Source: Streptomyces sp. NBC_01551
GTDB lineage: Bacteria; Actinomycetota; Actinomycetes; Streptomycetales; Streptomycetaceae
Direction of reading: 5' to 3'
Length of the DNA stretch: 64,000 nt
Assembly (NCBI RefSeq): GCF_026339935.1
Contig: NZ_JAPEPX010000001.1
Coordinates: forward strand, 1,966,501-2,030,500
The translations under genes and the position numbers were made by a program. This document shows, one piece after another, positions 1-64,000 of this stretch (the stretch's first letter is position 1; each line of letters starts with the position of its first letter). The notes under the pieces were generated by a model that made no database searches, was not told where the DNA came from, and saw only the letters and a program-made list of their open reading frames with translations.

Positions 1-746
1 GTCCGGGCCGCCTGGCCCGCGGTGAGGTGCCCGTGGTCGGTGGCGAGCCGCTCGTCCTCGTCGAGGAACGTCGACTCGATGACCAGCATGTCGCAGTCTT
101 GGGCGAGTTCGTCGACGCCCGGGCAGAGCCGGGTGTCCATGACGAAGGCGAAGCTCTGCCCCGGCCGGTGCTCGCTGACCTCCTCCAGGCTCACGCCGTC
201 CAGCCGGCCCTCGCGCTGGATCCGGCCGACGTCCGGCCCCTTGATCCCGTGCCGCGCGAGCAGTTCGGGCACCATGCGGCGCCCGTCGGGCTCGCTGACG
301 CGGTAGCCGAAGGACTCCACCGGGTGCGACAGCCTGCGGGCCTCCAGCGTGTACGAGGACCCGCGCGCCAGGGTCCCGTCCCCGGACACCGGCTCCTCGG
401 CCAGGGGCACGGTCTCCCGGTAGGCGGTCGCGTACCGCAGCCGGTCGAAGAACTTCTGCCCCGAGGCCGGGTAGTGCGCGGTGACCGGGTGCGGGACCTG
501 GTCGAGGTTGATCCGCTGGATCACCCCGGCGAGGCCGAGGCTGTGGTCGCCGTGGAAGTGCGTGACACAGATCCGGTTGATGTCGTGCGCGGCGACCCCG
601 GCGCGCAGCATCTGGCGCTGCGTGCCCTCGCCCGGGTCGAAGAGGATGCCCTCGCCGTCCCAGCGCAGGAGGTAGCCGTTGTGGTTGCGGTGGCGGGTGG
701 GCACCTGGCTGGCGGTACCCAGCACCACGAACTCTCGTACGGACAC
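1..746 (-). CDS. rnz: Ribonuclease Z, 3' end cut by the window edge
   Basis: Metallo-beta-lactamase endonuclease that trims tRNA 3' trailers in the cytoplasm. About 248 codons are visible from a GTG start; the C-terminus lies outside the window. The N-terminus reads [20 protein letters not shown] and the zinc motif THFHGDH is at residues 62-68, as expected for the RNase Z/ElaC family. A later stretch, [10 protein letters not shown]...[11 protein letters not shown]...HLTAGQAA, matches the usual second metal-binding half. It starts 3 nt after the stop of the HIT gene, so the two are probably co-transcribed. RNase Z is well supported; only the exact end is unknown. Confidence 0.93.
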
Positions 747-749
747 GGG

Positions 750-1109
750 CTATCCGGGGGGCCACTGGAGGCCGCGGCCCCCGAGGACGTGGGCGTGGGC
801 GTGGAAGACGGTCTGGCCGGCGCCGGCGCCGGTGTTGAAGACGATCCGGTACCCGTGGTCGTCGATCTTCTCCTCGGCGGCGATCCGGCCGGCCTCGCCC
901 AGGACGTCGGCGGCGACGGCGGGTTCGGCGGCGGCCAGGGAGGCCGCGTCGGGGTAGTGGACGCGCGGGATCACGAGCACGTGCGTGGGCGCCTGCGGGT
1001 TGATGTCCCGGAAGGCGACGGTGGTCTCGGTCTCCCGGACCACGGTCGCGGGGATGACCCCGGCGACGATCTTGCAGAACAGGCAGTCGGCCTGCGGTTC
1101 CCCGGCCAT
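750..1109 (-). CDS. HIT family (histidine triad) nucleotide-binding protein
   Basis: Small nucleotide hydrolase of the HIT superfamily (HINT-like), 119 aa. The signature HAHAHVLGG is near residues 103-111, preceded by a CLFCKIVAG motif at 9-17 typical of the bacterial HINT branch. The ATG at 1109 is chosen because GGGAGG sits just upstream and homology begins there. The frame stays open further upstream, but that extension is Ala/Gly/Pro-rich low-complexity sequence and is not HIT-like. It is followed after 3 nt by rnz. Natural substrates of HINT proteins are aminoacyl-AMP and phosphoramidates; the one used here is unknown. Confidence 0.9.
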   Translation of the reverse strand: MAGEPQADCLFCKIVAGVIPATVVRETETTVAFRDINPQAPTHVLVIPRVHYPDAASLAAAEPAVAADVLGEAGRIAAEEKIDDHGYRIVFNTGAGAGQTVFHAHAHVLGGRGLQWPPG

Positions 1110-1185
1110 TGCGTTCGCCTCCCGTGACGTTGGATCGGTCGGGGCATCGTATCCACCGTGCCCCCGGCCGGAGTTCCACCACCCC

Positions 1186-1330
1186 CCGGCCGCAATCCCG
1201 GCCGCAACCCCGGCCGCCGGCCCGACCGCAGCCCCCGTCGGCCCGACCGCAACCCCCGCCGCCGGACGGGCCGCAGCCCCGGCGCCCGGCCGCAGCCCCG
1301 CCATCGGCTCGGCCGCAGCCACGGCCCCGG
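1186..1330. repeat. Degenerate low-complexity repeat between the HIT gene and rsmE
   Basis: The 223-nt gap between the HIT start and the rsmE stop is filled with imperfect copies of a CCGGCCGCAACCCC-like unit, alternating with CCGACCGCA and CCGCAGCCCC. It keeps several frames open and creates a false N-terminal extension of the HIT gene. No promoter or gene is evident within it. Confidence 0.6.
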
Positions 1331-1332
1331 GC

Positions 1333-2076
1333 TCAGGACCAGCGGCCCGTCCGGGCCAGGAGGACCGCCGTCGCGGCGGTGCCGGCGGTGGAGGTGCGCA
1401 GGACCGGGCGGCCCAGCCGGTACGGGTGGGCGCCGACGGCCGCGAAGGCGGCCAGCTCCTCCGGGGAGACCCCGCCCTCGGGGCCGACCACCAGCACGAT
1501 CGACCCGGCGGCGGGCAGCTCGGCCGTCGCCAGCGCCTGCGAGGGCGCGTCCCGGTCCTCGTGCAGGACCATCGCCAGGTCGGCGTCCGCGAGCAGCGCC
1601 GCGACCTGCTTCGTGGACATGGCCTCCGCGACCTCGGGGAAGCGGACCCGGCGGGACTGCTTGCCCGCCTCCCGGGCCGTGCCCCGCCACTTGGCCAGGG
1701 ACTTCGCGCCCCGGTCGCCGCGCCACTGGGTGATGCACCGCGAGGCCTGCCACGGCACGACGGCGTCCACGCCGGTCTCGGTCATCGTCTCGACCGCCAC
1801 CTCGCCCCGGTCTCCCTTGGGAAGGGCCTGCACGACGGTGATCCGGACGGCGGGTTCCGGCTCCGCGTGGACCCCGGACACCGAGACCACCAGCCGGTCC
1901 TTGCCCTCCGCCGCCTTGACGACGGCGTCGGCCCAGCCGCCGCGGCCGTCCGTGAGGACCACCGCCTCGCCGGGGTTCAGCCGCTTCACCGACACGGCGT
2001 GCCGGCCCTCGGGGCCGTCCAGCACGAATTCCGGCCCCGCGGGGACCTCTTCGACCACGAACACGGGGGCCGTCAT
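1333..2076 (-). CDS. rsmE: 16S rRNA m3U1498 methyltransferase RsmE
   Basis: SPOUT-class methyltransferase that uses SAM to methylate N3 of U1498 in 16S rRNA; 247 aa, the normal family length. An N-terminal PUA-like part (about 1-75) is followed by the trefoil-knot domain, with VVQALPKGDR near 85 and the SAM-loop sequence VVGPEGGVSPEEL near 200, then LGRPVLRTSTA, which is diagnostic of RsmE. The ATG at 2076 overlaps the upstream stop by 4 nt (ATGA), implying translational coupling with the nitronate monooxygenase gene. The long upstream frame extension is a shadow of that gene. Confidence 0.95.
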   Translation of the reverse strand: MTAPVFVVEEVPAGPEFVLDGPEGRHAVSVKRLNPGEAVVLTDGRGGWADAVVKAAEGKDRLVVSVSGVHAEPEPAVRITVVQALPKGDRGEVAVETMTETGVDAVVPWQASRCITQWRGDRGAKSLAKWRGTAREAGKQSRRVRFPEVAEAMSTKQVAALLADADLAMVLHEDRDAPSQALATAELPAAGSIVLVVGPEGGVSPEELAAFAAVGAHPYRLGRPVLRTSTAGTAATAVLLARTGRWS

Positions 2077-3173
2077 GACACTCTCCTCGTCTGCGTTTCC
2101 TTCAGCACGCCCTGCGCCTCGGCGAGTTCCGCCGCCAGCACCTCCACCAGCTCGCCCGCCGGCAGGGTCCGGGCCAGCCGGTGCCCCTGGCCCGCCCACA
2201 GGGCCATGCCCTGCGGGTCCCCCGCCGCCGCGGCCGCCTTGCGCAGCCCCGCCGTGAGGTAGTGGACCTGCGGGTACGCGGCCGGGGCGTACGGCCCGTG
2301 CTCCCGCATGAACCGGTTCACCAGCCCCCGCGCGGGCCGCCCGGAGAACGCCCGGGTCAGCTCGGTGCGCACGAACAGCGGGTCGGTCAGCGCCGCCTTG
2401 TGGAGCGGGTGGGCGCCGGACTCCGGGCACGTCAGGAACGCGGTGCCGAGCTGCGCCGCCTCCGCTCCGGCCGCGAGCAGGGCGGCGATCTGCGAGCCGC
2501 GCATCAGGCCGCCCGCCGCGATGATCGGGAGGGCCACCGCCTCGCGCACCTGCGCGACCAGCGCGAGCAGCCCGATGCCCGCCGTGCCGTCGGCCTGCGG
2601 GTCGTCTCGGTGGGTGCCCTGGTGGCCGCCGGCCTCGATGCCCTGGACGCAGACGGCGGCGGCGCCCGCCTCCTGCGCGGCGCGGGCCTCGTCGACCGAG
2701 GTCACGGTGACGACGGTGTGCGTGCCGGCCTCGCGCAGCCGGGCGAGCGCCGAGGGCGAGGGGCAGCCGAAGGTGAACGAGACGACCGGGACCGGGTCTT
2801 CGAGGAGGATGGCGAGCTTGGCGTCGTAGCCGTCGTCGCAGGTGCCGATGGTGTCCTCGGCGGCGAGTGAGACCTCGTACCAGCCGGCCTCGCCGGCCAG
2901 CTGCCCCCGGTAGGCCTCGACGACGACCGGGTCGACGTAGGCGGTCTGCGGCATGAAGAGGTTCACGCCGAAGGGGCGCCGGGTGAGCCCGCGCGTCCGC
3001 TTGATCTCCTGGTACATGCCGTCGGCGGTCTTGTAGCCGCCGGCCAGGAAGCCCAGCCCGCCCGCCTCGCACACGGCCGCGGCGAGCGCGGGACAGGAGG
3101 CGCCGCCCGCCATGGGAGCCTGCACGATCGGGAACTGGTGGAGACCGTTCGGTGCGGAGGACATGGACTGCAT
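2073..3173 (-). CDS. Nitronate monooxygenase family flavoprotein
   Basis: FMN-dependent TIM-barrel enzyme of the nitronate monooxygenase (2-nitropropane dioxygenase) family, 366 aa. Visible features are the N-terminal PIVQAPMAGG loop, a central GGHQGTHRDD segment around the expected active-site His region, and IIAAGGLMRG followed by LGTAFLTCPES, the phosphate-binding end of the barrel. Family members oxidise alkyl nitronates or propionate-3-nitronate; the substrate cannot be read from sequence. A second ATG three codons in (3164) is an alternative start. It overlaps rsmE by 4 nt. Confidence 0.88.
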   Translation of the reverse strand: MQSMSSAPNGLHQFPIVQAPMAGGASCPALAAAVCEAGGLGFLAGGYKTADGMYQEIKRTRGLTRRPFGVNLFMPQTAYVDPVVVEAYRGQLAGEAGWYEVSLAAEDTIGTCDDGYDAKLAILLEDPVPVVSFTFGCPSPSALARLREAGTHTVVTVTSVDEARAAQEAGAAAVCVQGIEAGGHQGTHRDDPQADGTAGIGLLALVAQVREAVALPIIAAGGLMRGSQIAALLAAGAEAAQLGTAFLTCPESGAHPLHKAALTDPLFVRTELTRAFSGRPARGLVNRFMREHGPYAPAAYPQVHYLTAGLRKAAAAAGDPQGMALWAGQGHRLARTLPAGELVEVLAAELAEAQGVLKETQTRRVS

Positions 3174-3279
3174 CGTGCCATGTCCCGCTCACCGCACCGA
3201 ATCACGGCATTCGCCTGGCATAGTCCGCTTCCGCGCTGCGGCGGTCATCCGCCGGGCGCCGCCGCACCGCCCGCCGGTC

Positions 3280-3330
3280 GCACGCGTCGAGCCCGGTCCG
3301 GGGCGTCCCCGGACCGGGCTCGTACGTGCG
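3280..3330 (-). terminator. Hairpin terminator downstream of dnaJ
   Basis: GAGCCCGGTCCGGGG at 3289-3303 pairs perfectly with 3307-3321 across a 3-nt loop. Flanking CGCACG (3280-3285) and CGTGCG (3325-3330) extend the stem. It begins 27 nt past the dnaJ stop and separates the hrcA-dnaJ unit from the downstream nitronate monooxygenase gene. Confidence 0.75.
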
Positions 3331-3356
3331 GTGCGGGGCGCGGCCCGCCGGCGGCG

Positions 3357-4496
3357 TCAGCGGCCGTTGAACGCGTCCTTCAGGCGGCTGAACAGGCCCT
3401 GCTGGCCCGGCGCGAACTGGCCCGTCGGCCGCTCCTCGCCGCGCAGCTTGGCGAGCTGGCGCAGCAGCTCCTCCTGCTGGGCGTCCAGCTTGCCCGGCGT
3501 CGTGACCTCGACGTGGACGATCAGGTCGCCCCGGCCGCCGCCGCGCAGGTGCGTGACGCCGCGCCCGTGCAGCGGGATCGACTGGCCGGATCCGGTGCCG
3601 GGCCGGATGTCGATCTCCTCCATGCCGTCCAGCGTCTCCAGCGGGCACTTGGTGCCCAGGGCCGCGGCCGTCATGGGGATGGTCACCGTGCAGTGCAGGT
3701 CGTCCCCGCGCCGCTGGAAGGTCGGGTGCGGCAGCTCGTGGATCTCCACGTAGAGGTCGCCGGCGGGGCCGCCGCCGGGGCCGACCTCGCCCTCGCCCGC
3801 GAGCTGGATCCGGGTGCCGTTCTCGACGCCGGCCGGGATCTTGACCGTGAGGCTGCGCCGGGAGCGGACCCGGCCGTCGCCCGCGCACTCGGGGCACGGG
3901 GTCGGGACCACGGTGCCGAAGCCCTGGCACTGCGGGCAGGGGCGCGAGGTCATGACCTGGCCCAGGAAGGACCGGGTGACCTGCGAGACCTCACCGCGGC
4001 CGCGGCACATGTCACACGTCTGCGCCGAGGTGCCGGGTGCGGCGCCTTCGCCGGAGCAGGTGTTGCAGACGACCGCCGTGTCGACCTGGATGTCCTTGGT
4101 CGTCCCGAAGGCCGCCTCGTCCAGCTCCAGGTCCAGGCGGATCATCGCGTCCTGGCCGCGCCGGGTCCGCGAGCGCGGGCCGCGCTGCGAGGCCTGGCCG
4201 AAGAAGGCGTCCATGATGTCGGAGAAGTTGCCGAAGCCACCCGCACCGAATCCGCCCGCGCCCGCGCCGCCGCCCGAGGAGGACAGCGGGTCCCCGCCGA
4301 GGTCGTAGACCTGCTTCTTCTGCGGGTCCGAGAGAACCTCGTACGCCGCGTTGATCTCCTTGAAACGCTCTTGCGTCTTCGGGTCCGGATTCACATCCGG
4401 GTGGAGCTCACGCGCGAGGCGGCGGAAGGCCTTCTTGATCTCGTCCTGCGATGCGTCGCGGCGTACGCCGAGGACGGCGTAATAGTCCGTGGCCAC
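3357..4496 (-). CDS. dnaJ: Chaperone DnaJ (HrcA-linked paralogue, dnaJ2 type)
   Basis: Hsp40 co-chaperone that stimulates DnaK ATPase; 379 aa. The J domain occupies residues 1-70 with HPD at 32-34. A Gly/Phe-rich linker follows (about 75-110), then four zinc-binding CxxCxGxG repeats (CNTCSGEG, CDMCRGRG, CPQCQGFG, CPECAGDG) and the substrate-binding C-terminal domains. The GTG start directly abuts the hrcA stop, so this is a two-gene heat-shock operon under the CIRCE operator upstream of hrcA. Streptomyces commonly carry a second dnaJ in the dnaK operon, so this is most likely the dnaJ2 copy. Confidence 0.96.
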   Translation of the reverse strand: MATDYYAVLGVRRDASQDEIKKAFRRLARELHPDVNPDPKTQERFKEINAAYEVLSDPQKKQVYDLGGDPLSSSGGGAGAGGFGAGGFGNFSDIMDAFFGQASQRGPRSRTRRGQDAMIRLDLELDEAAFGTTKDIQVDTAVVCNTCSGEGAAPGTSAQTCDMCRGRGEVSQVTRSFLGQVMTSRPCPQCQGFGTVVPTPCPECAGDGRVRSRRSLTVKIPAGVENGTRIQLAGEGEVGPGGGPAGDLYVEIHELPHPTFQRRGDDLHCTVTIPMTAAALGTKCPLETLDGMEEIDIRPGTGSGQSIPLHGRGVTHLRGGGRGDLIVHVEVTTPGKLDAQQEELLRQLAKLRGEERPTGQFAPGQQGLFSRLKDAFNGR

Positions 4497-5513
4497 TTAC
4501 GACTCCGCCAGGATCTGTCCGACGTAACGTGCCACTGCGCGTACCGCTCCCATCGTTCCGGGGTAGTCCATGCGGGTCGGTCCGACCACGCCGAGTTTGG
4601 CGACTGTTTCGCCGCCCGAACCGTAGCCGACCGAGACGACGGACGTGGAGTTCAGTCCCTCGTAGGCATTCTCATGCCCGATCTTCACGGCCATCCCCGA
4701 CTCGTTGGCCTCGCCCAGCAGCTTGAGGAGCACGACCTGCTCCTCCAGCGCTTCGAGCACCGGCCTGATCGTCAGGGGGAAATCGTGTCCGAAGCGGGTG
4801 AGATTGGCGGTGCCGCCGATCATCAGCCTCTCTTCGGCCTCCTCGACCAGGGTTTCGAGGAGGGTGGCGAGCACGGTCGAGACCGTGCCCCGGTCCTCCG
4901 CCTCGAAGGATTCGGGGAGGTCCTGCACGAGCTGCGGCACGTCGGTGAACCGACGGCCGACGACCCGGCTGTTGAGCCGCGCCCGCAGATCGGCGAGGGA
5001 GGCCTCGCCGAAGGGGGCCTGGCAGTCGACGAGCCGCTGCTCGACCCGCCCGGTGTCCGTGATCAGTACGAGCATCAGCCGGGCCGGGGCCAGCGACAGC
5101 AGCTCGACGTGCCGGACGGTGGAGCGGGTCAGCGACGGGTACTGGACGACGGCGACCTGCCGGGTGAGCTGCGCGAGCAGCCGCACCGTACGGCCGACCA
5201 CGTCGTCGAGGTCCACGGCGCCGTCGAGGAAGTTCTGGATGGCCCGGCGCTCGGGCGTCGACAGCGGCTTGACGCCCGCCAGCCGGTCGACGAACAACCG
5301 GTAGCCCTTGTCCGTGGGGATCCGGCCGGCGCTGGTGTGGGGCTGGGCGATGTAGCCCTCCTCCTCCAGCACGGCCATGTCGTTGCGCACGGTGGCGGGC
5401 GAGACGCCGAGCCGGTGCCGCTCGGTGAGCGCCTTGGAGCCGACGGGCTCCTCGGTCCCGACGTAGTCCTGGACGATGGCGCGCAGCACTTCGAGTCTGC
5501 GTTCGCTGAGCAT
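4497..5513 (-). CDS. hrcA: Heat-inducible transcription repressor HrcA
   Basis: Repressor of class I heat-shock genes that binds CIRCE; 338 aa, the family norm. An N-terminal winged-helix domain ([18 protein letters not shown]...[18 protein letters not shown]) is followed by the inserted dimerisation domain and a C-terminal GAF-like domain. The ATG at 5513 is preferred over a GTG at 5522 because GGAGG lies 8 nt upstream of it. It is the first gene of an operon with dnaJ, and a CIRCE element lies about 60 bp upstream, so autoregulation is expected. Confidence 0.96.
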
Positions 5514-5571
5514 CGCGCACACCTCCAGCTGTGATGCGTGGTCGTGGTCTCGGTGGTGATCCCGGCCCCCG

Positions 5572-5598
5572 TTGGCACTCGGGGCGTACGAGTGCCAG
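5572..5598 (-). promoter_or_regulatory. CIRCE operator of hrcA-dnaJ
   Basis: TTGGCACTC, then 9 nt, then GAGTGCCAG. This is an almost perfect 9-9-9 inverted repeat matching the CIRCE consensus TTAGCACTC-N9-GAGTGCTAA at 16 of 18 arm positions. It lies upstream of hrcA, where HrcA is known to bind in actinomycetes. Confidence 0.95.
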
Positions 5599-5611
5599 AG
5601 AACCCCCGGTC

Positions 5612-5642
5612 AGTGTACGGCCGGGTGGTACACCGGAGGCAA
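5612..5642 (-). promoter_or_regulatory. Candidate hrcA promoter
   Basis: On the minus strand, TTGCCT (5642-5637) and TACACT (5617-5612) are separated by 19 nt. Transcription would start near 5605, placing CIRCE just downstream of the start site, as expected for repression. The spacer is long, so this is tentative. Confidence 0.45.
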
Positions 5643-5692
5643 GGGCGGTCGCCCGGAGGTCGCGCGCGGGGTCGCCAGGGTAGCGTCACGGC

Positions 5693-6418
5693 ATGGACGT
5701 CCGATGGGAAGAGGCGGGCTGGGAGCGGTTGACCGGGCGGACCGGCCGACGGCGGCTTCCGGTGTGGGATTGCACGGTGGGGCTGGTGGTCGGGGACGAT
5801 TCGGTCCTCTTGATCGATCCCGGATCGTGCGTGCGGGAGGGCGCGCAGGTGCGGGCCGAGGCGGAGCGGTTGACCGGCCGGCGCGTGACCCATATCGCAT
5901 TCACCCACGGCCATTTCGATCATGTGCTGGGCGGCGCCGCGTTCTCCGGGGCCGAGGTGTTCGGGGCGGTCGGGCTGGACGCGCTGCTCTCCACCGGCCG
6001 CGACGAGCTGCGCGGGGACGCGGTGCGGCACGGGCTGGCGGAGGCGGAGGCGGTCGAGGCGGCGGACCTGCTGGTGCCGCCGAAGCACCTGGTGTCGGGC
6101 GAGTGGACGCTGGATCTGGGCGGGGTGCAGGTGCTGCTGGCGAACGTGGGCCCCGGGCACACCCGGCACGACCTGGCGGTGTTCGTGCCGGGCGTACGGG
6201 AGGTGGTGTTCTGCGGGGACCTGGTCGAGGAGTCGGGCGACCCGTCGGTGGGCCCGGACGCGGTGCCCCGGCAGTGGCCGGCGGCGCTGGACCGGCTGCT
6301 GTCGCTGGGCGGTGACGACGCGCTGTACGTGCCGGGTCACGGAGCGGTGGTCACGGCCGGGTTCGTGCGTGCGCAACGGGACACACTGCGGGCGCAGTTC
6401 GGCGTGTCGCAGGCGTGA
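5693..6418 (+). CDS. MBL-fold metallo-hydrolase
   Basis: Metallo-beta-lactamase-fold hydrolase, 241 aa. The zinc motif HGHFDH is at residues 72-77. Further ligands are visible as GPGHTRHDLAVF and VPGHGAVV, the usual later His/Asp positions. No signal peptide or membrane segment is seen, so it should be cytoplasmic. The substrate is not predictable; glyoxalase II-like or lactonase-like activities are possible. It is divergent from hrcA and followed after 28 nt by the DUF3097 gene, probably in one transcript. Confidence 0.85.
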   Translation: MDVRWEEAGWERLTGRTGRRRLPVWDCTVGLVVGDDSVLLIDPGSCVREGAQVRAEAERLTGRRVTHIAFTHGHFDHVLGGAAFSGAEVFGAVGLDALLSTGRDELRGDAVRHGLAEAEAVEAADLLVPPKHLVSGEWTLDLGGVQVLLANVGPGHTRHDLAVFVPGVREVVFCGDLVEESGDPSVGPDAVPRQWPAALDRLLSLGGDDALYVPGHGAVVTAGFVRAQRDTLRAQFGVSQA

Positions 6419-6446
6419 GCGCGGGCCCTCTCGTACCGTCGGCCGG

Positions 6447-7244
6447 ATGCGCGAGTACTCCCCCGACCTGACCCCCCAGTGGAAGCGCCCCAAGCCGGCA
6501 CCTGAGGTACCGGCGGACACGGACCTGGTGGTGGAGGTGGCCGGTACGGACTTCTGCGGCGCGGTGGTGGCCTGCGAGGCGGGCACGGTGACGCTGGAGG
6601 ACCGCTTCGGCAAGCGGCGGGTGTTCCCGCTGGAGCCGCGCGGGTTCGTGCTGGAGGGCGCGGTGGTCACGCTGACCCGCCCGTCGCGGGGCCCGGCGGC
6701 CCCGGCCCGTACGGCGTCGGGCTCGGTGGCCGTGCCGGGGGCGCGGGCACGGGTGGCGCGGGCGGGCCGGATCTACGTCGAGGGGCGGCACGACGCGGAG
6801 CTCGTGGAACGGGTCTGGGGCGACGACCTGCGCATCGAGGGGGTGGTGGTCGAGTACCTGGAGGGCATCGACGACCTCCCCGCCGTCGTCGCCGACTTCG
6901 CCCCGGCCGCGGACGCCCGCCTCGGCATCCTGGTCGACCACCTCGTCCCGGGCTCGAAGGAGTCCCGCATCGCGGCGTCGGTGACCTCCCCGCACGTGTT
7001 GATCGTGGGCCACCCGTACGTGGACGTCTGGCAGGCGGTGAAACCGTCCTCCCTGGGCATCCCGGCATGGCCGGTGATCCCCCCCGGCCAGGACTGGAAG
7101 ACGGGCGTCTGCCGCGCCCTGGGCTGGCCGGAGAACACGGGGGCGGCCTGGCAGCACATCCTGTCCCGCGTGACGTCGTACAAGGACCTGGAGCCCACCC
7201 TCCTCGGCGCGGTGGAACACCTCATCGACCACGTCACGGCCTGA
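6447..7244 (+). CDS. DUF3097 family protein
   Basis: Conserved actinobacterial protein of 265 aa that I recognise as DUF3097. An N-terminal part (about 1-90) holds a small beta-rich region (VVEVAGTDFCGAVVACEAGTV). The C-terminal half (about 105-230) carries IYVEGRHDAELVERVWGDDLR and GILVDHLVPGSKES, which resemble the E and DxD motifs of a TOPRIM fold; that link is my inference. Function is unknown. It follows the metallo-hydrolase and converges on hemW; the 28-nt gap can form an imperfect hairpin containing both stop codons. Confidence 0.8.
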   Translation: MREYSPDLTPQWKRPKPAPEVPADTDLVVEVAGTDFCGAVVACEAGTVTLEDRFGKRRVFPLEPRGFVLEGAVVTLTRPSRGPAAPARTASGSVAVPGARARVARAGRIYVEGRHDAELVERVWGDDLRIEGVVVEYLEGIDDLPAVVADFAPAADARLGILVDHLVPGSKESRIAASVTSPHVLIVGHPYVDVWQAVKPSSLGIPAWPVIPPGQDWKTGVCRALGWPENTGAAWQHILSRVTSYKDLEPTLLGAVEHLIDHVTA

Positions 7245-7272
7245 CCGCCGCCGCGGGGCCCGGCGGGCGGGG

Positions 7273-8505
7273 TCAGTCGACCAGGTCGCGGACCACCGCG
7301 TCGGCCAGGAGGCGGCCGCGGAGGGTCAGGACGGCGCGGCCCGCCGCGTAGGGGCCGGGATCCAGCAGGCCGTCCGACAGGGCCCGCCCGGCAGCGGCGA
7401 GACCGGCGGGGGCCAGCAGCGACAGCGGGACCCCGTCCACCAGCCGGAGCTCCAGCAGGATCCGCTCCACCCGCCGGTCCTCCGCGGACAGCAGCTCCCG
7501 CCCGGCGCCCGGCGAGCGGCCCTCGGCCAGCGCCGCCGCGTACGCGCCCGGGTGCTTCACGTTCCACCACCGCACCCCGCCCACGTGCGAGTGCGCGCCG
7601 GGACCCGCGCCCCACCAGTCGGCACCGCGCCAGTACAGCTCGTTGTGCAGGCAGCGCCCCGCCTCCGAGGTGGCCCAGTTCGACACCTCGTACCAGGAGT
7701 ACCCCGCCTCGGCCATCACCGCGTCCGCGATCAGGTACCGGTCCGCGTGCACGTCGTCGTCCGTCATCGGGACCTCGCCCCGCCGAATCCGCCGAGCCAG
7801 CTGGGTGCCCTCCTCCACGATCAGCGCGTACGCCGACACGTGGTCCGGCCCGGCCCCCAGCGCCGCCGCCAGCGAGTCCCGCCAGTCCTCGTCGGACTCG
7901 CCGGGCGTGCCGTAGATCAGGTCCAGGTTGACGTGCTCGAAGCCGGCCGCCCGCGCCTCCGCGACGCACGCCTGCGGCCGCCCCGGCGTGTGCGTGCGGT
8001 CGAGCACCTTCAGGACGTGCTGCTTGGCGCTCTGCATGCCGAAGGAGATCCGGTTGAAGCCCCCGGCCCGCAGCTCCGCCAGGTACCGCGGGTCCACCGA
8101 CTCCGGATTGGCCTCCGTGGTGATCTCGGCGTCCTGCGCCAGCCCGAACTCGTCGCGGATCGCCGCGAGCATCCGTACGAGGTCCCCGGCCGGCAGCAGC
8201 GTCGGCGTACCGCCGCCCACGAACACGGTCCGCACGGCGCGCGGGTCGTCGCCCAGCACCTTCCGGGCCAGGCGCACCTCGTCGATCAGGGTGTCGGCGT
8301 AGTTCTCGCGCGAGGCGAGCACCCCGCCGGTGCCCCGCAGCTCGGTGGCGGTGTACGTGTTGAAGTCGCAGTACCCGCAGCGCGTGGCGCAGTACGGGAC
8401 GTGCAGGTAGAACCCGAGCGGCCGGTCCCCGGCACCCGCCAGGGCGTGCGACGGCAGCGAGCCGTCTTCGGGCATGGGTTCACCGTCGGGCAGTGCGGAA
8501 GGCAT
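7273..8505 (-). CDS. hemW: Radical SAM haem chaperone HemW
   Basis: Radical SAM protein formerly annotated as oxygen-independent coproporphyrinogen III oxidase; 410 aa. The Fe-S ligands are C39, C43 and C46 (CATRCGYC), followed by FVGGGTPTLLP, ITTEANPES and RISFGMQSAKQHVLKVLDR, all typical of HemW. True HemN proteins have a longer N-terminus and an additional Cys arrangement, so HemW (haem delivery) is the better call. The start at 8505 is taken as the methionine nearest the homologous core; an ATG six codons upstream is also possible. Its neighbour encodes an acyl-CoA ligase. Confidence 0.92.
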   Translation of the reverse strand: MPSALPDGEPMPEDGSLPSHALAGAGDRPLGFYLHVPYCATRCGYCDFNTYTATELRGTGGVLASRENYADTLIDEVRLARKVLGDDPRAVRTVFVGGGTPTLLPAGDLVRMLAAIRDEFGLAQDAEITTEANPESVDPRYLAELRAGGFNRISFGMQSAKQHVLKVLDRTHTPGRPQACVAEARAAGFEHVNLDLIYGTPGESDEDWRDSLAAALGAGPDHVSAYALIVEEGTQLARRIRRGEVPMTDDDVHADRYLIADAVMAEAGYSWYEVSNWATSEAGRCLHNELYWRGADWWGAGPGAHSHVGGVRWWNVKHPGAYAAALAEGRSPGAGRELLSAEDRRVERILLELRLVDGVPLSLLAPAGLAAAGRALSDGLLDPGPYAAGRAVLTLRGRLLADAVVRDLVD

Positions 8506-8537
8506 GCACCCATTGTCCCGCACTGCCCGAAGGTCGT

Positions 8538-10427
<1,890 letters not shown>

Positions 10428-10580
10428 GGACGTCCTCCGGACCACGCGGCAAGGCCTGCATTGGGCAAGTGACTCTGGGCTGAACAGTGACTCGATGCTT
10501 TGGTGACTGGCGAGTAACCAGAGATCAGACTAGGGGTCCTCCGGCTGGCGCGTAAGGGCCAGCGGGCGGCCGGTTCATAA

Positions 10581-10620
10581 CGAAACAGGCCCCCGCGCTC
10601 TCGTGCGGGGGCCTGTTTCG
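10581..10620 (-). terminator. Strong hairpin terminator after lepA
   Basis: A 16-bp perfect stem, CGAAACAGGCCCCCGC (10581-10596) with 10605-10620, and an 8-nt loop. It starts 11 nt past the lepA stop. The rest of the 203-nt gap (10428-10580) holds nothing else I can identify, though it must contain the acyl-CoA ligase promoter. Confidence 0.9.
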
Positions 10621-10630
10621 CATACAACGG

Positions 10631-12496
10631 CTACTTCTTCTTGCCGCCGGAGTCGTCGCTGGACAGCACCGCGATGAAGGCCTCCTGCGGAACCTCCACG
10701 GAGCCGACCATCTTCATCCGCTTCTTGCCTTCCTTCTGCTTCTCCAGCAGCTTCCGCTTACGGGAGATGTCACCGCCGTAGCACTTGGCGAGGACGTCCT
10801 TGCGGATGGCGCGGATCGTCTCGCGGGCGATGACGCGGGAGCCGACGGCCGCCTGGATCGGCACCTCGAAGGCCTGCCGCGGGATGAGCTCGCGCAGCTT
10901 GGCGACCAGGCGCACGCCGTACGCGTAGGCCGCGTCCTTGTGCGTGACGGCGGAGAAGGCGTCGACCTTGTCGCCGTGCAGCAGGATGTCGACCTTGACC
11001 AGGCTGGAGGCCTGCTCGCCGGTGGGCTCGTAGTCGAGCGAGGCGTAGCCGCGCGTCTTGGACTTCAGCTGGTCGAAGAAGTCGAAGACGATCTCCGCGA
11101 GCGGGAGGGTGTAGCGGATCTCGACCCGGTCCTCGGAGAGGTAGTCCATGCCGAGCAGGGTGCCGCGACGGGTCTGGCAGAGTTCCATGATCGCGCCGAT
11201 GAACTCGCTGGGCGCGAGGATCGTCGCCCGCACGACCGGCTCGTACACGTCCGAGATCTTGCCCTCGGGGAACTCGCTCGGGTTGGTGACGGTGACCTCC
11301 TTGCCGTCCTCCAGGACGACGCGGTAGACCACGTTCGGCGCGGTGGCGATCAGGTCGAGACCGAACTCGCGCTCCAGGCGCTCGCGCACCACGTCCAGGT
11401 GGAGCAGGCCGAGGAAGCCGACGCGGAAGCCGAAGCCGAGCGCCGCCGAGGTCTCCGGCTCGTAGACGAGCGCGGCGTCGTTGAGCTGCAGCTTGTCCAG
11501 GGCCTCGCGCAGGTCCGGGTAGTCCGAGCCGTCGAGCGGGTAGAGGCCCGAGAAGACCATCGGCCGCGGGTCCTTGTAACCGCCGAGGGCCTCGGTCGCG
11601 CCGTTGTGCAGGCTGGTGATGGTGTCACCGACCTTGGACTGACGGACGTCCTTCACGCCGGTGATGATGTAGCCCACCTCGCCGACGCCGATGCCGTCGG
11701 CCGGGGTCATCTCCGGGGAGGAGACGCCGATCTCCAGCAGCTCGTGCGTGGCGCCGGTGGACATCATCCGGATGCGCTCGCGCTTGTTGAGCTGGCCGTC
11801 GACCACACGGACGTACGTGACGACACCGCGGTACGAGTCGTAGACCGAGTCGAAGATCATCGCGCGGGCGGGGGCGTTCTTGACGCCGACCGGCGCCGGG
11901 ACGGTGGCGACGACCTTGTCGAGCAGCGCGTCCACGCCGAGACCGGTCTTCGCGGAGACCCGCAGGACGTCCTCGGGCTGGCAGCCGACCAGGTTCGCGA
12001 GCTCCTCGGCGAACTTCTCCGGCTGGGCCGCCGGCAGGTCGATCTTGTTCAGCACGGGGACGATCGCGAGGTCGTTCTCCATCGCCAGGTACAGGTTGGC
12101 GAGGGTCTGCGCCTCGATGCCCTGGGCGGCGTCCACCAGGAGGATCGTGCCCTCGCACGCGGCGAGGGAACGGGAGACCTCGTAGGTGAAGTCGACGTGC
12201 CCGGGGGTGTCGATCATGTTGAGGATGTGCGTCTTGCCCTCGTCCTCGCCCGTGGTGGGCGCCCACGGCAGTCGGACCGCCTGGGACTTGATCGTGATGC
12301 CTCGCTCACGCTCGATGTCCATGCGGTCGAGGTACTGGGCGCGCATCTGCCGCGAGTCGACGACACCGGTGAGCTGGAGCATCCGGTCGGCAAGGGTCGA
12401 CTTGCCGTGGTCGATGTGCGCGATGATGCAGAAATTGCGGATCAGCGCCGGGTCGGTACGGCTCGGCTCGGGCACGTGGCTGGGGATCGCGGGCAC
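10631..12496 (-). CDS. lepA: Elongation factor 4 (LepA)
   Basis: Ribosome-associated translational GTPase, 621 aa. The G1 loop AHIDHGKST is at residues 26-34, then the G2 region [17 protein letters not shown] (G3) and NKIDLP (G4). The LepA-specific C-terminal domain ends in [16 protein letters not shown], which fits EF4 and not EF-G. The GTG at 12496 ([21 protein letters not shown]) is chosen because the open frame upstream to 12601 has no family-like sequence. It is divergently oriented from rpsT, a common bacterial arrangement. Confidence 0.96.
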
Positions 12497-12630
12497 GCAG
12501 TGTCCTGATTCTCGGGTCGCGGTCGGAACGAAGTCTGAGCGAAAGTCGAATGTCGTCGCCCTCGTCGGCGCGCGATGTCGGATCTGTACGCAGACTCCCA
12601 TGGTCCCATGGACGGGGCAGTGCGCTCGGT

Positions 12631-12660
12631 TTGGGCCGGTCGGAGCCTGCCTGGTAGCCT
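12631..12660 (+). promoter_or_regulatory. Candidate rpsT promoter
   Basis: TTGGGC (12631-12636) and TAGCCT (12655-12660) with an 18-nt spacer, about 80 nt upstream of rpsT in the 245-nt divergent gap with lepA. The position is sensible but the match is only moderate. Confidence 0.45.
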
Positions 12661-12741
12661 GGGCAGCTGTGTCTCGTATGCCCTCTCAGCTGTCGGGACA
12701 CAATCCGAAGATCAAATCTCTGAACCTGAAAAGGCTCTTTC

Positions 12742-13008
12742 GTGGCGAACATCAAGTCCCAGATCAAGCGGAACAAGACGAACGAGAAGGCGCGCCTGCG
12801 CAACAAGGCCGTCAAGTCCTCGCTCAAGACCGCGATCCGCAAGGCCCGCGAGGCCGTCCTCGCCGGTGACGTCGAGAAGGCCACCGTGGCTTCCCGTGCC
12901 GCCGCGCGTGCGCTCGACAAGGCTGTCTCGAAGGGTGTCATCCACAAGAACGCCGCCGCCAACAAGAAGTCGGCGCTGGCCTCCAAGGTTGCCACCCTGC
13001 AGGGCTGA
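12742..13008 (+). CDS. rpsT: 30S ribosomal protein S20
   Basis: Small-subunit protein that binds 16S rRNA; 88 aa, the usual length. The sequence [21 protein letters not shown] and the basic, alanine-rich helical body ([28 protein letters not shown]) are diagnostic. It starts with GTG. It is monocistronic and followed by a long hairpin terminator. Confidence 0.97.
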
Positions 13009-13126
13009 GCTCCCTGATGCGAAAGCCGGGTAGGGACCCAGTGGGCCCTCTCTCCCACTCCTGACCGGCACCCCGCGCCGCACACGAAGCGTTCGCCACG
13101 CGGGTACGGCGCAACCAAGCACCACC

Positions 13127-13175
13127 CGAAGGCCCCGACCACTCCCCTTCCCCAGGGGAGCGGCCGGGGCCTTCG
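13127..13175. terminator. Terminator downstream of rpsT
   Basis: CGAAGGCCCCG (13127-13137) pairs with CGGGGCCTTCG (13165-13175), and an inner CTCCCC/GGGGAG pair extends the hairpin. It lies about 120 nt after rpsT and before the convergent holA end, so it may act in both directions. Confidence 0.8.
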
Positions 13176-13199
13176 CCTTCCCCAGACCCCACCGGCCCC

Positions 13200-13262
13200 G
13201 GCCCGAGGCGCCGCCCGGCCCCGCCGGCGTTTGAGCCGAAGCGGCCCCGCCCGGCGGGGCAG
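13200..13262. repeat. Streptomyces-type intergenic GC repeat (core CCGGCGTTTGAG)
   Basis: The core CCGGCGTTTGAG at 13224-13235 sits between CCGCCCGGCCCCG and CGGCCCCGCCCGGCGGGG. The same core occurs in reverse orientation at 33303-33314. This resembles the dispersed CCCCGCCGGCGTTTGAGG elements common between Streptomyces genes. It fills most of the rpsT-holA gap with the preceding terminator. Confidence 0.6.
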
Positions 13263-13283
13263 AGGCCCGCCCGGCCGGAAGAA

Positions 13284-14276
13284 CTAGCGCCGGTGCGGCC
13301 GCGCCGCACGGGCCACGGCCACGACCGCCTTCTCGAGCGCGTACTCGGGATCGTCACCCCCGCCCTTCACCCCGGCATCGGCCGCGGCCACGGCCCGCAA
13401 CGCATCCGCGACCCCGTCCGCCGACCACCCCCGCATCTGCTGGCGAACCCGGTCGATCTTCCACGGCGGCATCCCCAGATCCCGCGCCAGGTCACCCGGG
13501 CGGGCCCCGCGCGGCGCGGACGCCAGCTTGCCGATCGCCCGAACCGCCTGCGCCAGCGCGCTGGTGATCAGCACCGGCGCCACCCCCGTGGACAGGGACC
13601 AGCGCAAGGCCTCCAGGGCCTCCGCCGCCCGCCCCTCGACCGCGCGGTCGGCGACCGTGAAGCTGGAGGCCTCCGCCCGGCCCGTGTAGTAGCGGCCCAC
13701 CACGGCCTCGTCGATGGTGCCCTCGACGTCCGCGCACAGCTGCGCCGCCGCGCTCGCGAGCTCCCGCAGGTCGCTGCCGATCGCGTCGACCAGCGTCTGG
13801 CACGCCTCGGGGGTCGCCGACCGGCCCAGCGTCCGGAACTCGCCCCGTACGAACGACAGCCGGTCCGCCGCCTTCGTCATCTTCGGGCAGGCGACCTCCC
13901 GGGCCCCCGCCTTCCGCGCCGCGTCCAGCAGGCCCTTGCCCTTGACGCCGCCCGCGTGGAGGAGGACGAGGATGATCTCCTCGTACGGCGCCGCGAGGTA
14001 CGCCTTCACTTCCTTCACCGTGTCCGCGGACAGGTCCTGCGCATTGCGCACGATCAGGACCTTGCGCTCGGAGAAGAGCGAGGGGCTGGTCAGCTCGGCC
14101 AGCGTGCCGGGCTGGAGCTGCTCGGACGCGAGGTCCCGCACGTCCGTGTCGGCGTCGGCGGCACGGGCGGCCGCCACCACCTCCCGGACGGCACGGTCGA
14201 GCAGCAGGTCCTCCTGCCCCACCGCGAGGGTGAGCGGGGCGAGCGGATCGTCGGTGGGGTTCTTCCTGGTGGCCAT
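13284..14276 (-). CDS. holA: DNA polymerase III subunit delta
   Basis: Clamp-loader subunit that opens the beta sliding clamp; 330 aa. The N-terminal AAA+-like domain begins PLTLAVGQEDLLLDRAVREVV and contains LFSERKVLIVRNAQ. The C-terminal collar has LRWSLSTGVAPVLITSALAQAVR and PPWKIDRVRQQMRGW, typical of actinobacterial HolA. The ATG at 14276 is the start nearest the homology; the frame stays open upstream without family-like sequence. It lies divergent to the small 14353 gene. Confidence 0.93.
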   Translation of the reverse strand: MATRKNPTDDPLAPLTLAVGQEDLLLDRAVREVVAAARAADADTDVRDLASEQLQPGTLAELTSPSLFSERKVLIVRNAQDLSADTVKEVKAYLAAPYEEIILVLLHAGGVKGKGLLDAARKAGAREVACPKMTKAADRLSFVRGEFRTLGRSATPEACQTLVDAIGSDLRELASAAAQLCADVEGTIDEAVVGRYYTGRAEASSFTVADRAVEGRAAEALEALRWSLSTGVAPVLITSALAQAVRAIGKLASAPRGARPGDLARDLGMPPWKIDRVRQQMRGWSADGVADALRAVAAADAGVKGGGDDPEYALEKAVVAVARAARPHRR

Positions 14277-14352
14277 CGGCTCCAGCATCCCATGCCGCAC
14301 TGACAGTCCCCCGCGTCCCGGCCCCTCCCACCGCATGCCCGAGAATGGCCGG

Positions 14353-14604
14353 GTGAACGTGCGACATGTGCTGGTGCTGCCCGACCGCGACGCCGCCGAG
14401 GAGGTGGCGCAGGAGGTCGTCGACCGCTTCGGGCTCTCCGAGGACCCGCGGCTGGTCCGCGACGCCCTGGCCGGCGAGGACGACGCGGACGACGCCCAGT
14501 GGCTGGTGGTCGTCGAGGACCCGAGGCAGCAGCTCGACCCCACCGCCCTGGACGCCCTCGCGGCCGACCACGAAGGCTGGCTGGAAGCCCCCGACGGGGC
14601 CTAG
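14353..14604 (+). CDS. Small conserved hypothetical protein
   Basis: 83-aa acidic protein starting VNVRHVLVLPDRDAAEEVAQEVVDRFG. It is rich in Asp/Glu and Ala, with no membrane segment, signal peptide or cysteine motif. The alternating hydrophobic strand (RHVLVLP) and long amphipathic helix suggest a compact alpha/beta fold. A GTG at 14353 or an ATG six codons upstream (14335) could start it. It is divergent from holA with a 76-bp gap and converges on the YceI gene. I do not recognise its function. Confidence 0.6.
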   Translation: MNVRHVLVLPDRDAAEEVAQEVVDRFGLSEDPRLVRDALAGEDDADDAQWLVVVEDPRQQLDPTALDALAADHEGWLEAPDGA

Positions 14605-14621
14605 CCCGCCCCTCCCGGGCC

Positions 14622-15503
14622 CTACGCCTTGTGGACGATCTGGACGTCCAGCTCCACCTCGACGTTCGAGCCGACGGCGGCGATCCCCTGCGCCAGGATC
14701 GACTGCCAGTTCAGGGTGAAGTCCTCGCGGTGCAGTTCGGCGGTGGCCCGGCAGGCGGCTCGGGGCTCGCCCTCCAGGCCCGTGCCGAGGCCGAGGTACT
14801 GGGTGTCCAGGGTGACGGAGCGGTTGACGCCGTGCAGCGTCAGGGCCCCCGCGACCGTCCAGCGGCTGCCGCTGCGGTGGATGAACCGCTCGCTGTAGAA
14901 CTCCACGGTCGGATACCGGGCGGAGTCCAGGAAGTCGGCGGAGCGCAGGTGGTCGTCCCGCATCCGCAGCCCCGTGTCGATGCTCGCCGCGTCGATGATG
15001 ACGTGCATGGAGGAGTCCTCCATGCGGTCGGCTATCCGCACCGCTCCGGCGAACGTGTTGAACCGGCCGTGGATCCGGGCGAAGCCGATGTGCCGCGCCG
15101 TGAAGGCGATCGACGAATGCGCCGGGTCGAGCTCCCAGTGCCCCGGCGCCGGGAGCAGCGGGGGCTCCACCGCGTCGAGGATGATCTCCCCCGTGCCCGG
15201 CTGCGCCGGGTCCCCGACGAGCGTCGCCCCGTGGAAGGGCGCGTAGCCCTCGGCCGTGACGGAGAGCCGGTACTCCCCCTCCGGCACTGCGGCGGTGAAC
15301 CCGCCGAACGGATCCGTCTCGCCACTGACGATCCGTCGGCCGATCGGGTCGGTCACCTCGAACCTGGCCTGGCGGACGGGCTGATGGACCGTGTCCAGGA
15401 CCCGGCAGCTCAAGAGGCCCGCGGTGGCCGGCAATGACAAGGTCGCGGATGTGTGTGAGCTGGCACTCCCGGCCGTCTCCATCCCCCGTCGACGTCCGAA
15501 CAT
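14622..15503 (-). CDS. YceI family protein with an N-terminal carboxypeptidase-regulatory-like domain
   Basis: 293 aa. Residues about 35-115 (GLLSCRVLDTVHQPVRQARF...FTAAVPEGEYRLSVTAEGY) look like a CarboxypepD_reg/prealbumin-like beta-sandwich. Residues about 120-293 are a YceI lipocalin-like barrel (WELDPAHSSIAFTARHIGFARIHGRFNTF...GVNRSVTLDTQYLG). YceI domains bind polyisoprenoid or long amphiphilic ligands. Most YceI proteins lack the extra domain, so this is a two-domain fusion. No clear signal peptide is visible. It lies between holA and comEC. Confidence 0.87.
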   Translation of the reverse strand: MFGRRRGMETAGSASSHTSATLSLPATAGLLSCRVLDTVHQPVRQARFEVTDPIGRRIVSGETDPFGGFTAAVPEGEYRLSVTAEGYAPFHGATLVGDPAQPGTGEIILDAVEPPLLPAPGHWELDPAHSSIAFTARHIGFARIHGRFNTFAGAVRIADRMEDSSMHVIIDAASIDTGLRMRDDHLRSADFLDSARYPTVEFYSERFIHRSGSRWTVAGALTLHGVNRSVTLDTQYLGLGTGLEGEPRAACRATAELHREDFTLNWQSILAQGIAAVGSNVEVELDVQIVHKA

Positions 15504-15644
15504 GGTTGATGCACCCCCGTGCGGTGTGAACTTGTGCCGTTCTGGCGAAAACGCATTCGATCATGCTGTCGGGTTGTGGGCAAACAGAGTGGTGCCGCCC
15601 GGTATGCCCGCGCCGGTTCCGGCGCCGTCCGGCCGGAAATGCCC

Positions 15645-18030
15645 TCATCCGCGAGCCGCTTCCGGAGATGGCCACGGAGCCGTCCGTATCGGTGCGCAGG
15701 ACGGTCGCCCCCAGTGCCCGCAGCCGCGCGAGCGTACCCGGCGCGGGGTGCCCGTAGCGATTTCCCGCGCCGACGGGGACGATCGCGATCCGGGGCCTGA
15801 GCCGGGCCTGAAGGGCCGGGTCCTGGTGCGCCGAACCGTGGTGGGCGACCTTGAGCACGTCCACGGGACCCAGCTCCGGACGGACCCTCAGCAGGGCCTG
15901 CTGGGCGGGTGGTTCGAGATCGCCGAGCAGCAGCAGCGTGAGCCCCGGGCCCCGGATCAGCAGGGCGACGCTCGCGTCGTTCGGCCCGTCCGGCGGCGGG
16001 CCGTCGGCGGGCGGCCAGAGCACCTCCCACTCCACCGGACCGGCCCGGCGGCGCTCCCCCGCCGCCGCGGTGACGACGGGCACCCCGGCGGCCGCCGCGG
16101 CCCGCCGCACGGCCGCTGCCTGCCCGGGCGGCTCCGCCAGGGCGGTGGTCTGAATCACACCCACCGCCCGGCCCCGCAGCACCCCGGACAGGCCGCCCAC
16201 GTGGTCGGCGTGAAAATGCGTCAGCAGGAGCAGCGGCACCCGGCGCACGCCCAGGGTGCGCAGGCAGTCGTCCACCGGCCCCGGCTCGGGGCCCGCGTCG
16301 ACCACCACGGCGCTGTCCGGGCCGACGGCGAGCACCCCGGCGTCGCCCTGGCCCACGGCGCACTGGACGTAGCTCCAGTCGGGCGGCGGCCAGCCGGTCA
16401 GGCCCCGGGTGAGCTGCGGGGGCCGCAGCACGGCGAGGAGCAGCAGCACGGCCACGGCGGCGCAGGCCCACTTCCGGCGCCCGAACCACCCTCCGAGGCC
16501 CACGACGGCCAGCGTGGCGGCGGCCAGCAGCAGGCCGCCGGTGACCCCGCCCGGCCAGGCCAGCTCCGCTCCCGGGAGCCCCGCCCCGGCCCGCGCGACT
16601 GCGGCGATCCACCCGGCCGGCACGCCCGCGCACCAGGCGAGCAGCTCCGCCGCCGGCATGCACAGCGGCGCGACGGCGAGGGCCGCGAAGCCGAGCACGG
16701 TCGCCGGACCCGCCGCGAGCTCCGCCAGCAGGTTGCACGGCACCGCCACCAGGCTCACCCGGGCGGAGAGCACGGCGACGACCGGCGCGCACACCGCCTG
16801 GGCGGCCGCCGCGGCCCCGAGCGCGTCCGCGAGCCGGGGCCGCACTCCGCGCCGCCGCAGGGCCTCGCTCCACCGGGGCCCGAGGGTCAGCAGGGCCCCG
16901 GTGGCCAGGACGGAGAGCAGGAAGCCGTAGCTCCGGGCCAGCCACGGCTCGTACAGCACGAGGAGCAGCACGGCGGCGGCCAGCGCGGGGATCAGGGACC
17001 TGCGCCGCCCGGTCGCGAGCGCCAGCAGGGTGACCGACCCGCAGGCGGCCGCCCGCAGCACGCTGGGCTCGGGCCGGCACACCACGACGAACGCCAGCGT
17101 CAGGGCCGCGCCGCTCAGGGCCGTCGCCCGCAGGGAGAGCCCGAGCCGGGGTGCCAGCCCGCGCCGCTCCACGTGCTGGGCGCCGGCCGGGGGCCCGAGG
17201 AGCACGAACAGGACCACGGTCAGGTTGGCACCCGACACGGCCAGCAGATGCAGCAGGTCGGTCGCCCGGAAGGCCTCCCGCAGGTCGGGCGGCACCCGTG
17301 AGGTGTCCCCGACGACCAGCCCGGGCAGCAGGGCCCTGGCATCCGGGGGGAGCCCCTCGGTGGCGGTCCGCAGCCCGGCCCGCAGGCTCCCCGCGACGCG
17401 CTGCGCGGCGTCCGGGCCGCCCGTCACCCCGGGCGGGGTGCCGCCCGACGGGCGGACCAGCGCGACGGCGCGCTCCCCGCTCCGCGCCGGAGCCAGCCGG
17501 GCGACCACCTGCACCCGGGTCGAGGGCAGCAGCCGGGCCCAGTCCGGATGCCCGGCGAGCACCCGTACCGGAGTCCCGACCCGGGTCCGCGACCCGTCGG
17601 GCCCGGTCACCCGGGTCACCACCGCGTCCAGCATCACCAGGGGCGGGCCGTTCCCACCGCCGACGGTCCGCGGGTCGGAGCCGACGGTGAGCTCCACGGA
17701 CACCCGGGCGTGCTCCCGGGCCAGCGCCTCCACCGGCCCGGCCCGCGCCTCGGCCCGCTGGAGCCCCGCCACCCCGGCCGCCGCGGCCGCGCACAGCAGG
17801 GCCGCGGCGGCGGCCGTACCGGCCCTCCACCAGGACTCCGGGCGGCAACGGCCGCCTGCCAGCATCAGCAGCCCCGCGCCGGCGACGCCGAGCCCCACCC
17901 CGGCAGCCGTCCAGCCGGCCGGCGCGTCCAGCGCCAAGGCGGCCGCCGCCCAGGCGGCCGCGGCCGGCGCCACGAGCCGCAGATCCACCGGCCCGGGCCC
18001 CTCCACGCCCCGCTCCCCGGGCCCGTTCAC
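15645..18030 (-). CDS. comEC: ComEC/Rec2 competence membrane protein; no in-frame stop at its expected end
   Basis: DNA-uptake channel homologue of about 795 aa. It has N-terminal transmembrane helices and an OB-like region, a central multi-helix competence domain (LLHLLAVSGANLTVV), and a C-terminal metallo-beta-lactamase domain with LLTHFHADHVGG (T604, H605, H607, D609, H610). It starts with GTG and overlaps comEA by 4 nt. Recognisable sequence ends at TDTDGSVAISGSGS near 15655. The frame then has no stop until 13492, running through the yceI and holA genes in another frame. A TGA in a neighbouring frame at 15645-15647 probably marks the ancestral end, implying a 1-nt indel or assembly error. 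The end given is that TGA. Confidence 0.8.
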
Positions 18031-18995
18031 GGCCGCACCAGCTTGCGCAGGTCGGCGAAGCGGCGCTCACCGATGCCGTTGACCTGGCGGAGCTCCTCCA
18101 CGGAGCGGAATCCCCCGCGCGCGGTCCGGAAGTCCACGATGTGCTGCGCGAGCACCGGGCCCACCCCGGGCAGGCCGTCCAACTGCTCGACGGTGGCACT
18201 GCCGAGGCTCAGCGGCCCGGCCCCCGCACCCGGCCCCGCACCGGCACCGGCACCCGGACCGGAAGCCCCGGGAACGGGCTGCGCGGAGGCGCCGACGAGC
18301 ACCTGCTCCCCGTCCACCAGCACCCGGGCCCGGTTCAGCCCGGTGGTGTCCGTGCCCGGGCGCACTCCCCCGGCGGCGGTCAGCGCGTCCTCCACCCGCG
18401 ATCCGGCGGGCAGCCGGCGGACCCCGGGATCCCGGACCTTCCCGCTGACGTCGACCACGATCCGGCCGCCCCCGCCGGCGGACGACGGCACGGGCCCAGG
18501 CCCGGGCGCGGGCGCCGGGGCCGGGACCGGAGCGGGAGCCACCACGGCCGGCGCGGTCACGGGCTGCGGGCGCCCCGACCAGTACTGCTGCGCGGCGAAC
18601 CCGACGGCGGCGACGAGCACCACCCCCACGGCGGCCACCGTCCGCGGCTCCACCCCGCACCGGACTTGCAGCCACACCGGCAGCCGCTCCCGTAACGCCA
18701 GACTCCGGCCCACCCCGGCGGGCAGCCGCCCAGGCTGCTCCACCTCCGGAGGCGGCGGCTCGGGCGGCGGCAGAGGATCCGGCGGCAGCTCGGGCACGGG
18801 TGGTGCCACCGCCGCACCACCACCCAGCAGGGCCTCGGCCCGCCGCCGCACCACACCGGGATCCGGATGCGGATCGGCGCCCCGCCGGCCGCCGCGGCGA
18901 TACCGCAGACGGCCGTCGGAGAGCCGGGGACGGCCGGGGCCACTGGTGGCGCGGGCGGGACGGGAGGTACGCGTTCGAGTCGTTCGAGTCGTCAT
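18027..18995 (-). CDS. comEA: ComEA family helix-hairpin-helix DNA-binding protein
   Basis: 322-aa membrane-anchored DNA receptor of the competence apparatus. A basic, Pro-rich cytoplasmic N-terminus leads into a transmembrane segment (VAAVGVVLVAAVGFAAQQYW, near 120-140). An Ala/Pro-rich linker and a SLBB domain (IVVDVSGKVRDPGVRRLPAG) follow. The C-terminal pair of helix-hairpin-helix motifs (LDGLPGVGPVLAQHIVDFR and VNGIGERRFADLR) would bind DNA. It overlaps comEC by 4 nt. Streptomycetes are not usually considered competent, so the role may be in DNA transfer between hyphae or be vestigial. Confidence 0.92.
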   Translation of the reverse strand: MTTRTTRTRTSRPARATSGPGRPRLSDGRLRYRRGGRRGADPHPDPGVVRRRAEALLGGGAAVAPPVPELPPDPLPPPEPPPPEVEQPGRLPAGVGRSLALRERLPVWLQVRCGVEPRTVAAVGVVLVAAVGFAAQQYWSGRPQPVTAPAVVAPAPVPAPAPAPGPGPVPSSAGGGGRIVVDVSGKVRDPGVRRLPAGSRVEDALTAAGGVRPGTDTTGLNRARVLVDGEQVLVGASAQPVPGASGPGAGAGAGPGAGAGPLSLGSATVEQLDGLPGVGPVLAQHIVDFRTARGGFRSVEELRQVNGIGERRFADLRKLVRP

Positions 18996-19136
18996 GCCAC
19001 GACCGTAGGGGCCGATCCCGATCCCCGTTCGGACGCTCCAATTCCGGTGGATGGAACCGGCGTTGTGGATATCCGAGCCACTCGTTCCGGTGATCAGCCG
19101 GGTGTAGCCGCCGAGATCGTCACCAGGAGGGGGCGG

Positions 19137-19982
19137 TCAGCGAGGCGACACGACCGCCGCCAGCAGCCCCGGCCCCGTGTGCGCGCCGATCACCGCGCCG
19201 ACCTCGCTGACGTGCAGCTCGACCAGCCCGGGGATGCGCTCGCGGAGCCGCTGCGCGAGCTTCTCAGCCCGCTCCGGCGCCGCGAGGTGGTGCACGGCGA
19301 CGTCCACGCTGGCGGTGCCCGCCCGCTCGACGGCCAGCTCCTCCAGCCGGGCGATCGCCTTGGAGGCCGTACGCACCTTCTCCAGCATCTCGATCCGCCC
19401 GCCGTCCAGCGTCAGCAGCGGCTTGACCGCGAGGGCGGACCCGAGCAGAGCCTGCGCGGCGCCGATCCGGCCGCCGCGGCGGAGGTAGTCGAGGGTGTCG
19501 ACGTAGAAGTACGCGGACATGTCGGCGGCGCGCTTCTCGGCGGCGGCCACGGCCTCGTCGACGGATCCGCCGGCCTCGGCCGCCTCGGCGGCGGCGAGGG
19601 CGCAGAAGCCGAGGGCCATCGCGACCATGCCGGTGTCGACGACGCGCACCGGTACCGGGGCGGTCTTCGCGGCGACCACGGCCGCGTCGTAGGTGCCGGA
19701 GAACTCGGCGGACAGGTGCAGGCTCACGATCCCGCTCGCGCCCGCGTCGGCGGCGGCCCGGTAGGCCCGTACGAACTCCTCCGGGCTGGGGCGGGAGGTG
19801 GTGACCGAGCGGCGCTTCTGCAGGGCCACGGCGAGGCTGCGGGCCGAGATCTCGGTGCCCTCCTCAAGGGCCTCGTCGCCGAGCACCACTGTGAGGGGGA
19901 TGGAGGTGATCCCGTGCCGCGCCATCGCCGGTTGGGGCAGGTAGGCCGTGGAATCGGTGACGATCGCGACATGGCGGGACAT
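19137..19982 (-). CDS. DegV family fatty-acid-binding protein
   Basis: 281-aa DegV-fold protein, the family that binds fatty acids for fatty-acid kinase. The N-terminal VAIVTDSTAYLP motif, the central IVSLHLSAEFSGTYDAAVVAA, the VDTGMVAMALGF segment and the YLRRGGRIGAAQALLG motif are all characteristic. No membrane segment is present. It is encoded on its own, 154 nt downstream of the coiled-coil gene in the same direction. Whether the host carries a matching fatty-acid kinase cannot be told from this window. Confidence 0.92.
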   Translation of the reverse strand: MSRHVAIVTDSTAYLPQPAMARHGITSIPLTVVLGDEALEEGTEISARSLAVALQKRRSVTTSRPSPEEFVRAYRAAADAGASGIVSLHLSAEFSGTYDAAVVAAKTAPVPVRVVDTGMVAMALGFCALAAAEAAEAGGSVDEAVAAAEKRAADMSAYFYVDTLDYLRRGGRIGAAQALLGSALAVKPLLTLDGGRIEMLEKVRTASKAIARLEELAVERAGTASVDVAVHHLAAPERAEKLAQRLRERIPGLVELHVSEVGAVIGAHTGPGLLAAVVSPR

Positions 19983-20082
19983 GAGCCGGAGGTTACCGCC
20001 AGTGGGGGTCCGACGGCAGCCCGGGCACCCGCGAACCCGTCCCCGGGCCCCGGGGAGCGCCCCGGAAGCGCCCAGGTCTCAG

Positions 20083-20122
20083 GACGTCAGAACGCCAGGG
20101 CGCCAGGACGCCAGGTCGTCAG
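20083..20122. repeat. 8-bp tandem array over the stop codon of the 20119 gene
   Basis: Five consecutive octamers of the form G(A/G)CG(C/T)CAG start at 20083, 20091, 20099, 20107 and 20115. The last unit contains the TGA stop of the minus-strand gene (20119-20121). A similar octamer array lies at 24431-24478. Confidence 0.7.
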
Positions 20123-20913
20123 GTCGTGGTCTCCGGCCGCGGCGCCTTCTGCCAGGGGTAGGGGTGCGCCGGAGCGGACGGGTTCAGCGCCGCCGGCCGG
20201 GCCTGCGCCTCGGGCCGCGCGTGCGGCGCCTGGGCCTGACCCGGATGAGCCTGACCCGGAGCCTGCCCCTGTGCGGCCCGCCCGGGAGCCTCCCCGGGCT
20301 GCTGCCCGGCCTGCGCCGCGTCCCAGGCCGCCGCGGCGGCGGCCAGGTCGTCCACCGGCTCCCGCGACCAGTCCCGCAGCGCTCCGGACTCGACCTCGAT
20401 CTGCTCCGACAGCGACGACAGGTCGTCCTCCGCGAACCGGCGGGCCCGCTCCCGCGCGGCCCATCGCAGCGAGTCGGCCGACTGCTTGATCGTGGCGGTG
20501 CGCTCCCGCAGACCGGGAAGCATCTCGGCGATCCGCTTGCGGTCCGGCTCCTGCTCCAGGCGCCGCAGCTCCTCGTCCAGCTCGCGGCCGTGCACGCTCA
20601 GCCGCTCGAACAGCCCGATCGACTCCTGCAGCGAGGGATCGGAGCGCACGCCCTCCTGCAGCGCCTGCTGCGTGGCCCGCATCGACGTCCGCAGGTCCAG
20701 CCGCAGCTGCGCCAGCGAGGCCGTGACCCCGACCTGGCCGAAGCTCTTGGCCTTCAGGGTGGTGTCCTCCACGGTCCGGCGGGCCTGCGAGATCGTCCGG
20801 TCCACGCCGCGCTTCGCCGCGCCGACCGCCTTCACCGTGGCCCACGCCCCCAGTCCCAGGACGGTGAAGAGCACCAACAGGGCAAAGATGATGATCAAAG
20901 CGCCGGCCTCCAT
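20119..20913 (-). CDS. Membrane-anchored coiled-coil protein, function unknown
   Basis: 264 aa. One N-terminal transmembrane helix (ALIIIFALLVLFTVLGLGAW, residues 5-24) is followed by a long charged helical region (about 30-200) with heptad-like stretches such as ERLSVHGRELDEELRRLEQEPDRKRI. It ends in a Gln/Pro/Ala-rich disordered tail. The ATG at 20913 has GGGAAGGGAGC upstream; the longer frame adds an Arg-rich stretch without a ribosome site. The stop codon lies in an octamer tandem array. The topology suggests a cytoplasmic scaffold attached to the membrane. I do not recognise a family. Confidence 0.72.
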   Translation of the reverse strand: MEAGALIIIFALLVLFTVLGLGAWATVKAVGAAKRGVDRTISQARRTVEDTTLKAKSFGQVGVTASLAQLRLDLRTSMRATQQALQEGVRSDPSLQESIGLFERLSVHGRELDEELRRLEQEPDRKRIAEMLPGLRERTATIKQSADSLRWAARERARRFAEDDLSSLSEQIEVESGALRDWSREPVDDLAAAAAAWDAAQAGQQPGEAPGRAAQGQAPGQAHPGQAQAPHARPEAQARPAALNPSAPAHPYPWQKAPRPETTT

Positions 20914-21052
20914 GAGGCTCCCTTCCCCTGCCTTTGTCCGTCCCCTCCACCGTAAACGCCACGGGCAGGCCAGGGGTTCCAATCGAACCCCCAACCTGCC
21001 CGTACGGGATCACCCTCAGAGGGACCCGAAACCGTCAGAGAGACCGGGAACG

Positions 21053-21090
21053 CGTCAGACGACGCCGTTCACGTCAGACGACGATGTTGA
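21053..21090. repeat. 19-bp direct repeat over the leuS stop codon
   Basis: CGTCAGACGACG occurs at 21053-21064 and again at 21072-21083, each followed by a related 7-mer, giving a 19-bp period. The second copy contains the leuS TGA (21074-21076) and its last codons. Confidence 0.65.
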
Positions 21091-23956
21091 CCAGCTTCGG
21101 CGCGCGCACGATCACCTTGCGGATCTCCGCACCGCCCAGCGCCGCCACGACCGCCTCGTCGCCCAGCGCCAGCTTCTCCAGGTCGCCCTCGGAGATCGTC
21201 GGCGCCACCTCCAGCCGCGCCTTGACCTTGCCCTTGATCTGCACCACGCAGGTCACGGTCTCGTCCACGACGTACGCCGGGTCCGCGACCGGGAAGTCCT
21301 GGTGGACGACCGACTCGCGGTGCCCCAGCCGGTGCCACAGCTCCTCCGCGACGTGCGGGGCCAGCGGCGCGACCAGCAGCACCAGCCGCTCCGCGACGGA
21401 CCGCTCCAGCGGCCGGCCCGCCTTCGTCAGGGCGTTGTTCAGCTCGGTGATCTTCGCGATGGCGGTGTTGAACCGCAGCCCCGCCAGGTCGCCGCCGGCT
21501 CCGTCGATCGCCTTGTGCAGCGCGCGCAGCGTGTCCTCGGCGGGCTCGGCGTCGACGACCGTCACCGCGCCCGTCTCCTCGTCCACGATGTTGCGCCACA
21601 GGCGCTGCAGCAGCCGGTACTGGCCCACCACGGCCCGGGTGTCCCACGGACGCGAGACGTCCAGCGGGCCCATCGCCATCTCGTACAGGCGCAGCGTGTC
21701 GGCGCCGTACTCCTCGCAGATCTCGTCGGGCGTGACGGCGTTCTTGAGGGACTTGCCCATCTTGCCCAGCTCGCGCTTGACCGGCTCGCCCTCGAAGAAG
21801 AACTTGCCGTCGCGCTCCTCGACCTCGGTGGCCGTGACCGGGAAGCCGCGCTCGTCGCGGTAGACGTAGGCCTGGATCATGCCCTGGTTGAACAGCTTGT
21901 GGAACGGCTCGACCGAGGAGACGTGGCCCAGGTCGAACAGCACCTTCGACCAGAAGCGCGCGTACAGCAGGTGCAGTACGGCGTGCTCGGCGCCGCCCAC
22001 GTACAGGTCGACGCCGCCGTGCGGCTGGCCCTCGCGCGGGCCCATCCAGTACTGCTCGATCTCCGGGTCCACCAGCGCCGACGCGTTGTTCGGGTCCAGG
22101 TAGCGCAGCTCGTACCAGCAGGAGCCGGCCCAGTTCGGCATGGTGTTGGTCTCGCGGCGGTACGCGCGCACGCCGCGCCCGTCGCCCAGGTCCAGCTCCA
22201 CGTTGACCCAGTCGGCCTTGCGCGACAGCGGGGTCTCCGGCTGCGACAGCGCGTCGTCCGGCTCGAAGGTGCGCGGCGAGTAGTCCTCGACCTCCGGCAG
22301 CTCCAGCGGCAGCATCGACTCGGGCAGCGAGTGCGCGACGCCGTCCTCGTCGTAGACGATCGGGAAGGGCTCGCCCCAGTACCGCTGGCGGCTGAACAGC
22401 CAGTCGCGCAGGCGGAAGTTGACGGTGCCCTCGCCGATGCCGCGCTCGGCCAGCCAGTCGGTGATGGCGGCCTTGGCCTCGGCGACGCCCAGGCCGTCCA
22501 GGGAGATGCCCTCGCCCACCGAGTTGACCAGCGTGGCGTCGTGGGAGACGAACGCCTCGTCCCACTCGGCCGGGTCGGTCCCGCGGCCGTCGCTCGGCTG
22601 CACGACGCAGCGCATCGGCAGCTCGAAGGCGCGCGCGAACTCGAAGTCTCGGCTGTCGTGCGCCGGGACGGCCATGATCGCGCCGGTGCCGTAGCCCATC
22701 AGCACGTAGTCGGCGATGAAGACCGGGACCTTGTCGCCGCTGACCGGGTTGATCGCGTACTCGCCGGTGAAGACACCGGTCTTGTCCTTGGCCTCGGCCT
22801 GCCGCTCGACGTCGGACTTCGAGGCGGCCTGCTTGCGGTAGGCCGCGACGGCCTCCGCGGGGGTGGCGTGCCCGCCGGTCCACACGTCGTGGGTGCCCTC
22901 GGGCCAGGCGGCCGGGATGAACTTCTCGACCAGCGGGTGCTCGGGCGCCAGCACCATGTAGGTGGCGCCGAACAGGGTGTCGGGGCGGGTGGTGAAGACG
23001 GTGATCGCCTCGTCGCCCAGCGCGAAGTCGACGCGCGCGCCCTCGCTGCGGCCGATCCAGTTGCGCTGCTGCAGCTTGATGGCCTCGGGCCAGTCCAGCG
23101 CGTCCAGGTCGTCCAGCAGGCGGTCCGCGTAGGCGGTGATCCGCATGTTCCACTGGCTCAGCTTGGCCTTGAAGACGGGGAAGTTGCCGCGCTCGGAACG
23201 GCCGTCCGCGGTGACCTCCTCGTTGGCCAGGACGGTGCCCAGGCCCGGGCACCAGTTCACGGGCGCGTCGGAGGAGTACGCCAGCCGGTACTCGTTCAGT
23301 ACGTCGGCCCGCTCGCCGGCGGTCAGCTCCGCCCAGGCGCGGCCGCCCGCGACGCCGGCCGGGACCTCACGGGAGCCGTCCTCGAAGGCGGCGATCAGCT
23401 CGGCGATCGGCCGGGCCTTCCTGGCCTGCGCGTCGTACCAGGAGTTGTAGATCTGCAGGAAGATCCACTGGGTCCACTTGTAGTAGTCCGGGTCGATCGT
23501 GGCGAACGAGCGGCGCTTGTCGTGGCCCAGGCCCAGGCGGCGCAGCTGGACCTTCATGTTCTCGATGTTCGCCTCGGTCGACACGCGCGGGTGCGTGCCG
23601 GTCTGCACGGCGTACTGCTCGGCCGGCAGGCCGAAGGCGTCGAAGCCCAGGGTGTGCAGGACGTTGTGGCCGGTCATCCGCTGGTGGCGGGCGTAGACGT
23701 CGGTGGCGATGTACCCGAGCGGGTGCCCGACGTGCAGGCCCGCACCGGACGGGTACGGGAACATGTCCATGATGAACTTCTTGGGCCGCGCGACGACCGC
23801 GGGGTCCCCAGCCAGGTCACCGGTCGGGTTGGGGGCCTCGTACGTGCCCTGTGCGTCCCATACGTCCTGCCAGCGTGCCTCGATGTCGGCGGCCATGGCA
23901 GCCGTGTAGCGGTGCGCCTCGGCCGCCTCGGGGGCCGGGGTGTTCGTCTCGCTCAT
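21074..23956 (-). CDS. leuS: Leucyl-tRNA synthetase
   Basis: Class I aminoacyl-tRNA synthetase, 960 aa, charging tRNA-Leu. The HIGH-type motif HVGH is at residues 75-78 within [17 protein letters not shown], and the KMSKS-type motif is KMGKS at 732-736. The CP1 editing domain lies between them, and an anticodon-binding helical domain ends the protein. The ATG at 23956 is chosen because the upstream in-frame extension runs through the attenuator and tRNA region. Expression is probably controlled by the leader peptide and terminator upstream. A 19-bp repeat covers its stop codon. Confidence 0.97.
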
Positions 23957-24006
23957 GATTTCTGAAGCTCCATCGATCGTCTCTGCCGTCTCTGCCTGCC
24001 CAAACG

Positions 24007-24030
24007 AAAAAACCCCTCGCACAGGAGGGG
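24007..24030 (-). terminator. leuS leader attenuator terminator
   Basis: On the minus strand, CCCCTC (24030-24025), a 6-nt loop, GAGGGG (24018-24013) and TTTTTT (24012-24007). The T-run is unusual in this GC-rich window, where other terminators lack one. It lies 50 nt before the leuS ATG, so it must act as an attenuator of leuS and not as the end of an upstream unit. Confidence 0.85.
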
Positions 24031-24080
24031 GCGCCGCGCCGATGCCGACCGTTTCGAAAGGTCGGCGCTGATCAGCGCGG
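24031..24080 (-). promoter_or_regulatory. leuS leader: alternative RNA hairpin region
   Basis: GCCGACC (24066-24060) pairs with GGTCGGC (24050-24044) around TTTCGAAAC, between the leader peptide stop and the terminator. The last leader codons CCGCGC (24080-24075) can instead pair with GCGCGG (24039-24034). Such competing pairings are what an attenuation switch needs; which form prevails is inference. Confidence 0.6.
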
Positions 24081-24110
24081 CTCGGTAAGCAGAAGGCGTA
24101 CGGCACGCAT
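24072..24110 (-). CDS. Leucine-rich leader peptide of leuS
   Basis: A 12-residue open frame, [12 protein letters not shown], with three consecutive leucine codons (CTT CTG CTT) followed by a TGA. It ends 42 nt before the T-run terminator and 115 nt before leuS. Stalling at the leucine codons when charged tRNA-Leu is scarce would prevent terminator formation, the classical attenuation scheme. A TACCCT -10-like hexamer (24122-24117) ends 6 nt before the ATG, so the transcript may start at or next to the ATG and be leaderless. The peptide itself needs no function. Confidence 0.82.
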
Positions 24111-24170
24111 GGCGTCAGGGTACCGCAGCGGCCCCCGCCACCGCTCGGCCGTCCACCGTGCGGGCACAAC

Positions 24171-24207
24171 GAGAAGCGGGCCACCCGATCCGGGTGACCC
24201 GCTTCTC
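24171..24207 (-). terminator. Terminator of the first tRNA-Ala gene
   Basis: GAGAAGCGGG-C-CACCCG (24171-24187) pairs with CGGGTG-A-CCCGCTTCTC (24191-24207) with one mismatch and a 3-nt loop, starting 8 nt past the tRNA 3' end. Confidence 0.85.
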
Positions 24208-24214
24208 TTCACTG

Positions 24215-24287
24215 TGGAGCTAAGGAGAATTGAACTCCTGACCTCCTGCATGCCATGCAGGCGCTCTACCAACTGAGCTATAGCCCC
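24215..24287 (-). tRNA. tRNA-Ala (anticodon GGC), copy 1
   Basis: 73 nt beginning GGGGCTATAGCTCAGTTGGTAG. Acceptor arms GGGGCTA/TAGCTCC, D-loop AGCTCAGTTGGTAGAGC, anticodon stem CCTGC/GCAGG around ATGGCAT (GGC, alanine) and T-arm with TTCAATT are all visible. CCA is not encoded. It is identical to the copy at 24851-24923 and is followed by its own terminator. Confidence 0.95.
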
Positions 24288-24430
24288 TTGTCTTGCCCGC
24301 CGCTTCGGTTTCCCTTGCCGGTTCCCCTTGGCGACGTCCCAAACATTACACGGTCATGGCCCTGGTCCAAAAATCGGTTTCCACCGGGCCGGGGCCATGT
24401 CCGAAATGCTCCACTCCGTCAGGCTCTCAG

Positions 24431-24478
24431 GCCTTCAAGCCGCCAGACCCTCAAGCCGCCAAGCCGCCAAGCCTCAGG
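24431..24478. repeat. 8-bp tandem array over the stop codon of the zinc-ribbon gene
   Basis: Six octamers of the form GCC(G/T)(C/T)CAA run from 24431 to 24478, with the two best copies at 24455-24470. The last unit covers the stop of the minus-strand zinc-ribbon gene (24474-24476). The rest of the 186-nt gap between tRNA copy 1 and this gene holds nothing I can identify. Confidence 0.7.
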
Positions 24479-24707
24479 CTCTCGCGAACTGGTAGAACCG
24501 CTTGAGCGTGCAGTGCTCGTCGAGCAGCCGGCCGTAGATCGGCTCCCCCTCCAGCTCGCGGTACGTCTCGATCGGGTCGCCTTTTATGATCAGCGCCCGC
24601 GCGCATTCCTCGCACCAGTACTGGTAGTCGGGGTTGACCGGGTCCATGTCCCGCACGATCGGCGTGCCGTTGTTGCACCAGTCGCACCGCCGCCGGTGTG
24701 CACCCAT
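24474..24707 (-). CDS. Small zinc-ribbon protein, function unknown
   Basis: 77 aa with two CxxC knuckles, CDWC (residues 8-11) and CEEC (32-35), separated by about 20 residues, the spacing of a zinc ribbon. The C-terminal half (ARALIIKGDPIETYRELEGEPIYGR) is probably helical. It is a conserved-looking actinobacterial small protein but I do not recognise a named family. It lies between two identical tRNA-Ala genes in the same direction, and its stop codon is within an octamer repeat. Confidence 0.75.
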   Translation of the reverse strand: MGAHRRRCDWCNNGTPIVRDMDPVNPDYQYWCEECARALIIKGDPIETYRELEGEPIYGRLLDEHCTLKRFYQFARA

Positions 24708-24814
24708 CCGTCAGCGACTCCCTCCCGCGTCGGGCCGTCGTGTCCCCCTCCGGCCGTCCGATTCTGCCATGACCGTACGGGCAGGGTCAGCCTGCGCAAA
24801 AGGAGCAAACGCAA

Positions 24815-24844
24815 GGATCCCGCCCCCTGTTGGGGACGGGATCC
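24815..24844 (-). terminator. Terminator of the second tRNA-Ala gene
   Basis: GGATCCCG-C-CCCC pairs with GGGG-A-CGGGATCC (24815-24844) across a short loop, starting 6 nt past the tRNA 3' end. Confidence 0.85.
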
Positions 24845-24850
24845 TGATTG

Positions 24851-24923
24851 TGGAGCTAAGGAGAATTGAACTCCTGACCTCCTGCATGCCATGCAGGCGC
24901 TCTACCAACTGAGCTATAGCCCC
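24851..24923 (-). tRNA. tRNA-Ala (anticodon GGC), copy 2
   Basis: Identical over all 73 nt to the copy at 24215-24287 and in the same orientation, 636 bp away. The cloverleaf and GGC anticodon are as described for copy 1, and no CCA is encoded. It has its own hairpin terminator, so the two copies are probably separate transcription units. Confidence 0.95.
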
Positions 24924-25056
24924 GCTCTCCGCTGCGCTCCCCCCGTTTCCGGTGTTCTGCGCTGCGAACAAGAAGAACTCTAGCCTGTGACCAGCCGGAA
25001 AGTGAAATCCGGGTGGGAGCCCCGGTCCGGAGCCGCCCGAAGCCCTGCGGGAGGCC

Positions 25057-25731
25057 TCAGTCGTCGTCGCCGAGGACGGGTTCCGGCAGCGTGCCGGCGT
25101 TGTGCTCCATCAGCCGCCAGCCGCGCGCGCCCTCGCCGAGGACGGACCAGCAGCAGTTGGAAAGCCCGCCCAGGCCCTCCCAGTAGTACGACTCCAGGCC
25201 GAGCAGGCGGCCGATGGTCGTACGGATGGTGCCGCCGTGGCTGACCACGACGAGCGTGCCGCCCTCCGGCAGCCGGTCGGCGTGCGCCAGCACCACCGGC
25301 GCGGCCCGGTCGGCGACCTCGGTCTCCAGCTCGCCGCCGCCGCGGCGCACGGGCTCACCGCGCTTCCACGCCGCGTACTGCTCGCCGTACTTGCCGAGGA
25401 TCTCGTCGTGCGTGAGGCCCTGCCACTCGCCGGCGTACGTCTCGCGCAGCGCCGCGTCGTGCGTCACGGGCAGGCCCGTGACGGCGGCGAGCTCGGCGGC
25501 CGTGTTGGCGGCCCGCCGCAGGTCGGAGGCCACGATGGCGTCCGGCTTCAGCGAGGCGAGCAGCCGGGCGGCGCGGCGCGCCTGCGCCACACCCGTCTCG
25601 GTCAGCTCGATGTCCGTGGAGCCCTGGAAGCGGCGCTCCAGGTTCCACGAGGTCTGGCCGTGCCGCCAGAGGACGATCTTGCGGCCGGTCTTGCCGGTCC
25701 TGGCGGTCGTGCCGGTGCTCGTCGCGCTCAG
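25057..25731 (-). CDS. Histidine phosphatase family protein with an apparent CTG start
   Basis: Phosphoglycerate-mutase-like phosphatase, 224 aa. The catalytic RHG motif is at residues 23-25 (IVLWRHGQTSWNLERRFQG), with LRETYAGEWQG and VVSHGGTIRTT carrying the later catalytic residues. The first ATG/GTG/TTG in frame is a GTG at 25590, which would delete the RHG motif. The frame opens only at 25737, and the single NTG codon before RHG is the CTG at 25731, overlapping the rsfS stop as CTGA. I therefore take CTG as the start. It is coupled to rsfS. In many actinomycetes this neighbour of rsfS is annotated as a phosphatase of unknown substrate. Confidence 0.85.
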   Translation of the reverse strand: MSATSTGTTARTGKTGRKIVLWRHGQTSWNLERRFQGSTDIELTETGVAQARRAARLLASLKPDAIVASDLRRAANTAAELAAVTGLPVTHDAALRETYAGEWQGLTHDEILGKYGEQYAAWKRGEPVRRGGGELETEVADRAAPVVLAHADRLPEGGTLVVVSHGGTIRTTIGRLLGLESYYWEGLGGLSNCCWSVLGEGARGWRLMEHNAGTLPEPVLGDDD

Positions 25732-26174
25732 AACAGATCACCGTCCAGGTCCTCGTCGCCCTGCGCCTCACGCAGCTTGGCGTGCTCCTCCGCCTTGCCC
25801 TTGGTGAGCTTGGCGTCCTCGGGGAGGTCGATCTCGGGGCAGTCCTTCCACAGGCGCTCCAGCGCGTAGAAGACCCGCTCCTCGCTGTGCTGGACGTGCA
25901 CGACGATGTCGATGTAGTCGAGCAGGATCCAGCGGGCGTCGCGGTCGCCCTCGCGGCGCACCGGCTTGGCGCCGAGCTCCTTGAGCAGGCGCTCCTCGAT
26001 CTCGTCCACGATCGACTTGACCTGGCGGTCGTTGGGGGCCGAGGCGAGCAGGAAGGCGTCGGTGATCGACAGCACGTCGCTGACGTCGTACGCGATGATG
26101 TCGTGCGCGAGCCGGTCGGCCGCGGCCTGGGCGGCGGCGGTGATGAGCTCGATGGAGCGGTCCGTGGCGGTCAC
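25728..26174 (-). CDS. rsfS: Ribosomal silencing factor RsfS
   Basis: Binds ribosomal protein L14 and blocks subunit joining under starvation; 148 aa with a GTG start. The core ITAAAQAAADRLAHDIIAYDVSDVLSITDAFLLASAPNDRQV, the WILLDYIDIVVHVQ strand and FYALERLWKDCP are diagnostic of the RsfS/Iojap family. An acidic tail (EAQGDEDLDGDLF) ends the protein. It overlaps the phosphatase start by 4 nt. It is separated from the LCP-like gene upstream by a terminator. Confidence 0.95.
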   Translation of the reverse strand: MTATDRSIELITAAAQAAADRLAHDIIAYDVSDVLSITDAFLLASAPNDRQVKSIVDEIEERLLKELGAKPVRREGDRDARWILLDYIDIVVHVQHSEERVFYALERLWKDCPEIDLPEDAKLTKGKAEEHAKLREAQGDEDLDGDLF

Positions 26175-26232
26175 TGGCCATGCTTTCGGGTTGGCGGGCA
26201 GATCCTTACAAGGGTCTCATGTACCGCCGACC

Positions 26233-26262
26233 CCGCCCGCGCGGAACGTCCCGCGCGGGCGG
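26233..26262 (-). terminator. Terminator after the LCP-like gene
   Basis: CCGCCCGCGCGG (26233-26244) pairs perfectly with 26251-26262, 6-nt loop, 21 nt past the stop of the LCP-like gene and before rsfS. Confidence 0.85.
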
Positions 26263-26283
26263 AGCCACATGCCCGGGGCCTGG

Positions 26284-27951
26284 TCAGGACGGTTTGTAGT
26301 CCTTGCCCAGGGTCACCACGACGTCCGCGTTCACGGCGTTCTCGGCCTTCTTCACGGCCGTCTCCGCCAGCCCCAGCGTCTTGGCGACCTCGATCGCCCG
26401 TTCCCGCTGCGCGTCGTCCTGGTACGTGATCTGCGAGGCGGTCTGGGTCTTGTCGGCCTTGCCGCCGTCCACGAAGGTGTAGCCGCCGTTCAGCAGTGCC
26501 GCCTTGGCCGCGACCTGCGTCTTCGCGTCGCCGGTGGCGTCCTTGAGGCCGACCCGGGGCGCCGCTCCGGCCGGCGCGGCCGTGAAGTTGCCGCCCAGGA
26601 CCTCCTTGACGACGGTCTTGTTGGCCTCGTCGGTGAGGGAGCCGTCCGCCTTCACGGCGAGGAGCTCGGTGCGGTAGTCCCCCACCTTCGCGTGCTCGCC
26701 GATCCTGGCGAGCATGGCGCCGAGGGTCTGGGCGTTCAGCGCGGGGTCCAGGATCTGGCCCATGCTCTCGACCGTGACCGCGGCCGCCTTCGGATCGCTG
26801 GGGATCTTGCGCAGGACGGCGTGGAGCACGCCGCCGGTCCGCTGGAGCTGCTTGGCCTCCGGCTCGCCCTGGGCTCGGTACGTGGCGTACGCGACGGCCA
26901 TCGCGCCGCTCAGGTGCTGCTTCTGGCCCTGGCCCACGGCCGGGGTCTTGGCCTTGTCGTCGGCCGGGACCGCGGTGTCGGTGTCGACGTCGATGCCGCC
27001 GACCAGCTCGACCAGCCGCTCCAGGAACGGCGTGTCCAGCCGCCAGGTGCCGCCGATGCTGGTGCCGAGGACGGTGTCGAGGGCCTCGCCGGTGCCGAGG
27101 CCGCCCTCCTCGACCGCCTTGCCGAGGGCCAGGCCGGCCCCGTCCTGCTGGGGGACGGTGAGGGTGTTCGGGAGCAGGACGGTGGCGCCCTGCTTGGTGG
27201 TGACGTTGTCGACGAGCAGCGCCGTGGAGGTGCCGCCCTTCTTGGTGTTGTGCAGGTGGACGACGATCATGTCGCGCTTCTGCGCCCCGCCCGCGGCAGC
27301 GGCGCCCTTCTTCTGCCCGGGGCCGTCGAGGAACGGCAGCTTGCCCGCGTACCAGAGGTAGCCGAGGCCGCCGACGACGAACAGCGCGAGGACGACGATC
27401 AGCGCCACCACCCGGTTGCGGCCGCGGCGGCGGGCCTCCTCGCGGCGTTCGGTCCGGCTCTCGGTGAAGGCGAGCCAGTCGATGACGTCGTCGGATTCCT
27501 CGTCGGCCTGGTCGATGAAGGCGAACTGCTCGGTGCGGTAGTCGCCGCCCGGCGCGGACTCGGCCCGGCGCGGTTCGGGGATCCGCTCCGCCGTGCGGGA
27601 CACGGGTTCCGGTTCCGGCGCGGACTCCGGCTCGGGGGCCGTCTGCTGCGGGATCCACTGCTGGGCCTGCGGGGCCTGCTGCGTCTCGTAGCCGTAGCCC
27701 TGGTCGGCGCCCTGCCGGGGGTACTCCTGGGCGGCGGGCTGCTGCGGGTAGTACTGCTGCTGGTCGTAGCCCTGGTAGTCGTAGCCGTACTGCTGCTCGT
27801 ACGACGGCTCGTACTGCTGCGGGGCCCCGGCCGGGGCGGCGGGCTGCGCGGGCACCTGGCCGTACACCGGCCGACCGTACGCGTCGTAGCCGATGAGCTG
27901 CTGCTCCTGGGCGGCGTACGGGTCGTACGGCTGCTGCTGTCGGTCGTTCAC
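26284..27951 (-). CDS. LCP (LytR-CpsA-Psr)-like envelope protein with LytR C-terminal domain
   Basis: 555 aa with a GTG start. Residues 1-115 are very rich in Gln, Tyr and Pro (QQYEPSYEQQYGYDYQ). A transmembrane anchor (VVALIVVLALFVVGGLGYLW) is near 180-200. An extracytoplasmic LCP-like domain follows (MIVVHLHNTKKGG to TGGVLHAVLRKIP), then a LytR_C domain (PRVGLKDATGDAKTQVAAKAAL to the end). LCP enzymes attach glycopolymers to peptidoglycan. Here the usual PRD(T/S) active-site segment reads LLPNTL, so catalysis is uncertain. By position it appears to match the S. coelicolor protein PdtA, as I recall. It is upstream of rsfS and downstream of nadD. Confidence 0.82.
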   Translation of the reverse strand: MNDRQQQPYDPYAAQEQQLIGYDAYGRPVYGQVPAQPAAPAGAPQQYEPSYEQQYGYDYQGYDQQQYYPQQPAAQEYPRQGADQGYGYETQQAPQAQQWIPQQTAPEPESAPEPEPVSRTAERIPEPRRAESAPGGDYRTEQFAFIDQADEESDDVIDWLAFTESRTERREEARRRGRNRVVALIVVLALFVVGGLGYLWYAGKLPFLDGPGQKKGAAAAGGAQKRDMIVVHLHNTKKGGTSTALLVDNVTTKQGATVLLPNTLTVPQQDGAGLALGKAVEEGGLGTGEALDTVLGTSIGGTWRLDTPFLERLVELVGGIDVDTDTAVPADDKAKTPAVGQGQKQHLSGAMAVAYATYRAQGEPEAKQLQRTGGVLHAVLRKIPSDPKAAAVTVESMGQILDPALNAQTLGAMLARIGEHAKVGDYRTELLAVKADGSLTDEANKTVVKEVLGGNFTAAPAGAAPRVGLKDATGDAKTQVAAKAALLNGGYTFVDGGKADKTQTASQITYQDDAQRERAIEVAKTLGLAETAVKKAENAVNADVVVTLGKDYKPS

Positions 27952-27975
27952 CGCGGGGCCCCTCTCTCCGGAAGC

Positions 27976-28593
27976 TCAGACTCCCCGGTACAGCTCACGC
28001 TTGTCGATGTAACGCACGACACCGTCCGGTACCAGGTACCAGACGGGGTCCCCGTTGGCGACCCGCACGCGGCAGTCCGTGGACGAGATCGCCAGCGCGG
28101 GCACCTCGACCAGCGAGACGCCGCCCTCGGGCAGTCCGTCGTCGGTGAGCACGTGCCCGGGGCGTGTCACGCCGATGAAGTGGGCGAGCGAGAACAGCTC
28201 GTCGGCGTTGCGCCAGGTCAGGATCTGCGCGAGCGCGTCGGCGCCGGTGATGAAGAACAGGTCGGCGTCGACGTTGAGGGCGCTCAGGTCCCGCAGGGTG
28301 TCGATGGTGTACGTCGGCCCGCCGCGGTCGATGTCGATGCGGCTCACCGAGAACTGGGGGTTCGAGGCGGTCGCGATGACCGTCATGAGGTAGCGGTCCT
28401 CGGCGGGCGACACGGCCCGCTGGGACTTCTGCCACGGCTCACCGGTCGGTACGAACACCACCTCGTCGAGGTGGAACAGCGCGGCCACCTCGCTGGCGGC
28501 GACCAGGTGTCCGTGGTGGATCGGGTCGAATGTCCCGCCCATCACGCCGAGCCGGCGCTTGACCGGGCCGGTAGGCACTTCCTGCTCTCCCAT
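27976..28593 (-). CDS. nadD: Nicotinate-nucleotide adenylyltransferase
   Basis: Converts nicotinate mononucleotide and ATP to deamido-NAD; 205 aa. The nucleotidyltransferase motif [11 protein letters not shown] is at residues 19-29, and the C-terminal [24 protein letters not shown] contains the ISxTxxR motif. A short charged N-terminal extension precedes the fold. It starts with ATG and lies 24 nt upstream of the LCP-like gene, probably co-transcribed with it. Confidence 0.96.
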
Positions 28594-28670
28594 GAGCGCA
28601 GAGCCTACTGGCCCGGCGGAGCGGCCCGGACCTCGGTCGGGCGCCCGCCGGACGACGCCGAGAGCGCGCT

Positions 28671-28838
28671 CTAGCGGTCGCGGTTCAGGCGCGTGGTCAC
28701 CCAGAGCATGAGGATCAGGATGAAGAACGCGGCGCCGCCGGTCAGGTACGGGCTCAGGCTGTCGTGGTTGCCGCCGTGCTGCTCGGCCCCCTCCGAGGCG
28801 AGGACGACCAGGTTGTGGGCGGTGGAGGAGAGGCTCAT
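28671..28838 (-). CDS. Small single-pass membrane protein
   Basis: 55 aa: [20 protein letters not shown], a His/Gly/Asn turn, then a transmembrane helix ([19 protein letters not shown]) with a basic C-terminus, giving an N-out, C-in orientation. The ATG at 28838 is chosen because the longer open frame upstream is antisense to the protease gene. It lies 77 nt upstream of nadD and divergent from the M48 protease. I recognise the type, a conserved small actinobacterial membrane protein, but not a function. Confidence 0.7.
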
Positions 28839-28980
28839 CAGGCTGATACCTATCGAGTCGGGGAGCGGGCGGAGACTTCGCTCACATCGTATGCGGGGGC
28901 CTGGGGCACGCTCACGCCGACTCAGGCGTTGGAGAGGATAGACGCACGCAGAGTCAGATCGATCTAGGGGGAGGGCGCAC

Positions 28981-30060
28981 ATGACGGACACGGGATTCGA
29001 GAAGGTACCGGCGCGGGACCGCAGGAGGTTCCCCGGTATCTCCTCGCGGGCGTACGAGCACCCGGCGGACCGCTCGGCGCTGGTCGCGCTGCGCAAGCTG
29101 AGCGGCTTCGACACGGTGTTCAAGGCGCTGAGCGGGCTGCTGCCGGAGCGGAGCCTGCGGCTGCTGTTCCTGTCGGACTCGGTGCGGGTGGGCGAAACCC
29201 AGTTCCCGCATCTGTACGCGATGCTGAGGGACGCCTGTTACATCCTGGACCTGGAGAAGGTCCCGCAGATGTACGTGCAGCAGGACCCGAAGCCGAACGC
29301 CATGTGCATCGGGTTGGACGAGCCGATCATCGTGGTGACGACGGGCCTGGTCGAGCTGCTCGACGAGGAGGAGATGCGGGCGGTCGTGGGCCACGAGGTG
29401 GGCCACGCGCTGTCGGGGCACGCCGTGTACCGCACGGTGCTGCTGTTCCTGACGAATCTGGCGCTGCGGGTGGCATGGATCCCGCTGGGCAACGTGGCGA
29501 TCACGGCGATCGTGACCGCGCTGCGGGAGTGGTTCCGCAAGTCGGAGCTGTCGGCGGACCGCGCCGGGCTGCTGGTGGGGCAGGACGTGACGGCCTCGAT
29601 GCGCGGCCTGATGAAGCTGGCGGGCGGCAACCACCTGCACGAGATGAACGTGGACGCCTTCCTGGCCCAGGCCGACGAGTACGAGAAGGGCGGTGACCTG
29701 CGCGATTCCGTCCTGAAGATCCTCAACATGCTGCCGCGCACGCATCCCTTCACCACGGTCCGGGCGGCCGAGCTGAACAAGTGGTCGCAGAGCCGGGACT
29801 ACCAGCGGATCATGGACGGCCACTACCCGCGCCGCGAGGACGACAAGGACGCCTCGGTCACGGACTCCTTCCGGGAGTCGGCCGCGCACTACGCGGACGC
29901 GGTACGGGGCAGCAAGGACCCGCTGTTCAAGCTGGTCGGCGACATCGCGGGCGGCGCGGCCGACATGGGCGGAAAGCTGCGCGACAAGTTCACGGGGGCC
30001 GCCGGGCCCGGGGGCGCCGGCGGCGCCGAGGGCAAGGGCGGCTCTACGGAGCAGGGCTGA
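28981..30060 (+). CDS. M48 family metallopeptidase
   Basis: 359-aa zinc protease of the M48 (HtpX/Ste24-related) family. HEVGH is at residues 138-142 in VVGHEVGHALSGHAV, and the third ligand lies in WFRKSELSADRAGLL. A hydrophobic stretch (VLLFLTNLALRVAWIPLGNVAITAIV) follows the active site. The N-terminus begins with a soluble domain, not the four-helix HtpX arrangement. The Gly-rich C-terminus is disordered. GGGGGAGGG precedes the ATG. Its last 17 nt overlap the 3' end of the convergent membrane-protein gene. Confidence 0.9.
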   Translation: MTDTGFEKVPARDRRRFPGISSRAYEHPADRSALVALRKLSGFDTVFKALSGLLPERSLRLLFLSDSVRVGETQFPHLYAMLRDACYILDLEKVPQMYVQQDPKPNAMCIGLDEPIIVVTTGLVELLDEEEMRAVVGHEVGHALSGHAVYRTVLLFLTNLALRVAWIPLGNVAITAIVTALREWFRKSELSADRAGLLVGQDVTASMRGLMKLAGGNHLHEMNVDAFLAQADEYEKGGDLRDSVLKILNMLPRTHPFTTVRAAELNKWSQSRDYQRIMDGHYPRREDDKDASVTDSFRESAAHYADAVRGSKDPLFKLVGDIAGGAADMGGKLRDKFTGAAGPGGAGGAEGKGGSTEQG

Positions 30061-31189
30061 CGGGCTCGGTCGTGGTCGGCGGCGCCGCCAGGACGCCGCA
30101 CAGCCCGGCAGCGCGCCGCGGGTGGCCGCTGGCGTACGGGTCGCTCGCGGCCGGGCCGACGGTGGTCGGGGCGGCGCCCGCGGTCAGCGGACGGAAGCCC
30201 TGCGCCGGGTCGGCGGAGCAGTCCTGCGGCCCGGCCATCACGTAGGCGGCGGCGAGTTCCGTCCGGCGGGCCATGAGGTCCTCCCGGTCGAAGCGCAGCC
30301 GCAGCTCGCGGCGGACGGTGAAGAGCGAGGCGCCGTCGGTGGCGGCTCCGGTCGCGGTGGCGGGGCGTACCGCGTACACGAAGGTGTGGTCGCTGGTCAC
30401 CTGGAGCACGTCGGGGGCGACCTCCTCGTATCCGAGGGTGCCGCTGACCCGGACGCGGGAGTCCGCCATGACCGCGGTGGCGGGGTCGAAGCGGACGAGC
30501 CAGCCGGTGGCGGCGTAGCGGCTGTCGCCGGAGGGCGAGGTCACGCTGCGGTCGAACTGGGCGAGCTGGTCGGGGTCGAGCAGGACCCGCACGGGCCGGG
30601 TGGCGGCGCCGGACAGCACGTCCGGGTCCAGGGAGGACTGCACCAGGTAGTCCTTGGCGATGGACAGGGCGGTGACGACCTGGCTGTCGGTGAAGTGCTG
30701 GGTGCGGCGCACTGCGGGCATGGTGATCCCGGCCGCCCCGACGCGGTACTGGGCCGCGGGGCTCTTCGCGTACAGCTCGGCGGGCTTCCCGCCGGGCACG
30801 ACGGCGGTCGGCGCGAGCGGGACGACCGTGCTGCTGAGCGGCTCGGCGTGGCTCCCGGGCGGCGGCTCGTACGGGTTGCGCAGGCCCATGTAGACGGCGG
30901 CCGCGAAGGCCGTGGCGATGAGCAGCACGAGCAGCATGCCCTGGCGGGCGCCCCGGCCGGGGCTGCCGGTGCCGGACCGGCCGGAGCCCGCGCCGGACCA
31001 GATGGAGCGGCTGCGCACGGCCCGGGCGTGCTCGCCCATGCGTTCCTGGGCGGAGTACTCCTGGAGCCGGGCAGCCCGGACGAAGTCCTCGTCGAACACG
31101 ACCGACCGGTACTCGTCCGAGCGGAACTCTTCGTCGCCCCCGCCGGTGTTCTCGGGGGTGCCGTTGGGTGGATCTCCTGGAACGGCCAT
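30044..31189 (-). CDS. Membrane-anchored protein with an N-terminal SVVFDEDFVR motif (larger of a pair)
   Basis: 381 aa. Cytoplasmic residues 1-80 contain YRSVVFDEDFVRAARLQEYS (residues 28-47). A transmembrane helix (GMLLVLLIATAFAAAVYMGL, near 84-103) follows. The large extracytoplasmic domain contains RRTQHFTDSQVVTALSIAKDY and LLDPDQLAQFDRSV, and a Cys pair (DCSADP, GLCGVL). The same motif occurs in the next gene. I do not recognise an enzymatic fold. By position these may correspond to proteins of the Streptomyces spore-wall complex region (SCO2583/2584), from memory. It overlaps the M48 gene by 17 nt at the 3' ends. Confidence 0.75.
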   Translation of the reverse strand: MAVPGDPPNGTPENTGGGDEEFRSDEYRSVVFDEDFVRAARLQEYSAQERMGEHARAVRSRSIWSGAGSGRSGTGSPGRGARQGMLLVLLIATAFAAAVYMGLRNPYEPPPGSHAEPLSSTVVPLAPTAVVPGGKPAELYAKSPAAQYRVGAAGITMPAVRRTQHFTDSQVVTALSIAKDYLVQSSLDPDVLSGAATRPVRVLLDPDQLAQFDRSVTSPSGDSRYAATGWLVRFDPATAVMADSRVRVSGTLGYEEVAPDVLQVTSDHTFVYAVRPATATGAATDGASLFTVRRELRLRFDREDLMARRTELAAAYVMAGPQDCSADPAQGFRPLTAGAAPTTVGPAASDPYASGHPRRAAGLCGVLAAPPTTTEPVSPAP

Positions 31190-31257
31190 CGCTTCTCCCC
31201 GCTGTCCCCGCTTCAGAGAAGCCCCCAGCTCGGCCTAGGTGAGTGGGGTCGTTACCT

Positions 31258-31800
31258 TCAGGGTTGGCGGCCTGCGGGGTAGGTAAACGCTCCGGCGCCG
31301 GTGACTTCCCCGAGCGGCGTACTGGCGGGCGCCGGAGCGGGTTCCGCCGACCCCGAGGCGCTGCGGTAGACGGCGCTGAAGGCGAGCGCGACCATGCCGA
31401 GGCCCATCACACAGGCGAGCACCCACGCGACGGGGCGCAGCCACGGGGAGCGGCCGCGGTACGGGCGCAGGCTGCCGCCGTAGGCCCCGTACGGGCCGTC
31501 GGGGCCGAGGTGGCCCGGCTCGTGCTCCCAGCCGCGGTCGTCGAGGCCGTAGGCGTACCCGTAGGGGTCGTGGTCGTCGTCTCCCGGCCAGCCGCCGGCG
31601 ACGGCGCGGGCGGCTTCCGCCTCCGCGCGCGCCCGGTCGGCGGCCCGCTGCCGCTCAGCGGCGCTCGGTTCATGGATCTCGGCGTTCCGGACGAAGTCCT
31701 CGTCGAACACCACGGAGGCGAAGTCCTCTTCCGCGCCTCCGCGGTCGTCGTTGGGCTCCCCGTCGTCCGGGAACGGCTTGCCCCCCACGTCGTCCGGCAC
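31258..31800 (-). CDS. Membrane protein with an N-terminal SVVFDEDFVR motif (smaller of a pair)
   Basis: 180 aa from a GTG. Residues 26-48 read ASVVFDEDFVRNAEIHEPSAAER, closely matching the neighbouring gene. A Tyr/Gly/Asp-rich linker, a basic stretch (RPYRGRSPWLRP) and one transmembrane helix (VAWVLACVMGLGMVALAFSAVY) follow, with a short Pro/Ala-rich outer tail and no large outer domain. It lies 68 nt upstream of the larger paralogue in the same direction, probably one operon. Function is unknown; the shared motif suggests a common cytoplasmic partner. Confidence 0.72.
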   Translation of the reverse strand: MPDDVGGKPFPDDGEPNDDRGGAEEDFASVVFDEDFVRNAEIHEPSAAERQRAADRARAEAEAARAVAGGWPGDDDHDPYGYAYGLDDRGWEHEPGHLGPDGPYGAYGGSLRPYRGRSPWLRPVAWVLACVMGLGMVALAFSAVYRSASGSAEPAPAPASTPLGEVTGAGAFTYPAGRQP

Positions 31801-31877
31801 AGGACCAGCGTAGACCTGGGGGGCTGCTTTGGGCAGGGTGTACGCCGAAATCCGGCCACACGGTGTTCAGGTTCCGG

Positions 31878-33155
31878 CTACCGGACGTGACCGTCGCCGG
31901 TGACGATGTACTTGGTGGAGGTGAGCTCCGGAAGGCCCATCGGGCCCCGGGCGTGCAGCTTCTGCGTGGAGATCCCGATCTCGGCACCGAAGCCGAACTG
32001 GCCACCGTCCGTGAACCGGGTGGAGGCATTCACGGCGACCGTGGTCGAGTCGACCAGCTGGGTGAAGCGGCGCGCCGCGGCCTGCGAGGTGGTGACGATC
32101 GCCTCGGTGTGGCCGGAGGTCCAGCGGCGGATGTGGGTGACGGCGTCGTCGAGGGAGTCCACGACGCCGGCGGCGATGTCGTACGAGAGGTACTCGGCGG
32201 CCCAGTCCTCGTCGGTGGCGGGCAGTGCGGTGACCTTGGAGTTCTCGGCGGCCGCGAGGACCCGGCCGTCGCCGTGGACGGTGACGCCGGCTTCGGCGAG
32301 GGCGTCGAGGGCGCGCGGCAGGAAGGCGTCGGCGATGTCGCGGTGGACGAGGAGCGTCTCGGCGGAGTTGCAGACGGAGGGCCGCTGGGCCTTGGAGTTG
32401 ATGAGGATGTCCACGGCCATGTCGAGGTCGGCCTGGGCGTCCACGTAGACGTGGCAGTTGCCGGTACCGGTCTCGATGACCGGAACGATGGACTCCTCGA
32501 CGACGGTCTTGATGAGGGAGGCGCCACCGCGCGGGATGAGGACGTCGACGAGGCCGCGGGCGCGCATCAGCTCGCGGACGGAGTCGCGGGACTCGCCGGG
32601 GACGAGCTGGATCGCGTCGGCGGGCAGGCCGGCGGCCTCGACCGCGTCGCGGAGGATCCCGACGAGGGCGGTGTTGGAGGCGTAGGCGGAGGAGCTGCCG
32701 CGCAGCAGGACCGCGTTGCCGGACTTCAGGCAGAGGGCGGCGGCGTCGACGGTGACGTTGGGGCGGGCCTCGTAGATGATGCCGACGACGCCGAGCGGGA
32801 CGCGGATCTGGCGCAGGTCGATGCCGTTGGGGAGGGTCGAGCCGCGAACGACCTCGCCAACGGGGTCGGGGAGCGCGGCGACGTCGCGGACGTCGGAGGC
32901 GATGGCGGCGACGCGGGCCGGGGTGAGGGTGAGGCGGTCGATGACGGTCTCGCTGGTGCCGGCCGCGCGGGCCTTGTCGGTGTCGACGGCGTTGGCGGCG
33001 ACGATCTCGGCGGTGCGGGCCTCCAGCGCGTCCGCGATGGCCAGGAGGGCCTTGTCCTTGGCGGACCGCGGGAGGGGGGCGATGGTGGCGGCGGCCGTGC
33101 GGGCCGCTTGCGCGGTGGCGAGGACGGGGGAGGTCGTGGCATCGAGCGAGGTCAT
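31878..33155 (-). CDS. proA: Glutamate-5-semialdehyde dehydrogenase
   Basis: Second step of proline synthesis: NADPH reduction of gamma-glutamyl phosphate; 425 aa. Visible are [41 protein letters not shown], the conserved Cys region [14 protein letters not shown] and [18 protein letters not shown]. It has an ATG start and full family length. It lies downstream of proB in the same direction, separated by a small hypothetical gene and a repeat-bearing gap, so the two may not share one transcript. Confidence 0.96.
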
Positions 33156-33282
33156 GCGGCCAGGGTAGTCCCCGGCCCGGCCCCCGCCGATGGGGTTTCA
33201 CCCCGCGAGACGGCCGCCGGTGGGGTGGGGCGGGCCGCTGCGCGGGCTTCTCTCCCCTCCCCGCCCTTTCGCCGTATCCCGG

Positions 33283-33332
33283 GCTCCGCCCGGACCCGGT
33301 CCTCAAACGCCGGACGGGCTGGAAGGATCCCG
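33283..33332. repeat. Streptomyces-type intergenic GC repeat, reverse orientation
   Basis: GGCTCCGCCCGGACCCGGTC, then CTCAAACGCCGG (33303-33314), then ACGGGCTGG. This is the reverse complement of the element whose core CCGGCGTTTGAG occurs at 13224-13235, and resembles the dispersed intergenic elements of Streptomyces. It lies in the 209-nt gap between the small 33365 gene and proA; the rest of the gap shows nothing. Confidence 0.6.
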
Positions 33333-33364
33333 GCCCGCCAGGGCCGATCCGTGCGAGGGGCGCG

Positions 33365-33775
33365 TCAATAGGGGTGGACGCCCACGGGGTGGGCCGGGGG
33401 TGGGCCGTAGCCCTCGGCCACGCGTTGGTGGTAGGTGGCGCGGTCGATGACCTCCAGGCCGACGATCTCCCACGGCGGGAGCTGCGCCGACGAGCGGTGT
33501 TCGCCCCACAGCCGCAGGGCGACGGCAGCCGCGTCGTGGAGGTCGCGGGCCTCCTCCCAGTAGCGGATCTCCGCGTGGTCGTCCGCGTACCGGCTGGTCA
33601 GCAGGAAGGGGTGGTCGTAGGCGAGCTGCTCCAGCCCCCGCCGCACCTCGGACAGCGGCGCCGGCTTGCCGGAGACGCTCAGGGTGACGTGCCACAGGCG
33701 GGTGGCGTCGCGCTCGTCCCCGCCTCCGCCGCCGTCACCGTCCCCGGTGCCGACGCTGGTCAGCGCTCGTCTCAC
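33365..33775 (-). CDS. Conserved hypothetical protein
   Basis: 136 aa from a GTG with AGGAGG 7 nt upstream. The body reads RLWHVTLSVSGKPAPLSEVRRG then QLAYDHPFLLTSRYADDHAEIRYWEEARDLHDAAAVALRLW, an alternating strand-helix pattern like a small ferredoxin-like fold. It ends in a Pro/His tail. No membrane segment or metal motif is present. It lies between proB and proA in the same direction. I do not recognise a function; the position suggests co-transcription with proB. Confidence 0.75.
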   Translation of the reverse strand: MRRALTSVGTGDGDGGGGGDERDATRLWHVTLSVSGKPAPLSEVRRGLEQLAYDHPFLLTSRYADDHAEIRYWEEARDLHDAAAVALRLWGEHRSSAQLPPWEIVGLEVIDRATYHQRVAEGYGPPPAHPVGVHPY

Positions 33776-33859
33776 CAGCCGCCTCCTGTCTGCGCTACGC
33801 GTGTCCGCCCCTCACAGTTGACCAGTCCCACGGCCACCGCGCGGCGGTTTTGCCGAACC

Positions 33860-34987
33860 TCAGCCCTGCAGCAGGACCAGATCGTCACGGTGGACGACCT
33901 CCCGCTCGTACGCGGGTCCGAGTTCCCGCGCGAGGTCGCGGGTGGAGCGGCCCAGCAGCTGCGGGAGCTCCTTGGCGTCGAAGTTGACCAGGCCCCGGGC
34001 GACGGCCCGACCGGTGGTGGAGCGCAGTTCGACCGGGTCGCCCGCGACGAAGTCGCCCTCGACCGCCGCGATCCCGGCGGCCAGCAGCGAGCTGCCGCGC
34101 TCGGTCACCGCGCGGACGGCGCCCTCGTCGAGCACGAGGTGTCCCTGCGGGGTGGACGCGTGCTGGAGCCACAGCAGCCGGTCGGCCGAGCGGCGCCCGG
34201 TGGCGTGGAACAGCGTGCCGGTCCCCCGCCCGGCCAGCGCGTCGGCGGCCTGGCTGGCGGAGGTGAGGACCACCGGGATGCCGGCGGCGGCCGCGATCCG
34301 CGCCGCCTCGACCTTGGTGACCATGCCGCCGGTGCCGACGCCCGCCTTTCCGGCGCTGCCGATGGAGACGTGGGCGATGTCCTCGGGGCCGCGCACCTCG
34401 TCGATGCGGGTGGTGCCGGGCTGGGACGGGTCCCCGTCGTAGAGGCCGTCCACGTCCGAGAGCAGGACGAGCAGGTCGGCGCGGACCAGGTGGGCCACCA
34501 GCGCCGCCAGCCGGTCGTTGTCGCCGAAGCGGATCTCGTCCGTGGCGACGGTGTCGTTCTCGTTGACGACGGGCAGCGCGCCCATGGCCAGCAGCTGGTC
34601 CAGCGTCCTGTAGGCGTTGCGGTAGTGGGCGCGGCGGCTGGTGTCGTCGGTGGTCAGGAGCACCTGGCCGACGCGGACGGAGTAGCGGGCGAACGAGGCG
34701 GTGTAGCGGGCGACGAGCAGGCCCTGCCCGACGCTCGCGGCGGCCTGCTGACGGGCCAGGTCCTTGGGGCGGCGGCGCAGGCCGAGCGGGGACAGGCCGG
34801 CGGCGATGGCTCCGCTGGAGACCAGGACGATCTCCTTCTCGCCGCCGCTGCGGGCCTTGGCCAGTACGTCGACCAGCGCGTCCACCCGGTCGGCGTCGAG
34901 CCCGCCGGCCGCCGTGGTCAGGGAGGAGGAGCCGACCTTGACCACGATCCTGCGGGCGTCCACGACACCTTGCCTAGCCGCTGACAC
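33860..34987 (-). CDS. proB: Glutamate 5-kinase
   Basis: First step of proline synthesis: phosphorylates glutamate with ATP; 375 aa from a GTG. The amino-acid-kinase domain (RIVVKVGSSSLTT, LVSSGAIAAGLSPLGL, VNENDTVATDEIRFGDND, GTGGMVTKVEAA) occupies residues 1-265, and a PUA domain (ALAVEG-like to the end) follows, as in feedback-regulated ProB. The open frame upstream of the GTG is not family-like. In many actinomycetes proB directly follows obg; here about 9 kb of glycosyltransferase genes intervene. Confidence 0.96.
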   Translation of the reverse strand: MSAARQGVVDARRIVVKVGSSSLTTAAGGLDADRVDALVDVLAKARSGGEKEIVLVSSGAIAAGLSPLGLRRRPKDLARQQAAASVGQGLLVARYTASFARYSVRVGQVLLTTDDTSRRAHYRNAYRTLDQLLAMGALPVVNENDTVATDEIRFGDNDRLAALVAHLVRADLLVLLSDVDGLYDGDPSQPGTTRIDEVRGPEDIAHVSIGSAGKAGVGTGGMVTKVEAARIAAAAGIPVVLTSASQAADALAGRGTGTLFHATGRRSADRLLWLQHASTPQGHLVLDEGAVRAVTERGSSLLAAGIAAVEGDFVAGDPVELRSTTGRAVARGLVNFDAKELPQLLGRSTRDLARELGPAYEREVVHRDDLVLLQG

Positions 34988-35067
34988 GTCTTTCCCCTTG
35001 CCCCTTGCCTCCGCCGATTCCTGCCCGCTCAATCTACGGGGTGGCGCGGGGGCCCCGCCCTCGGGTT

Positions 35068-35502
35068 TCAGACCGTGGACGAGCGGGGCGACCGCTCCGG
35101 TTCCCCGGCCCGGGCGCGGCCGCCGGGGACGAGGATCTTGCGGGACAGCAGGAAGGTGAACGGGATGGCCACGACGGCCGCGACGAGCGGCGCGATCCGG
35201 GTGTCCATCCCGGCCCAGGTCACCAGGGCGTAGAGGCCGACCGACTGGATCACGTAGTTCGTGACGTTCGTCAGCGGGAAGAGCAGGAACTTCTTCCAGG
35301 TCGGCCGGGTGCGGTAGGTGAAGTAGGTGTTCATGAAGAACGAGCCGACCATCGACAGCAGGAAGGCGAGGGTGTACGCGGCGAAGTACGGCATCCACGG
35401 GTGCAGGAGCAGGTAGATGCCGAAGAAGGTGGCGGTGTTCACCCCGCCCACGAGTGCGAAGCGGACGATCTGGCCGAGCTGGTCCTTCCGGTCCTTCGTC
35501 AT
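35068..35502 (-). CDS. GtrA family membrane protein
   Basis: 144 aa with four predicted transmembrane helices: IVRFALVGGVNTATFFGIYLL, YFAAYTLAFLLSMVGSFFMNTY, NVTNYVIQSVGLYALVTWAG and IAPLVAAVVAIPFTFLLSRKILV. The RFALVGG start and FFMNTYFTYRT are GtrA hallmarks. GtrA proteins are thought to flip polyprenyl-phosphate-linked sugars across the membrane. It overlaps the GT2 gene by 4 nt (ATGA), the classic GtrA/GtrB pairing, so it probably translocates the product of that enzyme. Confidence 0.92.
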   Translation of the reverse strand: MTKDRKDQLGQIVRFALVGGVNTATFFGIYLLLHPWMPYFAAYTLAFLLSMVGSFFMNTYFTYRTRPTWKKFLLFPLTNVTNYVIQSVGLYALVTWAGMDTRIAPLVAAVVAIPFTFLLSRKILVPGGRARAGEPERSPRSSTV

Positions 35503-36503
35503 CGGCGGAAGCGCTCCGCGATGACGGGGTCGGTGACCTCGGCGGCCAGGGCCGCCGCGGGAGCGCCGGGGGCCGGGTCCACGCCGTGCGCCTCCTTGAC
35601 CAGGAAGTGCGGGCGGCGCTTGGTCTCGTAGTAGATGCGTCCGATGTACTCGCCGATCAGACCCAGCATGATCATTTGGACGCCCCCGAGGCCGGTGATG
35701 ATGGCCACGAGCGTGACATAACCCGGCGAGTCGACCCCGTTGGTCATCGCCATGACGGTGATCCACAGCGCGTACAGGCCGGTCAGGCCCACCAGCGACA
35801 CGCCGAGCCAGATCGCGATCCGAAGGGGTCTGTTGTTGAAGGAGATCAGGCCGTCCATGCCGTAGTTGAGCAGGGACCCGAACTTCCACTTCGTCTCGCC
35901 CGCCTCGCGCTGGGCGTTGCGGTAGTCGAAGTGGACGGTGTCGAAGCCGATCCAGGAGAAGAGGCCCTTGGAGAAGCGGTTGTACTCCGGCAGCGACAGC
36001 AGGGCGTCCACGGCGGGCCGGGACAGCAGCCGGAAATCCCCCACGCCGTCGGTCAGCTCCACGTCGACCCAGCGGTTGATGCCCCGGTAGTACAGGCGGC
36101 TGAGCGCGCTGCGGAGCTTCTTGTCGCCCTCGCGGGTGCGCCGGGCGATGATCTGGTCGTGGCCCTGCCGGTAGTACTCCAGCATGGTGGCGATGAGCTC
36201 CGGCGGGTGCTGGAGGTCGGCGTCCATGATCACGACGGCGTCGCCGGTGGCCTCGCGCAGGCCCGCCAGCATGCCCGCCTCCTTGCCGAAGTTGCGGCTG
36301 AAGGAGACGTACCGGGTCTGGTCCCGGTACTCGGCGGCGATCCTGCGGAGCTTCTCCAGGGTCCCGTCGCGGCTGCCGTCGTCGACGTAGCAGACCTCGT
36401 AGTCGACCGGGAGCGTGTCGAGAACCTTTCGAATCTCGACATCGAAACTTTCAATGACGGCTTCTTCGTTGTAGCAAGGGACGACTACAGACAGCTTCGT
36501 CAT
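35499..36503 (-). CDS. Family 2 glycosyltransferase (polyprenyl-phosphate sugar synthase, GtrB/DPMS type)
   Basis: 334 aa. The GT-A domain begins LSVVVPCYNEEAVIESF, with VDDGSRDGT and the DxD-type metal site MDADLQHPPE. Two C-terminal transmembrane helices (IAIWLGVSLVGLTGLYALWI and YVTLVAIITGLGGVQMIMLGLIGEY) anchor it. It probably transfers a hexose from a nucleotide sugar to undecaprenyl phosphate on the cytoplasmic face. It is coupled to the downstream GtrA flippase by a 4-nt overlap. It is divergent from the TagF-type gene; the 158-bp gap is less GC-rich, but I see no confident promoter. Confidence 0.92.
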   Translation of the reverse strand: MTKLSVVVPCYNEEAVIESFDVEIRKVLDTLPVDYEVCYVDDGSRDGTLEKLRRIAAEYRDQTRYVSFSRNFGKEAGMLAGLREATGDAVVIMDADLQHPPELIATMLEYYRQGHDQIIARRTREGDKKLRSALSRLYYRGINRWVDVELTDGVGDFRLLSRPAVDALLSLPEYNRFSKGLFSWIGFDTVHFDYRNAQREAGETKWKFGSLLNYGMDGLISFNNRPLRIAIWLGVSLVGLTGLYALWITVMAMTNGVDSPGYVTLVAIITGLGGVQMIMLGLIGEYIGRIYYETKRRPHFLVKEAHGVDPAPGAPAAALAAEVTDPVIAERFRR

Positions 36504-36661
36504 GACACATCCTGCTGGGTCCGAACGGGTGATTGTCGGCGACCAGACCTGTAACTCACCTCTTCCTTAGAAGTATGCACGGCGAGGTTCGGGCTTCCCG
36601 GGTCGTCTGCGGCGCACGGTAGCTTTGACGGGTTAAGAGCAATGAAACAAAGGGATTCGAG

Positions 36662-39532
36662 GTGCACGTGCCTGACGTCTCCGTGGTCGTCATCGTCTAC
36701 AACGACGCAGAGCGCCTGCCGGCAGCTGTCCAGTCGGTTTTGGACCAGACCCTGCGCGGCGTCGAGGTCGTGATCGTCGACGACTGCAGCAAGGACGCGT
36801 CCTTCGCGGTCGCCCGGGAGCTGGAGGCGGCGCACCCGGGAAGGGTGCGCGCGTTCCGGCTGCCGGAGAACAGCGGCGGCTGCGGCGCCCCGCGCAATCA
36901 CGGCATCCAGCGGGCGACCGGCACCTACGTGATGTTCCTGGACAGTGACGACGTACTGGAGCGCAACGCCTGCCGGAACATGCTGGCGGCGGCGCAGCGG
37001 ACCGGCGCCGACCTCGTCTCGGGCATGTGCGTCCGCGTGCACCTCGACGACCGCTGGCACCGGACCACCGAGTGGTACCCCTGGATCTATTCGCGCACGC
37101 GTACGCTCGAATCCATCACGGAGTACCCCGACCTGCTGGTTTACGACACCCTTTCGACGAACAAGTGCTATCGGCGCGCATTCCTGTTGGAACAGGGGCT
37201 CGAATTCCCCGTCGGTATCCACTACGAGGACCTGCTGTTTTCCGCGCAGGCGTATGTGGCCGCCCGCCGGATCACCCTCATCCCGAACCACGTCTACTTC
37301 TGGAACGTCATCGAGAAGGCCTCGGCGAAGTCGATCAGCAATCGGCGCCACGAGATCGAGAACTTCGTCCACCGGATGGAGATCCACCGCCGCGTCGACG
37401 AACTGCTCGCCGCCAAGGGCCACACCGCCCTCAAGTCGGCCAAGGACACCAAGTTCCTCAAGCACGACCTGGTCCTGCACCTGCGTGACCTGCCGCTCCT
37501 CGACGACGCGTACCGCCGCGAGTTCGCCCGCCTGGCCAACGGCTACCTGGCCGGCATCGACCCGGCCGCCTACGAGAGCGTCAACCACCTCCAGGCGATC
37601 TGCGCCTACCTGTTGGGCAAGGAGGACTGGGACAACCTGCTCCCGGCCGCCGACGCCATGGCCAACAAGGGCCGGCTCTCCTCACCGCTCGCCGAGCGCG
37701 ACGGCCGCGTCTACTGGTGCGCCGAGCACCTCGACGACACCGAGGGCCGCCGGATACTGGACGTCACCGACCAGGGATTCCACACCACTGCGCTCTCGGC
37801 CCTGCGGCTCGGCAACCGCCTCACCTCGTACGCGGACGACGGGCGCGGAACGGTCACCCTCAGCGGCTCCGTCGTGAACCCGCTGGGGCGCATCAAACCC
37901 GACGCCGACCTCAAGGCGACGCTCGAATTCCGGGCCCGGCGGCAGATCGGCGTACGGTCTTTCAGCTTCCCGGTGGCAACCGTGCGCCACGCGGGTGACT
38001 CGATCGAGTGGACTGTGACGGCCGACGTCGCCGGCACCGTGCGCCCCCTCGGCATCATCGACGCCGTCTGGGACGTCCGCCTGAAACTGACGGCGGGCCG
38101 CGACCGGATCACCAGCCGCGTCGCGATCGGCGGGGTCGACCTGGAGAACGCGGCCCGACTGCGCGTGCGCCCCCGGCTGACCCGGCTGGTCTCCGACCGA
38201 TTCGAGCCGGAGATGACCCGCAAGGGCAACCTCTCGTACGTCCTGACCGCCCAGGGCCCCGCCGCCGTCCGCACCCGGACGCTGATCGACAGCGCCATGC
38301 ACGGCAAGGCCGCGGGCGTGGTCAAGCGCGGCCTGCGGCGGGCGCTGAAGGCCCGCAGGAACATCGGCTCGGGTGAACAGAAGGTGAAGCTGTACCACGA
38401 GGTCTTCTCGAAATTGCCCGTCCGCAAGGGCACGGTGGTCTTCGAGAGCCACATGGGCAAGCAGTACAGCGACAGTCCGCGGGCGATCTACGAGGAGCTC
38501 GTCCGCCAGGACGCCCCCTTCGAGGCGATCTGGTCCTACGCGGGCGCCAAGCCCACCGGCTTCCCCCCGGAGGCCACCCTCGTCAAGCGCTGGAGCTGGC
38601 CGTACCTGCGGGCGCTGGCGCAGGCCGAGTACTGGGTCGACAACCAGGGCTTCCCGCTGGCCCTCGCCAAGCGCCCGGGAACCACGTACATCCAGACCTG
38701 GCACGGCTCCGCGCTCAAGCGGATGGGCTTCCACGAACCCCGTACCAAGGCCCAGGGCAAGGACGGGCAGGACCGCTTCCAGGCGGCCATCGACCGCTTC
38801 GACCACTTCCTGATCCGCTCCGAGCACGACGCCCGCACGCTCGCCAAGGCCTTCCGGCTGCGCGAGGAGGTGCTGCTGCGCACCGGCTACCCGCGCAACG
38901 ACGCCCTGGTCGCGGCGCAGCGGGAGGAGGCGCAGAGCGGGGAGCGGGTGCGCGGGCCGCTCGCCGCCGAGCTGGGCATCGACCCTGAGAAGAAGGTGCT
39001 GCTGTACGCGCCGACGTTCCGCGCGGGTGCGGACGGCGCGGTGGAGGGCTTCGAGTTCCCGTTCGACGTGGACGAGTTCGCCGACCGGCTCGGCGACCGC
39101 TTCACGCTGCTGGTGCGCACCCACTACCTCAACAGCGTGTCGCTGCCGCCGTCGGTCGCGGGCCGGGTCGTCGACGTGTCCCGGTACCACGACATCACCC
39201 CGCTGCTGGCGCTCGCCGACGCCCTGATCACCGACTACTCGTCCGTGATGTTCGACTACGCGGTGCTGGACCGGCCGATGTTCTTCTTCGCGTACGACTA
39301 CGACAAGTACGCGACCGACATCCGCGGCACGTACTTCGACCTGAAGGAGAAGGCGCCGGGCCCGGTGGTGGCCACGGCCGACGAACTCCTCCAGGCGCTC
39401 GCCGCCTTCGAGGAGGCGGACGCGAAGTACGCGGAGGCGCGCCAGCGCTTCCTGACCGAGTTCGGCGAGTACGACCACGGGGACGCGGCCCGCCGGATCG
39501 TCGCGAAGTTCTTCACCAGGAGCGGCAAGTGA
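36662..39532 (+). CDS. Fusion of a GT2 glycosyltransferase and a TagF-like CDP-glycerol/polyol-phosphate polymerase
   Basis: 956 aa from a GTG. Residues 1-330 are a GT-A glycosyltransferase (DVSVVVIVYNDAERLPAAVQ, PENSGGCGAPRNHG, MFLDSDDV). The middle (about 340-560) is beta-rich, without a recognised name. Residues about 580-950 are a CDP-glycerol glycerophosphotransferase domain, with HGSALKRMG from 681 and DYSSVMFDY from 858, the TagF catalytic motifs. Such enzymes polymerise polyol-phosphate or sugar-phosphate units of wall polymers. An alternative GTG lies two codons in. It overlaps the GT4 gene by 4 nt. A role in a polyglycosyl-phosphate wall polymer is inference. Confidence 0.9.
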   Translation: MHVPDVSVVVIVYNDAERLPAAVQSVLDQTLRGVEVVIVDDCSKDASFAVARELEAAHPGRVRAFRLPENSGGCGAPRNHGIQRATGTYVMFLDSDDVLERNACRNMLAAAQRTGADLVSGMCVRVHLDDRWHRTTEWYPWIYSRTRTLESITEYPDLLVYDTLSTNKCYRRAFLLEQGLEFPVGIHYEDLLFSAQAYVAARRITLIPNHVYFWNVIEKASAKSISNRRHEIENFVHRMEIHRRVDELLAAKGHTALKSAKDTKFLKHDLVLHLRDLPLLDDAYRREFARLANGYLAGIDPAAYESVNHLQAICAYLLGKEDWDNLLPAADAMANKGRLSSPLAERDGRVYWCAEHLDDTEGRRILDVTDQGFHTTALSALRLGNRLTSYADDGRGTVTLSGSVVNPLGRIKPDADLKATLEFRARRQIGVRSFSFPVATVRHAGDSIEWTVTADVAGTVRPLGIIDAVWDVRLKLTAGRDRITSRVAIGGVDLENAARLRVRPRLTRLVSDRFEPEMTRKGNLSYVLTAQGPAAVRTRTLIDSAMHGKAAGVVKRGLRRALKARRNIGSGEQKVKLYHEVFSKLPVRKGTVVFESHMGKQYSDSPRAIYEELVRQDAPFEAIWSYAGAKPTGFPPEATLVKRWSWPYLRALAQAEYWVDNQGFPLALAKRPGTTYIQTWHGSALKRMGFHEPRTKAQGKDGQDRFQAAIDRFDHFLIRSEHDARTLAKAFRLREEVLLRTGYPRNDALVAAQREEAQSGERVRGPLAAELGIDPEKKVLLYAPTFRAGADGAVEGFEFPFDVDEFADRLGDRFTLLVRTHYLNSVSLPPSVAGRVVDVSRYHDITPLLALADALITDYSSVMFDYAVLDRPMFFFAYDYDKYATDIRGTYFDLKEKAPGPVVATADELLQALAAFEEADAKYAEARQRFLTEFGEYDHGDAARRIVAKFFTRSGK

Positions 39533-40704
39533 GCCAGCAGAGCGCCGCCGGGGCCGGCGGCCGTGACATCTTCCTCGTCTCCAACAGCGTGGACGAGCTC
39601 GGCGGCGTGACCACCTGGTCGCACCAGATCGCGCGGCTGTTCAGCGAGCGCGGGCACCGGGTGCACGTCATCGGGATCGCACCGGTCGCCGAGGAACTGC
39701 GCCAGCGGCTCCCGCGCGACCTGCCGTACGAGACGACCACCCTGTACGACGCCCACCCGCCGCAGGCTCGCGCGCTGCACGGGATCAAGGGCCGGCTCAA
39801 CGCGCCCGAGCGCCGCCGCCAGGCGTCCCGGCGCGCCGGGATGCGCGCGCGGGCGGAGAAGCTGAGCACGCTGTTCCGGGCGGCCGGGCCGGGGGCGGTC
39901 GTGATCGTCACCCAGGTGTGGGCGATGGAGTGGGTGGCGCTCGCCGACACCAAGGGCCTCACGGTCATCGGGATGAGCCACGAGTCGTACGAGGCCAGCC
40001 ACAAGTCCTCGCGCGCCGCGCGGGTCCGGCGCCACTACCGGGAGGTCGACCGGCTGCTGGTGCTGACCCAGGAGGACGCGGACCTGTGGATCCGGGCCGG
40101 CATGGAGAACGTCGCGAGCATGCCGAACCCGCTGCCGTTCATGCCGGACTCCCCCGCTCCGCGCACCGGGAAGGTGGTGGCGAGCATCGGCAGGCTGTCC
40201 TTCGAGAAGGGCCTGGACCTGCTGCTCGACGCGTGGGCGGACGCGGCACCGCGCCACCCCGACTGGGTCCTGCGGATCTACGGGGCCGGCACGGAGGAGC
40301 CGGCGCTGCGGGCGCACTGCGCCTCGCTCGGGCTGGACGACTCGGTGGAGTGGATGGGCAGCACGGACGACGTGCTGGGCGCGCTGCGCCAGGCGTCGGT
40401 GTTCGCGCAGGCCTCGCGGGCCGAGGGGTTCCCGATCACGCTGCTGGAGGCGATGGCGGCGGGCCTGCCGGTGGCCGCGTTCGACTGCGCGCCCGGCGTA
40501 CGGGAGATCGTGACGCAGGGGGAGGACGGGCTGCTGGCCCGGCTAGGCAACACGATGGAGCTGGCCGGGCACTTGGACGTGCTGATGTCGGACCGCGGGC
40601 TGCGCGATCGGCTCGGGGACACCGCGTTCCGCCAGGTGCGGCGGTACTCCAGTGCCGAGATCACCGACCGCTGGGAAGAGCTGCTGGCGTTCCTGGAGCG
40701 CTGA
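39529..40704 (+). CDS. Family 4 glycosyltransferase
   Basis: 391-aa GT-B fold enzyme. The N-terminal domain has FLVSNSVDELGGVTTWSHQI. The C-terminal GT4 domain has VVASIGRLSFEKGLDLLLDAW, IYGAGTEEPALR and the EX7E motif in SRAEGFPITLLEAMAAGLPV, followed by AFDCAPGVREIV. The GTG start overlaps the TagF-like stop (GTGA), so the two are coupled. It probably adds a sugar to the same polymer; donor and acceptor are unknown. It ends at a bidirectional terminator facing galE. Confidence 0.92.
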   Translation: MSQQSAAGAGGRDIFLVSNSVDELGGVTTWSHQIARLFSERGHRVHVIGIAPVAEELRQRLPRDLPYETTTLYDAHPPQARALHGIKGRLNAPERRRQASRRAGMRARAEKLSTLFRAAGPGAVVIVTQVWAMEWVALADTKGLTVIGMSHESYEASHKSSRAARVRRHYREVDRLLVLTQEDADLWIRAGMENVASMPNPLPFMPDSPAPRTGKVVASIGRLSFEKGLDLLLDAWADAAPRHPDWVLRIYGAGTEEPALRAHCASLGLDDSVEWMGSTDDVLGALRQASVFAQASRAEGFPITLLEAMAAGLPVAAFDCAPGVREIVTQGEDGLLARLGNTMELAGHLDVLMSDRGLRDRLGDTAFRQVRRYSSAEITDRWEELLAFLER

Positions 40705-40719
40705 GCGCGGCGTGAACGT

Positions 40720-40765
40720 GTGAGACCGCCCGCCCCGGAAGGTGATCCGGGGCGGGCGGTCTCAC
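40720..40765. terminator. Bidirectional terminator between the GT4 gene and galE
   Basis: A 19-bp perfect stem, GTGAGACCGCCCGCCCCGG (40720-40738) with 40747-40765, and an 8-nt loop. It lies between two convergent genes, 15 nt past each stop codon. Confidence 0.92.
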
Positions 40766-40779
40766 GCGATCGGCCGTGT

Positions 40780-41781
40780 TCAGCGCTCGGCGTGCTGGAG
40801 GGCGCCCTTGCGGTTGGCCTCCCAGCCGGCCCAGGCCGAGGTGATCATCTCGCGGACGTCGTGGCGGGCCTTCCAGCCCAGCTCGGCGGCGATCTTGTCG
40901 GCCGAGGCCACGACCTTCGCCGGGTCACCGGGGCGGCGCGGGGTGATCACCGGCGCGTAGGTGTGCCCGGTGTTGGCGTTGAGGAGCTCGACCATCTCCT
41001 TGACGGAAACGCCCTCGCCTCGGCCGATGTTCACGGTGAGGTCCTTGTACTCGCCCGCCGCGCCCCACTCGGCGAGCTTGCGGGCCGCGACGACGTGGGC
41101 GTCCGCGAGGTCCTCGACGTGGATGTAGTCACGGATGCAGGTGCCGTCCGGGGTCGGGTAGTCGTCGCCGAAGATGCGGGCGCCCTGGCCCGCGTCGTAG
41201 CGCTCGAAGACCATCGGGACCAGGTTGAAGACGCCGGTGTCGGCGAGCTCCGGGGTCGCGGCGCCCGCCACGTTGAAGTAGCGCAGGCAGGCGGTGGAGA
41301 TGCCGTGCGCCTTGCCGGCGGCACGGACCAGCCATTCGCCGGCCAGCTTGGTCTCGCCGTAGGGGCTGAGCGGCGCGCACGGGGTCGTCTCGGTGACCGA
41401 GTCCACGTCGGGCATGCCGTACACGGAGGCGGAGGAGGAGAAGAGGAAGTTGCGGATTCCGGCGGCCGCGACCTCGCCGAGCAGGACCTGGAGGCCCTCC
41501 ACGTTCTCGTGGTAGTAGTACATCGGCTTCTCGACGGACTCGCCGACCTGCTTCTTGCCCGCGAGGTGCACCACGCCGGTGATCTTGTGCTCCCGGATGG
41601 TCTTCTCCAGGACCAGGCGGTCCAGGACCGAACCGATCACGAGCGGGACACCCTCCGGCACACGGTCCTCGTTGCCCGTGGACAGGTCGTCCAGGACGAC
41701 CACCTTCTCACCCGCGAGCAGCATCGCGCGGACGACGTGCGCGCCGATGTAGCCGGCGCCACCGGTGATCAGAAACGTCAT
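40780..41781 (-). CDS. galE: UDP-glucose 4-epimerase
   Basis: Interconverts UDP-glucose and UDP-galactose; 333 aa. The NAD-binding motif TGGAGYIG is at residues 6-13, the catalytic YxxxK is in SPYGETKLAGEWL, and the SSSASVYG segment carries the catalytic Ser. The long frame upstream of the ATG at 41781 is not family-like. It lies in the glycosyltransferase cluster and probably supplies galactose for the surface polymer. A second galE with galactose catabolism genes may exist elsewhere. Confidence 0.94.
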   Translation of the reverse strand: MTFLITGGAGYIGAHVVRAMLLAGEKVVVLDDLSTGNEDRVPEGVPLVIGSVLDRLVLEKTIREHKITGVVHLAGKKQVGESVEKPMYYYHENVEGLQVLLGEVAAAGIRNFLFSSSASVYGMPDVDSVTETTPCAPLSPYGETKLAGEWLVRAAGKAHGISTACLRYFNVAGAATPELADTGVFNLVPMVFERYDAGQGARIFGDDYPTPDGTCIRDYIHVEDLADAHVVAARKLAEWGAAGEYKDLTVNIGRGEGVSVKEMVELLNANTGHTYAPVITPRRPGDPAKVVASADKIAAELGWKARHDVREMITSAWAGWEANRKGALQHAER

Positions 41782-41904
41782 GCGTATCTCCCTGAGGGTC
41801 CCCCCGGACGGCGTCCGGGGGACTGTTCGATATATCCGTGCTGTAAACCTGTTGAGCCATGTCCGGGAAAGCGGCCATCGTACGGCGGTCGCCGTAGGAA
41901 GCCC

Positions 41905-41940
41905 GTCAACCCGACCGTCAACCCGACCGGCAGCCCGCCC
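41905..41940. repeat. 12-bp tandem repeat over the stop codon of the 41918 gene
   Basis: GTCAACCCGACC is repeated at 41905-41916 and 41917-41928, with a third degraded unit to 41940. The stop codon of the minus-strand glycosyltransferase gene (41918-41920) lies in the second unit. Confidence 0.7.
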
Positions 41941-43549
41941 GGGTCCGGTCCAAGCGGTTGCGAACGAGGGCCAGCGCGCCCTGCGCACCGGGCGCGAGCC
42001 GCAGCGCCAGCGAGCCGGCCGCCGTACGGTAAGGCTGCGCCAGCAGAACACCGTACCGGCTGCTCGGCAGGACCCGGCGGCCGAGCAGGTCGCCGAAGGG
42101 CCGCACCGCGGTGTGCACGGCGCTCCCGTCGGCGCAGCGCACCTCCACCCGGACGTCCCAGGCCTGCATGCCGCGCAGCCCCCGGCGCCGTCCCGTGACG
42201 GCCAGGCCGCCCACGCGCAGCGGCAGCTCGGCGACCCAGCCCCCGCCGCCCGGCGCGGCGGCCAGCGCGACCGGGTGCCCGAGGGCGGGTTCGCCTCCGT
42301 GCCGGGGCAGGAAGCTCAGCCGGGCGGTGTCCGGGCCGGCCGCGGCGAGCCGCCCGTACAGGTCGTGCACGCGGATCCGGACCGCGGCGCGCCCGGCCCG
42401 CTCCACCTCGACGGCGACGGGCAGTTCGGCGAGCGGCATCGCGGCCAGCCCGTCCAGCTCGACCGGCAGCTCCTCGCTCCACACCGCCGCCCCGTCGGCG
42501 CCGGTCGCGTAGGGCGGCAGCAGGCACGGCGGGGCCGAGGCGAAGCGGGTCAGCCGGTCCATGTCGGCGGGCGGGGCGTCACTGGCCCGCAGCAGCCGCA
42601 CGATCCACCGGCCGTGGGCAGCGGCGGCGGCGATGTCGCCCTCGGAGAGGCAGTCCAGGCCGTGGCGGGTCAGGGTCCACCAGGCGGCCCGGTAGCGCGG
42701 GTCCGGGTCGAGCTCGCGCAGGTATATCGGCAGGTCGTATTCGAGGAACTTGACCTTGCAGGCGCGGCCGAGCGCGGGCGCGGCCTCGCCGAGGATGCGG
42801 GCGGCCTCGTGGTGGGCCTCGACGCGGGCGTGCCAGTTGCCGACGTCCGCCCGGTCCAGGGAGATCGAAACCCGGGCGGCGGTGCGGCGCACGTGCCAGA
42901 CGTAGACGAGGTCACCGACGACCGCGATGCGCGGGGCGGCGGCCAGCACCCGGGCCGTGAAAACGAAATCCTCGTAAACGAACCGGCCGTCGGGAAAGCG
43001 GATCGCATGCTTGTCCAGGAAGTACCGGTCGTACAGCTTGTTGACGCACAGGGTGTCGCGGACCAGTTCGGGCCGGTCGGTGGGCTGCTCGATGACCTCG
43101 CCCGGCGTGTAGAGACCGGGCACCCACGGCAGGTCGCGGCCCCGCGGCAGCTCGCGCCGCACGCACGCGCCGACGGCGACGGGCGCGGCGTGCCGCTCGG
43201 CGGCCGCCACCAGGGCGTCCGCCGCGCCCGGCGGCAGGACGTCGTCGCTGTCCAGGAACATGACGTACGGGGCGGTCGCGGCCGCCATCCCGTCGTTGCG
43301 CGGTGTCCCGCAGCCCCCGCTGTTCTCCGCCCGGTGCACCACCTTCAGCCGGGGGTGGACGGCCGCCAGAGCGTCCAGGACCCGGCCCGTGCCGTCCGTG
43401 GAGGCGTCGTTCACCGCGACGACCTCGGAGACGACCGGGCCCTGGGCGAGAGCCGAGGAAACGGCCTCGCCCACGAGCCCGGCGTCGTTGAACGCGATCA
43501 CCACAACGGTGACCGTGGAGGATGGGCAGCTGTTCACCCGGCGGACCAT
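41918..43549 (-). CDS. Family 2 glycosyltransferase (paralogue of the GT2-TagF N-terminus)
   Basis: 543 aa. The GT-A domain (VTVVVIAFNDAGLVGEAVSS, AENSGGCGTPRNDGM, MFLDSDDVLPPG) resembles the N-terminal half of the 36662 gene closely, including the SGGCG(A/T)PRN motif. The C-terminal half (about 330-543) is beta-rich with no recognised domain and no TagF part. There is no signal peptide or membrane helix. Starts at 43549 (ATG) or four codons in (GTG, 43537) are both possible. It is 136 nt upstream of galE in the same direction. Its stop codon lies in a 12-bp tandem repeat. Confidence 0.86.
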   Translation of the reverse strand: MVRRVNSCPSSTVTVVVIAFNDAGLVGEAVSSALAQGPVVSEVVAVNDASTDGTGRVLDALAAVHPRLKVVHRAENSGGCGTPRNDGMAAATAPYVMFLDSDDVLPPGAADALVAAAERHAAPVAVGACVRRELPRGRDLPWVPGLYTPGEVIEQPTDRPELVRDTLCVNKLYDRYFLDKHAIRFPDGRFVYEDFVFTARVLAAAPRIAVVGDLVYVWHVRRTAARVSISLDRADVGNWHARVEAHHEAARILGEAAPALGRACKVKFLEYDLPIYLRELDPDPRYRAAWWTLTRHGLDCLSEGDIAAAAAHGRWIVRLLRASDAPPADMDRLTRFASAPPCLLPPYATGADGAAVWSEELPVELDGLAAMPLAELPVAVEVERAGRAAVRIRVHDLYGRLAAAGPDTARLSFLPRHGGEPALGHPVALAAAPGGGGWVAELPLRVGGLAVTGRRRGLRGMQAWDVRVEVRCADGSAVHTAVRPFGDLLGRRVLPSSRYGVLLAQPYRTAAGSLALRLAPGAQGALALVRNRLDRTRAGCRSG

Positions 43550-43604
43550 AGCCGACCTGGCAGGGGCCTAAATCAAGGTGAAGAGGGCGCTGACATGGAC
43601 AGGA

Positions 43605-45050
43605 TTAGAACGGACGGAACTCGTCGTACTCCTGCTGGGCCGAGTCACCACGCTTGGCTTCCTTCTCCTTGCGGCGCTGGGTGGCCGGGCGCGGGGCCTC
43701 CATGCGGTGGTCCTCACCGCGGCGGCCCAGCATCTCGGCGCCGGCCATCATGGTCGGCTCCCAGTCGAAGACGACCGCGTTCTCGTCGGAGCCGATGGCG
43801 ACACCGTCACCCGCACGGGCGCCCGCCTTCTTGAGCGCCTCCTCGACGCCGAGGCGGTTGAGACGGTCCGCGAGGTAACCGACGGCCTCGTCGTTGTTGA
43901 AGTCGGTCTGGCGCACCCAGCGCTCCGGCTTCTCGCCGCGCACGTTGTAGACGTCCTCGACCTCGTCGTACGTGACGGTGAAGCCGGCGTCGTCCACGGC
44001 CTTCGGGCGGATGACGATACGGGTCGCCTCCTCCTTCGGCTTGCGGGCGCGCGCCTTGGCGACGACCTCGGCGAGGAAGTACGAGAGCTCCTTGAGGCCC
44101 GTACGGGCGACGGCGGAGACCTCGAAGACCTTGTAGCCGCGGGCCTCCAGGTCCGGGCGGACCATGTCGGCGAGGTCCTGGCCGTCGGGGATGTCGACCT
44201 TGTTCAGGACGACGAGGCGCGGGCGCTTCTCCAGGCCGCCGCCGTAGATCTTGAGCTCCTCCTCGATCACGTCGAGGTCGGCCACCGGGTCGCGGTCGGA
44301 CTCCAGGGTGGCGGTGTCCAGGACGTGCACGAGCACCGAGCAGCGCTCGACGTGGCGCAGGAACTCCAGGCCGAGGCCCTTGCCCTGGCTGGCGCCCGGG
44401 ATCAGGCCCGGGACGTCGGCGATCGTGTAGACGGTCGAGCCGGCGGTGACGACGCCCAGGTTCGGGACCAAGGTGGTGAAGGGGTAGTCGGCGATCTTCG
44501 GCTTGGCGGCGGAGAGCACCGAGATCAGCGAGGACTTGCCGGCGCTCGGGAAGCCGACCAGCGCCACGTCGGCGACGGTCTTGAGCTCCAGGACGATGTC
44601 ACCGGTCGTACCGGGGACACCGAGCAGCGCGAAGCCGGGGGCCTTGCGGCGGGCGGAGGACAGGGCCGCGTTGCCCAGACCGCCGCGGCCGCCCTCGGCG
44701 GCGACGTACGTGGTGCCCTGGCCGACGAGGTCGGCGAGGACGTTGCCCTCCTTGTCGAGGACGACGGTGCCGTCCGGCACGGGCAGGACCAGGTCCTGGC
44801 CGTCCTTGCCGGAGCGGTTGCCGCCCTCGCCGGGCTTGCCGTTGGTGGCCTTGCGGTGCGGGCTGTGGTGGTAGTCCAGCAGGGTGGTGATCGCCTGCTC
44901 CACCACCAGGATCACGTCGCCGCCACGGCCGCCGTTGCCGCCATCGGGGCCGCCGAGCGGCTTGAACTTCTCCCGGTGAACGGAGGCGCAGCCGTGGCCC
45001 CCGTTACCCGCGGCGACGTGCAGCTCGACGCGGTCCACGAAGGTGGTCAT
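43605..45050 (-). CDS. obg: GTPase Obg/CgtA
   Basis: Ribosome-associated GTPase, 481 aa. The Gly-rich Obg fold occupies residues 1-158 ([14 protein letters not shown]), and the G1 motif GFPSAGKSS is at 166-174, followed by [10 protein letters not shown] (G3) and NKVDIP (G4). The C-terminal Obg-specific OCT domain ends in a charged tail with [16 protein letters not shown]. In S. coelicolor Obg is linked to aerial mycelium formation. GGAGG precedes the ATG. It is downstream of rplU-rpmA, with a large hairpin between rpmA and obg. Confidence 0.97.
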
Positions 45051-45130
45051 GGTTGTTCCTCCAGTTACATGCGGGAATGTCCCGGACAGGCCTTGCTGTC
45101 CATTAAAACGTCTGTACGTACCAACGCGCC

Positions 45131-45183
45131 GAGGGCGGACCTCTCTTCCCGGCTTGCGCCGGAAAGAGCTGAGATCCGCCCTC
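45131..45183 (-). terminator. Hairpin between rpmA and obg
   Basis: GAGGGCGGA (45131-45139) pairs with TCCGCCCTC (45175-45183). An inner CTCTTCCCGGC/GCCGGAAAGAG arm pairs with one mismatch. It follows the rpmA stop by 35 nt and lies 80 nt before obg. It is probably a partial terminator or processing site that lowers obg relative to the ribosomal proteins. Confidence 0.6.
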
Positions 45184-45218
45184 GGGAAGTTACGAACGCT
45201 TGATCAGCCGAAGCTGGA

Positions 45219-45473
45219 TCAGGCGGCCGGAACGATGTTGACGACCTTGCGGCCACGGTGCGTGCCGAACTGCACGGCACCGGCCTGCAGCGCGAACAGC
45301 GTGTCGTCGCCGCCACGGCCGACGCCCGCGCCCGGGTGGAAGTGCGTGCCGCGCTGGCGGACGAGGATCTCACCAGCGGAAACGACCTGACCGCCGAAGC
45401 GCTTCACGCCGAGCCGCTGGGCATTGGAGTCGCGCCCGTTCCGGGTGGACGATGCGCCCTTCTTGTGTGCCAT
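45219..45473 (-). CDS. rpmA: 50S ribosomal protein L27
   Basis: 84-aa protein near the peptidyl transferase centre. [20 protein letters not shown] and [28 protein letters not shown] are diagnostic. The N-terminus starts directly with AHKKG, so there is no cleavable extension like that of Firmicutes. It follows rplU with a 13-nt gap and is co-transcribed with it. Confidence 0.98.
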
Positions 45474-45486
45474 GTCTCAGTCCCTC

Positions 45487-45807
45487 TTACTTCGCAGCCG
45501 CGGGGATACCGGTGACCTTGATCGCCGTGTACTGCTGGCGGTGACCCTGGCGACGGCGGTAGCCGGTCTTGTTCTTGTAGCGCAGGATGTCGATCTTGGC
45601 GCCCTTGTGGTGGTCCACGACCTCGGCCTGGACCTTGATGCCGGCCAGGACCCACGGGTCGCTGGTCACGGCGTCGCCGTCGACAACGAGCAGGGTCGAG
45701 AGCTCGACCGTGTCGCCAACCTTGGCAGTGGAAATCTTGTCAACCTCAACGATGTCGCCGACAGCAACCTTGTGCTGGCGACCACCGCTGCGCACGATGG
45801 CGTACAC
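45487..45807 (-). CDS. rplU: 50S ribosomal protein L21
   Basis: 106-aa ribosomal protein from a GTG ([23 protein letters not shown]). [23 protein letters not shown] is the L21 C-terminal signature. The frame stays open upstream to 45954, but that part is the leader RNA and not protein. It is first in the rplU-rpmA-obg operon, behind a strong promoter and a leader of about 150 nt. Confidence 0.97.
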
Positions 45808-45965
45808 GCGGATCTCTCTCTCACTCGGGACGGATGCTCCTGAAGCCAGCCGCTCAGGCGGGCCGGAGCCCGAACTGATCCGGATTGGACGAGCGGCCTC
45901 TCCGGGCAGAGCCTGGAGGAAGGTGCTCAGGAGCGCGGCGCGTACATACGACACGCCGACGGTCT

Positions 45966-45994
45966 AGGTTACGGGGCCGGTTCCGGAGGGTCAA
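45966..45994 (-). promoter_or_regulatory. Promoter of rplU-rpmA-obg
   Basis: On the minus strand, TTGACC (45994-45989), a 17-nt spacer and TAACCT (45971-45966). This is a good match to the principal sigma factor consensus. Transcription would begin near 45959, leaving about 150 nt of leader before rplU. Confidence 0.75.
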
Positions 45995-46008
45995 ACCGGG
46001 CCCCGCAA

Positions 46009-46044
46009 GGCCGTGGGCCCCGCCTCTCGGCGGGGCCCACGGCC
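46009..46044 (-). terminator. Terminator of rne
   Basis: GGCCGTGGGCCCCGCC (46009-46024) pairs perfectly over 16 bp with 46029-46044, 4-nt loop, 10 nt past the rne stop and just upstream of the rplU promoter. Confidence 0.92.
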
Positions 46045-46053
46045 ACGGGTGGA

Positions 46054-49000
46054 TCAGGCTTCGGTCGGAGCCGAGACGGACGGGGCCGTCTGCTCCGCCG
46101 CGGCGGTCTTCTTCGTCGTCCGCTTCGCAGCGGTCTTCTTGGCCGTCGTCTTCTTGGCGACGGTCTTCTTCGCGGTCGTCTTGGCCGCGGCCGCCTTCTT
46201 GGCCGGTGCCTTCTTCGCCGTGGTGGTCGCCTTCTTGGCCGGGGCCTTGCGGGCGGCCTTCTTGACCGGCGCCTCGGCCTCGGCCTCGGCCTCCGCGGCG
46301 GGCTCGGCCGCGACGGGCTCCGGCTCCGCCACCGGGGCCGCCTCGACGACCACGATGGCCGCCTCGGCCGCGCCCGCCGGGGAACCGGCGGGGGCGGTGG
46401 CCTTGCGGGTGGCACGGCGGCGCGGACGGGCCGGGGCCGCCTCCGCGACGGGCTCGGCCGGGGTCTCGGCGACGACCGGCGCGGGCTCGGGCGCGGCCTC
46501 CACGACCGGCTCGGGCTCCACGACCGGCTCCGGCTCCGCGACGACGACCGGCTCGGCCTCGGCGACCGGGGCCGGGGCGGTGGCCTTGCGGGTGGCACGG
46601 CGGCGGGTACGGCCCTTCGGCGCGGCCTCCTCGGCCACGGCCTCGGCGACGACCTCCGCGACGACCTCCGACGCCTCGACGGCCTCGGTGACGACCTCGG
46701 CGGCCGGCTCCAGGACCGTGTCGGCCGGCTCGGTCACCGGCTCGGCCAGGGCGACCGTCTCCACCACGGGCTCGGCCACGGGGGCCGGAGCCGCCGCGGA
46801 GGTGGCCCTACGGGTGGCACGGCGACGGTTGCGACGACCGCTGACCGCGGCCTCCGCCTCGGCCGGGCTGCTGTACAGCTCCTCGTCCGGGACGAACTCC
46901 GGCTCGGGCAGCGCCCGGGGAGCGGCGGCCTCGGCGGCCACCTCGGCCTCGGTCTCGGTCTCGAAGGACTCCACGTGCTCGTGCTGGTCGGAGTCGGCCT
47001 TGCCGCCGCGGCGCTTGGCGCGCTTGCCGTTGCCACCGCCGCCGACCGCGGTCGGCGTCTCCATGTGCACGATGACGCCGCGCCCGTTGCAGTGGACGCA
47101 GGTCTCGGAGAAGGACTCCAGCAGACCCTGGCCCACCCGCTTGCGGGTCATCTGGACCAGGCCCAGCGAGGTGACCTCGGCCACCTGGTGCTTGGTGCGG
47201 TCGCGGCCCAGGCACTCCAGCATGCGCCGCAGCACCAGGTCGCGGTTGGACTCCAGGACCATGTCGATGAAGTCGATGACGACGATGCCGCCCAGGTCGC
47301 GCAGCCGCAGCTGGCGCACGATCTCCTCGGCCGCCTCCAGGTTGTTCCTGGTGACGGTCTCCTCGAGGTTGCCGCCCTGACCGGTGAACTTGCCGGTGTT
47401 GACGTCGATGACGATCATCGCCTCGGTCTTGTCGATCACGAGGGAGCCGCCCGAGGGCAGCCACACCTTGCGGTCGAGCGCCTTGGCGAGCTGCTCGTCG
47501 ATCCGGTACGTCGCGAAGACGTCGACCTCGGAGGTCCAGCGCGACAGCCGGTCGGCCAGGTCCGGGGCCACGTGGTTCACGTAGCCGTGGATGGTCTCCC
47601 AGGCGGTGTCGCCGCTGACGATGACCTTCGAGAAGTCCTCGTTGAAGATGTCGCGCACGACGCGGACGGTCATGTCCGGCTCGCCGTACAGGAGGCTCGG
47701 CGAAGAGGTCGAGATCTGCTTCGACTTCTTCTGGATGTCCTCCCACTGGGCCTGCAGACGCTCGACGTCACGGCGCAGCTCGTCCTCGCTCGCGCCCTCG
47801 GCGGCGGTGCGCACGATGACGCCCGCGTCCTCGGGGACGATCTTCTTGAGGATGGTCTTCAGGCGCGCGCGCTCGGTGTCGGGCAGCTTGCGGCTGATAC
47901 CGGTCATCGAGCCCTCGGGCACGTAGACCAGGTAGCGGCCGGGCAGCGAGACCTGGCTGGTCAGGCGGGCGCCCTTGTGGCCGATCGGGTCCTTGGTGAC
48001 CTGCACCAGGACGGACTGGCCGGACTTGAGGGCGGACTCGATGCGGCGCGGCCCGTTGGCCATGCCGAGCGCCTCGAAGTTGACCTCACCGGCGTACAGG
48101 ACCGCGTTGCGGCCCTTGCCGATGTCGATGAAGGCGGCCTCCATGGACGGCAGCACGTTCTGGACCTTGCCCAGGTAGACGTTGCCGACGTACGAGGTGG
48201 CCTCTTCCTTGTTGACGTAGTGCTCGACGAGCACGTTGTCCTCGAGGACGCCGATCTGGGTGCGCTCGCCGCTCTGGCGGACGACCATCACGCGCTCGAC
48301 GGCCTCGCGGCGGGCCAGGAACTCGGCCTCGGTGATGATCGGGACGCGGCGGCGGCCCTGCTCGCGACCCTCGCGGCGGCGCTGCTTCTTCGCCTCCAGA
48401 CGGGTCGAGCCCTTGATGGACTGCACCTCGTCGGACGGCTCGGCCTTCTCGCGGGCCGGGCGCGGCTCGCGGACCTTGACGACGGTGCGTACGCCGTCCT
48501 CGTCGCCCGCTTCGGCGTCCGCGGCGGTGTCACCGCTGCGGCGGCGACGGCGACGGCGACGACGGCTGGAGCTGGAGCCGAGGGCCCCGGCGTCCTCGTC
48601 CTCGTCGGCCTCTTCCTCTTCCGCCTCCTGCTCGGCGGCCTCGGCCTCGGCCTCTTCCTCGGCGGACTCGTCGAGGTCGGCGGCCTCACCGCGGCGACGG
48701 CGACGGCCACCGCGGCGGCGGCGGCGCGACGGGCGCTCGCCGTCGCTCTCGTCCTCGTCGAGGTCGGCGGCCTCGGCCTCCGGCTCCTCGATCTCGGCGA
48801 ACTCGACGTCGGCCACGGACAGCGGGCCGGACTCGGCGGCCACCGGCGCGGCGGGCTCGGCGGCGGCGCCGCGGCCACGGCGGCGGCGACGGCCGGCGGG
48901 CTGCGCGGCGGGGGCCTGCACGACCTCGGCCTCGACCTCGGTCTCCTCCTCTTCCTCCTCGGCCTCTTCGGCGCGGGAGGCGGCGGCAGCGGCCGCGGCG

Positions 49001-50025
49001 GCCATGGCGGCCGTCTCCGGGGTCTGGAACATCGGCTCGGCGAAGACCGGGGCCTGGAACACGGCCACGGCGGGACGCGCGGCGCGGCGGCCACGAGCCG
49101 GCGCGGCGGGCGCCTCGGGCTCGGCGGCGGGCGCGGGCGCCTGCTGCGCGGGGGCGGCCGGGGCGGCGGAGGAGCGGGTGGCGCGACGGCGGCCACCGCG
49201 CTTCGGGGAGTCCACGGCGTCGGCGACCGTGACGGTGGCCTTCGCGGGCTCCTCGACGACGGGAGCGGCCGGGGCCTCCGCGACGGCCTCGGCGGCCGGG
49301 GCGGCGACGGCGCGGGTGGCACGGCGACGGGCGCGCGGCGCCGGTTCGGCGGCGGGCTCCTCGGCGGCCGGTGCGGTCGGAGCCTCGACGACGGCCTCGG
49401 CAGCGGTCTCGGGCGCGGCGACGGCACGGGTCGCACGGCGACGGGCACGCGGCGCCGGAGCGGCGGCGGCTTCCTCGGCCACCGCGGCGGCCTCTACGAC
49501 GACCTCGGCGGCCGGAGCCTCAGGGGCGGCGACGGCGCGGGTGGCACGGCGACGGGCACGCGGCGCCGGAGCGGCCGGAGCCTCCTCGCCAGCCGGAGCG
49601 GCCTCGACGACGGCGGCCGGAGCAGCCTCGACGACGGCCTCGGCAGCGGCAGGAGCCTCCGGAGCGGCGACGGCACGGGTCGCACGGCGACGGGCACGCG
49701 GCGCCGCGGCGGCCGGAGCCTCCTCGGCGGCCGGCGCGGCCGGAGCCTCGACGACGACCTCGGCAGCGGCAGCGGCCTCCGGAGCGGCGACGGCACGGGT
49801 GGCACGACGGCGGGCACGCGGCGCCGGAGCGGCGGCCTCCTCGGCGACCGGCGCGGCGGGGGCGGCGTCAGGAGCGGAATCAGAAACAGCAGCAGCGGCG
49901 GCCGTCGCGCCGGGCGGGCCGGCGGGCCGGGATGCCGCGCGGCGACGCCTGCGCGGGGGCAGGTTGTCGCTGGGGCTGTCGCCGTCGGCGTTACCGGCGG
50001 CGGGGGTGTTTTCGTTGTTGAGCAT
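46054..50025 (-). CDS. rne: Ribonuclease E/G (RNase ES type) with repeat-rich extensions
   Basis: 1323-aa endoribonuclease for RNA decay and rRNA processing. The catalytic core lies centrally (about residues 570-1000): an S1 domain (GNVYLGKVQNVLPSMEAAFIDIG), the DNase I-like core (VIDVNTGKFTG, DLGGIVVIDFIDM) and the Zn-link C976-C979 (CVHCNGRG). The N-terminal 500 residues are Ala/Glu/Arg-rich, with repeated RRRATR blocks, and acidic stretches precede the core. The C-terminus has three more RRRATR blocks and a Lys/Ala tail like histone H1. ATG at 50025 (MLNNENTP) is preferred to the upstream frame start. Core-in-the-middle is the known Streptomyces layout. The 235-nt gap upstream holds a 7-bp CCGTACG hairpin (50159-50179) and no confident promoter. 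Confidence 0.95.
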   Translation of the reverse strand: MLNNENTPAAGNADGDSPSDNLPPRRRRRAASRPAGPPGATAAAAAVSDSAPDAAPAAPVAEEAAAPAPRARRRATRAVAAPEAAAAAEVVVEAPAAPAAEEAPAAAAPRARRRATRAVAAPEAPAAAEAVVEAAPAAVVEAAPAGEEAPAAPAPRARRRATRAVAAPEAPAAEVVVEAAAVAEEAAAAPAPRARRRATRAVAAPETAAEAVVEAPTAPAAEEPAAEPAPRARRRATRAVAAPAAEAVAEAPAAPVVEEPAKATVTVADAVDSPKRGGRRRATRSSAAPAAPAQQAPAPAAEPEAPAAPARGRRAARPAVAVFQAPVFAEPMFQTPETAAMAAAAAAAASRAEEAEEEEEETEVEAEVVQAPAAQPAGRRRRRGRGAAAEPAAPVAAESGPLSVADVEFAEIEEPEAEAADLDEDESDGERPSRRRRRGGRRRRRGEAADLDESAEEEAEAEAAEQEAEEEEADEDEDAGALGSSSSRRRRRRRRRSGDTAADAEAGDEDGVRTVVKVREPRPAREKAEPSDEVQSIKGSTRLEAKKQRRREGREQGRRRVPIITEAEFLARREAVERVMVVRQSGERTQIGVLEDNVLVEHYVNKEEATSYVGNVYLGKVQNVLPSMEAAFIDIGKGRNAVLYAGEVNFEALGMANGPRRIESALKSGQSVLVQVTKDPIGHKGARLTSQVSLPGRYLVYVPEGSMTGISRKLPDTERARLKTILKKIVPEDAGVIVRTAAEGASEDELRRDVERLQAQWEDIQKKSKQISTSSPSLLYGEPDMTVRVVRDIFNEDFSKVIVSGDTAWETIHGYVNHVAPDLADRLSRWTSEVDVFATYRIDEQLAKALDRKVWLPSGGSLVIDKTEAMIVIDVNTGKFTGQGGNLEETVTRNNLEAAEEIVRQLRLRDLGGIVVIDFIDMVLESNRDLVLRRMLECLGRDRTKHQVAEVTSLGLVQMTRKRVGQGLLESFSETCVHCNGRGVIVHMETPTAVGGGGNGKRAKRRGGKADSDQHEHVESFETETEAEVAAEAAAPRALPEPEFVPDEELYSSPAEAEAAVSGRRNRRRATRRATSAAAPAPVAEPVVETVALAEPVTEPADTVLEPAAEVVTEAVEASEVVAEVVAEAVAEEAAPKGRTRRRATRKATAPAPVAEAEPVVVAEPEPVVEPEPVVEAAPEPAPVVAETPAEPVAEAAPARPRRRATRKATAPAGSPAGAAEAAIVVVEAAPVAEPEPVAAEPAAEAEAEAEAPVKKAARKAPAKKATTTAKKAPAKKAAAAKTTAKKTVAKKTTAKKTAAKRTTKKTAAAEQTAPSVSAPTEA
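49170..49830. repeat. Imperfect tandem repeats in the rne N-terminal coding region
   Basis: Six blocks encoding RRRATR-type segments start near 49172, 49312, 49424, 49535, 49674 and 49794, spaced about 110-140 nt. Five share the longer protein unit PRARRRATRAVAAP, with nearly identical DNA such as GTGGCACGGCGACGGGC. They were probably spread by internal duplication. Confidence 0.8.
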
Positions 50026-50260
50026 GCGGGCGGTTCTCCCGTCACGCTCCCGGGCGCCGCGGCTGACATCCGGTCCGGCGCGGCCTCGCGCCATGAGCGC
50101 GGAGCCGGCCTCCGGGGCGCGTTCGCCACACGGGAGCTGTAGTCCATGGCCGCCGGTTCCGTACGTCTTGTCCGTACGGCCTGGCGGAAGTCTTCAGGTC
50201 AGTTGCGCTGCCCGACCCAGGTGGCTCCCGAGTGCCAGGGCGGCGCGGCAACGACGATCC

Positions 50261-51082
50261 TTACGCGGCGGGACCTTCCGGCGCCGTCGCGTCGGCGGCT
50301 ACGGCGGCCGTGGGTGGGGCGGCCGTGACAGCCTCGCGGTCGGGCGCGAGCGGGTCGGTCACCGTGCCGGACTCTTCGTCGAAGAGCCCCTGCGCCAGCC
50401 TGGTCACCGCTGCGGGGACCGGCGGCGCCAGGTCGGCCACGACATGGAGACCGGACAGGACGTCGTCGGGTCGCACGGCAGGTGTCAGATGCCGAACAAC
50501 CAGGCGCAGTATCGCACAGGCATTGTCCAGGGGCCTATCAGCCGGCGCGGGAAGCGCCTGGAGGCTGACCACGGCCCCGCGGGTGTCGAAGGTCCGGATG
50601 CCGTTCTTGGTGCGGCGCTGGACCTCCACGGTCTCGGCCGCGAGGAACGCGGCCACGGCCCGCTCGGCGTCTGCCGGCGCCACGCCTTCCAGGCGCAGCT
50701 CCCAGACGGAGGCGGTCAGGCGCTCGGCGAGCCCGGAGGTGCGGGCCTCGACGGCGTCGATGATGTCGAGCCCGACCGGCATCGACTCGTCGAGGAGCTC
50801 ACGGAGCTTCTGCGGGTCGCGGGGCGCGGCGAGCGCGATCTCCAGGTACTCGGCCTCGCTGCCGGTGCCGGTGGGCGCGGCGTTCGCGTACGAGACCCGG
50901 GGGTGCGGGGTGAAGCCTGCCGAGTAGGCCATGGGCACCTCGGAGCGGCGCAGGGCCCGCTCGAAGGCGCGCTGGAAGTCTCGGTGGCTGGTGAACCGGA
51001 GGCGGCCGCGCTTGGTGTAGCGCAAGCGGATGCGCTGCACCACCGGTGCGGGAGGCGGGCCTTCGGGCTGTCGCTTGCCCAG
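50261..51082 (-). CDS. TIGR03936/DUF2344 radical-SAM-linked protein with an apparent CTG start
   Basis: 273 aa. The core VQRIRLRYTKRGRLRFTSHRDFQRAFERALRR and the MAYSAGFTPHPRVSYANAAPTG segment mark the DUF2344 (TIGR03936) family, which in many bacteria is encoded with or fused to the TIGR03960 radical SAM protein found two genes upstream. The homologous start LGKRQPEG begins at a CTG, with AAGGAG 8 nt upstream. The nearest upstream in-frame NTG lies 30 codons away (GTG, 51172) and its sequence is not family-like. I take CTG as the start. Function is unknown; a role in tRNA or rRNA modification is often suggested. Confidence 0.82.
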   Translation of the reverse strand: MGKRQPEGPPPAPVVQRIRLRYTKRGRLRFTSHRDFQRAFERALRRSEVPMAYSAGFTPHPRVSYANAAPTGTGSEAEYLEIALAAPRDPQKLRELLDESMPVGLDIIDAVEARTSGLAERLTASVWELRLEGVAPADAERAVAAFLAAETVEVQRRTKNGIRTFDTRGAVVSLQALPAPADRPLDNACAILRLVVRHLTPAVRPDDVLSGLHVVADLAPPVPAAVTRLAQGLFDEESGTVTDPLAPDREAVTAAPPTAAVAADATAPEGPAA

Positions 51083-51168
51083 TGGTTCTTCTCCTTGTGC
51101 GGGGCTCCGCGGCTCGCGCGTCGCCCTGAGTGTCCGTGGGACCCGGCAGGCCGTGCCCTGCCCCCGGC

Positions 51169-52206
51169 TCACCCCCGCGCTGTGCGCGGGGGGCTCTCGG
51201 GGGCGGGCGTGTCGCCTACGGGTGTCGTACTACCCAGAGTACGCGCCCGTGACCTCGCCGGTTCCCCGGCAGGAGTACCGAAGAGCGCGCGCTTGACGTC
51301 GGCCCTGACCTCGCGGACGGTGTGCCGGACGGTCCGCCACACCGCGCGCACCGCGTGCCCGGCCGGGGTCAGGACGTGCCGGTAGACGCGGGAGAGGGGC
51401 AGGCCGACGAGGACCCAGCCGGTCCGTTTGAGCCCGCGCCACAGGGCTCGCAGGATCAGCCCGGCCACGTGCCAGGCCCAGGCGAGGACCCGCCCGAGCG
51501 GGGCGAGCACCCACCGGTACAGCTCGCGCGCCAGCCAGGCGACGCCCAGGGCGACGGGGCGCAGGAGGTACCGGTACAGGGCCGATCCCAGCAGGGCGAG
51601 GCCGTGTCCGAGCGGGGTGAGCAGGTACCGGTAGGCGGCCCGGGCCAGCCAGCCCAGCGCCTGCCCGGCGGGGGTGAGGACGTAGCGCCACAGTCCGATC
51701 CAGGGCCAGACGAACAGGGTCATGGCCAGGACCCACGCCGCCCAGCCCAGGCCCTTGGCCAGCGGGGCGAGCACCCAGCGCAGCCCGCCGCGGCCGGCCC
51801 AGGCCAGTGCCGCGCCGACCGGATGGAACACGTACGTGTACAAGATCCGCCCGACCGGCGCGAGCAGGTGGGCGTGGACGCCGGCGGCCAGCCACGCGAC
51901 CGCGCGGCCGACGGGTGCCAGGACGTACCGCCACAGCGCGACCCACGGCCAGACGAGGACCAGCTTGAGCACCGTGGCCAGGAGCCGGCCGAGCGCGCGC
52001 AGCACCGGCTCGACGACGTGGACGTACAGCGGCCCCAGGACGTGCCGGTGAGCGGCCCGGCCGGACGCGACGAGGAGGTCCCAGACCAGGCGTACGGGCA
52101 GGACGACGAGCACGGCGACGATCTTCACGGGGATCCGCACGACGCCCACCAGGCATCCCTCGCCACCGTCCCCGCCGCCGCCGGAAGATCGCTTGTCGGG
52201 TTCCAT
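51169..52206 (-). CDS. Membrane-associated protein built of 19-residue repeats
   Basis: 345 aa. After a Gly-rich start and a hydrophobic helix (VVRIPVKIVAVLVVLPVRLVW), residues about 75-290 consist of nine or so copies of a 19-residue unit, for example LWRYVLTPAGQALGWLARA and LYRYLLRPVALGVAWLARE. The pattern is aromatic-Arg-Tyr-Leu-Leu-x-Pro-Leu-Gly, then a hydrophobic run. Two copies are preceded by VWPW(V/I). The C-terminus is basic and Pro-rich. The ATG at 52206 is the nearest to homology-like sequence. It separates the radical SAM gene from the DUF2344 gene. I know no named family. Confidence 0.75.
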   Translation of the reverse strand: MEPDKRSSGGGGDGGEGCLVGVVRIPVKIVAVLVVLPVRLVWDLLVASGRAAHRHVLGPLYVHVVEPVLRALGRLLATVLKLVLVWPWVALWRYVLAPVGRAVAWLAAGVHAHLLAPVGRILYTYVFHPVGAALAWAGRGGLRWVLAPLAKGLGWAAWVLAMTLFVWPWIGLWRYVLTPAGQALGWLARAAYRYLLTPLGHGLALLGSALYRYLLRPVALGVAWLARELYRWVLAPLGRVLAWAWHVAGLILRALWRGLKRTGWVLVGLPLSRVYRHVLTPAGHAVRAVWRTVRHTVREVRADVKRALFGTPAGEPARSRARTLGSTTPVGDTPAPESPPRTARG

Positions 52207-52220
52207 GCCCGGTAGGACAC

Positions 52221-52259
52221 ACGAGAGGCCCCCACCCGTTGCGGGTGGGGGCCTCTCGT
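52221..52259 (-). terminator. Terminator after the radical SAM gene
   Basis: ACGAGAGGCCCCCACCCG (52221-52238) pairs perfectly over 18 bp with 52242-52259, 3-nt loop, about 35 nt past the stop at 52294 and ahead of the repeat-protein gene. Confidence 0.9.
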
Positions 52260-52293
52260 GACGCAAGGGTTACCTGCCGGTTCGCGCCGTGTC

Positions 52294-54216
52294 CTACTTC
52301 ACGACCGACAGCGGCAGCAGCTTCTTGCCCGTCGGGCCGATCTGGATCTGCGTGTCCATCTGCGGGCAGACGCCGCAGTCGAAGCAGGGGGTCCAGCGGC
52401 AGTCGTCGACCTCGGTCTCGTCGAGGGCGTCCTGCCAGTCCTCCCAGAGCCAGTCCTTGTCGAGACCGGAGTCCAGGTGGTCCCAGGGCAGGACCTCCTC
52501 GTAGGTGCGCTCGCGGGTGGTGTACCAGGCCACGTCCACGCCGTACGCGGGCAGCGTCTTCTCGGCGGCCTCCATCCAGCGGTCGTACGAGAAGTGCTCG
52601 CGCCAGCCGTCGAAGCGGCCGCCCGACTCGTACACGGCGCGGATGACGTCGCCGATGCGGCGGTCGCCGCGCGAGAGCAGGCCCTCGACGATGCCGGGCT
52701 TGCCGTCGTGGTAGCGGAAGCCGATGGAGCGGCCGTACTTCTTGTCGCCGCGGATCTTGTCGCGCAGCTTGGTCAGGCGCGCGTCCGTCTCCTCGGCCGA
52801 CAGCTGCGGCGCCCACTGGAACGGGGTGTGCGGCTTCGGGACGAACCCGCCGATCGACACGGTGCAGCGGATGTCGTTCTGGCCGGAGACCTCGCGGCCC
52901 TTGGCGATGACGTTGACCGCCATGTCGCCGATCTGGAGGACGTCCTCGTCGGTCTCGGTGGGCAGGCCGCACATGAAGTACAGCTTCACCTGGCGCCAGC
53001 CGTTGCCGTACGCGGTGGCGACGGTCCGGATGAGGTCCTCTTCCGAGACCATCTTGTTGATGACCTTGCGCATGCGCTCGGAGCCGCCCTCGGGGGCGAA
53101 GGTGAGGCCCGAGCGGCGCCCGTTGCGGGTCAGCTCGTTGGCGAGGTCCACGTTGAACGCGTCCACGCGGGTCGACGGCAGGGACAGGCCCACCTTGTCG
53201 TCCGAGTAGCGGTCCGCGAGGCCCTTGGCGATGTCGGCGATCTCGGTGTGGTCGGCGGAGGACAGCGAGAGCAGGCCGACCTCCTCGAAGCCGGTCGCCT
53301 TCAGACCCTTCTCGACCATCTCGCCGATGCCGGTGATGCTTCGCTCCCGCACGGGGCGCGTGATCATGCCGGCCTGGCAGAAACGGCAGCCGCGGGTGCA
53401 GCCGCGGAAGATCTCCACGGACATGCGCTCGTGGACGGTCTCGGCGAGCGGGACCAGGGGCTGCTTGGGGTACGGCCACTCGTCGAGGTCCATGACGGTG
53501 TGCTTGGACACGCGCCACGGCACGCCGGAGCGGTTCGGGACGACGCGGCCGATGCGGCCGTCCGGCAGGTACTCGACGTCGTAGAAGCCCGGGACGTAGA
53601 CGCCGCCGGTCTTCGCGAGGCGCAGCAGGACCTCCTCGCGCCCGCCGGGGCGGCCCTCGGCCTTCCAGGCGCGGATGATCTCGGTCATGTCGAGGACGGC
53701 CTGCTCGCCGTCGCCGATGACCGCGCAGTCGATGAACTCGGCGATCGGCTCGGGGTTGAAGGCCGCGTGGCCGCCCGCGAGGACGATCGGGTGGTCCACC
53801 GTACGGTTCTTGGCCTCCAGCGGGATGCCCGCGAGGTCCAGCGCCGTGAGCATGTTGGTGTAGCCGAGCTCGGTGGAGAAGGACAGCCCGAACACGTCGA
53901 AGTCACCGACGGGGCGGTGGCTGTCGACGGTGAACTGCGGGACCTTGTGCTCGCGCATGAGCTCTTCCAGGTCCGGCCACACGCTGTACGTGCGCTCGGC
54001 GAGGACGCCCTCGCGCTCGTTGAGCACCTCGTACAGGATCATGACGCCCTGGTTGGGGAGCCCGACCTCGTACGCGTCCGGGTACATGAGCGCCCAGCGG
54101 ACGTCCGCGCTCTCCCACGGCTTCACGGTGGAGTTGAGCTCACCACCGACGTACTGGATGGGCTTCTGCACATGCGGGAGCAGAGCTTCGAGCTGTGGGA
54201 AGACCGACTCGGACAT
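52294..54216 (-). CDS. TIGR03960 family B12-binding-type radical SAM protein
   Basis: 640 aa. An N-terminal B12-binding-like domain (about 30-190; LMYPDAYEVGLPNQG, VFGLSFSTELGYTNM) is followed by the radical SAM core with C273, C277 and C280 (CTRGCRFC). A C-terminal Cys cluster (CFDCGVCPQMDTQIQIG) could bind a second cluster. I recognise the TIGR03960 family, usually partnered with TIGR03936 as here. The substrate is not established; RNA modification is a plausible guess. The long frame upstream of the ATG at 54216 is a shadow of the CYTH-CHAD gene. Confidence 0.92.
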   Translation of the reverse strand: MSESVFPQLEALLPHVQKPIQYVGGELNSTVKPWESADVRWALMYPDAYEVGLPNQGVMILYEVLNEREGVLAERTYSVWPDLEELMREHKVPQFTVDSHRPVGDFDVFGLSFSTELGYTNMLTALDLAGIPLEAKNRTVDHPIVLAGGHAAFNPEPIAEFIDCAVIGDGEQAVLDMTEIIRAWKAEGRPGGREEVLLRLAKTGGVYVPGFYDVEYLPDGRIGRVVPNRSGVPWRVSKHTVMDLDEWPYPKQPLVPLAETVHERMSVEIFRGCTRGCRFCQAGMITRPVRERSITGIGEMVEKGLKATGFEEVGLLSLSSADHTEIADIAKGLADRYSDDKVGLSLPSTRVDAFNVDLANELTRNGRRSGLTFAPEGGSERMRKVINKMVSEEDLIRTVATAYGNGWRQVKLYFMCGLPTETDEDVLQIGDMAVNVIAKGREVSGQNDIRCTVSIGGFVPKPHTPFQWAPQLSAEETDARLTKLRDKIRGDKKYGRSIGFRYHDGKPGIVEGLLSRGDRRIGDVIRAVYESGGRFDGWREHFSYDRWMEAAEKTLPAYGVDVAWYTTRERTYEEVLPWDHLDSGLDKDWLWEDWQDALDETEVDDCRWTPCFDCGVCPQMDTQIQIGPTGKKLLPLSVVK

Positions 54217-54299
54217 CACGCGACTTTCGTGAAGCGGGCAGGGGGCAGCTCTCAAGCGTACCCCGCTGCCCGGGCGGCCCCCGCCGCGTCGATCACCGG

Positions 54300-55874
54300 C
54301 TAGCCGGCGAGGGGCGCGCGCCGCGCGGGGTCCGAGGCCTTCTCCCATACGTCCGGAAGTTCCCGTTCGCGCCGGTCGGCCAGGGCTTCCTCGCGGGCGT
54401 GCAGGACGCCCCAGGTGAAGGCGGACTCCCCCGCGGCGGCGGCCTGGACGCCGAGGCCGAGCAGGGCCTCGCGGGCGACGACGCTGTCCTGGTGGTCGCC
54501 GAGCAGGGTCTGCACCTTCTTCACGGCCTTCGCGAGGCGTTTCGCGGGCTTGCCGAGGGCCGGTACGGCGGCTTCCGCCGCGTAGCGGGAGCGCTTGGCG
54601 GCCTTGCGGGCCTCGTGCAGGGCCAGGTCGCGTTCGTGGCCCGGCTCCAGGTCCAGCGCGGCGCCGATCCGCTTCGCGAGGCGCCCGTGGTCGTGGATGA
54701 CGGCCTGGGGCAGGACGTCCTCGGCGGGTCGGGCGGCGCCCTCCAGCAGCGGCGGGTCGGCGAGCAGGGCGTCGAGGGAGTCCAGGAGGGTCAGGTACCG
54801 CTTGCTGTCCAGGGCGGCGAGGGCGCGGCGCCGGGAGCCGGAGCGGCGGGCGTTGTTCCACACCCGGAGCCGGCCGCGGACCGGGCCGAGCAGCAGGGTG
54901 CGCGGGAGTTCGCCGAGCCGGGTCTGGAGCCGCTCCAGCAGGACTTCCTGGTCGCGGTCGACGCCGAGTTCGGCGGCGAGCCAGCGCAGCTCGTCGCCGA
55001 GGGGGTCGGTGACGTCCCGGTCGAGCACCTCGCGGTAGGTCTTGAAGGCGCTGCGCGTCCGCCGGGTGGCGACGCGCAGTTGGTGGACGGAGTCGGGCAG
55101 GTTTCGGCGTACGGCGGGGTCCTGCGCGATCACCGCGTCGAGCTGTTCCCGCAGGTACGACAGGACGTACGCGCCCGCGCTGTCGTCGTCGGGGGCGGGC
55201 TCGGGCCGGGCCGGCGGCGGGGCGCCGGTCTCGTCCAGGGCGCGGGCGACTTTCGAGGGGGCGTCGGACACCCGGAGGCCGGCCTTGCCGAACCTCTTCT
55301 CCACGGCGTCGAGCAGCGCCGGGTCCACGCCGTCGGCGAGTTCGACCTCGACCTCGGTCCAGGCGGCGGCGGCCTCTTCGCGCTCGGCCCGGACGGTGTC
55401 GGTGGACAGCTCGGCGAGCACGGCTCCGTCGGCGTCGAGGAGGTGGCTGACCTTGCGCGAGGAGCGCAGCCGGACCTGGGGCTCCAGCGCGGCGCCCCGC
55501 ACCCGGGAGCGGACCAGGGCGGCGAGGGCGGGCGGCACGCTGTCGCCGAGCGGGGCCGAGACCTCGTCGCGGACACCGGGCGAGACGGGGAGTTTGAGGT
55601 GCCAGCCGGCGTCGCCGCCGCCGGTCCTGCGCCGCAGGGTCAGGCCGTCGGCGGCGAGCCGCTGGTCGCGGGTGTCGTAGTAGACGGCGTCGAGGTCGAC
55701 GGTGCCCTCGTCGCGGACGGCCGCGATGCCGGCCGTCCCCGCCAGGTCCGGCAGCGCGTGCCGGGCCGCCTTCGACGCCTTCTTGCCGGATTTCCCGGCC
55801 TTGCCGGTCCCACCGGCCCCGTCGGGCTCAGGGAACTCGAATTTCCGCTCGATCTCGCGCTTCGTGTCCGCCAT
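54300..55874 (-). CDS. CYTH and CHAD domain protein
   Basis: 524 aa. The CYTH domain (about 1-215) begins with the ExExK-type motif EIERKFE (residues 7-13); such domains hydrolyse or bind triphosphates in a beta-barrel tunnel. The CHAD domain (about 240-510) is helical and rich in conserved His/Arg/Lys (VHQLRVATRRTRSAFKTYREVL, HEARKAAKRSRYAAE); CHAD domains bind inorganic polyphosphate. The fusion is common in actinobacteria. It follows rodA with a 92-nt gap bearing an 11-bp repeat. A role in polyphosphate handling is inference from the domains. Confidence 0.92.
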   Translation of the reverse strand: MADTKREIERKFEFPEPDGAGGTGKAGKSGKKASKAARHALPDLAGTAGIAAVRDEGTVDLDAVYYDTRDQRLAADGLTLRRRTGGGDAGWHLKLPVSPGVRDEVSAPLGDSVPPALAALVRSRVRGAALEPQVRLRSSRKVSHLLDADGAVLAELSTDTVRAEREEAAAAWTEVEVELADGVDPALLDAVEKRFGKAGLRVSDAPSKVARALDETGAPPPARPEPAPDDDSAGAYVLSYLREQLDAVIAQDPAVRRNLPDSVHQLRVATRRTRSAFKTYREVLDRDVTDPLGDELRWLAAELGVDRDQEVLLERLQTRLGELPRTLLLGPVRGRLRVWNNARRSGSRRRALAALDSKRYLTLLDSLDALLADPPLLEGAARPAEDVLPQAVIHDHGRLAKRIGAALDLEPGHERDLALHEARKAAKRSRYAAEAAVPALGKPAKRLAKAVKKVQTLLGDHQDSVVAREALLGLGVQAAAAGESAFTWGVLHAREEALADRRERELPDVWEKASDPARRAPLAG

Positions 55875-55932
55875 AGACCGAACTTAGTCCTGAACGGATC
55901 ACGACGGCAGGGTGAACGGCGAATCGACGGCC

Positions 55933-55960
55933 GATCGGCGGCGGATCGGCGGCGGATCGG
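55933..55960. repeat. 11-bp tandem repeat just past the rodA stop
   Basis: GATCGGCGGCG is repeated at 55933-55943 and 55944-55954, with a partial third unit to 55960, immediately downstream of the rodA stop (55967-55969) on its strand. Confidence 0.6.
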
Positions 55961-55966
55961 CCAGGA

Positions 55967-57166
55967 CTAGGCCGACATCGGACGTTGCACCCGGATCGAC
56001 TGCAACAGCCCGACCGCCACCCAGACCGCGAACATCGACGAGCCTCCGTAGGACACGAACGGCAGCGGGAGCCCCGCGACCGGCATGATCCCGAGGGTCA
56101 TCCCGATGTTCTCGAAGGCCTGGAAGGCGAACCAGGCGATGATCCCGGCCGCCACGATCGTCCCGTAGAGCTCGGTCGTCTCGCGGGCGATCAGGCAGGC
56201 CCGCCACAGCACCACGCCGAGCAGCAGCAGGATCAGCCCGGCCCCGAGGAAGCCCAGCTCCTCCCCCGCCACCGTGAAGACGAAGTCGGTCTGCTGCTCC
56301 GGCACGAACTGGCCGGTGGTCTGCGAGCCCTTGAACAGCCCGGAGCCGGTGAGCCCGCCGGAGCCGATCGCGATGCGCGCCTGGTTGGTGTTGTAGCCGA
56401 CGCCGGCCGGGTCGAGCTCGGGGTTGGCGAAGGCCGCGAAGCGGTTGATCTGGTACTCGTCGAGGACGCCGAGCTGCCAGATCAGGATGGCGCCGGCCGC
56501 GCCCGAGCCCAGCAGCCCGAGCACCCAGCGGTTGGAGGCGCCGGAGGCCAGCAGGACACCGAGCACGATGATGACCATGACCATGACCGAGCCGAGGTCG
56601 GGCATCAGCATGACGATGCCCATCGGGGCGGCGGCCAGGCAGAGCGCCTTGACCACGGTCCGGTGGTCGGGATGGGCGAGGTCACCGGCGTCGACCCGGG
56701 ACGCCAGCAGCATCGCCATGCCCAGGATGATCGTGATCTTCACGAACTCGGAGGGCTGGAGCGAGAATCCGCCGCCGATCACGATCCACGCGTGGGCGCC
56801 GTTGATGGTCGCGCCGAGCGGGGTGAGCACGGCGAGGATCAGCAGCAGCGAGAGCCCGTACAGGATCGGCACGGCGCCGCGCAGGGTGCGGTGCCCGAGC
56901 CAGACCGTGCCGATCATCAGCACCAGGCCGATGCCGGTGTTCAGGGCGTGCCGCAGCAGGAAGTAGTACGGGTCGCCCTGGTTGAGGGTGGTCCGGTTGC
57001 GGGTCGCCGACCACACCAGCAGCGAGCCGATGAAGGACAGCGCGAGGGCGGACAGCAGTATCGGCCAGTCGAGCCGGCGCAGCACCGAGTCGCGGGAGGT
57101 GAGCTTGGCCATCGGCCCGCGCTCGGGCGCGTACCGGGAGACGGAGAACTTGTTGGCGGTCTGCAT
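55967..57166 (-). CDS. rodA: RodA/FtsW family glycosyltransferase (Sfr)
   Basis: SEDS peptidoglycan polymerase, 399 aa with about ten transmembrane helices. Family sequences include INGAHAWIVIGGGFSLQPSEFVKI, LMPDLGSVMVM and the C-terminal GLPLPFVSYGGSSMFAVWVAVGLL. It pairs with the adjacent PBP2. In S. coelicolor the homologue (sfr) works in spore-wall synthesis, so a sporulation role is likely. The ATG at 57166 lies 7 nt downstream of the pbp2 stop, so the two are in one operon; the upstream frame extension is a shadow of pbp2. Confidence 0.95.
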   Translation of the reverse strand: MQTANKFSVSRYAPERGPMAKLTSRDSVLRRLDWPILLSALALSFIGSLLVWSATRNRTTLNQGDPYYFLLRHALNTGIGLVLMIGTVWLGHRTLRGAVPILYGLSLLLILAVLTPLGATINGAHAWIVIGGGFSLQPSEFVKITIILGMAMLLASRVDAGDLAHPDHRTVVKALCLAAAPMGIVMLMPDLGSVMVMVIIVLGVLLASGASNRWVLGLLGSGAAGAILIWQLGVLDEYQINRFAAFANPELDPAGVGYNTNQARIAIGSGGLTGSGLFKGSQTTGQFVPEQQTDFVFTVAGEELGFLGAGLILLLLGVVLWRACLIARETTELYGTIVAAGIIAWFAFQAFENIGMTLGIMPVAGLPLPFVSYGGSSMFAVWVAVGLLQSIRVQRPMSA

Positions 57167-57173
57167 CGGGGCC

Positions 57174-59348
57174 TCAGTCCTGCCGCGTCGCGGGCGGCGC
57201 GGGCGGTCCGGCGAGCGCGGGCACCGAGTCCTCCGGGGACGGGGGCACGTACGGCTTGACCTCGGGGGCGTCGATGGAGCCGTCGGGCTGGATGGTGGGC
57301 AGCTTCGCCTCGGGCTTGAGCAGCAGGGCCTTCTTCGGGTCCTGCTTGCCGGCCATGTCGAGTCCGTAGATGGCGTTGTAGACGTTGCGCACGGCGGGAC
57401 CGGAGGCACCGGAACCGGTACCACCCTGGGAGATCGTCATCACGATCGTGTAGTCCTCGGTGTACGTGGCGAACCAGGAGGTCGTCTGCTTGCCGTAGAC
57501 CTCGGCGGTACCGGTCTTGGCGTGCATCGGGATCTGCTTCTGCGGCCAGCCGCCGAAGCGCCAGGCGGCGGTACCGCGGGTGGCGACGCCTTCGAGTGCC
57601 TCGTCGATCTGGTCCCGGGTCTGCTGGGTCATGGGCAGCTTGCCGTGGGCCTTCGGCTTGATCTCCTCGACCTTCTTGCCGTCGGCGCTGATGACGGCCT
57701 TGCCGATGGTCGGGTTCCACAGGGTGCCGCCGTTGGAGATGGCCGCGTAGATGGTGGCCATCTGGATCGGGGTGACGAGCGTGTCGCCCTGACCGATGGA
57801 GTAGTTGACGGCGTCACCGGCGCGCATGAGGTTGCCTTCGAGGCAGTTCTCGTAGGACAGCAGCTCGACGTAGGTGCCGCCCTTCTTGCCGGTCTTGCAC
57901 CACTGGTCCTTGTTGGCCTCCCAGAACCGCTGCTTCCACTGGCGGTCGGGGACGCGGCCCTTCTCCTCGCCCGGCAGGTCGATGCCGGTCTCCGCGCCGA
58001 GGCCGAACTGGTGGGCGGTCTTGTAGAAGATCTCCGCCGGGTTCTTCACCGGCTTGAGCCCACCGTCCTTGAGCCACTGCTGGTGGCCCAGCGCGTAGAA
58101 GACGGTGTCGCAGGAGACCTCCAGGGCCCGGCCGAGGGTGATCGATCCGTGCCCCTGGGACTCGAAGTTCTTGAAGACCTGGCCACCGATGGAGTACGAG
58201 CTGGGGCAGGGGTAGCTGCCGTCGAACTTGTAGCCGGCGTTGACCGCGGCCGCCGTGGGGATGACCTTGAAGATGGAGCCCGGGGCCGCCTGGCCCTGGA
58301 TGGCCCGGTTCATCAGCGGGACGTTGGACTCCTTGGCGGTGAGCTTGGCGTAGTCCTTGCCGGAGATCCCGCCGACCCACACGTTCGGGTCGTACGTCGG
58401 GTTGGAGGCCATGGCGACGACGCGGCCGGTCTTGGACTCCAGGGCGACGATGGCACCCGCGTCGGCCTTGTAGGGGACGCCGGTGTTGCGGTCGATCTGC
58501 TTGCGCGCTTCCTTCATGGCCGCGTCCAGCTCGTACTCGGCGACTGCCTGGACACGGGCGTCGATGCTGGTCACGAGGTTGGCGCCGGGAATCGCCGGGT
58601 CGTTGTTGGCCTCGCCGATGACCCGGCCGAGGTTGTCCACCTCGTAGCGGGTGACGCCGGACTTGCCGCGCAGCGCCTTGTCGTAGGTGCGCTCCAGGCC
58701 GAAGCGGCCGACCTGGTCGGAGCGCAGGAACGGCGAGTTGGTGTTCTTCGCCTTGACGATCTCGTCGTCGGTGACCGGCGAGAGGTAGCCGAGCGCCTGG
58801 CCGGTGTTGGCGCCGCCGGGGGCCGGGTAGCGGCGGACGGCGGTGGGCTCGGCGGTGATGCCGGGGAAGTCCTCGGGGCGTTCGCGGATCTGGAGGGCCT
58901 GCTGGGTGGTGGCCTCGTCGGTGACCGGGATGGGCTGGTACGGGGAGCCGTTCCAGCAGGGCTGCGGGGTCTGGGAGTCGCAGAGGCGGACCTTGTCCAT
59001 GACCTCCTGCGGCTTCATGTCGAGCACGCCGGCGAGCCGGGTCAGGACGTCCTTGCCCCTGTCCTTTATCTTCATCAGCTCGGTGCGGCTGGCCGAGACG
59101 ACCAGGCGGGTCTCGTTGTCGGCGAGCGGGACGCCGCGGGCGTCCAGGATCGAGCCGCGCACGGCGGGCTGTACGACCTGCTGGACGTGGTTGTTCTTGG
59201 CCTCGTCGGAGTACTCCGAGCCGTTGCGGATCTGGAGGTACCAGAGCCGCCCCCCGAGGGTGAACAGCAGCGAGAAGACGAGCACCTGGATGATGACGAG
59301 CCGGATCTGCACCCGGGGGGTGCGGCCGGTCTCCGGAATGTTGGTCAC
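57174..59348 (-). CDS. mrdA: Penicillin-binding protein 2 (class B transpeptidase)
   Basis: 724-aa peptidoglycan transpeptidase. A signal anchor (IRLVIIQVLVFSLLFTLGGRLWYL, near 15-38) precedes the pedestal and dimerisation domain. In the transpeptidase domain the SxxK motif is S358-K361 (GSIFK) and the KTG motif is at 611-613 (HAKTGTAEV). The C-terminal tail is Pro-rich. It starts with GTG, 13 nt after the mreD stop. In the mre cluster it is the partner of RodA. The Streptomyces homologue (pbp2) is needed for spore-wall integrity. Confidence 0.95.
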   Translation of the reverse strand: MTNIPETGRTPRVQIRLVIIQVLVFSLLFTLGGRLWYLQIRNGSEYSDEAKNNHVQQVVQPAVRGSILDARGVPLADNETRLVVSASRTELMKIKDRGKDVLTRLAGVLDMKPQEVMDKVRLCDSQTPQPCWNGSPYQPIPVTDEATTQQALQIRERPEDFPGITAEPTAVRRYPAPGGANTGQALGYLSPVTDDEIVKAKNTNSPFLRSDQVGRFGLERTYDKALRGKSGVTRYEVDNLGRVIGEANNDPAIPGANLVTSIDARVQAVAEYELDAAMKEARKQIDRNTGVPYKADAGAIVALESKTGRVVAMASNPTYDPNVWVGGISGKDYAKLTAKESNVPLMNRAIQGQAAPGSIFKVIPTAAAVNAGYKFDGSYPCPSSYSIGGQVFKNFESQGHGSITLGRALEVSCDTVFYALGHQQWLKDGGLKPVKNPAEIFYKTAHQFGLGAETGIDLPGEEKGRVPDRQWKQRFWEANKDQWCKTGKKGGTYVELLSYENCLEGNLMRAGDAVNYSIGQGDTLVTPIQMATIYAAISNGGTLWNPTIGKAVISADGKKVEEIKPKAHGKLPMTQQTRDQIDEALEGVATRGTAAWRFGGWPQKQIPMHAKTGTAEVYGKQTTSWFATYTEDYTIVMTISQGGTGSGASGPAVRNVYNAIYGLDMAGKQDPKKALLLKPEAKLPTIQPDGSIDAPEVKPYVPPSPEDSVPALAGPPAPPATRQD

Positions 59349-59361
59349 GCCTGCTCCCCCG

Positions 59362-60066
59362 TCACAGCTTCTTGACGCTCTTCACGCCCTTGACGCCCTT
59401 GACACCCTTTATGCGGCCGGCCCGGTTGGCGCGGCCGCGCGCGGTCCGCAGCCGCAGGCCGCCGCGCTGGCTGCCGATCCGCAGGCCCGTGCCGCCGGCC
59501 AGCCAGCCGGAGGCGACGTCCTTGCCCTGCGGGGCCCCGCCGTTGGCCTCGACGGCCATCGGATCGTTCTCGGCGCGACGCGCCAGGGCCATGATGAAGG
59601 GCACCGTGAACGGCGCGAGCAGCAGGTCGTACAGGGTCGCCGTGAACAGCAGCCCGGTCAGGCCCACGTGGCGGGCGGCGGTGTCGCCGACGAGGGCGCC
59701 GACACCGGCGTACAGCAGGGTGGAGCCGATCGCGGCCGCGACGACGGTCAGCATCGGGCCCCAAGCGGAGCGGAAGCGCCCGCTGTCGGGGCGGGCCAGG
59801 CCGACGAGGTAGCCGATGAGGCACAGCACGAGCGCGTACCGCCCGGCGGCGTGGTCGGCGGGCGGGGCCAAGTCCGCGAGGAGACCGGCGCCGAAGCCGA
59901 TGAGGGCGCCGCTCACGTGCCCGTAGACGAGCGCGAGGGCGACGACGGTGAGCAGCACCAGGTCGGGTACGGCGCCGGGCAGCTGGAGCCGGCCCAGGAC
60001 GGAGACCTGGACGACGAGGGCGACCACGACCAGCGTGGCCGAGAGCAGAATCCGGTTGAAGCGCAT
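59362..60066 (-). CDS. mreD: Rod shape-determining protein MreD
   Basis: 234-aa membrane protein with about five or six helices (FNRILLSATLVVVALVVQVSVLG, LVLLTVVALALVYGHVSGALIGFGAGLL). It links MreC to the lipid-linked synthesis enzymes. The C-terminal 60 residues are a basic tail ending GVKGVKGVKSVKKL, encoded by 9-bp repeats; most MreD proteins are shorter and lack this. ATG start, 12 nt after mreC and 13 nt before pbp2. Confidence 0.93.
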   Translation of the reverse strand: MRFNRILLSATLVVVALVVQVSVLGRLQLPGAVPDLVLLTVVALALVYGHVSGALIGFGAGLLADLAPPADHAAGRYALVLCLIGYLVGLARPDSGRFRSAWGPMLTVVAAAIGSTLLYAGVGALVGDTAARHVGLTGLLFTATLYDLLLAPFTVPFIMALARRAENDPMAVEANGGAPQGKDVASGWLAGGTGLRIGSQRGGLRLRTARGRANRAGRIKGVKGVKGVKSVKKL

Positions 60067-60078
60067 GGCGGTCAGCTC

Positions 60079-61026
60079 CTACTCGTCGTCCGGCTTGGCG
60101 GGGACGCTCGCGGACGCGGACGGGGTGACCGTGACGGTGACCGTCGGGGTCGGCTTGGCCGGCTCGGGCTTGGGCGGCAGGACGGCGTCGCGCGGGTCCT
60201 CGCGCGGGGGCATGACCACGACGCCGACGATGTCGAGGCGGGAGAACCCGACGAACGGGCGGACCCACACGGTGCGGGTCAGGTCGCCGCGCGAGGGGTC
60301 GACCTTGACCACCTCGCCGATGGGGACGCCGGGGACGAACGGCTTGTTGCCGCGCGATCCGAAGGTCAGCAGCCGGTCGCCGGGGTTGATCTTGGCCTTG
60401 CCGTTGAGCATCTGGACGGAGAGGGCGCGGTCGCCCTGGCCGGTGGCGAAGCCCAGCTCGCCCGTCTTCTCCAGGCGGGTGCCGACGGTGAAGTCGGGGT
60501 CGTTGGCGAGCACCACGGTGGCGGTGTCGGGGCCGACGGTGGCGACGCGGCCGACGAGCCCGTCGCCGTTGAGGACGGTCATGTCGCGCTCGATGCCGTC
60601 CTTGGTGCCGGCGTCGATGGTCACGGTCCAGGAGAAGCCCTGGGCCGCTCCTATGGCGATGACCTCGGCGCCCTTGATGCCGTACTGGCCGGCGCCGGCG
60701 CGCTTGAGCATCTCGTCGAGCTCGTGGATCCGGCTGCGGGTCTGGTCCGCGCTGCCCAGCTTGGCCTTCAGGGCCGCGTTCTCGCGCGTCAGCGTGGCGA
60801 TCCGGTTGTGGCGCTCGCCGGAGTCCCGTACCGCCCCTATGGCGTTGGCGACCGGGTCGACCGCGGTCGCGACGCCCTTCTCGACCGGGCCGAAGACCGC
60901 CGCGGCGGCCTGCCGGGCACCGTCGACCGGAGAATCCTCGCCCGTTCTGATGTCCACCGTGATCAGCGCGAACGCGATGGCGATCAGAAGAACCAGGAGC
61001 AGCCGGCTTTCTCGTGTGTCCCTCAC
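60079..61026 (-). CDS. mreC: Rod shape-determining protein MreC
   Basis: 315-aa bitopic protein. A short cytoplasmic N-terminus and one transmembrane helix (LLLVLLIAIAFALITVDI, residues 8-26) are followed by a coiled coil (IATLTRENAALKAKLGSADQTRSRIHELDEMLKRAG) and a beta-rich periplasm-side domain with GDRLLTFGSRGNKPFVPGVPIGEV. A Pro/Val/Thr-rich tail ends it. It starts with GTG. It lies 176 nt downstream of mreB, separated by a strong hairpin, and is the first gene of mreCD-pbp2-rodA. Confidence 0.94.
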   Translation of the reverse strand: MRDTRESRLLLVLLIAIAFALITVDIRTGEDSPVDGARQAAAAVFGPVEKGVATAVDPVANAIGAVRDSGERHNRIATLTRENAALKAKLGSADQTRSRIHELDEMLKRAGAGQYGIKGAEVIAIGAAQGFSWTVTIDAGTKDGIERDMTVLNGDGLVGRVATVGPDTATVVLANDPDFTVGTRLEKTGELGFATGQGDRALSVQMLNGKAKINPGDRLLTFGSRGNKPFVPGVPIGEVVKVDPSRGDLTRTVWVRPFVGFSRLDIVGVVVMPPREDPRDAVLPPKPEPAKPTPTVTVTVTPSASASVPAKPDDE

Positions 61027-61124
61027 GTGCGGCGGCCGTGCCTTCCTCGTAGATACCCGTGCGGCGGAGCCGCTCCGGTGGAGCCGGGAGCCGTGATCCC
61101 ACCGGACTGTGCCTGTATATCAAC

Positions 61125-61164
61125 GATCCGCCGTACGGGCTCGGTAGCACCCGTACGGCGGATC
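61125..61164 (-). terminator. Hairpin between mreB and mreC
   Basis: GATCCGCCGTACGGG (61125-61139) pairs perfectly over 15 bp with 61150-61164, 10-nt loop, 38 nt past the mreB stop. It would end most mreB transcripts, leaving partial read-through into mreC. The remaining gap to mreC (61027-61124) must hold any separate mreC promoter, but none is clear. Confidence 0.8.
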
Positions 61165-61202
61165 CTTGTGTTCCGCATGACCCCCTGGCCGGGGGGGCTG
61201 TA

Positions 61203-62222
61203 TCAGCGCCGGGGCTGGGCGTCCAGGACCTGCTGGAGTGCCTCGAACTCCTCCACGCACTTGCCGGAGCCGAGGGCGACGGAGTCGAGGGGATCCTCGG
61301 CGATGTGGATCGGCATGCCGGTCTCGCGGCGCAGCCTCTCGTCCAGGCCGCGCAGCAGGGCGCCGCCGCCGGTGAGGACGATGCCGCGGTCCATGATGTC
61401 GCCGGAGAGCTCCGGCGGGCACTTGTCGAGGGTGGTCTTGACCGCGTCGACGATGGCGTTGACCGGTTCCTCGATGGCCTTGCGCACCTCGGCGGCCGAG
61501 ATGACGACCGTCTTGGGCAGGCCCGAGACCAGGTCGCGGCCGCGGATCTCGGTGTGCTCGTCCTTGTCGAGGTCGTACGCCGACCCGATCGTGATCTTGA
61601 TCTGCTCGGCGGTGCGCTCGCCGAGGAGGAGCGAGTACTCCTTCTTGATGTGCTGGATGATCGCGTTGTCCAGCTCGTCGCCGGCGACCCGGATGGACTG
61701 CGCCGTGACGATTCCGCCGAGGGAGATGACGGCGACCTCGGTGGTGCCGCCGCCGATGTCCACGACCATGTTGCCGGTGGCCTCGTGGACGGGCAGGCCC
61801 GAGCCGATGGCGGCGGCCATGGGCTCTTCGATGATGTGCACCTGGCGGGCGCCGGCCTGCGTGGACGCCTCGATGACGGCGCGTCGCTCCACTCCCGTGA
61901 TGCCGGAGGGGACACAGACCACGACGCGCGGCCGGGCCAGGTAGCGACGCTTGTGGATCTTGAGGATGAAGTACCGGAGCATGCGCTCGGTGATCTCGAA
62001 GTCGGCGATCACGCCGTCCTTGAGGGGCCGTACGGCGACGATGTTGCCGGGCGTCCGGCCGATCATCTTCTTCGCCTCGGAGCCGACCGCCAGGATGCCA
62101 CCGGTGTTCGTGTTGATGGCGACCACGGACGGCTCGTTCAGGACGATCCCCCGGCCCCTCACGTACACCAGCGTGTTGGCGGTCCCGAGGTCGATCGCCA
62201 TGTCACGGCCGATGAACGACAT
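61203..62222 (-). CDS. mreB: Actin-like cytoskeletal protein MreB
   Basis: 339-aa actin homologue. Phosphate 1 ([13 protein letters not shown]), phosphate 2 ([15 protein letters not shown]) and adenosine ([13 protein letters not shown]) motifs are all present. The ATG at 62222 (MSFIGRD) with AAGGGG 6 nt upstream is preferred; an in-frame ATG seven codons upstream has no good ribosome site. In Streptomyces MreB acts mainly in spore-wall assembly. The 293-nt gap to ndk carries the ndk terminator and presumably the mreB promoter. Confidence 0.97.
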
Positions 62223-62445
62223 GTTGTTCCCCTTGTTCCCCATGAGGAGCGTCTGGCCTTCCAGTTGATAGCGGCTGCTGTCAGGTCGGCGAGGTGGGTG
62301 TGTGGGTGGAGGCCCCATCGTAATGCCGCAAGTATGAACACCGCGCGACGGGACTCCGGCAATCCCGCCGGAACGGATACCCGCCCCCATAGTGGTGACG
62401 TCGTGTCCTGTGCATGCGTTCCCGGTCGAGCCCGGTAATACCAAA

Positions 62446-62472
62446 GGGCGACCGAAATTACTTCGGTCGCCC
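62446..62472 (-). terminator. Terminator of ndk
   Basis: GGGCGACCGAA (62446-62456) pairs perfectly over 11 bp with 62462-62472, 5-nt loop, about 43 nt past the ndk stop. Confidence 0.8.
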
Positions 62473-62515
62473 CAGGTCATGAGCGCTATTCGGCTGATGT
62501 CTCGTCAGGAAGGAC

Positions 62516-62929
62516 TCATCCGAGGGTGGGGAAGAACAGCTTCAGCTCACGCTCGGCGGACTCCTCGGAATCCGAGGCGTGGATCAGGTTCTCGCGGGTG
62601 ATGGAGCCGAAGTCACCCCGGATGGAGCCGGGCGCCGCGGCGATCGGGTCGGTGGGTCCGGCCAGCTGGCGGACACCCTCGATCACGCGTTCCCCTTCGA
62701 CGACCAGGACGACGACCGGGCCGCTCGCCATGAAGCCCATGAGGGGCTCGTAGAAGGGCTTGCCCTTGTGCTCGCCGTAGTGGGTCTCCAGGGTCTCCTG
62801 GTCCAGCGTACGCAGCTCCATCGCGGGGACGGTCCAGCCGGCCTTCCGCTCGATGCGGCCGATGATCTCGCCGATCAGGCCGCGACGGACGGCGTCGGGC
62901 TTGAGGATGACGAGGGTGCGCTGGGTCAT
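62516..62929 (-). CDS. ndk: Nucleoside diphosphate kinase
   Basis: Transfers the gamma-phosphate from NTP to NDP through a phosphohistidine; 137 aa. TLVILKPDAVRRGLIGEII, GPVVVLVVEGERVI and the catalytic-His region ENLIHASDSEESAERE identify it; the usual RNLIHGSDS reads ENLIHASDS here, with the His kept. The ATG at 62929 is chosen over an in-frame extension with no family-like sequence. It is monocistronic, with a terminator behind it. Confidence 0.96.
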   Translation of the reverse strand: MTQRTLVILKPDAVRRGLIGEIIGRIERKAGWTVPAMELRTLDQETLETHYGEHKGKPFYEPLMGFMASGPVVVLVVEGERVIEGVRQLAGPTDPIAAAPGSIRGDFGSITRENLIHASDSEESAERELKLFFPTLG

Positions 62930-62985
62930 GTTGCGGCTCCTTGCGGCAAACGGGTGCGGTCCCACGAATCTACAGGGGCTCGGCG

Positions 62986-63011
62986 GGGGCCCGGCCCGCA
63001 GCCCGGGCCCC
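62986..63011 (-). terminator. Terminator after the DUF4233 gene
   Basis: GGGGCCCGG (62986-62994) pairs with CCGGGCCCC (63003-63011), 24 nt past the stop at 63035 and before ndk. Confidence 0.7.
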
Positions 63012-63034
63012 GCGGCGCACCCGTACGAGGCGCC

Positions 63035-63400
63035 TCAGGCCTGCTGGGCCTCGGCCGGGGCCTGCGCCTCGGCCTGTGCCGCCCAGCGGGCCTTGATCGT
63101 GTCGATGCGGCGGCCGTAGTGCACCGAGCACCACCACAGGCCCGCGAAGACCGCGCCCAGGATGAACATCATCGGAACGACGAGCCCGCTCAGGATCAGC
63201 CCGATCTGGAGCGCCCAGCCGATCTGGACGGCCCCCGGCCGCGACAGCATCCCGCACAGCAGCACCGACAGCAGCATGGCGACCCCGCACACCGTCCAGA
63301 CGGTCGCCTGGGTCAGGTCCGGGTTCTTCATCGCGACCAGCCCCGCGAAGCCGATCACGAAGAACTCGCCGATCAGCGTCGAAGCACACAGCGTGCGCAT
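63035..63400 (-). CDS. DUF4233 family membrane protein
   Basis: 121 aa with four predicted transmembrane helices (LIGEFFVIGFAGLVAM, VWTVCGVAMLLSVLLCGML, IGWALQIGLILSGLVVPMMFILGAVFAGLWW) and a short Ala/Gln tail. Actinobacterial DUF4233 proteins characteristically follow folC, as here with a 3-nt gap. Function is unknown; co-translation with folC is likely. Confidence 0.88.
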   Translation of the reverse strand: MRTLCASTLIGEFFVIGFAGLVAMKNPDLTQATVWTVCGVAMLLSVLLCGMLSRPGAVQIGWALQIGLILSGLVVPMMFILGAVFAGLWWCSVHYGRRIDTIKARWAAQAEAQAPAEAQQA

Positions 63401-63403
63401 CCC

Positions 63404-64000
63404 TCAGCCCCTCTTCAGCAGCAGGCGGGCCTCGCCCACCGTGATCACGGACCCGGTCACCAGGACCCCGGCCCCTCCGTACTCGGCCTCTTCCTCCGCC
63501 AGGGTGATCGCCGCCTCCAGTGCGTCGTCCAGCCGCGGCTCCACCTGCACCCGGTCCGGGCCGAAGACCTCGACCGCGATCGCGGCCAGGTCGTCCGCGC
63601 TCATCGCCCGGTGGCTGGTGTTCTCCGTGACCACGACCTCCGCGAAGATCGGCTCGAACGCCTCGAAGACGCCCTTGACGTCCTTGCCGTCGCTCGCGCC
63701 CACGACGCCGATCAGCCGGCTGAACCCGAACGCCTCGGTCACCGCCTCCGCCGTGACCCGCGCCCCGGCCGGGTTGTGCGCGGCGTCCAGGACCACGGTG
63801 GGGCTGCGCCGGACGACCTCCATGCGGCCCGGCGAGGTCACCGAGGCGAAGGCCCGCCGTACCGTCTCCGCGTCCAGGACCCGGGCCTGCTGCCCGCCGA
63901 TGCCGAAGAACGCCTCGACGGCCGCCAGGGCCACCGCCGCGTTGTGCGCCATGTGGGCGCCGTACAGCGGCAGGAAGATGCCGTCGTACTCGCCGCCCAC
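63404..64000 (-). CDS. folC: Folylpolyglutamate synthase/dihydrofolate synthase, 3' part (5' end outside the window)
   Basis: The visible 198 codons are the C-terminal half of a Mur-ligase-like enzyme that adds glutamate to folates. GAHMAHNAAVALAAVEAF (central), SPGRMEVVRRSPTVVLDAAHNPAGA (HNP motif with the binding loop) and VVTENTSHRAMSADDLAAIA place it as FolC. The start codon is beyond position 64000. DUF4233 follows 3 nt after its stop. Confidence 0.93.
   Translation of the reverse strand: MGGEYDGIFLPLYGAHMAHNAAVALAAVEAFFGIGGQQARVLDAETVRRAFASVTSPGRMEVVRRSPTVVLDAAHNPAGARVTAEAVTEAFGFSRLIGVVGASDGKDVKGVFEAFEPIFAEVVVTENTSHRAMSADDLAAIAVEVFGPDRVQVEPRLDDALEAAITLAEEEAEYGGAGVLVTGSVITVGEARLLLKRG

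Follow-up and report, generated by a model that had tools for sequence, protein, structure and literature searches.

The leucine--tRNA ligase gene leuS of Streptomyces sp. NBC_01551 is very probably preceded by the Streptomyces leuS attenuator (leuL2), a leaderless element that would sense charged tRNA-Leu through ribosome-mediated transcription attenuation. This reading is well supported and has already been published for the gene in this genus; what is new here is the breadth of the element, its spacing rules, its rare-codon anchor, and an abutting layout common to leaders ahead of cimA and ilvB. Within the stretch of DNA that was analysed (64,000 bases, hereafter the window), the whole element sits on the minus strand between a tRNA-Ala gene (24287-24214) and leuS (ATG at 23956), and consists of the following features:

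24122-24117, minus strand: -10 box TACCCT, with a 6-nt spacer to the leader ATG at 24110, a leaderless promoter pattern
24110-24072, minus strand: leader ORF with its TGA, 12 residues, 13 codons counting the stop
24095-24087, minus strand: control codons CTT CTG CTT, the last CTT ending 5 nt before stem A
24081-24071, minus strand: 5' arm of stem A, GCCGCGCTGAT, spanning the last two codons of the leader and its stop
24066-24060 with 24050-24044 (span 24044..24066), minus strand: inner hairpin GCCGACC/GGTCGGC, enclosed by stem A
24043-24033, minus strand: 3' arm of stem A, ATCGGCGCGGC, pairing with 24081-24071 over 11 bp
24030-24013 (hairpin) and 24012-24007 (T6), minus strand: intrinsic terminator CCCCTC-CTGTGC-GAGGGG-T6, predicted from sequence and folding
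24020..24021, minus strand: candidate RNA polymerase pause site TGT-G, its Y 12 nt after stem A
21074..23956, minus strand: leuS, leucine--tRNA ligase (TIGR00396, 904.6 bits, cutoff 548.4)

All of the sequence features that an earlier note on this DNA had described (the leader, CTT CTG CTT, the hairpins, the T6 and leuS) were found again on the minus strand. As in leuL2, a short ORF with a run of leucine codons lies directly upstream of leuS, its control codons match the amino acid of the downstream gene, and a hairpin with a U tract is present between the leader and leuS. The note's remark that the T-run terminator is unlike other hairpins also held, as the window (72% G+C) has no other stretch of at least six A or T than this T6, and only the leuS-leader site has a T6 tail among the five terminator-like sites in 23900-25100, a region for which shuffles gave a mean of 0.5 such sites. 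The terminator sequence occurs at four places in the genome at up to two mismatches, one of them the leuS site, versus 12 for a reversed control pattern; the pattern being less frequent than its control, there is no family of such terminators in this genome. The 111-nt leader folded better than its shuffles (z -2.58; 2 of 200 shuffles equally good). The pairing CCGCGC/GCGCGG, which had been thought to compete with the GCCGACC hairpin, is instead part of the 11-bp stem A that encloses this hairpin, and both coexist in the predicted fold.

The surroundings of the element were also inspected. Two tRNA-Ala(GGC) genes, at 24214-24287 and 24850-24923, lie upstream of leuS about 560 bases apart and are identical across the 75 bases compared; a long hairpin that lacks a T run (about 24205-24170) comes after the nearer one. 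Right after the U tract, many of 21 inspected leaders carry an RTGYCCGG-like motif, for example TTTTCATGTCCGGA, and the window has a diverged form of it at 24007-23990.

For S. coelicolor and S. avermitilis, classical attenuators upstream of leuS were predicted in 2005 (PMC1262725), a prediction to which the earlier note had correctly referred, and in 2021 leuL2 of S. lividans was reported as a leaderless leader of leuS with a hairpin and a uridine stretch after it (PMC8079986). The window shares with leuL2 of S. lividans TK24 its place, its leaderless start pattern, and its hairpin and U tract, and the two peptides differ at one residue. When the text of these reports, as distinct from the 2005 antiterminator figure, was compared with the element in the window, no difference of kind was apparent from S. 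lividans leuL2 or from the leuS attenuators of S. coelicolor and S. avermitilis. Among the reports consulted, a mapped 5' end for such a leuS leader is given for S. lividans alone, and in the window it is the promoter spacing that points to a leaderless start. Such a start had been considered unusual for attenuation, but the S. lividans leaders leuL1, leuL2, trpL1, trpL2, thrL, and metL are all six reported to be leaderless (PMC8079986), and leaderless attenuation is therefore not unusual in the phylum.

For comparison with relatives, 80 leuS loci were taken from named genomes, 63 of which passed a first automatic parse. The covariance model R1 was built from an alignment of the window with 38 of these 63 parsed loci (A1), in which similar Streptomyces were thinned and L054 and L076 were left out as misaligned. 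A second, more diverse alignment (A2) contained the window, 43 of 46 references (L176, L179, and L187 being omitted for odd loops or length), and L046, L047, and L065; L139 and L171 had been left out earlier. The complete set of 141 regions consisted of 81 loci not picked by an RNA model, i.e. the 80 leuS loci and the window, and 60 loci found with R1, which itself models the leucine codons and the stems. Parsing failed for 29 regions, and removal of the wrong parses L039 and L171 from the remaining 112 left 110 leaders; visible leaders that the limits of the parser missed, such as L054, L056, L059, L071, L130, L145, L148, L172, L173, L181, L182, and L183, are not counted. The 81 loci picked without R1 yielded 63 parsed leaders, of which 61 have CTT at the fixed position described below, 41 have a stem A that abuts the terminator, and 60 have a TGYG; the corresponding numbers for the 60 loci found with R1 are 47 parsed, 42, 32, and 24.

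Across these leaders the promoter and the control codons keep fixed distances. A TANNNT box lies 6 nt (85 leaders) or 7 nt (24 leaders) before an in-frame start in 109 of the 110, L076 being the exception, in a test that allowed offsets of 4-9 and for which 2.5% of background positions have a box at any of the six offsets. At the position ending 5 nt before stem A, 103 leaders have the codon CTT, six have CTC, and one has TTC (L076 again, where the anchor is out of register), giving a leucine codon there in 109 of 110. The earlier note had proposed a leuS attenuator with a leaderless Leu-Leu-Leu leader peptide and had named a lack of conservation of the leader leucine codons among relatives as grounds for abandoning it; both the codon position and the promoter spacing support the proposal. 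CTT is otherwise rare, accounting for 50 of 5899 leucine codons when the first 2850 bases of each of the 80 leuS genes are counted, and in L131 the leucine run continues to a CTC, yet a CTT stays at the fixed position.

The first nucleotide of the leader stop codon falls at +7 of stem A in 99 of 110 leaders, at -2 in eight, and elsewhere in three, and from either +7 or -2 a terminating ribosome of the presumed footprint would cover the 5' arm of stem A. At eight loci (L051, L143, L152, L154, L155, L159, L175, and L176) the leader ends in a TAG at the foot of stem A, not inside it. The 5-nt gap between CTT and stem is nevertheless kept in all eight, suggesting selection on the stem rather than on the end of the peptide.

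Covariation indicates that stem A is real. When both stems were scored in the 39 sequences of A1, 95.3% of cells were paired and six pairs had changed on both sides. For stem A alone in the 47 more diverse sequences of A2, 97.9% of cells were paired and six of ten pairs had changed on both sides, levels of paired cells and two-sided changes that were reached in 0 of 500 shuffles, and slid controls were at most 59% paired. Further pair types were no more numerous than in shuffles, of which 394 of 500 were as high for the 39 sequences and 112 of 500 for the 47. In Micromonosporaceae the leader ends in PC in place of PR, and this Arg-to-Cys change is accompanied by a complementary change in the 3' arm (UA for CG, 12 of 39 rows), so that conservation at the end of the peptide appears to reflect the stem in the RNA. 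Across the 110 parsed leaders, the loop enclosed by stem A ranges from 3 to 47 nt, and the inner hairpin GCCGACC/GGTCGGC is variable and absent in many relatives.

R1 has one match in the window's own genome. Among sampled genomes, it matches 293 of 295 of the genus and 18 of 296 of the phylum, counts that rest on the model match itself, and 147 of 394 of the class, 40 of these 147 belonging to the window's own genus. From 148 matches in the class, 70 regions were fetched, and leuS lies downstream on the same strand in 58 of them, representing 24 families other than the window's own by family labels. The remaining regions comprise two near contig ends with leuS beyond view (L124 and L147), two weak matches that look like chance (L151 and L177), and eight of a sister type. 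Five matches in the phylum sample fall outside the class, a strong one ahead of leuS (L191) and four weak ones, two of which were fetched and have no leuS (L192 and L193). Judged by eye, no leader is visible at 13 of the 80 named loci, from Aeromicrobium, Cellulomonas, Actinotalea, Prescottella, Isoptericola, Mycolicibacterium, and Actinomycetaceae. A search with the window's leader DNA in the two same-genus genomes without an R1 match, G394 (79% complete) and G437, found nothing, a result that shows little. As judged from these alignments and matches, the leuS attenuator is more widespread than described, an element common to many families of the class. One genome (G209) has two leuS genes of different type (L139 and L140), with about 41% and 67% identity to the window protein; each has its own leucine leader, stem A, and terminator, L139 being partly masked.

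The eight sister-type regions carry isoleucine or mixed branched-chain codons in the leader (PSQVIIIVRRAG-like in seven) and a CANNNT box shortly before the start. Citramalate synthase is encoded downstream of L160 and L166 by model (TIGR00977) and of five more by matching N-terminal sequence, and the sister-type leader of L146 precedes ilvB. The cimA leaders (L160, L161, L162, L164, L166, L167, and L168; about bases 255-420 in reading orientation) have 13 residues with isoleucine codons, encoding III in six and LII in L160, and show the same stem-plus-terminator layout as at leuS. The cimA leader is thus a candidate isoleucine-sensing attenuator. A literature search that covered titles and abstract openings, with most subscription papers outside its scope, found no report of a cimA attenuator or of a leuS attenuator outside Streptomyces; passages of a paper on leader peptides and reinitiation (PMC4833913) have no leuS, and passages of a S. 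griseus Term-seq study (PMC8914203) have no text on leuS or attenuation.

Stem A and the terminator stand next to each other with little or no intervening sequence. Taking the maximal contiguous stem A, the gap to the terminator stem is 0 in 73 of 110 leaders and 1-3 nt in 29, and the two share 1-3 bases in eight, leaving 102 leaders, the window among them, with no shared base. A textbook pair of competing stems was therefore not found. The closeness is partly built in, as the parser took only terminators lying 0-4 nt downstream of stem A; when the terminator was chosen independently with the gap left free, the gap was 0 in 70 of 110 and within 3 nt in 106, and a wrong hairpin was chosen in four. 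For the 81 loci picked without an RNA model, an independent choice of the best terminator and of the best stem no more than 40 nt away from it gave a gap of 0 in 38, within 3 nt in 58, and of 5-35 nt in three, with no pair in 20.

A conserved antiterminator that shares bases with the terminator was not found among the 110 leaders, beyond the eight that share 1-3 bases, and extension of stem A into the terminator was likewise set aside, contiguous overlap occurring in only these eight. A scan of alignment columns over 75 leaders in 26 groups, for helices of at least four columns that are pairable in at least 80%, returned besides stem A and the terminator only slipped terminator arms, a pairing of GAGG with the T run, and a pairing of the leucine run with GAGGGG (seven columns, plus shifted forms of 4-5 columns). 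The last was not retained as an antiterminator, as it has a G-G mismatch in Streptomyces and CUN codons pair with a G-rich arm anyway. Ribosome-masked folding of 12 leaders in four ribosome states each gave a terminator probability of at least 0.79 in all cases except one, the window with a ribosome at the stop, where it was 0.47, opposite to the direction of our model. By geometry the position of the ribosome would switch stem A, but folding retains the terminator in all states of these 12 leaders, which argues against a textbook competing strand. Since folding predicts that stem A and the terminator coexist, an effect of abutment would have to act inside the transcribing complex, where folding would not see it.

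A candidate pause site is spaced accordingly in many leaders. Pause hairpins are reported to lie 11-12 nt upstream of the paused end, at which the bases are Y-1G+1 (PMC12288461). TGYG with its Y 11-13 nt after stem A occurs in 34 of 60 genus groups, whereas 2000 loop shuffles averaged 4.0 and did not exceed 11.6; most loci found with R1 formed a group each, so that certain genera may be represented repeatedly. It is missing at this distance in 26 of the 60 groups and in 23 of the 47 parsed loci found with R1. In the window, the Y of the candidate pause, 12 nt after stem A, fits the 10-13 nt layout from hairpin to Y-G, and the base at -10 is C where the consensus has G.

Several characterized systems resemble parts of this arrangement. 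In the classical attenuators of Escherichia coli, strands 2:3 and 3:4 share bases. The leuS leaders have in common with E. coli trpL, hisL, and leuL a leader peptide, a pause hairpin (probable in the leuS leaders; PMC9291695 for the pausing in E. coli), and an intrinsic terminator, but they look leaderless and their stem and terminator abut. For ilvB1 of M. tuberculosis, a proposed mechanism backed by reporters holds that a stalled ribosome allows the antiterminator to form while a ribosome at the stop blocks it, and a change of the control codons abolished induction (PMC13236596). The ilvB1NC leader resembles that of leuS in its control codons, in the proposed masking of the antiterminator by a ribosome at the stop, and in its U-tract terminator, and differs in its folds, which are described as mutually exclusive, its length of 166 nt, its LVVI codons, and its gene (PMC13236596). 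The ilvBNC operon of Corynebacterium glutamicum, like the leuS leader in our reading, has a leaderless mRNA, a CUU control codon, an antiterminator that adjoins the terminator, and proposed pausing; there, with support from mutants, antiterminator and terminator share a boundary trinucleotide, in contrast to the 102 of 110 leuS leaders that share no base (PMC11857589).

We propose that transcription starts at the leader ATG, where a ribosome would initiate without a Shine-Dalgarno site, and that the polymerase, after transcribing stem A, probably pauses within the terminator loop while stem A occupies its exit channel. When Leu-tRNA is plentiful, the ribosome would reach the TGA inside the 5' arm of stem A and prevent this stem from forming, so that the abutting U-tract terminator would fold and transcription would stop. 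When Leu-tRNA is short, the ribosome would stall on CTT CTG CTT, its leading edge just reaching the foot of stem A, and leave the stem free, and stem A, hard against the terminator, would then hinder its folding and allow leuS to be transcribed. The logic of ilvB1, the adjacency in ilvBNC, and the TGYG spacing point to a double role of stem A, as pause hairpin and as antiterminator, and abutment is the route by which we suppose it may exclude the terminator. More broadly, we suggest, tentatively and as a possibility somewhat short of probable, that leuS, cimA, and ilvB in actinomycetes share one leaderless design in which the freed stem is both pause hairpin and antiterminator, blocks the terminator by abutment (through steric or stacking effects at the polymerase exit) rather than by shared bases, and is anchored by a rare-codon CTT sensor ending exactly 5 nt before the stem.

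An explanation that we consider unlikely, though quite conceivable, is that stem A is only a pause or synchronisation hairpin and that antitermination depends on another, unrecognised pairing or on a protein or NusA/NusG effect. The TGYG 12 nt after stem A fits such hairpin-stabilised pausing, and folding lets stem A and the terminator coexist; against this, the scan of 75 leaders returned no helices besides the known stems other than the three named above, and the geometry of control codons, stem, and stop matches the antiterminator logic of ilvB1. There is also a slim chance that the response has the opposite sign, with a ribosome at the stop freeing the 3' arm GCGCGG to pair with the terminator loop CUGYGY and an excess of leucine raising leuS. 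By inspection this pairing is possible in Streptomyces leaders, and it would agree with the fall in terminator probability in the window to 0.47 with a ribosome at the stop. The other 11 leaders kept at least 0.79 in that state, however, and the pairing was rejected as an antiterminator, being absent from the conserved helices of the column scan and, by inspection, carrying an A-C mismatch in eight of the ten Micromonosporaceae of A1.

It is improbable, if marginally less so than a response of opposite sign, that the element is conserved and yet not leucine-responsive, comprising an unremarkable leaderless small ORF and a terminator that holds expression at a constant level, or acting through translation coupled to leuS. 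Mutation of the ilvB and leuA leaders in S. coelicolor did not give classical attenuator behaviour, as told in PMC1262725, which counts against our model and would be in keeping with a lack of response. The leucine codon, mostly the rare CTT, that 109 of 110 leaders keep at a fixed position, the terminator that sits between leader and leuS, and the isoleucine codons that replace leucine in the sister layout ahead of cimA all argue against an unresponsive element. The chance that a T-box or another known riboswitch is responsible is close to nil: T-boxes precede ileS in some Actinobacteria (PMC1262725), but no T-box or riboswitch matched the window at gathering score, nor did one appear among the four hits with E of at most 5 in 23950-24213, all of them sub-threshold Rfam matches that look like chance. 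A leaderless attenuator that senses charged tRNA-Leu is the reading that we prefer over these alternatives.

The locus itself is ordinary, an orthologue of a described attenuator. What had been predicted in two species and mapped in one more becomes an element common to many families of the class, with hard spacing rules: 6-7 nt from the -10 box to the start, 5 nt from the rare control codon to the stem, and the stem set against the terminator. If it is abutment and not shared strands that prevents termination, this would be a different way to build an attenuator. For the cell, the leader very probably raises the enzyme that charges leucine tRNA when charged leucine is short.
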